Assembly: GCA_028715015.1 (NCBI GenBank)
Contig: JAQTLF010000010.1
Span: 1 to 33,299, forward strand
Source: Candidatus Moraniibacteriota bacterium
GTDB taxonomy: Bacteria > Patescibacteriota > Minisyncoccia > Moranbacterales > GWC2-37-73
Length of the DNA stretch: 33,299 nucleotides
Direction: 5' to 3'
Part shown: positions 1 to 33,299 of the stretch, piece by piece
Layout of the letters: every line of letters starts with the position of its first letter
Numbering within the stretch: position 1 is the first letter of the stretch
Notes under the pieces: model-generated
Database searches by the model: none
Told to the model about the DNA's origin: nothing
What the model saw: only the letters and a program-made list of their open reading frames with translations
Translations under genes and position numbers: made by a program

Positions 1-131
1 ACAAGATTTTCATCAGAACTTCCGGCTCGATTTGGGCAAACGAGATTTGGCTCAGAAGAAGCCAAATTGTGGCCAAGATCAACAAAGAACTTGGCGGGGA
101 AGAAATTGTTGATTTGGCAATGAGCCAGTAG
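1..131 (+). CDS. C-terminal end of a DUF721/DciA-like protein (partial)
   Basis: Only the last ~42 codons are present (frame starting at base 3, stop TAG at 129-131). The visible peptide contains SGSIWANEIWLRRSQIVAKI followed by a short Leu-Gly-Gly segment. This resembles the C-terminal part of DUF721 proteins, where a V/I-W-A-x-E-L stretch is followed by an amphipathic helix and an L-N-x-x-L-G motif. The family includes DciA, the helicase-loading factor of bacteria lacking DnaC/DnaI. The match is to a short tail only, so the assignment is tentative; the other two forward frames also run open to a stop near here but give unfamiliar peptides. Confidence 0.5.
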   Translation, partial: KIFIRTSGSIWANEIWLRRSQIVAKINKELGGEEIVDLAMSQ

Positions 132-149
132 GCAAACATCAAGATATAA

Positions 150-325
150 GAAACAATAACCAAAAAATCTCAAATCCCAATTTCCAATGTCAAACAAAAT
201 CCAAAATCTCAAATCCTAAAAGTTTTTTAGACACTTGGATTTGAGTCATTTATTGGAAATTTGGATTTTGTAATTTGGATTTTTGTTTGGTGTTTGTATC
301 TTGGGCATTGGTTATTCTGTCCATT
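150..325. repeat. AT-rich imperfect inverted repeat, intergenic
   Basis: The ~330 bp between the DUF721 stop and rpsT has no gene. Its left part carries words such as AATAACCAA, CCAATTTCCAAT and AAAATCCAAAAT whose complements recur in reverse order to the right, giving a long imperfect hairpin. Words such as AATCTCAAAT and AATCCAAAATCTCAAAT recur elsewhere in the window, including inside mutM. It is a non-coding dispersed repeat, not a terminator. Confidence 0.6.
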
Positions 326-404
326 GTTTGGCCAGGCTTGCCAAAAATGACAATACATGTTAATAATATCTAAGTAACAATTATTTAAATTTACGAGATT
401 CGTG

Positions 405-439
405 TATAATTCGGTAATTCGGATATAATTCGGATATAA
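405..439 (+). promoter_or_regulatory. tandem TATAAT boxes upstream of rpsT
   Basis: Three perfect TATAAT hexamers lie at 405-410, 424-429 and 434-439, within a short tandem repeat of the unit ATATAATTCGG. The last is 19 nt before the rpsT ATG. No clear -35 box could be assigned, so which box is used is unknown. Confidence 0.5.
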
Positions 440-458
440 TTCGTACTAAAATTAGAAT

Positions 459-731
459 ATGCCAATCAAAAAATCTGCCAAAAAATACATGCGAGTGACT
501 GATCGTAAGACTCTTCGCAACAAAGTTGTCAAAGGAACTTTCCGCAACGCCATCAAAAAGACCAAAGAAAATCTGGCTTCTGGAAGCATTGCTGAAGCTC
601 AAGAATTGCTCAAAGCTGCCATCAAAGCCTTGGACAAAGCTGCTCAGAAGAAAGTTATCAAGAAAAACACCGCAGCTCGCAAGAAATCAAGACTCAATGC
701 TGCCGTGAAAAAACTTGCCCTGAAAAAATAG
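459..731 (+). CDS. rpsT: 30S ribosomal protein S20
   Basis: This 90-residue, very Lys/Ala-rich protein starts MPIKKSAKKYMRVTDRKTLR and keeps the S20 pattern of basic helical segments, including the central region with K-x-T-x-x-N-L-A and a C-terminal K-x-T-A-A-R-K-K-S-R-L motif. S20 binds 16S rRNA at the bottom of the small subunit during assembly. Length is normal for the family. The gene stands alone, preceded by the tandem TATAAT region and followed by a strong terminator shared with the convergent holA gene. No Shine-Dalgarno sequence is evident before the ATG. Confidence 0.97.
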   Translation: MPIKKSAKKYMRVTDRKTLRNKVVKGTFRNAIKKTKENLASGSIAEAQELLKAAIKALDKAAQKKVIKKNTAARKKSRLNAAVKKLALKK

Positions 732-743
732 TCGACTTAAAAC

Positions 744-778
744 AAAAAAATCCCACGATATAGTGGGATTTTTTTTTG
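744..778. terminator. bidirectional terminator between rpsT and holA
   Basis: The stem ATCCCAC/GTGGGAT with loop GATATA is flanked by an A-run on the left and a T-run on the right. It can therefore end transcription of rpsT on + and of holA on the minus strand. Confidence 0.9.
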
Positions 779-783
779 TGTTT

Positions 784-1749
784 TTAAAGCGAAACAATAA
801 ACATATCCAATGCTAGGACGGGGTCGACTTTGCCGGTCTTGGCATTCATGTCGATTTCGGCCAAGTCGCGGAGCATTTGTTTGGTTTTTTCTTCGCTGAG
901 GTTTCGGATTTGGGAAAGTGATTTTTGCACGACATAGGGATGAAGACCAGAGGCTTGGGCGATTTGTGGAGCACTCGTCATTCCTTGCCAATAGAAATCA
1001 CCAATTTTCAGCAAGGTTCTGATCTGATAGGTGTACATGGAAAGGATGTAGAAAACATCTTCGCCTTTGGACAGTTGTTGATGAAAAAGTTCCAGGGCGC
1101 GCGATTTGTTGCCACTGGAAAGCATTTCAATGGTTTCAAACATGGTTGAATCGATTTTGGATTTCACCAACAGCACGACATCTTGGTCTATGATTTCACC
1201 GTTTGTCCTGTAGTTTACAAGTTTGGCTATTTCATTGTTGAGAACATGCAGATCGCTGCCGGTTGCTGCCAAAAGCATGTTCAAGGCGCTTTTGGAAAAT
1301 GAAGATGCGGGCGAAAGTTTTGTGGCCTGGGCAATGGCCCAGTTGGCCAGTTGCGACCCTTCCAACAAGGAAAATTCTTGCTTTTTGGCAGTTTTGAACA
1401 AAAATTTGTAGAGAGCGCCATTTTTTTTGGGGCTGCCGGCTTCAAAAAAGACAATGATCGTGTCGGGATCTTTTTCCAAAGATGCGTCTGTCTTCAATGT
1501 TGTCAGAATTTCTTTTTGTTGCTCAAGAGTCCCTTTGGACATGCTGTTTTTGATGATCACCAATTTTTTGCTGGAAAAAAGTCCCTGAGCTGAAAAAATG
1601 TTGGTCAGTGGTTGGATCGTGGCACTTTCTCCATAATCAAGAACGCTCAGGTCAGTGCCTGAGCTGTTCTTTGCAAGATATTGATTTTTAAGTTCGCCTA
1701 ATTTTTCCTGTGAGCGGAAACTGTCAGCGCCAAATAAAAATATAAGCAT
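784..1749 (-). CDS. holA: DNA polymerase III delta subunit
   Basis: This 321-residue protein begins MLIFLFGADSFRSQEKL, the typical start of HolA, where the G-x-D/E-x-F/Y element opens the AAA+-like domain I. Middle segments such as LVIIKN, IIVFFEAG and GSDLHVLNNEIAKL follow the delta-subunit order, and the C-terminal collar-like domain has DVFYILSMYTYQIRTLLKI and a final D-x-x-L-A-L-D-M-F. Delta opens the sliding clamp within the clamp loader. Length fits the family (~320-340). It is the last gene of a minus-strand block and ends at a shared terminator; an AT-rich repeat separates it from the DUF3048 gene upstream. Confidence 0.9.
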   Translation of the reverse strand: MLIFLFGADSFRSQEKLGELKNQYLAKNSSGTDLSVLDYGESATIQPLTNIFSAQGLFSSKKLVIIKNSMSKGTLEQQKEILTTLKTDASLEKDPDTIIVFFEAGSPKKNGALYKFLFKTAKKQEFSLLEGSQLANWAIAQATKLSPASSFSKSALNMLLAATGSDLHVLNNEIAKLVNYRTNGEIIDQDVVLLVKSKIDSTMFETIEMLSSGNKSRALELFHQQLSKGEDVFYILSMYTYQIRTLLKIGDFYWQGMTSAPQIAQASGLHPYVVQKSLSQIRNLSEEKTKQMLRDLAEIDMNAKTGKVDPVLALDMFIVSL

Positions 1750-1855
1750 ATTTTTAGAAATTTCTAAGTTCTAATTTCCAATATCTAATAAAATCTTAAT
1801 TTCAAATGACAAAAATTCAAAGTGCATTAGAAATTAGTTATTAGACATTAGGAAT
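1750..1855. repeat. AT-rich repeat-bearing spacer
   Basis: The spacer between the DUF3048 gene and holA is built from words like TTCTAATTTCC and ATTAGAAATTAG, with partial complementarity between its two ends. The same vocabulary recurs at 14579-14600 and 28741-28900. No coding potential was seen. Confidence 0.5.
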
Positions 1856-2947
1856 TTATGCTGCTGGTGTCCATTCAACTGCTTGTCCTGGTTCAATCAC
1901 ATTGACCCAGATTTGACCTGGAACGAATTGGATTTCTTTTCCGTCAGCGTCATAGAAAAACATTTTGCTGTCCAAACTTGATTTGTCTTTTTTCCAAGAA
2001 CCTTTGATTTGTTGGCCGTTCATGTAATATGTTGCATCGCCACTGTCTGAAGTGTCATACCAAGGATCACCGATCTGGACGTTGTTGTATTGTTCTCCTT
2101 CAACCAATTGGCTTGAAGCGGCCACCAAGACAGCCACATTTTTTGGAGCAATTCTGTTGCCATTGTTGCGATCGGTGTCTGCAACTCCTCCCCAAGTTCG
2201 CAAATAGGTATTGTTGGCTCTGTCGTAGTCATATTCAACTTTGAAATCTCTTGGGTAGGCCAAACGAAGATGTCCGCCTTTGCCACGTTGATCAAGAGCT
2301 GCTTCTGCCTGATGAGGATAGCCGACAAATTTGTTGGTCATGCGATATCCGAAATCTTGGGCACCTTGCAAGAGCTGGGCAAATTTTGCATAACCTGTAT
2401 CATCGCCTTTCATTGTTCCGGTCTGCGGTTTTCTGTAGCAATATTGAGCGGCAGATTTTCCTCCATCATTGTTGCAGTTCATGTCATCAATGACACCTTC
2501 TTTCAATTTATCAATGGCATAGTGTGATCCTCCCCAATGCACGAAAATGGAATCCAATCCCTTGGCCAGGGCGATGTAGTCATGGCGGGCGCTTCTCATC
2601 GAACCGATATCATCCGGGTTTTCACAAACATACACACCCATGAGCCTGGTCATCACGGCTGTTATCACGGGAACTTCAAAAACCATGTCGGCCTGTGAAA
2701 ATCCTGCTGCAGGACGGGCTGAAACATCGGAAGGCTGCATAACTGCGAATGAGCGCCTGTTCCAATTTTCACAAGGAAGTCCTGAAAGCGGACTAACATT
2801 ACCTTGGTTCAATGGAGTTGTCTGCTGAGCTGTGCCATTGATCTGGATTTGTTTAACTGCAGTCTTTTTTCCCTTGGTGAAATAAAAAATTCCGCCAACG
2901 ATGATCGCACTGACAAGCACGATCAAACCCACTTGTTTCCTGTTCAT
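1856..2947 (-). CDS. DUF3048 (YerB-like) membrane-anchored protein
   Basis: Starting at the ATG at 2947 gives 363 residues: MNRKQ, then one hydrophobic segment (about residues 5-22) and a long extracytoplasmic region. Features of DUF3048/YerB proteins are the NP-type start PLSGLPC, R-x-F-A-V-M, RPAAGFSQADMVFEVPV, IGSMRSARHDYIALAKGLDS, HWGGSHYA and a C-terminal KKD..D..MFFYDADGKEI..PGQIWVNVI. YerB of Bacillus is a lipoprotein of unknown function; here a TM anchor replaces the lipobox. A longer reading frame reaches 2989 but would overlap mutM, so the internal ATG is preferred. A TAATAT box ends 8 nt before this ATG, suggesting its own near-leaderless promoter. Confidence 0.85.
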   Translation of the reverse strand: MNRKQVGLIVLVSAIIVGGIFYFTKGKKTAVKQIQINGTAQQTTPLNQGNVSPLSGLPCENWNRRSFAVMQPSDVSARPAAGFSQADMVFEVPVITAVMTRLMGVYVCENPDDIGSMRSARHDYIALAKGLDSIFVHWGGSHYAIDKLKEGVIDDMNCNNDGGKSAAQYCYRKPQTGTMKGDDTGYAKFAQLLQGAQDFGYRMTNKFVGYPHQAEAALDQRGKGGHLRLAYPRDFKVEYDYDRANNTYLRTWGGVADTDRNNGNRIAPKNVAVLVAASSQLVEGEQYNNVQIGDPWYDTSDSGDATYYMNGQQIKGSWKKDKSSLDSKMFFYDADGKEIQFVPGQIWVNVIEPGQAVEWTPAA

Positions 2948-2967
2948 GGTTTTGTATATTAGATTGT

Positions 2968-3816
2968 TTAATTTTGGCATTTGGGGCAATGAAAAGTGCT
3001 TCGTTGCCCTATGACTGACTTCTCAATAATTGTATCACACCTTTTGCATTTTTGGCCATCGCGCTTGTAAACTTTCAAGAAATTTTGAAAAGAACCTTTT
3101 TTCCCAGAGGAATCACGGTAGTCGCTGAAAGATGTCCCTCGCAGCTCGATTGCTTGGCTTAGGATTTTTTTGATGGATCCAAAAAGTTTTTTTGCCTCAA
3201 CGGAATTGAGAGAATTTATTTTGCGCAGGGGACTGGTTTTGATGTCAAAAGGAATTTCACTGGCATAGATGTTGCCTATGCCTGCCACATATGATTGATC
3301 CATTAAAAATTGTTTGAGATTTTTGTTTTTTCCGCGCTCAAGCAGATTTTGAAAATTTGCAAAAGTGTATTGCTCGGAAAATGGATCCAAGCCTTTTTCC
3401 TCCAATTTTTTGCTCAAAGTTTTTTCATCGACAAGTTCCAATGTTCCGAATTTCCTGATGTCAGAAAAATTCAACGTCGCTTTGTTGTCCAGATAAAAAA
3501 TATGATGGATATAATTGTCGTATTTATTTTTTTCTTTTGACATTTGAGATTTTGGATTTGAGATTTTCAGCAACAGTTGCCCCGTCATTTTCAGATGCAC
3601 GATGATGGCTGATTTGTTTTGCAATGTCAGAATGATGTTTTTTCCGCCACGAAAAACCCTGGTTATTTTCTGACCAAGAATGTTTTTTGCAAATTTCTTT
3701 TTGTCGGTCGGTGCCTTGATGGCTTTTTCAAAATCAGACCAAAAATTAATGATTTTGTTGTCGACAATTTTTTGCAAATCGTTCACCACTGTTTGTACTT
3801 CCGGCAATTCAGGCAT
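2968..3816 (-). CDS. mutM: formamidopyrimidine-DNA glycosylase
   Basis: Fpg removes 8-oxoguanine and ring-opened purines and cleaves the abasic site. The start is set by the catalytic N-terminal proline: MPELPEVQTVV, using the ATG at 3816, two codons inside the longest frame. Also visible are the GGKNIIL lysine loop, VHLKMTGQLL, the helix-two-turn-helix QSYVAGIGNIYASE, and a C-terminal zinc finger C-x2-C-x16-C-x2-C ending GQRSTFHCPKCQ with its DNA-contacting Arg. Length is 282 residues. About residues 83-95 (KISNPKSQMSKEK) look like an extra insert between LLL and the HHIFYLD strand, and the DNA there matches the dispersed repeat seen at 160-220. A TAAATT box lies exactly 7 nt before the ATG. 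Confidence 0.95.
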   Translation of the reverse strand: MPELPEVQTVVNDLQKIVDNKIINFWSDFEKAIKAPTDKKKFAKNILGQKITRVFRGGKNIILTLQNKSAIIVHLKMTGQLLLKISNPKSQMSKEKNKYDNYIHHIFYLDNKATLNFSDIRKFGTLELVDEKTLSKKLEEKGLDPFSEQYTFANFQNLLERGKNKNLKQFLMDQSYVAGIGNIYASEIPFDIKTSPLRKINSLNSVEAKKLFGSIKKILSQAIELRGTSFSDYRDSSGKKGSFQNFLKVYKRDGQKCKRCDTIIEKSVIGQRSTFHCPKCQN

Positions 3817-3857
3817 ACACAATAATTTAAAATTTCAAATTTAAAATTTAAAATTAT

Positions 3858-3880
3858 GGAGTCCCGCAAGGCGGGACGAC
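3858..3880. repeat. GTCCCGC hairpin after polA
   Basis: A perfect 7-bp stem GTCCCGC/GCGGGAC with loop AAG sits 5 nt beyond the polA stop. On the minus strand it is followed by an A/T-rich stretch rather than a clean T-run, so it may be a weak terminator or a repeat hairpin. Confidence 0.5.
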
Positions 3881-3882
3881 AT

Positions 3883-6576
3883 TTATATTTCTCCCCAATT
3901 GTCGCCGATTTTGACATCGACAATGAGTGGAACGCGCAGAGGGTGCACATTCTCCATGATGGTTTTAAGGCGGTCAGCTGTCTGCTGGGCTTTTTCTTCT
4001 TTGACTTCCAAAATTATCTCATCATGGATCTGCAAAATCATACGGATGTCTTCGTCGTCGCAAAAAGCAGCATAGGAATTGATCATGGCAAGTTTCACGA
4101 TGTCGGCAGTCAATCCTTGGATTGGCATGTTGATGGCCATGCGCTCTGCTCCGGCAGCCACTTGGAAATTGGGCGAATTGATTTCATGCAGATTGCGTCT
4201 TCGGCCAAACAATGTTTGGACATATCCATTGGTGCGTGCAAATTCGCGGGTTTCTTTCATATACGAAGCCACTCCGGAAAAATTGTCCATGTAGGCATCG
4301 ATGAATCTTTGCGCATCTTGGCGGGAAATTCCGGCTGATTGGGAAAAGCCGAACGAACTTATGCCATAAATGACACCAAAACTGAGCGCTTTGGCGCTCG
4401 ATCGCATTTTTTCGGTGACTTGTGACAAAGTGACTTTGTTTATTTCAGCCGCGGTCATTTTGTGGATGTCGGCGCCGGCATGGAATGCTGCGATCAATTT
4501 TTTGTCATTGCTCACATGAGCCACGCAGCGCAAATCGATTTGGGAATAGTCGGCGCTGACTAGTTTGTAGCCTTCTTTGGCCACGAAGGCGGTGCGCAAA
4601 AGTTGGCCCAAATCAGTTTTGATGGGAATGTTTTGCAAATTCGGTTCAGTGGAAGAGAGTCTGCCAGTGGCTGCCACAGCCTGATTGAAAGTGGTGTGGA
4701 TTCTGGAATTCGCATCGACCAATTTCGGAATGGCATCGAGATATGTCGTTTTCAATTTGAAAAGTTCGCGATATTCTTCAATTTTTTCGATTATTTTGTG
4801 TGAATCTCTGAGTTTTTCCAATTCAGCCGAAGCTGTGGAAAGACCTTTTTTTGTTTTTTTGATGTCGGCAGTCGGAAGACCTATGGTCACAAAAAGAATT
4901 TCCGAAAGTTGCGAAGGGGAATTGATGTTGAATTCTTTGCCGGCCATTTCATAGATTGACGATTCAAGATTTTTCAAAGTGGCCGTTATTTTTTCAGATA
5001 TTCCCTGAAAAATAACAGTGTTGAGTTCCACTCCGGTCAGTTCCATTTTGGCTAAAATTTCCAAAAGAGGCATTTCCATTTGGGTGAAAATGGTGGCAAG
5101 CGTGCCGTCTGTCAGCGCATCTTTTGTCTGTTGCTCACTTATTTCAGAAATTTTTTTCTCCAAAGCCAGCTTGAGTTTGAAAGCATAGTCAGCTTTTTGG
5201 CAAATCGTGTTGGCGGCAATTTTTTCTTCTTCAGGATCAGCCACCAAGGAAAGCTGACCTTGTTTTTTCTTCTCAAAACTGATTTCCTCGCCCAATTCGG
5301 AAAAGATGAGTTTGGCAAAATCCAATTTTTCTCCAGGGTTCAAAACATAGGCAGCCAGCATGGCATCAAAAGAGATTCCGCCAAGCAAAATCGATTCATG
5401 AAAAAGTTGCTTATAGATCATTTTCAAATCGTAGCCGATCTTTTTGATTTCGGAGTTTTCCAAAATCGGTTTCAATTTTTTCAAAAACTGCGCTGAATCA
5501 GGAAAAAATGTTGCGCGACCTGTTTTCCAAGAAATCGCAATCCCGCTCAATTTTTCTTGGGCAAATTCAGTTGCCAGGGAAATTTCCGAAGCCTGCGAAA
5601 ATTCTGCGATCAGTTCGTCGACATTTTTTTCATCAGCGATCGCATATCTGAAATCAACAACTCCATTTGTTTTTGTCGTTTCATCTTCGGTGGAATTTTC
5701 ATCCTGAGGCAATCTTTTGATGAGACTATAGAAATTAAGCTCGCTGAAAAGTTTCACGATGGTTTCGCGATTGAAATCTTTGAGCACTGATTTTTCCAAT
5801 TCAAATTCAACCGGCGCATCAAGAGCGATGGTGGCCAAATCTTTGCTGAGATAGGCTTGCGCCTTGTCGCGCACCAATTTGTCTTTGACGGCCCCTTTGA
5901 TTTCCTCAATGTTTTCATACACGCCATCAAGAGTGAGATATTTTTGCAAAAGAGTGACGGCGGTTTTTTCTCCGATGCCTTTGACACCGGGAATGTTGTC
6001 GGAAGGATCTCCTCGCAAAGCTTTGTAGTCGATGATCTGGTCAGGGTTGAGTCCATAGCGCGCAAAAACTTTTTCTTTGTCATACATGAGCGAATCAGAA
6101 AGCCCTCTGCGCATGGTGTAGACGCTGGTGGTGTCATTGACCAATTGCAAGGTGTCCATATCGCCAGTGACAATGATCGTTTCAATCCTAGCTTCATTTT
6201 GCTTGATCTGTTTAGCAATCGTTCCGATCACATCGTCAGCTTCAAAACCTGCTTTTTCAAAAATAGGAATATTGAAAGCTCTCACCACTTCTTTCACTCG
6301 GGGGATTTGAGCATACAGTTCGTCGTCGCCTTTCACACGGGTGGCTTTGTATTCTTCAAATTTTTCATGACGAAAAGTTTTGCCGGCCAAATCGAAAGAC
6401 GCAACCACATAGTCAGGCTCGAACTCCGCAATCACGCTCAGCAGCGTCGAAGCAAAACCATATACTGCATTGACCAGCTCTCCCTTTTTGGTCGTGAATG
6501 GCGGCAACGCATGATACGCCCTATGTATAATGGCATTTCCATCAATCAAAATGAGCTTTTTTTTGTTATTTTTCAT
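3883..6576 (-). CDS. polA: DNA polymerase I, proofreading site inactive
   Basis: This 897-residue enzyme has three domains. Residues 1-290 form the 5' nuclease (LILIDGNAIIHRAYHALPP, FEADDVIGTIAKQ, GDPSDNIPGVKGIGEKTA). Residues ~300-480 are the 3'-5' exonuclease fold, but motif I reads LATEF instead of D-x-E, motif II GYDLKMI lacks its Asp, and the Y-x3-D motif is gone, so proofreading should be dead as in Taq and Bacillus enzymes. Residues ~500-897 are the polymerase with motif A SADYSQIDLR (~673-683), motif B RSSAKALSFGVIYG (~722-735) and motif C QIHDEI (~847-852). Motif A has Asp where most Pol I enzymes have Glu (E. coli E710). A TATACT box lies exactly 7 nt before the ATG, suggesting a leaderless mRNA. 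Confidence 0.97.
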   Translation of the reverse strand: MKNNKKKLILIDGNAIIHRAYHALPPFTTKKGELVNAVYGFASTLLSVIAEFEPDYVVASFDLAGKTFRHEKFEEYKATRVKGDDELYAQIPRVKEVVRAFNIPIFEKAGFEADDVIGTIAKQIKQNEARIETIIVTGDMDTLQLVNDTTSVYTMRRGLSDSLMYDKEKVFARYGLNPDQIIDYKALRGDPSDNIPGVKGIGEKTAVTLLQKYLTLDGVYENIEEIKGAVKDKLVRDKAQAYLSKDLATIALDAPVEFELEKSVLKDFNRETIVKLFSELNFYSLIKRLPQDENSTEDETTKTNGVVDFRYAIADEKNVDELIAEFSQASEISLATEFAQEKLSGIAISWKTGRATFFPDSAQFLKKLKPILENSEIKKIGYDLKMIYKQLFHESILLGGISFDAMLAAYVLNPGEKLDFAKLIFSELGEEISFEKKKQGQLSLVADPEEEKIAANTICQKADYAFKLKLALEKKISEISEQQTKDALTDGTLATIFTQMEMPLLEILAKMELTGVELNTVIFQGISEKITATLKNLESSIYEMAGKEFNINSPSQLSEILFVTIGLPTADIKKTKKGLSTASAELEKLRDSHKIIEKIEEYRELFKLKTTYLDAIPKLVDANSRIHTTFNQAVAATGRLSSTEPNLQNIPIKTDLGQLLRTAFVAKEGYKLVSADYSQIDLRCVAHVSNDKKLIAAFHAGADIHKMTAAEINKVTLSQVTEKMRSSAKALSFGVIYGISSFGFSQSAGISRQDAQRFIDAYMDNFSGVASYMKETREFARTNGYVQTLFGRRRNLHEINSPNFQVAAGAERMAINMPIQGLTADIVKLAMINSYAAFCDDEDIRMILQIHDEIILEVKEEKAQQTADRLKTIMENVHPLRVPLIVDVKIGDNWGEI

Positions 6577-6583
6577 ATGTTTC

Positions 6584-6611
6584 AGTATATAACTAGTGAT
6601 AAATAATACAA
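6584..6611 (-). promoter_or_regulatory. candidate polA promoter, leaderless
   Basis: On the minus strand TTGTAT, 16 nt, then TATACT, with the ATG starting 7 nt after the -10 box. A start at the usual distance would fall on or next to the start codon. Confidence 0.5.
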
Positions 6612-6619
6612 CTCGTCAA

Positions 6620-7366
6620 CTATTTCTTCCTCAAGCTGTTCCAGAGCAAATTGAAAATTGCTCTTTGGGTGTCAGCTATCTGGCTGGACTCAATGATCAC
6701 GCCAACTTGTTCTTCGGCAAGTGAAACAATCGCAACCTTGTTTTGATATATGCTGATGTCGCTTTTGATGAGAAAATTTTTTCTTGGGATCATGATGGTT
6801 TCGCGAAGTTCTTTTTTGTTGTCACTGACTCGCTGCTCAATGTGTTCATCAGTCGGCACAATCAATTTCTGTCTTATTTTTTTTGCAGCCCGTTTTTTGA
6901 TGTAAGCATCGATCTCATTTTTTGAAAACAGATTGTGAATTCCTTCATAGGTTGCAAAACCCAAAATCTCACCGCCTTCCGGCAATTCAAAAATGTCATA
7001 AAAAACCGAAAGCATGCCCTCGCGGCCTTCATAGAACTTGATTTTTGGCTTGGCTGAGCTGCCGATGGTCAGCAAGGAAAGATCGGGCAAAAGGTTTTCC
7101 AAAATTTCCTTTTGTCGGTCGATAATCTTGCTGAGCTTTTTTGGCTCCACTGCGGCATAAAGTTTTCTTTTTCCAGAAATGCTCATCTCTAAAATCCCTT
7201 TTTCTAGCATTTCTCCTAAAAATTCATAAATTGTGCCTCTTTTGAGCCCAGATTTCTGGGCAAGCCTGGCCACAGTGGATGGACCGGTTTCCAAGGCAAC
7301 CAAATATAATTGAGCCTCTTTTTGGCTCAGTCCAAGTTTTTTGAGTTGATTCAACTGCTGGTTCAT
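6620..7366 (-). CDS. TrmB-family transcriptional regulator (copy 1)
   Basis: This 248-residue protein has an N-terminal winged helix (about residues 5-70: LGLSQKEAQLYLVALETGPSTVARLAQKSGLKRGTIYEFL) typical of TrmB-family regulators, then a linker and a C-terminal sensor-like domain beginning KPKIKFYEGREGMLSVFYDI. A paralogue at 26432-27196 shares the same architecture (KPKIRFYEGKEGLKEVYAD). The ligand cannot be told. A strong promoter lies upstream, and copies of a CGACACTTTT/GTGTCG motif sit in the divergent region, suggesting autoregulation and control of the divergent methyltransferase. It ends 43 bp before polA. Confidence 0.88.
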   Translation of the reverse strand: MNQQLNQLKKLGLSQKEAQLYLVALETGPSTVARLAQKSGLKRGTIYEFLGEMLEKGILEMSISGKRKLYAAVEPKKLSKIIDRQKEILENLLPDLSLLTIGSSAKPKIKFYEGREGMLSVFYDIFELPEGGEILGFATYEGIHNLFSKNEIDAYIKKRAAKKIRQKLIVPTDEHIEQRVSDNKKELRETIMIPRKNFLIKSDISIYQNKVAIVSLAEEQVGVIIESSQIADTQRAIFNLLWNSLRKK

Positions 7367-7382
7367 AATTTGTACAAAAAAA

Positions 7383-7491
7383 CCGACACTTTTATATAAA
7401 ACAAGTATAGCACAACAAACAAAGCGTGTAAATAGTCTTTAAAATAAACAAAAGTGTCGAATAATATGTGAAAATATTGTGTCGGAAAAGT
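7383..7491. promoter_or_regulatory. candidate TrmB operators
   Basis: Three related sites: CCGACACTTTT at 7383-7393, just downstream of the trmB1 start point; AAAAGTGTCGA at 7450-7460; and GTGTCGGAAAAGT at 7479-7491, abutting the -35 of the divergent gene. The first is the reverse complement of the second. The two GTGTCG cores on + are 25 bp apart. A closely similar site lies next to the second trmB gene (26247-26263). Confidence 0.5.
7404..7432 (-). promoter_or_regulatory. trmB1 promoter (TTTACA-17-TATACT)
   Basis: On the minus strand a -35 TTTACA (7427-7432) is separated by 17 nt from a -10 TATACT (7404-7409). The predicted start lies near 7397, about 30 nt before the trmB1 ATG. Confidence 0.75.
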
Positions 7492-7492
7492 A

Positions 7493-7521
7493 TTGACAAA
7501 TTTCACAAAAGGTGCTAATAT
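7493..7521 (+). promoter_or_regulatory. promoter of the methyltransferase gene (TTGACA-17-TAATAT)
   Basis: A perfect -35 TTGACA (7493-7498), a 17-nt spacer and TAATAT (7516-7521). The candidate operator core at 7479-7491 touches the -35, a position suited to repression. Confidence 0.8.
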
Positions 7522-7575
7522 CTGTTGTTAATATGAGTTTACAAAGTTCATTTTCAATCTATAAGAGGAGGGGTT

Positions 7576-8241
7576 ATGAAAAAGTCAGCTAAAACCAAAA
7601 GGATTCAGACGAATAACATCATGTCAATCGAGGAGAAAAGAGATTTTGTAAAGCTGATTCGCAGAATGCCTTGGTTGTACAAGCCCATTTTGGATGCGTT
7701 AAAAGAATATTTGTCACTTTTTAGCAACCTTCTGGATGTTGCTTGTGGAGATGGGTATCTGCTTGAATTGGTTAATTTTTTGAATCCATCATGCAGACTT
7801 TATGGCCTGGATGTTGACTCCTTTTTTGTTAACGAGGGAAGAAAAAAATACAACTTTCAGTTTAATTTGAATGACGTGTATTGTTTGGAAGAAAAGCATG
7901 AAATTGTAACCTGCAATTTGGCATTGCATCATTTTGAAGATCCTGTTTCGTTGGTAAGAAAATTGTTAGATTGTTCAACTAATGTTTTGCTTATTTCTGA
8001 TCAAGTTAGGCCGGCTACGCAAATCGATTTAGAAAGAAGATTAAAAAGGAGAAAATTGTTTATTGGAGACAAGGAAGTCCCTTTTTATGAAAAGAATGAA
8101 AGGGAGTCAATCTTGGAGGCTTATAGCAAAAGTGAAATCGAAGAAGTTTTTTCAGAAATAAAAAATAACAATGCGAGGACGAGGTTGGAATTTATTGATA
8201 GTGACTACTACGAAAGATTCGTGGTTGTAATTGAGAGATAA
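7576..8241 (+). CDS. class I SAM-dependent methyltransferase
   Basis: This 221-residue protein has the Rossmann methyltransferase signature: motif I LLDVACGDGYLLELV (about residues 52-66), an acidic end of strand 2 in LYGLDVDS, and motif IV VTCNLALHHFEDPVSLVRKLL. The substrate cannot be told. It has a strong Shine-Dalgarno sequence (GAGGAGGGG, 7565-7573) and a consensus promoter with an operator-like site, unlike the housekeeping genes nearby. The following radical SAM gene and second methyltransferase suggest a small-molecule or lipid modification cluster; that grouping is an inference from order only. The gene is more AT-rich than polA. Confidence 0.85.
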   Translation: MKKSAKTKRIQTNNIMSIEEKRDFVKLIRRMPWLYKPILDALKEYLSLFSNLLDVACGDGYLLELVNFLNPSCRLYGLDVDSFFVNEGRKKYNFQFNLNDVYCLEEKHEIVTCNLALHHFEDPVSLVRKLLDCSTNVLLISDQVRPATQIDLERRLKRRKLFIGDKEVPFYEKNERESILEAYSKSEIEEVFSEIKNNNARTRLEFIDSDYYERFVVVIER

Positions 8242-8273
8242 GTTGCAAAGAAGCTTTTTTATGCGCATGATAT

Positions 8274-8298
8274 TGGCAAGAGAAAAATTTTCTTGCCA
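8274..8298. other. hairpin after the methyltransferase gene
   Basis: An 8-bp stem TGGCAAGA/TCTTGCCA with an A/T loop. There is no following T-run, so it may stabilise the mRNA end or attenuate rather than terminate. Confidence 0.4.
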
Positions 8299-8338
8299 CT
8301 CTTATTGAGTTTGCCATCGTGGTGAATTCACAGGAGTA

Positions 8339-8352
8339 AAGTTATTTTACAA
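8339..8352 (+). promoter_or_regulatory. leader box AAGTTATTTTACAA
   Basis: A 14-nt word starting 37 nt upstream of the radical SAM ATG, identical to one at 10619-10632 and similar to leader segments of the lipoprotein gene and the noncoding RNA. Downstream is the Shine-Dalgarno AAAAGGAG. Confidence 0.4.
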
Positions 8353-8375
8353 TTACCAAGAAAAGGAGACACGCA

Positions 8376-9710
8376 ATGAAAATAGCACTGGTTGTTCCAA
8401 ATGGTCAGATAAACATGGGCACAATGGGTAATGTCGCCAGGCCATCACTAGGAGTCTGCTACTTGAAGGCATATGTTTCTAAGTATGCGCAATGTACTGT
8501 TAAAGTTTTTCATCAAATAAATGAATCCAACGAGAATATTACAAGACAGATTTTAGATTTTAATCCTGATCTTGTTGGATTCTCTGTTATGAGCTGCGCT
8601 TTTTCTGCTGCTTTATGCATTGCTAAATCCATCAAGGAAACAGATAGTCGAATCAAGACAGTTTTTGGTGGGGAGCATGTTACGGGTTTATTTGTGGATG
8701 AAACAGCTTATGGATCATGCCTTATGAGTAATGCGTTTTATGATAATCCTTGTATTGATTTTTTCATTCCTTTTGAAGGCGAGAGGCCACTCCTTGGATT
8801 AATTCAGGGGCTGAAAGAAAAAAAGGATTTTCAAGACGTACCCGGCATTGTTTTTTGGGATGGAATACGTGTTTGCGTGACATCTAGGGTTGAAAGGGTT
8901 TTGAACCTCGACGATCTTCCCATGGCGGATAGGAGTGATTTGCCTTATGCAAAATATCACTCCCCTGATGATTTATCCGATCTTGAATACATGCACACAA
9001 CAAGGGGATGCAAGTTTAAGTGTATTTATTGTGCAACACCCGTCTCTAATCCTGGGCCTGTTGCTAAAAATTCCGCTGAGCGTATATTGTTTGAAATGAG
9101 ATTTTTGAAAGAGCAATATAACAGGAAATCCTTCTTTTTTTGTGATGAACTTTTTACTACAGATAGAGAAAGGATAGATACGCTTTCCAACGGGATTATA
9201 AATTCTGATCTTAGAGGTCGAGTTGATTGGAGGATATTTGCTAGAGCAGACGATGTTTCCGGGAAAAGGATCGATCTTGACTTGATGAGCAAGGCTGGCT
9301 TGAAAGGACTTTTTTTTGGGATTGAGACTATGAACCCGAGGTCGTTAAAGAAACTTGGAAAAAAATCTAATCCTGAGCAATCAAAGGAGGCTATTAGGCG
9401 AACATACGACGCAGGAATTGATGTTTGGTGTAGCTTGATGATTGGTTATCCATGGGAAACAGAAATAGAGTTAAGGAAATCACTTGATGATTATTTGGAA
9501 ATGTTTTCAATGGGTTTTATCAAACATACCTATGTGGCATTCATTACTCCTTTTCCTGGTACACCATTTTACAATTATTGCTCAAGGAACAACCTAATAG
9601 TTAATCCGAAATTTCTTGACGCTAATTGTAATGAACCTGTCTTAAAAACTCCTGTTTCTAAGGAAAGAATGATCGAGATTTATCAAGAGTTCATTTCGTT
9701 GGTTGCCTGA
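8376..9710 (+). CDS. B12-binding-domain radical SAM protein
   Basis: This 444-residue protein has an N-terminal cobalamin-binding-like fold (about 1-150: IALVVPNGQ, FNPDLVGFSVMS, KTVFGGEHVT, DFFIPFEGE) followed by a radical SAM core with C-x3-C-x2-C at C212, C216 and C219 (RGCKFKCIYC), then GLKGLFFGIET and DVWCSLMIGYPWET. The classic D-x-H-x-x-G histidine ligand is absent from the B12-like domain, as in many family members. Such enzymes do methylations, cyclisations or rearrangements on lipids, tetrapyrroles or natural products; the substrate here is unknown. The ATG has a good Shine-Dalgarno (AAAAGGAG). It is flanked by two methyltransferases. Confidence 0.9.
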   Translation: MKIALVVPNGQINMGTMGNVARPSLGVCYLKAYVSKYAQCTVKVFHQINESNENITRQILDFNPDLVGFSVMSCAFSAALCIAKSIKETDSRIKTVFGGEHVTGLFVDETAYGSCLMSNAFYDNPCIDFFIPFEGERPLLGLIQGLKEKKDFQDVPGIVFWDGIRVCVTSRVERVLNLDDLPMADRSDLPYAKYHSPDDLSDLEYMHTTRGCKFKCIYCATPVSNPGPVAKNSAERILFEMRFLKEQYNRKSFFFCDELFTTDRERIDTLSNGIINSDLRGRVDWRIFARADDVSGKRIDLDLMSKAGLKGLFFGIETMNPRSLKKLGKKSNPEQSKEAIRRTYDAGIDVWCSLMIGYPWETEIELRKSLDDYLEMFSMGFIKHTYVAFITPFPGTPFYNYCSRNNLIVNPKFLDANCNEPVLKTPVSKERMIEIYQEFISLVA

Positions 9711-9717
9711 TCAAATA

Positions 9718-9755
9718 GGCCGGACTTTCCAATGAGTTAGTCCGGTCTTTAATTT
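9718..9755 (+). terminator. terminator after the radical SAM gene
   Basis: Stem GGCCGGACT/AGTCCGGTC (one G-U pair) with a 12-nt loop, followed by TTTAATTTT. Confidence 0.8.
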
Positions 9756-9770
9756 TAATTAAAAAAATTT

Positions 9771-10517
9771 ATGTATTCAAAGAAGGGTGAATTTAATAGA
9801 AAAAGAAGTGAAATGTATGCATCTGCCATGAAAAATGCTTATGATGCAAGAAAAAATGAGCTTAAACTTTTTGATGACAGTTTTAGATATGGAAAGAAAT
9901 TTTTTAAAATAGTTGATTTTGGTGCCGGCAATGCCTTTCTTTCTAATTATTTGGCCGATCATTTTTCTGAATCATATGTTTTTGCGCTGGATCCTTCTCT
10001 TGAAATGTTGACTAGCAATATAAATAAGAGAATAAAATCAATTAATGATATTGAAAAAATAAATAATAATTCTGTTGATGCTATTTTTTCTTTGGCGGCT
10101 TTCCATCATGTAACCAACAAAAAAATGATTTTAAGAAAAATGCATCAAATTTTAAAGAAAAACGGATTAATATTTATTGTGGATGTTTGTGATAAATCAG
10201 TAAACCAAAGATTTTTTGATGAAATCGTTTCTAAATATAGTATAACTGGACACGATTTTGATTTTTTAAATAAAGACTGGATGAGATATTTAGCCAAGGA
10301 ATCCGGTTTTGTTTTGAAAAAAGTCAAGCAAAATGAAATTTATTGGGAGTTTGAAAATGAAAAACAAGCAATTTTATTTGTTAAAAATATAACTGGATTA
10401 AAAATGAGAACTGATAAATTAAGAAATTATATTTTAACTAATTTTGAAATAAAAAAATCCAAGAGCCAGTTTCTATTAAGATGGCCACTTGGATATTTTG
10501 TTTTGGAAAAAAAATAA
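9771..10517 (+). CDS. class I SAM-dependent methyltransferase, AT-rich
   Basis: This 248-residue protein carries the type-11 methyltransferase order: KIVDFGAGNAFLSNYLADHF (motif I, about 46-65), VFALDPSLEML, then VDAIFSLAAFHHVTNKKMIL and QILKKNGLIFIVDV. The substrate is unknown. Base composition is visibly more AT-rich than its neighbours and Lys/Asn/Ile codons dominate, which hints at separate acquisition. No Shine-Dalgarno is seen (an A/T-run precedes the ATG), unlike the genes on either side, and a terminator lies just before it, so it may be transcribed separately or by read-through. Confidence 0.82.
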   Translation: MYSKKGEFNRKRSEMYASAMKNAYDARKNELKLFDDSFRYGKKFFKIVDFGAGNAFLSNYLADHFSESYVFALDPSLEMLTSNINKRIKSINDIEKINNNSVDAIFSLAAFHHVTNKKMILRKMHQILKKNGLIFIVDVCDKSVNQRFFDEIVSKYSITGHDFDFLNKDWMRYLAKESGFVLKKVKQNEIYWEFENEKQAILFVKNITGLKMRTDKLRNYILTNFEIKKSKSQFLLRWPLGYFVLEKK

Positions 10518-10553
10518 GTTTTGTAAATCATTAAGAGCAATAGGATAGACCTC

Positions 10554-10576
10554 AAGAGCCTGACCAGCTCTTTTTT
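10554..10576 (+). terminator. terminator after the second methyltransferase
   Basis: Stem AAGAGC/GCTCTT, loop CTGACCA, followed by a T-run. Confidence 0.75.
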
Positions 10577-10578
10577 AC

Positions 10579-10632
10579 TTGCCAAATCGCAAATACGGGC
10601 TAGAATCAAATCAAGACTAAGTTATTTTACAA
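10579..10632 (+). promoter_or_regulatory. promoter plus leader box for the small gene at 10648
   Basis: TTGCCA (10579-10584), 16 nt, TAGAAT (10601-10606), then the leader word AAGTTATTTTACAA (10619-10632) that also precedes the radical SAM gene. The start point should lie just before the box, so the box would be at the 5' end of the mRNA. Confidence 0.6.
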
Positions 10633-10647
10633 AAGGGGGATGCAATC

Positions 10648-11073
10648 ATGGCCAATATAAGGGTTCTGTTTGGTCCAGATAAATTTGCAGGCAAGGTGCT
10701 GCCAATTCCTGACGAAGTGAGAAAAATCGGAAGCACTTTTACGGAAATGGTTGTAAAAAGATGCTTTTGGGTGATAGATATGTCTGGACTTGATGAAAAT
10801 CAATCATACGAAGTTAAGGTGATGGATTTTTCAGCCAGGTGTGTCCGCTCAATCTGTATGGGGATTCCCGTTTTTATTGATGGACAAAAAGTTGTGGCCA
10901 CAACCATCAGCAAAAAGTCCATCGATGCTGTTTTACACAAAGTCATCAACCTGCTGGCGGTTTCCAATGGGAACATGATTTTTGCCGAGGACAGCAACAA
11001 AGAGCTGCGAATCGAAATCATCCCAAATGCCGGAAGCGATGATTTTGAGGATATGATCTTTGCCAACACCTAA
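10648..11073 (+). CDS. small protein of unknown function
   Basis: I do not recognise this 141-residue protein. It starts MANIRVLFGPDKFAGKVLP, has no obvious membrane segment, mixes short beta-like stretches (RCFWVIDMSG, YEVKVMDFSA, GNMIFAEDS, LRIEIIP) with one helix-like region (KKSIDAVLHKVINLLAV), and ends acidic (GSDDFEDMIF). It is a self-contained unit: promoter, leader box, Shine-Dalgarno (AAAAGGGGG) and terminator. No partner gene gives a clear hint; it follows the radical SAM/methyltransferase genes but has its own promoter. Confidence 0.75.
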   Translation: MANIRVLFGPDKFAGKVLPIPDEVRKIGSTFTEMVVKRCFWVIDMSGLDENQSYEVKVMDFSARCVRSICMGIPVFIDGQKVVATTISKKSIDAVLHKVINLLAVSNGNMIFAEDSNKELRIEIIPNAGSDDFEDMIFANT

Positions 11074-11079
11074 GACGCC

Positions 11080-11109
11080 AGAGCGGTTGACGATTCAGCC
11101 GCTCTTTTT
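11080..11109 (+). terminator. terminator after the 10648 gene
   Basis: Stem AGAGCGG/CCGCTCT with a 12-nt loop, followed by TTTTA. Confidence 0.85.
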
Positions 11110-11141
11110 ATTGCAAAAAAATAAAATAAAAATGGTATAGC

Positions 11142-11179
11142 AAAAAGGGTTCGGAAAATTCTTCCGTAACCCTTTTCTT
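11142..11179. terminator. terminator for the minus-strand gene at 11180
   Basis: A long stem AAAAGGGTT.GGAA/TTCC.AACCCTTTT with small loop AATTC directly beyond the minus-strand stop. A/T runs on both sides let it work in either direction. Confidence 0.8.
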
Positions 11180-11386
11180 TTACATCTTTTGAAACAGAAA
11201 TAATTTTGCGCCTCCTTGCTCGAAGCTCCTGATAGACAGGTATCCGCTTGGAGGAATTTCTGTTTTTGATATGTGGAAAGAAGACATTTCCGGAATGTCT
11301 ATTTCCGAAAGACCCTTTTCCAACATATCTGCGGCAGCTTTCAATGCTGCCTTTTCTAATAACGAACTAAATTTCAAGCCTGTCAT
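11180..11386 (-). CDS. small protein of unknown function (68 aa)
   Basis: The start at 11386 (MTGLKFSSLLEKAALKAAAD) is chosen because an excellent Shine-Dalgarno sequence (GGGAGGTGAT) precedes it, and because a promoter at 11421-11449 lies inside the longer reading frame, which is therefore not the real start. The first half is an Ala/Leu/Lys-rich amphipathic helix; the second half (PPSGYLSIRSFEQGGAKLFLFQKM) looks like beta strands. I do not recognise the family. It is a monocistronic unit with promoter and terminator. Confidence 0.65.
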   Translation of the reverse strand: MTGLKFSSLLEKAALKAAADMLEKGLSEIDIPEMSSFHISKTEIPPSGYLSIRSFEQGGAKLFLFQKM

Positions 11387-11420
11387 ACATATCACCTCCC
11401 TGGGATTCTCTTGAATATAC

Positions 11421-11449
11421 TTTGTAGCACATAACCCAAGAAAAGTCAA
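11421..11449 (-). promoter_or_regulatory. promoter TTGACT-17-TACAAA
   Basis: On the minus strand TTGACT (11444-11449), 17 nt, TACAAA (11421-11426), giving a start near 11414 and a ~28-nt leader with Shine-Dalgarno before the 68-aa gene. Confidence 0.7.
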
Positions 11450-11467
11450 GGTTTTTTGTTAGTTTTA

Positions 11468-12193
11468 TTATAAATTGTGTTTGTTTCCGTATTTTTTGAA
11501 CAAATGCCCTCTCAAATTTACACGAAGTTCTTGTCGTATTTTATGCTCATCGGGAGTGAAAATAACGGTCTCACCTTGGGAGTTTATTTGGTGATAGGGG
11601 TCTTCATTGTGCAGTTGCATTTCAATGGAGGCTCCAAAATCAATCACGCATGGCACACCAGTTTCATTTTCAATCATGATATTTCCTCCATGCGCATCTC
11701 GATGATAGATGTTCTGTTCATGGAGCTTGGAGAAAAATTCCTCAAGCATCGAAGCGAATTGTTTGAAGTCAAAATTTTCGGGAACATCCAAATCATCAGC
11801 CATGAGATCCTTTATGCTTGTTGAATGAAGACGTTCCATCACCAAAACTTCAAATTCATTTCCATCTTCACGTTTGGTTAGAATCGAATAATATGGCTTG
11901 GGAACTTTGACGCCCAAGTTTCTTGAAATTTTTTCAGCCTTTGCTAGGAGTTCACCCTCATCATAAACAGAATGTCTGAATTTATAATCGCCATCATTGT
12001 GCATGATTTTATAGCAGACATCAGGATTTGTTTTACTGATGAAAACTTCTGCGGTCATGCCTTTGCCGATGGAATTTTCACTGTGTGCAATCTCGTATAT
12101 TTTGTCTATAAGTTCTTTGATGACAGGGTCATTTTCAACGTCATTTTTTTCCTGATGGTTGACGATTTTTTTGAAAGGGTTTTCTCCAAACAT
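11468..12193 (-). CDS. protein-kinase-fold protein
   Basis: This 241-residue protein has a compact eukaryotic-like kinase core: a Gly-loop-like GKGMTAEVFIS (about 43-53), the conserved Lys in CYKIMH (~62), a Glu in EGELLAKA, the hinge-like LVMERL, the catalytic loop HRDAHGGN (H164 to N171) and the metal-binding DFG in VIDFGAS (~184-187). All key catalytic residues are present, so activity is plausible. It is shorter than Hanks-type kinases and resembles RIO/KdoK-like small kinases; the substrate could be a protein, sugar or lipid. It is divergent from the cation transporter, and a TAATAT box lies exactly 7 nt before its ATG. Confidence 0.82.
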   Translation of the reverse strand: MFGENPFKKIVNHQEKNDVENDPVIKELIDKIYEIAHSENSIGKGMTAEVFISKTNPDVCYKIMHNDGDYKFRHSVYDEGELLAKAEKISRNLGVKVPKPYYSILTKREDGNEFEVLVMERLHSTSIKDLMADDLDVPENFDFKQFASMLEEFFSKLHEQNIYHRDAHGGNIMIENETGVPCVIDFGASIEMQLHNEDPYHQINSQGETVIFTPDEHKIRQELRVNLRGHLFKKYGNKHNL

Positions 12194-12200
12194 ATTTGTG

Positions 12201-12277
12201 ATATTAAATAAAAAAAAGCCATATTTAATAGCTATGATAGCAAATAATCATGATTGTTCAAAATGTTGTGTTATAAT
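12201..12277. promoter_or_regulatory. divergent leaderless promoters (kinase / transporter)
   Basis: The 91-bp divergent spacer holds TAATAT on the minus strand (12201-12206), 7 nt before the kinase ATG, and an extended -10 TGTTATAAT on + (TATAAT at 12272-12277), 7 nt before the transporter ATG at 12285. -35 boxes are weak on both sides. Confidence 0.55.
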
Positions 12278-12284
12278 GACGTTT

Positions 12285-13292
12285 ATGAACACAAAAAACT
12301 CCCATGGATTTTTGCCGGTGTTTGCTGCTTTGACGGGCAACGTTTTTATCATGGTCATCAAATGGATCGGTTTTTTCATGACGGGCAGCGGGGCGCTTTT
12401 TTCGGAGGCGGTGCATAGCGTGGCGGATGTTTTCAATCAGATTTTGCTGATGGTGGGGATCAAGAAATCACAAAAGCCGTCGGATGACGATTTTCATTAT
12501 GGTTATGCTAATGAAAGATTTTTTTGGGCGTTGATCAGCGCTTGCAGCATCTTTTTTCTGGGCGCAGGCATAACTTTGTATCATGGAATCATGGGGCTGA
12601 CACACAGAGAGCCACTCCACATAAGTCAGATTGCATTTGTGATTTTGGCGATTTCGTTTGCTGTTGAGGCAGGAACTTTTTTTGTGGCCTTCAGGGAATT
12701 GAAAGCGAACAATAGAAAAAGAAAATGGAAAAAGATTTTTGAATATGGGGACCCGACGACAATCGCAGTTTTGTTGGAAGATGGAGTTGCAGTTTTGGGT
12801 GTCGGAGTCGCATTTTTGAGCATTCTTTTGTCGAAAATGACAGGAAATGCGGTTTGGGATTCGATCGGTTCAATAGTTATTGGTCTCTTGCTGGGTGTGA
12901 TGGCACTCATTCTCATCAACATCAATCGTGGATTTCTGATGAGAAAATCGATTCCTGAAGAAATCCAGGAGCAGATCGTCGACATTTTGGAAAATGACCC
13001 GGCAATTGAAAAAGTTTTGGATTTCAAATCAGTTGTGATTGATGTTGGGAAATTTCACATCAAATGTGAAGTTGAAATAAACGGCTCGGCGCTCATGCGA
13101 AAAATGTATCGCGAAAATGCGCTCAGAAATGAATTTGAAGAAATCGACGGCGACTATGATGAGTTTTTGCGTTTTTGCGTGGACTATGCCGACCGCGTGC
13201 CGCGTATGATCGGCACCAGGATCGATGAAGTTGAAAAGAAAATCAAGGATGAGATTCCCGAAGTGAGGCATATTGATATTGAGGTAAATTAG
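12285..13292 (+). CDS. cation diffusion facilitator, SLC30A9-like
   Basis: Starting at the ATG at 12285 (MNTKNSHGFLPVF) gives 335 residues. It has the CDF layout: TM segments with SEAVHSVADVFNQ (H-x3-D metal site in TM2), HYGYANERFFWALISACSI and GAGITLYHGI, then VLLEDGVAVLGVGVAF in TM5 and a C-terminal cytoplasmic domain. The E-D motif in TM5 and the NERFFW..GAGITLYHGI region resemble the SLC30A9/ZnT9 branch rather than FieF. Likely a Zn2+ or other divalent cation/proton antiporter. A longer frame from 12159 overlaps the kinase gene and lies upstream of the extended -10 box, so the later ATG is preferred. Confidence 0.9.
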   Translation: MNTKNSHGFLPVFAALTGNVFIMVIKWIGFFMTGSGALFSEAVHSVADVFNQILLMVGIKKSQKPSDDDFHYGYANERFFWALISACSIFFLGAGITLYHGIMGLTHREPLHISQIAFVILAISFAVEAGTFFVAFRELKANNRKRKWKKIFEYGDPTTIAVLLEDGVAVLGVGVAFLSILLSKMTGNAVWDSIGSIVIGLLLGVMALILININRGFLMRKSIPEEIQEQIVDILENDPAIEKVLDFKSVVIDVGKFHIKCEVEINGSALMRKMYRENALRNEFEEIDGDYDEFLRFCVDYADRVPRMIGTRIDEVEKKIKDEIPEVRHIDIEVN

Positions 13293-13309
13293 TTTTCTTC
13301 CATACCATT

Positions 13310-13425
13310 CTCCCCTCAGATGAGGGGAGATGTCCCGATACGGAATCGGGACAGAGGGGTTGAGCAGGGCCTTGCTCAACCCCACCTCAATCCTCCCCTT
13401 ATCTAAGGGGAGGAGGGAATAATGA
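13310..13425. repeat. element of four tandem perfect hairpins
   Basis: Four near-perfect hairpins follow one another: CTCCCCTCA/TGAGGGGAG (13310-13329), TGTCCCGAT/ATCGGGACA (13331-13353), GGGGTTGAGCA/TGCTCAACCCC (13356-13383) and CCTCCCCTTA/TAAGGGGAGG (13392-13413), then GGGAATAATGAA. The right part is repeated with high identity at 21068-21127. It is GC-rich in an AT-rich genome. The spacer from 13426 to 13530 shows no gene. Confidence 0.85.
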
Positions 13426-13527
13426 AATAATTATTAGCCAATCACTTGCGCTTTGCCTACGTACTTCATATGGCGCAGAAGAAATGCAAAAATACGTAAT
13501 ATAAGATTTGCAATGTTGAATACATAA

Positions 13528-13556
13528 TAAAAAAGAGCTTAGAGCTCTTTTTTTGT
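13528..13556. terminator. terminator overlapping the tsaE stop codon
   Basis: The stem AAGAGCT/AGCTCTT with loop TAG and flanking A and T runs includes the last codons and the TAA of tsaE on the minus strand. Confidence 0.8.
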
Positions 13557-14027
13557 TGAAATTGTTATTTTTCTTTCTTTTTCACTGAGCCATTCGAATT
13601 TGAGCCAGAGGGCATCGGATGGAATTATTTTGCGCACTTTTTCAGGCCACTCGATGATGGTGATGGAAGTTTTCTTTCCGGCAAAATCTGCAAATCCCAG
13701 TTCTAGCAAATCTTTGGATTTTATGCGATAAGCATCGATATGGTAAATATCATAGATCATGGAGCATGAAGCATGGAGCATTTGTTTTTCTGTTCCATGT
13801 TGTATACTATGTGCTCTATTGTTATATTGTTTCACTATGGTGAAAGTTGGGCTCGTGTAGGGTCCTTTTATTTTCAATCCTTTCAAAAGTCCTTGGGTGA
13901 AAGTTGTTTTGCCGGCGCCCAAATCTCCAGCAAGGCAAATAATCTCTCCACCAACAACTTCACCTGCAAGAATTTCTCCCAGTTTTTTGGTTTGGATTGA
14001 AGATGTGGTGACAAATTCGTTTGGCAT
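13539..14027 (-). CDS. tsaE: tRNA threonylcarbamoyladenosine biosynthesis ATPase TsaE
   Basis: TsaE works with TsaB and TsaD in making the t6A base of tRNA. Start at 14027 (MPNEFVTTSSIQTKKLGEIL) gives 162 residues; the longer frame has an unrelated N-terminus overlapping a terminator. Motifs: Walker A GDLGAGKTTFTQGL, SPTFTIV, YHIDAYRI and IIEWPEKV. Between SPTFTIVKQY and YHIDAYR lies an insert of ~25 residues (NNRAHSIQHGTEKQMLHASC...) where the family has only a short linker. Its DNA matches the intergenic repeat at 27236-27340 (ATAGAGCACATA, GCTTCATGCTCCATG), so it looks like an in-frame repeat insertion. The stop lies within a terminator stem-loop. Confidence 0.93.
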   Translation of the reverse strand: MPNEFVTTSSIQTKKLGEILAGEVVGGEIICLAGDLGAGKTTFTQGLLKGLKIKGPYTSPTFTIVKQYNNRAHSIQHGTEKQMLHASCSMIYDIYHIDAYRIKSKDLLELGFADFAGKKTSITIIEWPEKVRKIIPSDALWLKFEWLSEKERKITISTKKEL

Positions 14028-14063
14028 ATAACACAAAACATACAGTATAAAAGATGATTTGGC

Positions 14064-14103
14064 AAAAAGAAGGGGCAGCTGACAAGATTGTCGAGCTGCC
14101 CCT
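14064..14103 (-). terminator. terminator of the lipoprotein gene
   Basis: A strong stem GGGGCAGCT.GACAA/TTGTC.AGCTGCCCC directly beyond the minus-strand stop, followed on that strand by TTCTTTTT. Confidence 0.9.
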
Positions 14104-14107
14104 GTTT

Positions 14108-14344
14108 TCATCTCCGGCCTCCTCGTTGGTGATGGCCGCCACGACCACCGTCCCAGGGATACCACACGCCTCTGGGCCGTCTGTAATCAATCGGCGGTGT
14201 GTAGTAAATTCCTGGGTATGGCACTGGAGGCATATAGTACACCTCGTTATAGTTTCCTGCATAATAACCTGCAGGAACAACCAGACATCCGCCTATGCTT
14301 GCCAAACAAATCGCAAGCACCGTCATTTTTGCAATTTTTCTCAT
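14108..14344 (-). CDS. small Tyr/Pro/Gly-rich lipoprotein
   Basis: Starting at the ATG at 14344 (preceded by AAGGAGGA) gives 78 residues: MRKIAK, a hydrophobic stretch and a lipobox-like SIGGC, so Cys ~20 is probably lipidated. The mature part is rich in Tyr, Pro and Gly (YYMPPVPYPGIYYTPP, VWYPWDGG) and ends GGRGGHHQRGGRR, a Gly/His/Arg tail that could bind metal or nucleic acid; this is only a suggestion. No family recognised. A consensus promoter (14406-14434) and strong terminator frame it as a single-gene, probably highly expressed unit. The longer frame from 14455 starts upstream of the promoter and is rejected. Confidence 0.75.
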   Translation of the reverse strand: MRKIAKMTVLAICLASIGGCLVVPAGYYAGNYNEVYYMPPVPYPGIYYTPPIDYRRPRGVWYPWDGGRGGHHQRGGRR

Positions 14345-14376
14345 GGCACATTCCTCCTTGGACGTGGTATTTTTTT

Positions 14377-14434
14377 GGTAAACTACTGCTTCACTACGAT
14401 AGTATATTATACTCCTAAAACGCTTTAAAGTCAA
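14377..14434 (-). promoter_or_regulatory. lipoprotein promoter TTGACT-17-TATAAT and leader box
   Basis: On the minus strand TTGACT (14429-14434), 17 nt, TATAAT (14406-14411). The transcript should start near 14399 and open with AGTGAAGCAGTAGTTTACC (14377-14395), nearly the same as the first bases of the noncoding RNA at 19376. Confidence 0.8.
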
Positions 14435-14611
14435 GCGTTTATTGACATAGCCCAAAATGCCTGCTATTTTATATTACTTAGTCAATAAGCGATATATTCT
14501 ATAGTCTTTAAAATATTTTCCAGAATTGAATCATTGAAGATTGTTTGCCAGCCCAAGGCTGGTCAGTCTTTGGCTGAAAAATTAGAAATTAGAAATTGAA
14601 AATTACTCAAA

Positions 14612-15742
14612 ATGAGCTTGGACAACACGCAACAATTTGAAAACATTCTGACTGGCGCCAAACATGTGCTCATTTTTATGGCGCAAGATTTTTCAGGTGA
14701 TGCAGTGGGATCAGCCTGGGCGACATATTTCTTTTTGAAAAAAAACAATATCGAAGCGACCGTGGTTGTGCCAAGCGACGAGAGATATTTGGAGCGCTTC
14801 GCTTTTTTGTCCAAACCGGAAGAGCTGATGGATTCTTTGGCTGGCGCGCGTGATTTTGTTTTGGCTTTCAACACCAAGTTCAACAAGATCACCAATGTGC
14901 GCACCGAAAGGGTTGATGAGGAACTGCGAATTTTCATCACTCCGGAAAAAGGTTCGATCGATCCTCGGGATTTTTCATTCATTCCGGCAAAATTCAAATA
15001 TGACCTGGTTATCGTGCTTGGCAGTCCCGACAAGGAATCATTGGGAAAAGTGTATGAAGAAAACCCGGACATTTTCTATGAAGTTCCGGTGGTCAACATC
15101 GATCATCACACCGAGAATGACAATTTCGGGCAGATCAACATTGTTGACATCACCGCCTCATCGACTTGCGAGGTCATCGCGGAGCAGTTCATAAAAATAA
15201 ATGAAAAAAATATCGATGAAGTGATGGCGGAATGTTTGCTGACAGGAATCATCGACGCGACCAACAGTTTTCAGAAAAAAAACACCACGCCCAAAGCCTT
15301 GCAGATCGGAGCCTTGTTGATGACCAAAGGAGCAGACCAGCAAAAAATCATCAGATATCTTTACAAAACACAACCTTTGCACCTGCTCAAACTTTGGGGA
15401 CGCGTGATGGCCAGACTATATTGGGAAGACGACATTTCTTTGGCTTGGGCCCCTGTGTTTTTGGAAGATTTCGTGCAAAGCCGCTCCAAACCGAACGATG
15501 TGCCTTTCATTTTGGACAAGGTCAAAGAAAATTATTCTGCCGGAAAGATTTTTATGGTTTTGTATAATCAAACCCAAGGGGAAGTGCATGGCGTCATCAG
15601 ATGCATCAACAGTGATCAGATGAAAAAAGTCGCAACCATTTTGGATGCTTCAGCTCACGGAGAATTTTCTTTGCAAGCCGATGACACGACTCAAGCGGGA
15701 CAACAAATCGTGGAAAAACTTCGCGCAGGCCTGAGCATCTAA
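14612..15742 (+). CDS. DHH-family phosphoesterase-like protein, degenerate
   Basis: This 376-residue protein follows the NrnA/DHH-DHHA1 order: SGDAVGSAWATYFFLKK (motif I region, ~28-44), DLVIVLGSPD (motif II), VVNIDHHTENDNFG (motif III with intact DHH), SSTCEVIAEQF and LLTGIIDATNSFQKKNTTPKAL (motif IV). However, motif I lacks the H-x-x-P-D-G-D ligands (AQDFSGD) and motif II has Gly in place of Asp, so two usual Mn2+ ligands are missing. It is probably not an ordinary oligoribonuclease; it may bind a nucleotide or act as a scaffold. It directly precedes the tandem PilB gene, but a terminator and a MITE-like element lie between them. Confidence 0.8.
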   Translation: MSLDNTQQFENILTGAKHVLIFMAQDFSGDAVGSAWATYFFLKKNNIEATVVVPSDERYLERFAFLSKPEELMDSLAGARDFVLAFNTKFNKITNVRTERVDEELRIFITPEKGSIDPRDFSFIPAKFKYDLVIVLGSPDKESLGKVYEENPDIFYEVPVVNIDHHTENDNFGQINIVDITASSTCEVIAEQFIKINEKNIDEVMAECLLTGIIDATNSFQKKNTTPKALQIGALLMTKGADQQKIIRYLYKTQPLHLLKLWGRVMARLYWEDDISLAWAPVFLEDFVQSRSKPNDVPFILDKVKENYSAGKIFMVLYNQTQGEVHGVIRCINSDQMKKVATILDASAHGEFSLQADDTTQAGQQIVEKLRAGLSI

Positions 15743-15763
15743 AAACATTTTTCTTTTTTTACT

Positions 15764-15791
15764 AACAACCATTCCAAATGGTTGTTTTTTG
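15764..15791 (+). terminator. terminator after the DHH-family gene
   Basis: Stem AACAACCA/TGGTTGTT, loop TTCCAAA, followed by a T-run. Confidence 0.9.
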
Positions 15792-15840
15792 TTTTGCGAA
15801 TAACGTCGTTTAGAGTTATACTATGTTATATATATTTAGA

Positions 15841-15955
15841 ACTTACGCATTTGCCCTCACCAAACATCAAAGTTCATCATACACGGGTTTTTATGAAACA
15901 AAAATAATCTTTGAGCTGACCTCACCTGATGTTTGGCTCGGACAAACGCGTAAGT
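15841..15955. mobile_element. MITE-like element with 29-bp terminal inverted repeats
   Basis: A 115-bp element bounded by 29-nt inverted repeats (15841-15869 and 15927-15955) that agree at most positions: outer ACTTACGC..TTTG and inner CCAAACATCA. The 57-bp interior has no gene. No clear target duplication was seen at the flanks (TTTAGA / CATAAT). The compact non-coding form suggests a MITE or a relic of an insertion sequence whose ends begin ACTTACGC. Confidence 0.7.
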
Positions 15956-16063
15956 CATAATATTATCAAATTCAGAAAAATTAATTTTTTTGAATTTTCT
16001 AAAACAAAAACAAATTTTCTGTATTCATGTTACATGCTACATGTTACATGCTACATGACCTAT

Positions 16064-19000
16064 ATGGTAAAAGTATCACACAAACAACTGGCGCACGATG
16101 ATGACAAGGAAGTCCAGGCTGGAAAGATCCTCCAACACATGCGGGGAGAATCCGAAGAAGAACAGGCGGCGCAATTGGCCAACGAATACGATCTTTCCTA
16201 TGTTGATCTGAACATTTTTCCTGTGGGCGCGGATGACATGCGCACCATCAGCGAAGAACAGTCGCGTGAATTCCATGTCTGTGTTTTTCAAAAAGCAGGC
16301 AAAGAATTGCGCATGGGGTTGGTTGACCCTGCCGATGCGAAAACTTTAGAGTTTATTGAAAAAATCAAGAATGAAAATGGATGGGCAGTGCATCTCTATG
16401 TGATTTCAAATGCTTCATTGGAAAAAATTTGGAAAAGATATGCGGAAATTCCTCTTTTGGAAAATCTGGAAGCCATGCAGATCACGCTCAGTGGAAAAGA
16501 TCTGGAACAGTTCGAAAAGGAATTCGGCAGCATGTTGGATTTGAAAAAAAGAATCAGGGAAATTCCAACAACCCAGATCATTTCCATCATCATGGCTGGA
16601 GCTGTGAAAATGAAAGCCAGTGATGTGCATTTCGAACCTCAAGAAGAGGAAGTGCGCATGCGATTCCGCATCGATGGCGTCTTGCAAGATGTGGGAAGAT
16701 TTCCCTCCGACACCTATCGTTTCATTTTGTCCCGCATCAAGATGATGGGAAAAATGAAAATAAACATCCGCGACATCGCCCAGGACGGTCATTTTTCAGT
16801 TGAGATGGAAGATGGAAAAATAAATGTCAGAACCAACATCATTCCTGGAAATCATGGAGAATCAGTAGTTATGAGACTTTTAAGTCAGGCTGACATCATG
16901 CTCACTGTTGAGGATCTGGGTCTGCGAGGTTTGGCCTATGAACATGTGCAAAAAGAAATTGAAAAACCTCATGGCATGATTTTGACTACCGGACCGACTG
17001 GAAGCGGAAAAACCACGACTTTATACGCTTTGGTAAACAAGCTCAACACTGCCGGCGTGAAAATAATCACCATCGAAGATCCGATTGAATATGAAGTGAA
17101 AAACATTTCACAAACCCAAGTTGCCAAAGACAGAAACTATACTTTTGCAGAAGGACTGCGCGCGGTGGTGCGTCAAGATCCCGATGTTATTTTGGTGGGT
17201 GAAATTCGTGATGATGAAACAGCTGACATTTCAGTCAATGCTGCTCTCACTGGACATCTTGTGCTTTCAACTTTGCACACCAACAATGCGCCGGCTTCGA
17301 TCCCTCGTTTTATTGAACTCGGAATCAAACCCAATCTTATTGCTCCGTCAGTGAATGCTTTCATCGCGCAACGTTTGGTGAGAAAACTTTGTCCGCATTG
17401 TCGCGAGGAATATGTACCGGCACGTGAAACCAGCGATTCAGTCAAAAAAATTCTTTCCATCATTTCACCGAAAGCTAAATTGGAAATTCCCAAGACCATC
17501 GAAAAACTATATCGTCCAGTTGGTTGCGACAAATGTCATGGCATCGGCTTCAAAGGACGCATCGGTATTTTCGAAGTGCTCACCATCAGTGAAAACATTG
17601 AGAAATTAATTTTGGAAATGGGCGGCGAAAGGGAAATAACCCAGACAGCCCTGGAAGACGGAATGATCACCATGGCGCAAGATGGAATATTGAAGGCGGT
17701 TGACGGACTCACTTCGATGGAGGAAGTGTGGCGCGCAACCGGACAAACTGATTTTTTGGAAGAGATCTATGAAAAATTGATGGCACAATCGATGTCTCGC
17801 GCCATTGATATTTCCGAAGAAGACATGCAATTGGTTTCAGACAGCATGGGCTCGATGGAATCGTTGAAAAATTTATTGCAAGATTCGAATCAAAAAAGCA
17901 GCGCCAAATATATTTTTGCCAGCAGTCTGCTTTTGAATGTGGGAGACATACACATCGAACCGGAAGAAAAAAGTGTGAAGATCCGCTATCGCATGGATGG
18001 AATTTTGCAGACAATCGCAGAAATCCCACTCAATGAATATCCAAGTCTTTTGGGCAGCATCAAATTCTTGAGCGGATTTTCCACTGAAGTGCGTGGCGGA
18101 GTGATGGATTCGCGTTTTTCCATCGCTTTGGAAAAACCTTTCAAAAACATCACCGACACGAAAGTCGATGTGCGTGTTTCCATAATTTTGGGAGGTTATG
18201 GCGAAACAGTCGTGATGCGGCTTCTCAACAAATCATCAATCGCTTTGGACATTGAAAAATTGGGAATTCGAAAACAAAATTTGGAAAGGATCATAGCAGC
18301 CACCAAAAAACCCAATGGCGTTTTTCTGACCACCGGACCGACTGGATCGGGAAAAACCACCACACTGTACTCCGCGCTGAAAGTTCTGAACAATCCTGAA
18401 GTGAAAATAATCACAGTCGAAGATCCGATCGAATATCAGCTTGATGGAATTTTGCAAACATCAGTCAATGACAAGGAAGGTTACACCTTTGCGACCGCAC
18501 TTCGCGCGCTTTTGCGTCAAAATCCTGACATCATGATGATCGGTGAAATCCGCGACGAAGAAACGGCCAACATTGCCATCCAGGCAGCTTTGACCGGTCA
18601 CTCGATTCTTTCCACCTTGCACACCAACGACGCCGCAGGCTCAATCCAGCGTCTGGTGAACATGGGAGTACGCTCTGATGATCTGGCCACTGCCGTGAAC
18701 GCTTTGATGGCTCAACGGCTGGTGCGAAAACTTTGTGATTGCAAAACCGAAAGGCAACTCAGTGAAGAAGAAATTTCAAGAATGAAAAAAGTTTTTGCAA
18801 ACATTTCAGAAAAATCAGGAATTTCCGTGCCCGACATCCAAAAAGTTTTTGAACCTAAGGGCTGTGACAAATGCAACAACATTGGCTACAAAGGACGCAC
18901 AACCATCAGTGAAGTCTTGGTCGTCGATCGCGACATCGAAGAACTGATCACCCAAGGCGCTTCATCTTCCCAAATCCGCGACAAAGCCATGGAAAACGGC

Positions 19001-19081
19001 ATGATAACAATGGAGCAAGATGGCCTGCTCAAAGTCCTTGAAGGCGAGACGACTTTGGAAGAAGTGGAAAGAGTGGTATAA
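16064..19081 (+). CDS. pilB: tandem PilB/GspE-type pilus assembly ATPase (two modules in one chain)
   Basis: From the ATG at 16064 (MVKVSHKQLAHDDDKEVQAG) the protein has 1005 residues, about twice the usual core. An N-terminal MshEN-like domain (~1-140) precedes module 1 with Walker A GPTGSGKTTT (310-317), Asp box TIEDPIEYE, Walker B DVILVGEIRDDET (~373), His box STLHTNN, and zinc cysteines C443/C446 and C488/C491. Module 2 repeats this: Walker A 758-765, TVEDPIEYQ, IMMIGEIRDEET, STLHTND, and cysteines C891/C893 and C934/C937, where the first pair is C-x-C. Both ATPase sites look intact. PilB powers type IV pilus extension. Upstream codons from 15929 come from the MITE and repeat DNA and are not counted. 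Confidence 0.93.
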   Translation: MVKVSHKQLAHDDDKEVQAGKILQHMRGESEEEQAAQLANEYDLSYVDLNIFPVGADDMRTISEEQSREFHVCVFQKAGKELRMGLVDPADAKTLEFIEKIKNENGWAVHLYVISNASLEKIWKRYAEIPLLENLEAMQITLSGKDLEQFEKEFGSMLDLKKRIREIPTTQIISIIMAGAVKMKASDVHFEPQEEEVRMRFRIDGVLQDVGRFPSDTYRFILSRIKMMGKMKINIRDIAQDGHFSVEMEDGKINVRTNIIPGNHGESVVMRLLSQADIMLTVEDLGLRGLAYEHVQKEIEKPHGMILTTGPTGSGKTTTLYALVNKLNTAGVKIITIEDPIEYEVKNISQTQVAKDRNYTFAEGLRAVVRQDPDVILVGEIRDDETADISVNAALTGHLVLSTLHTNNAPASIPRFIELGIKPNLIAPSVNAFIAQRLVRKLCPHCREEYVPARETSDSVKKILSIISPKAKLEIPKTIEKLYRPVGCDKCHGIGFKGRIGIFEVLTISENIEKLILEMGGEREITQTALEDGMITMAQDGILKAVDGLTSMEEVWRATGQTDFLEEIYEKLMAQSMSRAIDISEEDMQLVSDSMGSMESLKNLLQDSNQKSSAKYIFASSLLLNVGDIHIEPEEKSVKIRYRMDGILQTIAEIPLNEYPSLLGSIKFLSGFSTEVRGGVMDSRFSIALEKPFKNITDTKVDVRVSIILGGYGETVVMRLLNKSSIALDIEKLGIRKQNLERIIAATKKPNGVFLTTGPTGSGKTTTLYSALKVLNNPEVKIITVEDPIEYQLDGILQTSVNDKEGYTFATALRALLRQNPDIMMIGEIRDEETANIAIQAALTGHSILSTLHTNDAAGSIQRLVNMGVRSDDLATAVNALMAQRLVRKLCDCKTERQLSEEEISRMKKVFANISEKSGISVPDIQKVFEPKGCDKCNNIGYKGRTTISEVLVVDRDIEELITQGASSSQIRDKAMENGMITMEQDGLLKVLEGETTLEEVERVV

Positions 19082-19126
19082 ACAGTTTCTTAGGCGTTAG
19101 CTTCTTAGGAAATACAAAAACATGAA

Positions 19127-19162
19127 TAAAAAACCTTTCCACGCTAAGAGGAAAGGTTTTTT
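19127..19162. terminator. bidirectional terminator (pilB / noncoding RNA)
   Basis: Stem AACCTTTCC/GGAAAGGTT with loop ACGCTAAGA, A-run on the left and T-run on the right. It can end pilB on + and the noncoding RNA on the minus strand. Confidence 0.9.
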
Positions 19163-19376
19163 CGGTAACAATCGTCATTGTGTTCATTGTTCTGTAGACA
19201 AGTCCAGCAAGATAGATCCCGCCGGGAAGGAGCAGTGTCGAGGAGAAGAGCAGCCGAAACCGCCCAGCCCATGTCTGGACAAGAAAGCACCCGATACTGA
19301 GGACAAAAGATAGAAGCCCCCAGCTGTCTACAGGACAATGAAAACAAATATTTTGTAAAACTACTTCTTCACTTGA
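19127..19376 (-). ncRNA. probable structured noncoding RNA (6S-like layout)
   Basis: A minus-strand unit of ~250 nt with a consensus promoter just upstream and a terminator at its end, but no convincing protein. A long closing stem pairs CATTGTCCTGTAGACA (19325-19340 region) with TGTCTACAGAACAATG (19185-19200), 16 bp with one mismatch, and an inner helix pairs CAGTATCG (19292-19299) with CGACACTG (19233-19240). Between the two helices lie large unpaired stretches on both sides. A rod with a large internal bubble and sigma70-type promoter is how 6S RNA is built, but no sequence hallmark proves it. The only open frames here (67 aa from TTG; 63 aa on +) have no Shine-Dalgarno and odd composition. 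Could also be an unrelated small RNA. Confidence 0.6.
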
Positions 19377-19382
19377 TTATCG

Positions 19383-19411
19383 AGTCTAGCACGCCTTTGT
19401 TTTTTTGTCAA
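19383..19411 (-). promoter_or_regulatory. promoter TTGACA-17-TAGACT of the noncoding RNA
   Basis: On the minus strand a perfect TTGACA (19406-19411), 17 nt, TAGACT (19383-19388). The start should be near 19376, and the transcript opens with AGTGAAGAAGTAGTTTTAC. Confidence 0.8.
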
Positions 19412-19597
19412 GAGGAATAACATTTAATCATATAAGCATATGAACATGTAAGTATTTTTGCACGAAACAATGGCTCAAAAAGGGCCTATATTATGTTACG
19501 CTTGGAGGATGGGGATTATTTCAATCAAAGATAAAGTGCTTTATTTGAAGTAAAACAGTTGTTTGTATGTTTGTATGTTTTGTGCTTAAATGATTGT

Positions 19598-20608
19598 ATG
19601 ATAACCACTTCGGAAGAACAAGATGAGGACATAAGTCTGGATACTACGCTTCGGCCGCAGCGCTTGAGCGAATATGTCGGACAACAGAAAATCCGCAAAA
19701 ATTTGCAGATGTTTATTGATGCTGCCAAAAAAAGAGGCGAATCAATCGAGCATGTGCTTTTGTATGGTCCGGCAGGACTTGGAAAAACGACTTTGGCGCA
19801 CATCATTGCCAATGAGATGGGAGTGAACATCAAAGTGACTTCCGGTCCGGCCATCGAGAGAGTGGGCGACTTGGGTTCGATTCTGACCAACCTGCAAGAC
19901 GGCGATGTGCTTTTCATTGATGAGATCCATAGGCTCAACAAACTTATTGAAGAAGTTCTTTATCCGGCCATGGAAGATTACAAATTGGATGTGATCATCG
20001 GCAAGGGACCATCGGCTCGCACGTTGCAACTTGATTTGCCAAAATTCACCCTGATCGGAGCTACAACCAGATTGGGAGCACTTTCAAATCCTTTGCGCAA
20101 CCGTTTCGGAGCGATCCATCGTTTGGAATTTTATGACGAAGATGAAATGAAAAGCATCATCCATCGCAGTGGAAAAATTTTGGGAATCTCTTTGGATGAC
20201 AGCGGTGCGCGTGAAATTGCGGTTTCCAGCCGAAAAACTCCCCGCGTTGGCAACAGGATCATCAAACGTGTGCGTGACTTTGCACAGATCAATGATCATG
20301 CGACCATCGACAGTGCCGTGGCGCGCAAAGCTTTGGAAATGATGGACGTGGATCCTTTGGGACTTGAACCGACAGACCGTTTCATTTTGGAAACAATCAT
20401 CAAAAAATTCAATGGCGGACCAGTGGGAATTTCCACCATTGCGGCTGCAACTTCTGAAGAGATTGAAACGATCGAAGACGTGTATGAACCTTTTCTGATC
20501 CAACTCGGATTTTTGACCCGCACTCCTCGCGGAAGAATGGTAACCGAACATGGCTATGCGCACATGGGCATCGACATGCCGGAAGGAAATCAGACAAAAC
20601 TAACTTAG
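19598..20608 (+). CDS. ruvB: Holliday junction branch-migration helicase RuvB
   Basis: RuvB is the AAA+ motor that drives branch migration with RuvA. The ATG at 19598 ([20 protein letters not shown]) gives 336 residues, the normal length; the longer frame begins at a TTG within GTTTGTAT repeats. Motifs: [14 protein letters not shown], Walker [12 protein letters not shown], Walker [11 protein letters not shown], sensor 1 [10 protein letters not shown], Arg finger region [11 protein letters not shown], and the C-terminal winged helix with [16 protein letters not shown] and [13 protein letters not shown]. ruvC lies 8 kb downstream with yebC; no ruvA is in the window. Confidence 0.97.
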
Positions 20609-20666
20609 TCCCCGTCATTCCTGTGTGGACGCGAATACAATTTTTTGCAGAAGAATTTTTTGTTTC

Positions 20667-20760
20667 GCCTATTTCCTTTTTCGGCACGCTCGCAATCGAA
20701 GAACTATGATTGCTCGCTCGTCCTCGCTCTCGCTGCGGATGGCCTCAAAAGAAAATAGGC
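20667..20760. repeat. 94-bp inverted-repeat element
   Basis: Outer arms GCCTATTTCCTTTT (20667-20680) and AAAAGAAAATAGGC (20747-20760) are complementary over 14 nt with one mismatch; an inner GCAATC/GATTGC pair is also present and the middle is rich in CTCG words. It lies between ruvB and a small membrane protein, with no coding potential. A nearby GTCATTCC word at 20615 resembles the CCGGAATGAC arm at 26369. Confidence 0.6.
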
Positions 20761-20779
20761 TCACAAAAAGATTTCTATG

Positions 20780-20788
20780 TGCTATAAT
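20780..20788 (+). promoter_or_regulatory. extended -10 TGCTATAAT
   Basis: TGC followed by a perfect TATAAT (20783-20788), 32 nt before the ATG of the small membrane protein. No clear -35 box. Confidence 0.5.
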
Positions 20789-20820
20789 AAAAAAAGAAAA
20801 ACAAAACAAAAACAATTTTT

Positions 20821-21045
20821 ATGTTGATCCTGATTCTTCAAATATTGTACGGCATATTTTTTCTGACGATGTTTCTGATGAGCATTTTCATCATCTATCA
20901 CATCGTCTTTTATTCATATTCCACGCCATCAAAGCTGATCACTCTTTTGATTTTTATTCCAGTGGCGGGAGTTTTGCTTTTCACCAATGCGGTGCTGTTT
21001 TCCTCGATCAATTTGGAAAACATTTTTTCCGGATTGTTGCCGTAA
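20821..21045 (+). CDS. small two-helix membrane protein
   Basis: This 74-residue protein is almost entirely hydrophobic: MLILILQILYGIFFLTMFLM forms one membrane helix, a short polar turn (YSTPSKL) follows, and a second helix covers LLIFIPVAGVLLFTNAVLF. No family is recognised. It sits downstream of an extended -10 box and upstream of the PH-domain membrane protein, from which it is separated by a hairpin repeat. The composition argues for a real protein, but the short length leaves doubt. Confidence 0.6.
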   Translation: MLILILQILYGIFFLTMFLMSIFIIYHIVFYSYSTPSKLITLLIFIPVAGVLLFTNAVLFSSINLENIFSGLLP

Positions 21046-21067
21046 GAAGAATAATTTAAAACCCTCT

Positions 21068-21127
21068 GACCTTGCTCAAACCTCACCTCAATCCTCTCCT
21101 TGTCTAAGGAGAGGAAGAAATAATGAA
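21068..21127. repeat. second copy of the hairpin element
   Basis: About 58 nt closely matching 13368-13425 (CCTTGCTCAA, CACCTCAATCCT, TCTAAGG, ending AATAATGAA). The last hairpin CTCTCCTTG/TAAGGAGAG is kept with matching changes on both arms, which suggests the stem is selected. It lies just before the PH-domain gene. Confidence 0.8.
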
Positions 21128-21138
21128 AAAACATTTAT

Positions 21139-21717
21139 ATGGACGGATTTTCAAAATATCATTTCAGGGATTTGGAAGATGGCGATGAAATTCTGCATGT
21201 GTATCATCGCAATTGGTTCTATCTTCTGCAACAATATTTGCTGGTGTTTCTGATGTTGGCAATATTTTTGGGTGCGGTTTTCTATTTGCCAATCCTGTTT
21301 CCAAGCATGGTAAATTCCGAATTCCGAGACGTGGCCTTGTTTCTTGAAAATGTTGTCCTGTTGGCCTTGTGGCTGTTCGGATTTTTGATCTGGGTGGACT
21401 ACTATTTCGACATCTGGATCATTACTTCGGAGCGCATCGTGAACATTGAACAGAAAGGCTTGTTCACGCGCCATGTCAGCGAACTCAGATACAACAAGAT
21501 CGAAGACATCACCACGGAAGTCACGGGATTTTTTCCTACAATTTTGAATTTCGGAGATGTGAAAATCCAAACAGCCGCAGAGGAGGCGGAATTCAGATTC
21601 AGGACAGTTTCTGATCCATATCGCATCAAAAACATCATCATGGAACTTCAGAAAAAACATGAAAATGATTCAACTGAAGAATTGGGCGATATGATCAAAG
21701 AAAAAATAAGCGCATAG
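21139..21717 (+). CDS. PH-domain membrane protein (bPH2/YdbS-like)
   Basis: This 192-residue protein has a short cytoplasmic start with GDEILHVYHRNWFYLLQQ, two membrane helices (about residues 30-53 and 66-88), then the typical bacterial PH segment: IITSERIVNIEQKGLFTRHVSELRYNKIEDITTEVTGFFPTILNFGDVKIQTA. The pattern I-T-x-x-R-(I/V)...Q-x-G-x-F is that of YdbS/DUF304 proteins. Function is unknown for most members. The C-terminus is charged and possibly coiled. It starts 12 nt after the hairpin element and is followed closely by the lamin-tail gene. Confidence 0.85.
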   Translation: MDGFSKYHFRDLEDGDEILHVYHRNWFYLLQQYLLVFLMLAIFLGAVFYLPILFPSMVNSEFRDVALFLENVVLLALWLFGFLIWVDYYFDIWIITSERIVNIEQKGLFTRHVSELRYNKIEDITTEVTGFFPTILNFGDVKIQTAAEEAEFRFRTVSDPYRIKNIIMELQKKHENDSTEELGDMIKEKISA

Positions 21718-21785
21718 TTTCTGTTTTGTGCATGGGGGCACAGCAAATTCGGGTGAAAACAACACAAAAACAAACAGCCCATCTG

Positions 21786-23846
21786 ATGGAAGTCCGATGG
21801 GTAAAAAAATCATTCAAATATCAAGCGCTGTTGGTGCCACTTTTTGTGGCGCTTTTTGTTTGGCAAGATGTTTTTGGAAAAGGCAGTGACCATCTGGTCG
21901 TAAACGAAATCCAATATGAAGATTCGGAAGGCAATTCCAAACATGATTTCGTGGAGATATACAATCCGACAGACCATGACATCGATTTGGGAAATTTCAA
22001 TTTGTCCAAAATGACTTCCAGTGGAAAAACATATGGGATCAAAAGTCCATTGGCCAACAAAGGAACTATGCTCAAATCAAAATCTTTTTACGTCTGGGCC
22101 AGCACTGCAGACAGCGAATATGCCAAAAGCATCAAGGCGGACATTGCCACTTCTGAAACTCTGGCCAACAACAATGCGGTTGCAATCATCAATCGTTCTG
22201 ACTCAAGCGTTGTCGACGGCGTCTGTTGGGGAACATTGGATGCAAGCAAAATAGATTATTGCGAAAAAAATTCCTTTGTCTCGTCTTTCGTCAAAGCAAG
22301 CATGGGCAGGATTGACGGCGCTGACAGTGATGACAATCCGGCAGATTTTTTTGTTTTGAAAAATTCTTCACCTGGCAAGGAGAATGTGAAATTGGAAGAA
22401 GAAAAGAAAGAAGAAGACAAAACTGAAACCAAACCGAAAGAATATCCCACCGGAATTTCAATCACCGAACTTTTTCCCAATCCATTCCAATCCCAATATG
22501 AAGAATATGTCGAGCTGTATAATGGCACGAATGAAGACGTCGATCTTTTGGGTTGGACTTTGCACGACGCTTCCAAATCAGGAAAATATACTTTTTTGGA
22601 AAGCGTTGTCATTAAAGCCAAAAAATATCTGGCAATCTTCAAAAAAGATTTCAAATTCGCGCTCAACAATTCTGGCAATGAAAGCGTCACACTTTTTGAT
22701 CCCAATGGAAAAGAAATCGCCAACGCCATCTATGATGGCAGCCAGAAAAATGCTTCCTACAATTTCGATGGCAGCAATTGGCGTTGGAGCAAATTTTTGA
22801 CTCCGGGAGGTGAAAACATTTTGAACAACCAGCCTTTCGGAACAGTGGAAATCGACAATGAAGTTTTTGCCGGAGCGTATGCTGATTTTGCAATTGCAAC
22901 CGGTGATCTTGATGGCGACAAGGTGAAAATTTCTTGGGATTTTGGCGATGGTCACAAAAGTTATCTGGCAAAAACGCGGCACAAATATGAAAAAGTCGGA
23001 ACCTATCAGGCAAGCGTGAAATTGTCAGATGGCAGCGAAGATGTTTTGAAAAATTTCACGGTTGAAGTGGAAGAATTTCCATATCCGGAAATAAAAATCA
23101 TCGCCATCAATGCCAATCCCGACGGCTCAGACACAGGAGCTGAATCAATAACTGTGCAGAACAAATCAAAAAAGAAAATCAATCTGCTTGGTTGGAGCAT
23201 CGCAACCGGTTGGAAAAAATTCATCAATCATCCGATCAAAGAAGATGTTGTCATCAAGCAAAATGCAGTGCAAGAACTGACGCACGACGTCGCAAGTTTC
23301 GCTCTCAACAACACCAAGGCCAAAATCCAACTGCGCTATCCAGATGGAAAAGTCGCCCACGAAGTCAAATACAAATCTCCCAACAAAACGATTGCCGAAG
23401 GAGAAAAATATGTGAAGGAAAAAGGCGGATGGGCTTGGGTTTTGAGTCAAAAGTCCATCAAGTCAGAAAAGCAGGAAGAAGCAAATCAGTTAGAGGTCAG
23501 CGGTCAACAGTCAACGGAAATGAAGGACATGGAAGAAGAAAACATTTCGTCAGCAGTCAGCAGTGAGCAATCATCTGATCACAATGAAAAAGGCGGTGAA
23601 ATTGCCGGCGCTGAAACTGTGAAAAAAGAAATTGCCATGTTTAGAAAAAATGATCTGAAAAATATCAAGTTGTCAGAGTTTGAGCCCCAAGTTCTCGGAG
23701 CCGAAACAATCCGGATCATTGACGGCCAATATTTTTTCACCTCGCAAAATGTTGAGCAAGAGCATTACGCGCTTTCATTCTTGAAAAACATTGCCTCATA
23801 TTTGAACACAAAACTTAATCTGCTTTTGAATTTTTTCTTCCAATAA
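21786..23846 (+). CDS. exported lamin-tail/PKD-domain surface protein
   Basis: From the ATG at 21786 (MEVRWVKKSFKYQ then a hydrophobic signal segment to about residue 30) the protein has 686 residues; a start at 21732 is also possible. It contains at least two lamin-tail-like domains, recognisable by VVNEIQYEDSEG..DFVEIYNPTDHDIDLGNFNL (~38-75) and ISITELFPNP..EEYVELYNGTNEDVDLLGWTL (~225-270), then a PKD-like domain (ISWDFGDGHKSYLAKTRHKY), a third lamin-tail-like segment (VQNKSKKKINLLGWSI), and a Glu/Ser/Gln-rich stretch (~565-630). Such proteins are common on CPR cell surfaces, function unknown. The acidic stretch is encoded by GTCAACAGTCA-type repeat DNA. Confidence 0.88.
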   Translation: MEVRWVKKSFKYQALLVPLFVALFVWQDVFGKGSDHLVVNEIQYEDSEGNSKHDFVEIYNPTDHDIDLGNFNLSKMTSSGKTYGIKSPLANKGTMLKSKSFYVWASTADSEYAKSIKADIATSETLANNNAVAIINRSDSSVVDGVCWGTLDASKIDYCEKNSFVSSFVKASMGRIDGADSDDNPADFFVLKNSSPGKENVKLEEEKKEEDKTETKPKEYPTGISITELFPNPFQSQYEEYVELYNGTNEDVDLLGWTLHDASKSGKYTFLESVVIKAKKYLAIFKKDFKFALNNSGNESVTLFDPNGKEIANAIYDGSQKNASYNFDGSNWRWSKFLTPGGENILNNQPFGTVEIDNEVFAGAYADFAIATGDLDGDKVKISWDFGDGHKSYLAKTRHKYEKVGTYQASVKLSDGSEDVLKNFTVEVEEFPYPEIKIIAINANPDGSDTGAESITVQNKSKKKINLLGWSIATGWKKFINHPIKEDVVIKQNAVQELTHDVASFALNNTKAKIQLRYPDGKVAHEVKYKSPNKTIAEGEKYVKEKGGWAWVLSQKSIKSEKQEEANQLEVSGQQSTEMKDMEEENISSAVSSEQSSDHNEKGGEIAGAETVKKEIAMFRKNDLKNIKLSEFEPQVLGAETIRIIDGQYFFTSQNVEQEHYALSFLKNIASYLNTKLNLLLNFFFQ

Positions 23847-23848
23847 AA

Positions 23849-23873
23849 AAATCGGCTGGTCGCCGACTTTTTA
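23849..23873 (+). terminator. terminator after the lamin-tail gene
   Basis: Stem TCGGC/GCCGA with loop TGGTC, A-run before and T-run after; bidirectional, so it could also serve the minus-strand gene ending at 23888. Confidence 0.8.
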
Positions 23874-23887
23874 TATTGCAAAGGTGT

Positions 23888-24181
23888 TTATTTTTTGATG
23901 TTAAATTTTGTTTTATTGACTTCTTCCAATAATTCCAACGTTAGCTTCACGGAAGGATTTCTGGATTCCAACAGCCAAAGTTTATCGTTGAATTTTTCAT
24001 GCAAAGGGCGCAGGAACTCATCTCCCCATGATGGAGAAAAAGTGCTCACTCCTTCAAAGTCAACTTCCACCAATTCATTTTCTTTGATGTTTTCTAATGA
24101 TGGCTTGAAAGCTGCAAAAGCTTCACGCCCAGCTTGTCGCGAAATTAGCATGCTGCCGAATTTTCTAAGTTCTATTTTCAT
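23888..24181 (-). CDS. STAS-like protein (DUF4325)
   Basis: This 97-residue protein has the short STAS-like fold signature of DUF4325: VEVDFEGVSTFSPSWGDEFLRPL (about 38-60), where a strand is followed by G-V-x-x-F/S-x-S-x-x-D-E. STAS domains of anti-anti-sigma factors bind HATPase partners. Here the gene follows, 22 bp downstream on the same strand, a DNA-binding HATPase, so the two probably form a pair. Whether the central Ser is phosphorylated, as in SpoIIAA, cannot be told. Confidence 0.8.
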   Translation of the reverse strand: MKIELRKFGSMLISRQAGREAFAAFKPSLENIKENELVEVDFEGVSTFSPSWGDEFLRPLHEKFNDKLWLLESRNPSVKLTLELLEEVNKTKFNIKK

Positions 24182-24203
24182 AAATTTAAAAAAATATTTT
24201 TTC

Positions 24204-24929
24204 TTAAAACGTTATGGATGCAAAGCATCCTTTTATTGGAATTTCTGTTTGCTTTATTTCAATTGTCTGACTTTTTTTTGAAAGCGAGAGGGAAGCATTT
24301 CCGTTTTGGAAAAAGAGCTCCATGTTATTAATAGCAATAATCTTGCGGACAAATTTCAAACCGTTGCCTCTTTCTTCGGGAGCTCTGCCGGATATTATTT
24401 CAGTAAAAGCCACATTCAGGGCTTGTTCATCGTTTTCCAGTTCTGGCTTTACTCTTTTCAATGTTTTCAAAATTCCTTGTCCTCTGTCTGCAAGCACAAT
24501 TTCTTTTCTGACCGTATCATATCCGAAAAATATTCCAGGTATGTCAGACCAGTTGCCGATATTGTGATCAAACGAATTGTTTCCGATTTCACCGGCAGCG
24601 GCAATGATCAGGTTGTAGTTTTCTTCAAAGCCTGGAACTTTCCTAAGCTCATCTTCCAATTTTGATAATCTTGCCTGGAAAACTGAACTGTTTGGACAAT
24701 AAAAATCATGCTCTGGTTCTCTTGGCTGTTCATCTGATGCCCAGGAAAAAGCTTCTGAATAAAGAGAATCCTTCAAGAATATGCGTATTTTTTTCACAGA
24801 AAAAACCCTTCTGCCAGTGGGTGTGCGCATGGAAGTGAACTTGCCGTTTTTGTCCCAATTGCGAAGAGTGGCTGGGTTGACACCCAATATTTTTGCGGCT
24901 TTGCCTATCGGTATGTAATTGTCTTGCAT
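24204..24929 (-). CDS. MerR-like HTH fused to a GHKL ATPase
   Basis: This 241-residue protein begins with a MerR/excisionase-like helix-turn-helix (DNYIPIGKAAKILGVNPATLRNWDKNGKF..TPTGRRVFS, about 2-47). The rest is a GHKL-type ATPase: N box EIGNNSFDHN (~113-122), G1 box ADRGQGI (~146-152) and G2 box GNGLKFV (~189-195). There is no His-phosphotransfer helix, so it looks like a stand-alone serine-kinase or ATP switch like SpoIIAB/RsbW rather than a sensor kinase. With the STAS-like protein downstream it suggests a partner switch that acts directly on DNA. A consensus promoter and repeated AAAACATACAA words upstream suggest autoregulation. Confidence 0.85.
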   Translation of the reverse strand: MQDNYIPIGKAAKILGVNPATLRNWDKNGKFTSMRTPTGRRVFSVKKIRIFLKDSLYSEAFSWASDEQPREPEHDFYCPNSSVFQARLSKLEDELRKVPGFEENYNLIIAAAGEIGNNSFDHNIGNWSDIPGIFFGYDTVRKEIVLADRGQGILKTLKRVKPELENDEQALNVAFTEIISGRAPEERGNGLKFVRKIIAINNMELFFQNGNASLSLSKKSQTIEIKQTEIPIKGCFASITF

Positions 24930-24952
24930 AATGTGTATATAATGTTGACTTT

Positions 24953-25033
24953 ATTGTACAAAAACATACAACAAATGTCAAATATATATAAAAGTATACA
25001 AAAACAGCTAAAACATACAAAAGTATATAAAAA
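24953..25033 (-). promoter_or_regulatory. promoter and repeated operator-like boxes of the HTH-ATPase gene
   Basis: On the minus strand TTGACA (24976-24981), 17 nt, TACAAT (24953-24958). Around and upstream are AAAACATACAA at 24961-24971 and 25010-25020 and AAAAGTATACAAAA near 24990-25004 (+ strand), related direct repeats suited to binding by the MerR-like domain. Confidence 0.6.
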
Positions 25034-25046
25034 ATAGGAAAATAAT

Positions 25047-25078
25047 GAAAAAAGACCATCGCGAGTTTGCGATGGTCA
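25047..25078 (-). terminator. terminator of the three-gene small operon
   Basis: Perfect 9-bp stem GACCATCGC/GCGATGGTC with 6-nt loop; on the minus strand followed by TTTTTTC. Confidence 0.9.
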
Positions 25079-25088
25079 GTGCCGAGCA

Positions 25089-25421
25089 TTAGTCATCAGG
25101 TTGAAAGTATATGATAACAGATTTACAATTATCATCTCCTTCCATATCCAATGCTGTATGCCCGAAATCTCTTAGGCATATAGACGACATACTTCCCAAA
25201 TAATTCGCAACTTCCATCCAATCCTGAAGCATTATTTGGCCCTCTAAATCGCCACTATTCATTTCCAGGTGTATTTCAGCTTCAACTGTTCCCATGTTGG
25301 ATTTATCAAGTAGTTCGATAAATTTTTTGTATACCGCTGAATATACCAATAATATGACCGGGTTTTGCTGAAGATAACTCAAAAGCAACGAAACAATTTT
25401 CAAGCAGTTCTCTTTTTTCAT
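25089..25421 (-). CDS. small protein of unknown function
   Basis: I do not recognise this 110-residue protein. It has a helical N-terminal half (MKKENCLKIVSLLLSYLQQN, VYKKFIELLDKS) and an acidic, strand-like C-terminal half (EAEIHLEMNSGDLEG, LDMEGDDNCKSVIIYFQPDD). The ATG has a good Shine-Dalgarno (AAAAAAGGAG). It is the last gene of a minus-strand operon with the genes at 25456 and 25816 and is followed by a clear terminator. Confidence 0.7.
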   Translation of the reverse strand: MKKENCLKIVSLLLSYLQQNPVILLVYSAVYKKFIELLDKSNMGTVEAEIHLEMNSGDLEGQIMLQDWMEVANYLGSMSSICLRDFGHTALDMEGDDNCKSVIIYFQPDD

Positions 25422-25455
25422 TGTGCACTCCTTTTTTATCTGTTATAACTACGTG

Positions 25456-25803
25456 TTAACACATGCCGACGTCCAAAAGAATTTCCCAATCCTCCTTTTT
25501 TCGCATTGACATTAAATTGGTCAAAAGTATCTTGTCGTACAACTCAACTTGTTTCCCAGAAAGCAATGCCCTTAATGGTAGCTTTTTGTCTTTGTAAAAT
25601 TGAAAACAAGCATCTTTGTATTCAGGAAATATGATACAGAAAAACATATCCATCAGCGATTTATATTCAGCTGAAATCAGGAGAGAAGAGAGTCTCTTTT
25701 GATGACTTTTGCGCGAATGCAGATAACTTTCAGTCTTTGTAAATATTGAAGCAGTCATCCCATTATTTACGCAATGCATTTCTTGAATCATTAACATTCC
25801 CAT
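25456..25803 (-). CDS. small protein of unknown function
   Basis: This 115-residue protein is not recognised. It looks largely helical and basic in the middle (SYLHSRKSHQKRLSSLLISA), with an aromatic stretch (MDMFFCIIFPEYKDACFQFY) and a second helical part (QVELYDKILLTNLMSM). It has a strong Shine-Dalgarno (AAGGAGGTATCATC) before the ATG at 25803. Middle gene of the three-gene operon; no partner of known function. Confidence 0.7.
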   Translation of the reverse strand: MGMLMIQEMHCVNNGMTASIFTKTESYLHSRKSHQKRLSSLLISAEYKSLMDMFFCIIFPEYKDACFQFYKDKKLPLRALLSGKQVELYDKILLTNLMSMRKKEDWEILLDVGMC

Positions 25804-25815
25804 GATGATACCTCC

Positions 25816-26031
25816 TTATTTTTTTTCTTTCTTTTTCATATATATCCAATAGATTAGATACCAAATTGATATATATGTAACTATTATGATCGCAACTAAA
25901 AATGAATGACTCGAGTTATTTAATAGCCACTCCATCCAACCTATAGCATAAACAAATTGTAATTTGATCAGCATATAGGTCATAAATGTGAAGAGCAGAT
26001 ACCAAATGAAGCCTTGCAGTTTGTCTTTCAT
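25816..26031 (-). CDS. small two-helix membrane protein
   Basis: This 71-residue protein has two predicted membrane helices (about residues 8-30, WYLLFTFMTYMLIKLQFVY, and 43-65, SFLVAIIIVTYISIWYLIYW) and a basic tail MKKKEKK. The Shine-Dalgarno AAAAGGAG precedes the ATG. It is the first gene of the operon under a consensus promoter. The pattern of one small membrane protein followed by two small soluble proteins is unexplained. Confidence 0.7.
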   Translation of the reverse strand: MKDKLQGFIWYLLFTFMTYMLIKLQFVYAIGWMEWLLNNSSHSFLVAIIIVTYISIWYLIYWIYMKKKEKK

Positions 26032-26111
26032 GGCATTCTCCTTTTCTATTTGAGGTGATTAAATTTTGAATGAACTATGTTAGATGTTTTATTAATTCAT
26101 CGTAACAACGT

Positions 26112-26140
26112 ATGATACGCCCAAAATAGTAAATTGTCAA
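26112..26140 (-). promoter_or_regulatory. promoter TTGACA-17-TATCAT of the small operon
   Basis: On the minus strand TTGACA (26135-26140), 17 nt, TATCAT (26112-26117), giving a leader of ~70 nt before the 26031 ATG. A second TTGACG slightly upstream may overlap it. Confidence 0.75.
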
Positions 26141-26209
26141 TAATAAGCGTCAAGTTTGTATCGCGATTAAATAATTGAAAATGACAAATTGCTTAAATTA
26201 AGCCTAATA

Positions 26210-26263
26210 TTGACAAAATTGCCAGATATGCTATACTAATAATGTTGACGGAAAGTATCGACA
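26210..26263 (+). promoter_or_regulatory. trmB2 promoter and candidate operator
   Basis: TTGACA (26210-26215), 16 nt, TATACT (26232-26237). Just downstream lies GACGGAAAGTATCGACA (26247-26263), nearly the same as GTCGGAAAAGTATTGACA at 7481-7498 near the other trmB gene. The position downstream of the -10 suits autorepression. Confidence 0.6.
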
Positions 26264-26322
26264 TACAATAAGTCTATCAAGTAAAAAGTACATCAAGTTC
26301 ATAAAGTAAAATGCGAAATGCG

Positions 26323-26440
26323 GGCCTGGATTCCGGTTCCTCTATAGGCGGACACGGCAAGTCCGGAATGACAAAAAGGGGGAAGCCTTCACCCTCACCC
26401 CAACCCTCTCCCATAGGGCGAGGGAGTAATAATGAAGAAA
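26323..26440. repeat. two hairpin repeats upstream of trmB2
   Basis: The first (26323-26377) has arms ATTCCGG and CCGGAAT with the CCGGAATGACAAAAA ending. The second (26386-26440) has CCCTCTCCC/GGGCGAGGGAG and ends AATAATGAAG; its GAGGGAG acts as Shine-Dalgarno and its ATG is the trmB2 start codon. The upstream part (26264-26320) has CAAGT/AAAGT word repeats and no gene. Confidence 0.65.
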
Positions 26441-27196
26441 ACTTTGGCTATGGAAATTAAAAACATGCTTCAACAATTCGGGCTTCAGGGCAAAAAGGCA
26501 GATGTTTATCTGGCGGCTTTGGAATTGGGAAGTTCTTCAGTAATTGAAATCGCCAAGAAAGCAAGCATTAAACGGACGACTTGCTATGACATCTTGATGG
26601 ATTTGGAAGCCGAGGGACTTATTTCCGAAACCTCCAAGGGCAAGAAGCGTTTGTTTGTAGGCGAAGATCCGGAAAAGATTCAAAGAAATTTAAAAAACAA
26701 AGAAAGATTGTTTGCGGAAATTTTGCCGCAGCTGCAATCAATTCATAATGTCCGTGGTTCAAAACCAAAGATCAGATTTTATGAAGGCAAAGAGGGATTG
26801 AAAGAGGTATATGCTGATACGCTCCGATATAAAACTGAAACACTGGGGTTTGCTTCTGATGATATCATAAAGACTATGGGTATGGAGTGGTCAATGGAAT
26901 ATTTAGCAAGAAGAAAAAAGGCTGGCATTTGGGCAAAAGCCATTATTCCTGGAACTGAATTTATGACAGAAAAATTTCTCTCTAAAGATACGGAGCAACT
27001 TCGCATGACAAAATCAATCGATCCTAAAAAATATCCCTTTTCCATCGAAATAAATGTTTATGGTCACAATAAAGTTGCTCTGATGTCAGCCAAAGAGGAA
27101 ATCGGGCTCATCATTGAAGGGCAAGAAATCCACAACACTCTCAAATTGATTTTTCAACTCATCTGGGATTTGCTGCCAGAGATAAAAGTGAAATAG
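26432..27196 (+). CDS. TrmB-family transcriptional regulator (copy 2)
   Basis: This 254-residue paralogue of the protein at 6620-7366 has the same winged helix (FGLQGKKADVYLAALELGSSSVIEIAKKASIKRTTCYDIL) and C-terminal domain (KPKIRFYEGKEGLKEVYAD..LGFASDD, PFSIEINVYGHNKVALMSAKEEIGLIIE). The chosen ATG lies in the end of a hairpin repeat that supplies GAGGGAG as Shine-Dalgarno; a start at the seventh codon (MEIKN) is also possible. Its promoter carries an operator-like site shared with copy 1, so the two regulators may cross-regulate. The ligand is unknown. Confidence 0.87.
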   Translation: MKKTLAMEIKNMLQQFGLQGKKADVYLAALELGSSSVIEIAKKASIKRTTCYDILMDLEAEGLISETSKGKKRLFVGEDPEKIQRNLKNKERLFAEILPQLQSIHNVRGSKPKIRFYEGKEGLKEVYADTLRYKTETLGFASDDIIKTMGMEWSMEYLARRKKAGIWAKAIIPGTEFMTEKFLSKDTEQLRMTKSIDPKKYPFSIEINVYGHNKVALMSAKEEIGLIIEGQEIHNTLKLIFQLIWDLLPEIKVK

Positions 27197-27235
27197 GCTT
27201 GAAATGCTTAAATTGCAATGCTAGTATTAAATCAT

Positions 27236-27340
27236 AGAGCACATAACACATAACACATAACATACAACATATAACATAAAAGACGGCAATGAAATGAGAA
27301 TTTGAATTTTGCTACATGCTTTATGCTATATGCTTCATGA
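27236..27340. repeat. ATAGAGCACATA / GCTTCATG repeat element
   Basis: The spacer before yebC is made of runs of ACATAACACATA words and then GCTACATGCTTTATGC, GCTTCATG words. The same two parts occur inside tsaE (13750-13835, minus strand), and the ATGTTACATGCTACATG form occurs at 16028-16055 before pilB. No gene is present. Confidence 0.7.
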
Positions 27341-27346
27341 AACGAT

Positions 27347-28063
27347 ATGTCAGGACATTCACATTGGGCGGGAATAAAACAAAGAAAAGGCGTTAATGAT
27401 GCCAAAAGGGCGAACGTGTTCACCAAATATGGACGTTTGATCACGATTGCTGCCAAAGAAGGCGGCGGAAAGCCGGAAATGAATTTCAAATTGAAAATGG
27501 CAATCGACCAGGCCCGCTATGTCAACATGCCCAAGGAAACAATTGAACGTGCCATCAAAAAAGGCACGGGCGAGTTGAAAGATGGCGCTGAAATCGAGGA
27601 AATCATCTATGAAGGCTATGGCCCAGGCAATGTGGCGATGCTCATCAAGACTGCCACTGACAATCGCAATCGAACCGGCAGCGAGGTGCGCAGCATTCTG
27701 ACCAAGGCTGGCGGAAAACCGGCAGCCGAAGGCGGAGTGAAATTCATGTTCAAATTGGTGGGAAACATCGCAGTGAGTGTGGGCGACCGTGATCCCTATG
27801 AAGTTGAAATGGCAGCCATTGAAGCTGGCGCAGAAGACACTTTGTATGAAGGAGACATCGTGGTTGTTTATACTAAAATTGAAGACTTGCAAAAAGTTAA
27901 GGAAAATCTGGACAAAGCCGGACTTACCGTTGAAGGCGCTGATCTTGTGTATGCGCCGGTGCAAAAAACCGAGCTTGATGCTGACTCCAAAATCGACTAC
28001 GAAAAACTTTTGGAAAAATTGGACGAGAATGATGACGTGCAGGAAATTTATGACAATTTGTAA
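27347..28063 (+). CDS. yebC: YebC/PmpR-family protein
   Basis: This 238-residue protein begins MSGHSHWAGIKQRKGVNDAK, the signature of YebC, and continues with MPKETIERAIKKGTGE, YEGYGPGNVAMLI and NRNRTGSEVRSILTKAGG. YebC proteins were first described as transcription regulators (PmpR) and, more recently, as ribosome-associated factors that help at proline stretches. It precedes ruvC, a very common order. The stop codon lies in an inverted repeat (28053-28083). Confidence 0.96.
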   Translation: MSGHSHWAGIKQRKGVNDAKRANVFTKYGRLITIAAKEGGGKPEMNFKLKMAIDQARYVNMPKETIERAIKKGTGELKDGAEIEEIIYEGYGPGNVAMLIKTATDNRNRTGSEVRSILTKAGGKPAAEGGVKFMFKLVGNIAVSVGDRDPYEVEMAAIEAGAEDTLYEGDIVVVYTKIEDLQKVKENLDKAGLTVEGADLVYAPVQKTELDADSKIDYEKLLEKLDENDDVQEIYDNL

Positions 28064-28190
28064 TCTTGAGGATTACAAATTGTAATGTCAAGATCCAAAT
28101 GTCAAATGACAAATAAATGACTTAAGCTCAAATAATTAAATTTTTAGATTTTTGTCATTTGAGATTTGAGGCTTGAGATTTTAAAACTTC
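28053..28190. repeat. inverted repeats between yebC and ruvC
   Basis: A perfect 13-bp hairpin ACAATTTGTAATC/GATTACAAATTGT (28053-28083) includes the yebC stop codon. Beyond it TCAAATGACAAA (28102-28113) pairs with TTTGTCATTTGA (28151-28162). Words GAGATTTGAGG and TTGAGATTTT match the dispersed repeat at 160-220. Confidence 0.65.
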
Positions 28191-28206
28191 CTTTATAAAA
28201 CCGATA

Positions 28207-28740
28207 ATGCAAAAACAAAAAGATATATTGGACACTAAAACCCTACGCGTTCTAGGTATTGATCCTGGCACGGCTATTGTCGGTTGGGCTGTTTTGGATG
28301 AGACCAAGGGACAGGTGACCGCGGTCGCCTATGGACACATCACCACTTCGCCGGAAAACTCCACGGCGGAGCGTCTTTTTGAGGTGGTGAAAGATTTGGA
28401 ACAGATCATTGAAAAATACAAACCCCAGGAGTCGGCTGTGGAAGATCTGTTCTTTTTCAAGAATGTGAAAACGGTGATGAAAGTGAGCCAGGCTCGCGGT
28501 TCAATACTCTTGACACTTGAGAGATTTTGTGTTAGCATATTTGAATATACACCGCTCCAAGTCAAACAAGCTTTGACTGGCTACGGCAGGGCAGAAAAGA
28601 AGCAAATTCAGCTGATGGTGAAGAATATTTTGAAGCTCAAAGAGATTCCCAAGCCTGATGACACCGCCGACGCGATCGCCATTGCGCTGTGTCATATAAA
28701 TAGCAGAAAAATGAGGGAAATAAGGGCTAATTGTCGCTAA
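28207..28740 (+). CDS. ruvC: Holliday junction resolvase RuvC
   Basis: RuvC cleaves Holliday junctions with RuvAB. This 177-residue protein shows the RNase-H-like acidic sites: LGIDPGT (D19), AVEDLFFFKNVKT (Glu ~79), and the C-terminal PDDTADAIAIALCH pair. Also typical are the ARGSILLTLE helix and the TPLQVKQALTGYGRAEKKQIQ motif. It has an N-terminal extension of ~13 residues before the first strand. TATAAA lies exactly 7 nt before the ATG, again suggesting a leaderless mRNA. Confidence 0.96.
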   Translation: MQKQKDILDTKTLRVLGIDPGTAIVGWAVLDETKGQVTAVAYGHITTSPENSTAERLFEVVKDLEQIIEKYKPQESAVEDLFFFKNVKTVMKVSQARGSILLTLERFCVSIFEYTPLQVKQALTGYGRAEKKQIQLMVKNILKLKEIPKPDDTADAIAIALCHINSRKMREIRANCR

Positions 28741-28900
28741 TTGTTTAATGTTTTATTTGTTAAGTTGTTAATTTCTAATTACCAATTATTAATTTCTAAT
28801 TAATGTCCAATTTCTCAATTTCTAAGTTTGGACATTTTAACAATTTTGATTTTATTAGGAATTAGATATTAGAAATTAGAAATTCAAATTTTATAGTTAA
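28741..28900. repeat. AT-rich repeat spacer after ruvC
   Basis: The ~197-bp spacer contains many copies of TTTCTAATT / AATTAGAAATTAG words and the pair TGTCCAATTTC..GGACATT. It is of the same type as 1750-1855. No gene seen; the promoter of the next gene could not be assigned with confidence. Confidence 0.5.
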
Positions 28901-28937
28901 ATAAGAAGATTTAGGTATTTTTATTAATGTTAACTTT

Positions 28938-29594
28938 ATGCAGAATATCAGTCCTGTCATCAAATATTTCATCGAACAAGGTGTTCCGCTTGATACGGTA
29001 ATTTTGCTTTTGATGTTGCCGATCGTGGTGACTTTGATCGCTTTTTTCCGCCAAGTGATCGGAATCAAAGCTTTCGGAATCTACACTCCGGCCATTGTGA
29101 CCTTCGCATTTTTGGCTGTGCCGCAGCTGCGCTACGGTGTGCTTATTTTCATTGTGGTGATTCTGGTTGGAATGATCATGCGCTACGCCCTGAAAGGTTT
29201 GCGTATTTTGTATCTGCCACGGGTGGCCATCACTCTCAGCATCATCGCTTTTTCAATACTTGTTTTGCTTGGCGCTGGCGGCGCTATGCACAGAACTGGT
29301 CTGGCTGCAGTTTCAATTTTTCCAATCTTGATCATGATCACGATTGTGGAAAAATTTGTGGCAGCCCAAATTGAAACAGGCAATCGCGCAGCGCTTGTTT
29401 TGGCCATTGAAACATTGGTCATTTCCTTGTTCGGATATTATTTGGCCAGTTGGCCATTGCTCATTGGCGGCATCGTGGCTTTTCCGTGGCTCATTTTGAT
29501 CACGATCCCGATCAACATATTTTTGGGAAAATGGGATGGCTTGCGTTTGAATGAATACATACGTTTTAGGGAAGTTTTAAAAAATCTCAAATAG
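28938..29594 (+). CDS. 7TM protein of the transglutaminase-linked type
   Basis: This 218-residue protein has about six to seven membrane helices (for example TVILLLMLPIVVTLIAFF, GVLIFIVVILVGMIM, ITLSIIAFSILVLLGAGG, VSIFPILIMITIVEKF, WPLLIGGIVAFPWLILI). The FRQVIGIKAFGIYTPAIVTFAFL region and GRLRFNEYIRF-like ending (GLRLNEYIRFREVL) recall the '7TM' domain that in other bacteria is fused to an inactive transglutaminase and encoded beside a RimK-like ligase and a retropepsin-like protease. Here the transglutaminase part is absent. The next gene starts directly after its stop codon. Confidence 0.82.
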   Translation: MQNISPVIKYFIEQGVPLDTVILLLMLPIVVTLIAFFRQVIGIKAFGIYTPAIVTFAFLAVPQLRYGVLIFIVVILVGMIMRYALKGLRILYLPRVAITLSIIAFSILVLLGAGGAMHRTGLAAVSIFPILIMITIVEKFVAAQIETGNRAALVLAIETLVISLFGYYLASWPLLIGGIVAFPWLILITIPINIFLGKWDGLRLNEYIRFREVLKNLK

Positions 29595-31025
29595 ATGTTG
29601 GAAATTTTTAAAAATGGAAGCAAGTTGTTGGGCATGAATGCTCGCAATCTTGATTACATTCGTCCATACAACAGAAAACGTGCCAAAAGATTGGCGGATG
29701 ACAAGATCTTGAGCAAAAGAATGCTCAGGAAGGCAGGCATTCCGGTTCCGAAATTGTTGGCAAAAATAAAGACAGTCGATGAATTGGAAAATTTCGATTG
29801 GTTTTCTTTGCCGAACACTTTTGCCTTGAAACCCAACAGGGGATTTGGCGGAGGAGGAATTATGGTCGTTTATGGAAAAAAGAAAACTTTCAAATGCGTT
29901 TCTCCGGACGGAACCGAAATTGTTCCTGATCCTGTTTGGATAAAATCCGATGGATCAAAGGTGACTGTGAGCGATTTGAAAAGCCACATCCGCAACATTC
30001 TGGATGGTGCATTTTCACTGGCCAACATTCCGGACGTGGCTTTTTTTGAAGAACGTCTGACATTGTTGAAACTTTTCAAGCCATATGCCTACAAAGGAAT
30101 TCCCGACATTCGCGTGATCGTTTTCAATCGCATTCCAGTGATGGCCATGCTTCGTTTGCCTACCAAAGAATCTGGCGGAAAAGCCAATTTGCAACAAGGC
30201 GGAATCGGAGTGGGCATCGACTTGGCAACCGGTGTGACCACTACTGCTGTTTTGGGCAAAGGAAAAATCATCGACTATGTGCCAGGAACAAGAATGTTGC
30301 TTTCCGGAATCAGGATTCCATATTGGAAAGATATTTTGCTGTTGGCCGTGAAGGCTCAGGAAATTTCTGGCATGGGATATTTGGGAGCGGATGTGGCCAT
30401 CGATCGTGAACGCGGACCGGTGTTTTTGGAAATAAACGCCCGTCCCGGTTTGGCGATCCAAGTTGCCAATCTTTCCGGACTCAGGGAAAGATTGGAACGC
30501 ATCAAAGGTTTGAAAATAAAAACAGCCGCCCGCGGGGTGCGCGTGGGAAGGGATTTGTTCGGAGGGGAAATCGAGGAAGAACTCGAGGAAATTTCCGGAC
30601 GAAAAGTTATCGGAACAATTGAAAAAATAAAGCTAATGGGCATAAAAGGACGGACTGTTGAGCTCGAAGCAAAAATTGATACGGGCGCAGGATTCACTTC
30701 AATCGATATCGATTTGGCACAGCAACTTGGCTTTGAGGACACGGTGGCTGAATATCAAAAAATTGAAACAACATACAAGGACATCAGACATCTGAGCAAA
30801 AAAGAGCGTTGGGATATTTACAAACACATTCCTCATCTTGAAAGCATGGTGGTTGTCAATTCTGCCAGCGGTTCGACTTATCGTCCAACAATTAAAATCA
30901 CGGTTATTATGGATGATGTCGTGATTCCCACCAAGGTGACTCTGATCAACCGTGCACATTTGAAATATCCTATAATTATCGGCAAAAGAAATTTGAAGAA
31001 GTTTTTGATTGATGTAAATAAATGA
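29595..31025 (+). CDS. RimK-like ATP-grasp ligase fused to retropepsin-like protease
   Basis: This 476-residue protein has two parts. Residues ~1-310 are an alpha-L-glutamate-ligase-like ATP-grasp domain: FALKPNRGFGGGGIMVVYGK, PDIRVIVFNRIPVMAMLRLPT, GGIGVGIDLATG, YLGADVAIDRERGPVFLEINARPGLAIQ. Residues ~340-476 are an aspartic-protease-like domain with LEAKIDTGAGFTSI (D362-T-G) and the RimB-like C-terminus YPIIIGKRNLKKFLIDV. In many Gammaproteobacteria these are separate neighbouring genes; here they are one chain. The likely role is peptide-bond addition and removal on an unknown substrate at the membrane with the 7TM partner. The start abuts the previous stop. Confidence 0.88.
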   Translation: MLEIFKNGSKLLGMNARNLDYIRPYNRKRAKRLADDKILSKRMLRKAGIPVPKLLAKIKTVDELENFDWFSLPNTFALKPNRGFGGGGIMVVYGKKKTFKCVSPDGTEIVPDPVWIKSDGSKVTVSDLKSHIRNILDGAFSLANIPDVAFFEERLTLLKLFKPYAYKGIPDIRVIVFNRIPVMAMLRLPTKESGGKANLQQGGIGVGIDLATGVTTTAVLGKGKIIDYVPGTRMLLSGIRIPYWKDILLLAVKAQEISGMGYLGADVAIDRERGPVFLEINARPGLAIQVANLSGLRERLERIKGLKIKTAARGVRVGRDLFGGEIEEELEEISGRKVIGTIEKIKLMGIKGRTVELEAKIDTGAGFTSIDIDLAQQLGFEDTVAEYQKIETTYKDIRHLSKKERWDIYKHIPHLESMVVVNSASGSTYRPTIKITVIMDDVVIPTKVTLINRAHLKYPIIIGKRNLKKFLIDVNK

Positions 31026-31032
31026 AAATTTT

Positions 31033-31983
31033 ATGAAAAATATTGTAACTATATATTATGGTGATGATTGGGACAAGGAAATTCCTATAAAAAATGAGGC
31101 CACCAGAAAATCTTTTGAAAACTGGCATAAAAAAAGTTTTGAGCAAGGTGTTGAAATGTATAGATCAAGCGTCAAATGGTATGATGCTGTCAGCGGTGTT
31201 TTTAAAAAGGCTTGGATTTTTCGCGATGGGAAATGGCACAAAATTGAAAAAGATATACGAGCAGACTTGATATACGATAAGGTTGGAGGTGCACATAATT
31301 ATGAGCTGCATGATCTTAAAATGAGGATGTTGGAAAACAGCAAAGTTTTTAATGTGCCACTCTTTCAAACATTCTTGAATAATAAAATTTCGCAATACGT
31401 TATGTTTGGGGAATTTATGCCTAAGACTTTTTTGGCGTTGAATGATGAAGAATTTTATCAATGCATTGAAAAGATAATCTCAGGCAAAGTTGTTATAAAA
31501 AAAATATATGGTAGCGGAGGATTCGGAGTTTCAATTGAAGAAAAGGGTCAATTGAATCAGGAAAAACGAGAATACCCAGTGCTTATCCAAGAATTCATTC
31601 AAAGCACAGGAGGTATTCCTGGTTTTTCACCAAAGGGAGTGGTGGCAGATCTTCGCATGGTATATTTCAATCACAAATTTTCCTATGCCTTGTCGCGCGT
31701 GGCAAAAGGTGATTCCTTGTTTACGAATTTTCATCAAGGTGCGACGGCCGTCATGGTTCCAGTAGAAAAAATTCCTGAAGATGCAAAACGAATTGTACAA
31801 AAAATTGTTGAAAAATTGCATATTTTCCCTAAAGCACTATATTCTATAGACCTTATGTTTTCAGATGATGGGAAACCTTTTGTTATTGAAATGAACACCA
31901 CACCAGGTCTTGATTTGTTGGGACAATTTGGCAGCAAGCAGCAACAAGATGATTTTTTTAATGACTTTATAGGTCTTTTGTAA
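31033..31983 (+). CDS. ATP-grasp (RimK-like) enzyme
   Basis: This 316-residue protein has an N-terminal region with ADLIYDKVGGAHN, then the ATP-grasp core: VVIKKIYGSGGFGVSI (ATP-binding Lys and Gly loop), YPVLIQEFIQ, VVADLRMVYFNHKFSYALSRVAKGD and the metal-binding LYSIDLMFSDDGKPFVIEMNTTPGL. Such enzymes ligate a carboxylate to an amine. The substrate is unknown. It starts 7 nt after the ligase-protease gene and lies 3 nt before the glycosyltransferase, so it is probably in one operon. It is more AT-rich than the two genes before it. Confidence 0.85.
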   Translation: MKNIVTIYYGDDWDKEIPIKNEATRKSFENWHKKSFEQGVEMYRSSVKWYDAVSGVFKKAWIFRDGKWHKIEKDIRADLIYDKVGGAHNYELHDLKMRMLENSKVFNVPLFQTFLNNKISQYVMFGEFMPKTFLALNDEEFYQCIEKIISGKVVIKKIYGSGGFGVSIEEKGQLNQEKREYPVLIQEFIQSTGGIPGFSPKGVVADLRMVYFNHKFSYALSRVAKGDSLFTNFHQGATAVMVPVEKIPEDAKRIVQKIVEKLHIFPKALYSIDLMFSDDGKPFVIEMNTTPGLDLLGQFGSKQQQDDFFNDFIGLL

Positions 31984-31986
31984 GAA

Positions 31987-33021
31987 ATGGATTCGAAAAA
32001 AAAGATAAGAATAGCCATTGTTGCACCACCATTCGGAAATAATGGTGGACCTGAGATTGTGGCTCAAAATCTTACTGATGCTTTGTTGGAAATCGGCGTT
32101 GATGTGACTTTTTTTGCGCCAGCTGATTTCATTACTAACGCTAAACATGTGCATACCTTACCAGTGAGTCTTTGGAAAATAAAAGATTTTAAAAATCAAT
32201 CAAAAGAGGAAAGGAGAAATTTAAGGATAAAAAGTCAGATGGAAGTTTTGAAATATCAGAAAGATTTTGATATTGTTCATCTTCATTCTCAAAAATATGC
32301 ACATCTGGTTGGTGAGCTGATAAAAAAACCTTGCGTTTTGACTTTTCACAATAAAATAGAACAACTGGAATTTGAAAAAATAAAAAAAACAGGAATTTTT
32401 ACCGTATCACTTTCTGAGACTCATGGAAATGGATTGGAGCTGTCTGCAATTATTCCAAATGGAATTCCAGTTGAAAATATTAATCCTTCGTTTGAAAAGG
32501 GGAAATATTTGATTGCTATCGGCAGATTGACAGAATCAAAAGGTATTGATATTGCGATAAAAATTGCCAAAAAAGCGCAAAAGAAACTTTATATTTTTGG
32601 TAGGATTGGAGATTCGCTGGAAAGACAGCAATATTTTAATGAAAAAATAAAACCATTGCTGGATGAAAATATAATCTATAAGGGAGAAGTTTCACAAAAA
32701 GAAATATTTGAATATTTGAAAAATGCTGAAGCATTGATATCTCCGATAAGAAGAATCACAAAAGTTTGCCCATTGACCGTGATCGAATCTTTGGCGTGCG
32801 GAACTCCTGTTATAGGGTCATTAATGAATCCAACGCCAGAAATATTGCAAGATAATTCAATAGCATGTCTTTCTGGCGAAATGGATGTTTTGGTTGATGC
32901 GGCAAGAAATATCGAAAGATTTGATAGAAAAAAATGTCGTAAGGTTGCAGAAACATATTTTAGCAACATAGTCATGGCAAAAAAATATTTGGAGTTGTAT
33001 GAAAAAATATTGAAAGCCTGA
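31987..33021 (+). CDS. glycosyltransferase family 4
   Basis: This 344-residue GT-B enzyme has an N-terminal domain with IAIVAPPFGNNGGPEIVAQNL and DIVHLHSQKYAHLVG, the linker motif IIPNGIPVENI, and the C-terminal sugar-nucleotide domain with LIAIGRLTESKGIDIAI, LYIFGRIGD, EVSQKEIFEYLKNAEALISP and the family's E-x7-E-like LTVIESLACGTPVIGS. It probably transfers a sugar to a lipid carrier or a surface glycan. Its place among ligase genes suggests a glycopeptide or glycan product. Confidence 0.9.
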   Translation: MDSKKKIRIAIVAPPFGNNGGPEIVAQNLTDALLEIGVDVTFFAPADFITNAKHVHTLPVSLWKIKDFKNQSKEERRNLRIKSQMEVLKYQKDFDIVHLHSQKYAHLVGELIKKPCVLTFHNKIEQLEFEKIKKTGIFTVSLSETHGNGLELSAIIPNGIPVENINPSFEKGKYLIAIGRLTESKGIDIAIKIAKKAQKKLYIFGRIGDSLERQQYFNEKIKPLLDENIIYKGEVSQKEIFEYLKNAEALISPIRRITKVCPLTVIESLACGTPVIGSLMNPTPEILQDNSIACLSGEMDVLVDAARNIERFDRKKCRKVAETYFSNIVMAKKYLELYEKILKA

Positions 33022-33040
33022 ACAAGGCAAGAGCGAACCT

Positions 33041-33299
33041 ATGGAACAAGCAGCACGAATAAGTGAACTGAAAAACCCAAATCTTGTACTAAAAAAGAAG
33101 ATATTGGAATTTTATAATGCAGGATTTCCAAAATCCCAATGGGACATGGAAAAACTGGATTATTTTTTTTGCGAAAAAAACAAGGGCATTTGTCTTGTTG
33201 TTGAGAAAGAAAATGAAATAGGCGGAATGATAATCGGCAGAAAAAACAAAGTCACAAAAAATTGTGTGACACTGAGCGCTTTGTTGGTCGGTGATGATT
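33041..33299 (+). CDS. probable GNAT acetyltransferase (5' part, runs off the window)
   Basis: The first 86 codons from the ATG at 33041 read MEQAARISELKNPNLVLKKK, then ILEFYNAGFPKSQWDM, followed by GICLVVEKENEIGGMIIGR and VTLSALLVGDD. The order helix - strand (CLVVEKENEIGGMI) - strand (TLSALLVGD) is that of the N-terminal half of GNAT N-acetyltransferases; the acetyl-CoA loop would lie beyond the window. It starts 19 nt after the glycosyltransferase and is probably part of the same operon. Confidence 0.6.
   Translation, partial: MEQAARISELKNPNLVLKKKILEFYNAGFPKSQWDMEKLDYFFCEKNKGICLVVEKENEIGGMIIGRKNKVTKNCVTLSALLVGDD

Follow-up and report, generated by a model that had tools for sequence, protein, structure and literature searches.

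What kind of DNA occupies the middle of a conserved enzyme gene when its words recur in the spacers of the same chromosome, and how could it have come there? The question is raised by the tsaE gene of a Candidatus Moraniibacteriota bacterium, located in a stretch of 33,299 nucleotides (assembly GCA_028715015.1, contig JAQTLF010000010.1), which was analysed at its full length and is called the window below. The gene (13542..14027, minus strand, stop codon at 13539-13541) encodes 162 aa attributed to TsaE by Pfam (PF02367, E 4.3e-33) and by fold: the predicted structure matched B. subtilis TsaE in PDB with E 1.2e-14 (Foldseek), its matches 5np9, 6s84 and 1htw including TsaE of B. subtilis and T. 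maritima, and the Walker A GxGAGKT-type and HxDxYR motifs are among the invariant alignment columns. The initial annotation proposed that a repeat of intergenic type had been inserted here in frame, adding about 25 residues between intact catalytic motifs. The motifs flanking the insert are indeed intact and the extra residues are real, but their number is closer to 21 when compared with B. subtilis TsaE: phmmer alignment finds no counterpart there for residues 71-91 (13755..13817, minus strand), which sit between SPTFTIVKQY and YHIDAYR, where the B. subtilis linker is two residues long. In the AlphaFold2 model (mean pLDDT 85) confidence is low only at residues 74-85 (<50) and in the C-terminal tail, and these residues form the loop joining strands 65-69 and 93-98, so that modelling places the insert in a low-confidence loop between two strands; among aligned distant TsaE proteins it has no conservation, in keeping with the initial reading of a repeat tolerated as protein. 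An artefact of assembly or gene calling is barely conceivable: the named relatives are metagenome assemblies, as the genome of the window probably is, but Pfam and fold support extend over both sides of the insert, and in-frame inserts occupy the tsaE loop in independent assemblies (UBA12142, GWC1_36_108, GWE2_36_40 and others).

At the level of DNA the insert corresponds to a two-armed element of heptad words (~13752..13821), delineated by folding and by recurrence of a 23-mer, the folding strand of which is plus, opposite to the coding one. Its first arm (13758..13781, plus) contains 3.4 copies of the CATGGAG heptad according to Tandem Repeats Finder (TRF) and reads CATGGAG CATGAAG CATGGAG; the second (CTGTTCCATGTTGTATACTATGTGCTCTATTG, 13790..13821, plus), recognized by folding and by the inverted repeat I6 shared with a copy at 27.2 kb, is more degenerate and pairs with the first in part via G.U wobbles, giving the overall pattern CATGGAG.../...CTATGTT. 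RNA of the plus strand folds with -22.8 kcal/mol (z -3.25); folding of the tsaE coding strand as DNA gave no significance. The words proposed to be common with the spacer near 27.2 kb are confirmed, and the period is seven in both places: the window has two copies of ATAGAGCACATA, at 13808-13819 (minus) and 27234-27245 (plus), where shuffles predict 0, the CATGNNNCATGNNNCATG pattern with at most one mismatch has 6 matches against 0.14 expected, and TRF reports period-7 arrays at 13758-13781, 27240-27276 and 27310-27339, as it does for most other spacer arrays of the window. The intergenic copy (~27230..27343, minus) possesses both arms, built of CACATAA and TGCTACA heptads, and z of -3.96 on its folding strand; it has the family and the two-arm layout of the tsaE copy, although the sequences are not identical.

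Further arrays are scattered over the window. A single-armed CATGTTACATGCTA array of the word family of the tsaE element (16026..16057, plus; pattern count and TRF) lies upstream of a T2SSE/PilB-like gene; the region 15929-19081 encodes a single 1050-aa protein with two tandem T2SSE/PilB-like ATPase stretches, which are direct DNA repeats 1344 bases apart and 71% identical. Between genes, with strand not assigned, TRF detected AATTTCT/CATTAGA arrays of a separate word family (1759..1851) and an AATTTAA array (3824..3855), and together with inverted-repeat search it detected paired AATGTCA and ATTTGAG arrays (28084..28184, pair I5) and paired TAATTAC and ATTAGAA arrays (28769..28884, pair I3). 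Inside genes, mutM/fpg (2968-3816, minus) carries an array at 3533..3567 (minus) encoding KISNPKSQMSK, which falls into a gap of the PDB alignment and accounts for about 9-10 extra residues in a loop when compared with G. stearothermophilus MutM, and GTCAGCA-type arrays are found by TRF and gene calls at 23489..23575 (plus) within a lamin-tail/PKD-domain protein gene (21726-23846). Apart from these arrays, the block 7576-11073, containing two methyltransferases and a B12-binding radical SAM protein, has low coding-model scores and was possibly acquired horizontally.

The host genome (G000), that of a Moranbacterium (Patescibacteria/CPR) to judge by its nearest named relatives, comprises 1.06 Mb in 61 contigs. 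Searched for the tsaE repeat, as had been suggested, it proved to abound in it: with up to 3 mismatches allowed, the 23-base core is matched 19 times and its reversed control not at all. Arrays were surveyed in a sample of 386 kb, about a third of the genome, with gene calls from a simple home-made hexamer caller, which makes the counts approximate, and with three clusters that were runs of N excluded. The sample contains 81 period-7 arrays, 22 coding and 59 non-coding (0.2 and 0.0 in shuffles), and no other period yields more than 14 arrays, its harmonic 14 excepted. Word families CATGNNR, GTCATCR, AATTTCY, AATTTTA and CAAGATA coexist in this genome. Density of arrays is 9.4-fold lower in coding DNA (P 4e-22), as expected if selection removes most in-gene copies. 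Nevertheless, at least a dozen genes beyond tsaE are affected in this third of the genome: prmC, those for pyruvate kinase (pyk), a MurE-like ligase and a FemAB protein (two arrays), mnmA, gltX, tgt, leuS, lgt, miaB and those for a U32 peptidase, RNase HII and an Elp3-like protein, some of these hosts being named by sequence inspection and Pfam confirming domains among them. In RNase HII, GltX, pyruvate kinase and MutM the arrays coincide with alignment gaps relative to solved homologues. Since 7 and 3 share no factor, the three frames of a stop-free heptad array all give one cyclic peptide of seven residues, a property likely to favour the survival of arrays in genes; the encoded cycles are HAPCSML-like in tsaE and prmC and, from the opposite strand, MEHGAWN-like in the FemAB protein. 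As a separate observation, prmC (C1, 111211-112107) and the gene of the Elp3-like protein (C7, 11488-13182) contain in-frame segments NLDSRLRGNDK and CHSGLDPESSKSHQTKKNLDSHFHGND that look like translated copies of one more dispersed repeat.

We compared the tsaE loop among 15 genomes of the Moranbacteria family in which it is readable, that of the window included. Period 7 fits best in 14 of them (shuffle P <= 0.005), and the words belong to six different families: CATG in G000, G004, G006, G008 and G010, GTTGTC/ACAACAA in G002 and G003, AAGCTA in G005 and G018, AATTTAA—the type found between genes at 3824..3855 of the window—in G009, G011 and G017, TAAAGT in G001 and AATACGA in G014. Loop length varies from 8 residues, found in G012, to 34. 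On a TsaE tree from which the loop was omitted, and many forks of which are weakly supported, the word family changes 9 times against a shuffled mean of 9.3, and G008 and G011 have near-identical tsaE outside the loop and unrelated inserts within it. Judged by these sequences, the loop is best described as a landing site subjected to turnover and not as the trace of a single insertion event, and the differing words of related species suggest that DNA of apparently selfish or neutral nature is turned over continually there. Period 7 is also present in the TsaE loops of Magasanikbacteria type (L062, L064 and L066), and one further TsaE (L061) has RLRQGSGGQ at the loop where heptads sit in others. 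Two more observations concern individual genomes. The AATTTAA insert is nearly identical in G009 and G011, which belong to one genus, and in G017, from another, with other families in close relatives, for which ancient retention, homogenisation and parallel insertion are the alternatives. TsaE of G003 (L050) carries ACPPVRPGAR (DNA CCTGCCCGCCTGTCCGGCCAGGGGCCAGG) as an additional insert not built of heptads, and its EWPEK motif is without the PEK that is invariant elsewhere, so that, to go by its sequence, this protein may be impaired or misassembled.

The main rival to the arrival of words from elsewhere is their birth in place, i.e., replication slippage by seven bases from a chance seed with no movement at all, the likeness of words being ascribed to mutational bias. 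Strict seven-base period and variable copy number agree with it, and polymerase slippage was suggested as the source of heptanucleotide repeats in work cited in PMC4679880. Slippage accounts for the period, but not for the sharing of words: CATGCTC, GTTGTC and AAGCTA each recur at many unrelated loci of a genome while being scarce in a sister genome. Moreover, when three word families were counted, the one occupying tsaE proved the most abundant in its own genome in 8 of 9 cases (permutation P 0.004), a result that makes a genomic pool a likelier source than formation on the spot. A counter-observation to such a pool is G008, whose genome is nearly devoid of the CATG family although its insert is CATG-derived. 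The same diversity bears on the idea that the words serve as high-copy signals for DNA uptake or recombination, as in Neisseria or Haemophilus. Their many copies, inverted pairs between genes and coding copies fit such a role, but uptake words are single and stable, and here several families coexist in a genome and differ in sister genomes, rendering this explanation highly improbable.

The RNase HII gene provides the second locus where sites with and without the element can be compared. The protein has a plain 12-residue loop, GQEIWGDVEPKY or near variants, in G001, G002 and G005; in G000 this loop is replaced by a full two-armed CATG element adding 24 residues, and in G004 the spot of this insert is taken by AAAGTTGAAAGTCAAAAGTTGAAAGTT, made of AAAGTTG heptads of a different family. 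Aligned in this way, the three relatives display the pre-insertion state and G004 an insertion of its own. The pre-insertion AACATGGGACAGGAAAT already resembles the first word of the CATG element, a point in favour of growth from a seed. In tgt of G000 there are two AATTTCC inserts, the second of which has no counterpart in G005 and a differing one in G001 and G002. Two other features of tgt were noticed. An in-frame insert of about ten residues, FSALGGPVSGW, is present in G003, G004, G001 and G002 (L118, L119, L121 and L122) and absent from G000 and G005, being apparently another class of in-frame insertion. Upstream of the gene, G000 and G005 (L117 and L120) have an orthologous hairpin of GTCATC type with a similar centre, in which two compensatory changes are matched on both arms, suggesting arm-to-arm correction or structural constraint.

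A functional insert, be it part of a clade-specific TsaE loop or an mRNA hairpin, has in its favour that the loop is filled in nearly all family members, with no more than eight residues in the case of G012. Within one family, however, these loops differ several-fold in length and have unrelated sequences. Between tsaE of G000 and G004, which have the CATG insert in common, third positions account for 58 of 91 substitutions in the flanks and 4 of 16 in the insert (P 0.005); the lack of third-position excess means that the insert is not kept as an amino-acid sequence. In the pairs G002-G003 and G009-G011 the insert is more conserved than the flanks (P 0.006 and 0.008), which speaks for function and is counter to simple neutrality; possible causes are homogenisation with other genomic copies or an independent insertion, either of them recent. 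Folding of elements into RNA with G.U pairs also favours a functional role. In the CATG family the arms are complementary, and the stem of strand B contains 75 G.U and 10 U.G among 390 pairs; duplexes of strand B are stronger than those of strand A (-32 versus -15 kcal/mol, P 0.0002), and z of -3.2 or lower is reached by 13 of 15 copies on strand B and 3 of 15 on strand A, so that a hairpin formed strongly on one strand is a trait of this family, the others being often single-armed. The tsaE mRNA, however, represents the weaker-folding strand, the Rfam search of the window returned no match, and elements have no overall preference in orientation: an apparent bias against strong mRNA hairpins among hand-picked copies was gone in the full sample, with 19 to 14 between co-directional genes and 7 to 12 inside genes. 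A functional insert is thus rated as improbable, and for TsaE the filled loop would be near-neutral.

The arms are also informative with respect to slippage, which in its simple form does not make two complementary arms at a distance. Centres of the elements are mostly unrelated (1 of 55 centre pairs below 0.01), so that word-by-word growth fits them as well as movement of whole units; the intergenic copies L005 and L006, on the other hand, are alike over about 95 bases including arms and centre, which speaks against slippage. In the CATG family no sign of arm co-evolution was obtained, own arms pairing no better than arms of other copies (P 0.5). Taken together, we regard birth of the arrays wholly in place as unlikely.

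The explanation we consider probable is that these are dispersed, non-autonomous heptad elements resembling Rickettsia palindromic elements (RPEs) in behaviour and landing where reading frame and surface loop permit. An element would be a short run of tandem seven-base words, often in two arms that give an imperfect hairpin, copies of which would be placed continually at many sites of the genome, presumably by copying from the genomic pool, with most ending up between genes. A copy inside a gene would persist only if it keeps the frame, brings no stop and falls into a solvent-exposed loop, and would then be translated as a disordered segment under little amino-acid constraint; arrays would grow and shrink by sevens through slippage and be retained at sites where they do no harm. 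In the TsaE loop that links the SPTF and HIDAYR strands, one word family would have been lost and another gained repeatedly in the evolution of Moranbacteria.

As for the moving agent, neither a transposase nor a moving enzyme of another kind nor a target-site duplication was found for the heptad elements, and the profile search found no Y1_Tnp (PF01797) gene in the genome with its controls detected, on which ground mobilisation of the RAYT/REP type was rejected. Of the features typical for MITEs, inverted arms are present, with no clear target-site duplication at RNase HII and no link to a transposase. Tentatively, and with more doubt than conviction, one may think of an undescribed mobile class of heptad words in Moranbacteria and related CPR bacteria, having its own mechanism and taking the place of older elements in those loops of core proteins that permit it. 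Since one strand pairs by consistent G.U wobbles and the other does not, it would possibly move via RNA or a single-strand hairpin. If so, protein loops would be rewritten rapidly and in a species-specific manner.

Among known systems, REP/REPIN sequences are short dispersed palindromic repeats mobilised by RAYT (Y1_Tnp) transposases. The elements described here are equally short, dispersed and palindromic; they differ by heptad structure, in-frame coding copies and the lack of a Y1_Tnp gene in the host. The palindromic repeats found in frame within core genes of Rickettsia (Ogata 2000, 2002), as summarized in PMC10969869, measure about 150 bp, encode a conserved peptide and form several families per genome. 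Compared by description, the parallel with them drawn initially holds for behaviour: several families of short repeats with palindromic arms occupy spacers and, in frame, a range of unrelated core genes (tsaE, tgt, pyk, gltX, mnmA, miaB, lgt, mutM and those for RNase HII and the MurE-like ligase), protein function remains compatible with them, and insert-free orthologues exist (RNase HII of G001, G002 and G005; G005 for the second tgt insert). In contrast to RPEs, the Moranbacterium element is a heptad array, degenerate and 30-160 bp long, one strand of which gives the same seven-codon cycle in every frame, and the tsaE loop is filled by families that differ between sister species. In sequence, the nearest precedent is offered by cyanobacterial heptanucleotide repeats forming a hairpin in P6b of the Nostoc tRNA-Leu intron (PMC3488679), which, compared by description, have the same degenerate seven-base repeats, hairpin pairing and variable copy number, but reside in an intron stem and not in coding loops of core genes. 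Direct TAACTGA repeats of Beggiatoaceae (PMC4679880) are likewise seven-base and tandem. Most of them lie between genes; those within ORFs tend to be at protein ends or in hypothetical proteins, and forward repeats encode stops. They consist of one word, whereas the Moranbacterium elements interrupt conserved enzymes internally and often have inverted arms. In open-access literature we found no account of such elements in Parcubacteria, Moranbacteria or Patescibacteria. Selfish repeats carried in frame by core genes have been a curiosity associated mainly with Rickettsia; here they turn up, as seven-base words and in many conserved enzymes, in an unrelated phylum of tiny genomes, where protein alignments and gene calls of CPR bacteria have to be read with the warning that they include repeat-encoded segments, where a loop filled repeatedly becomes a natural experiment on which protein loops tolerate insertion, and where the question is raised of what copies the heptad words. 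We place the elements in neither the RPE nor the heptanucleotide-repeat family; what appears to be new is that heptad structure, in-frame insertion at internal positions and repeated replacement at one loop occur together.
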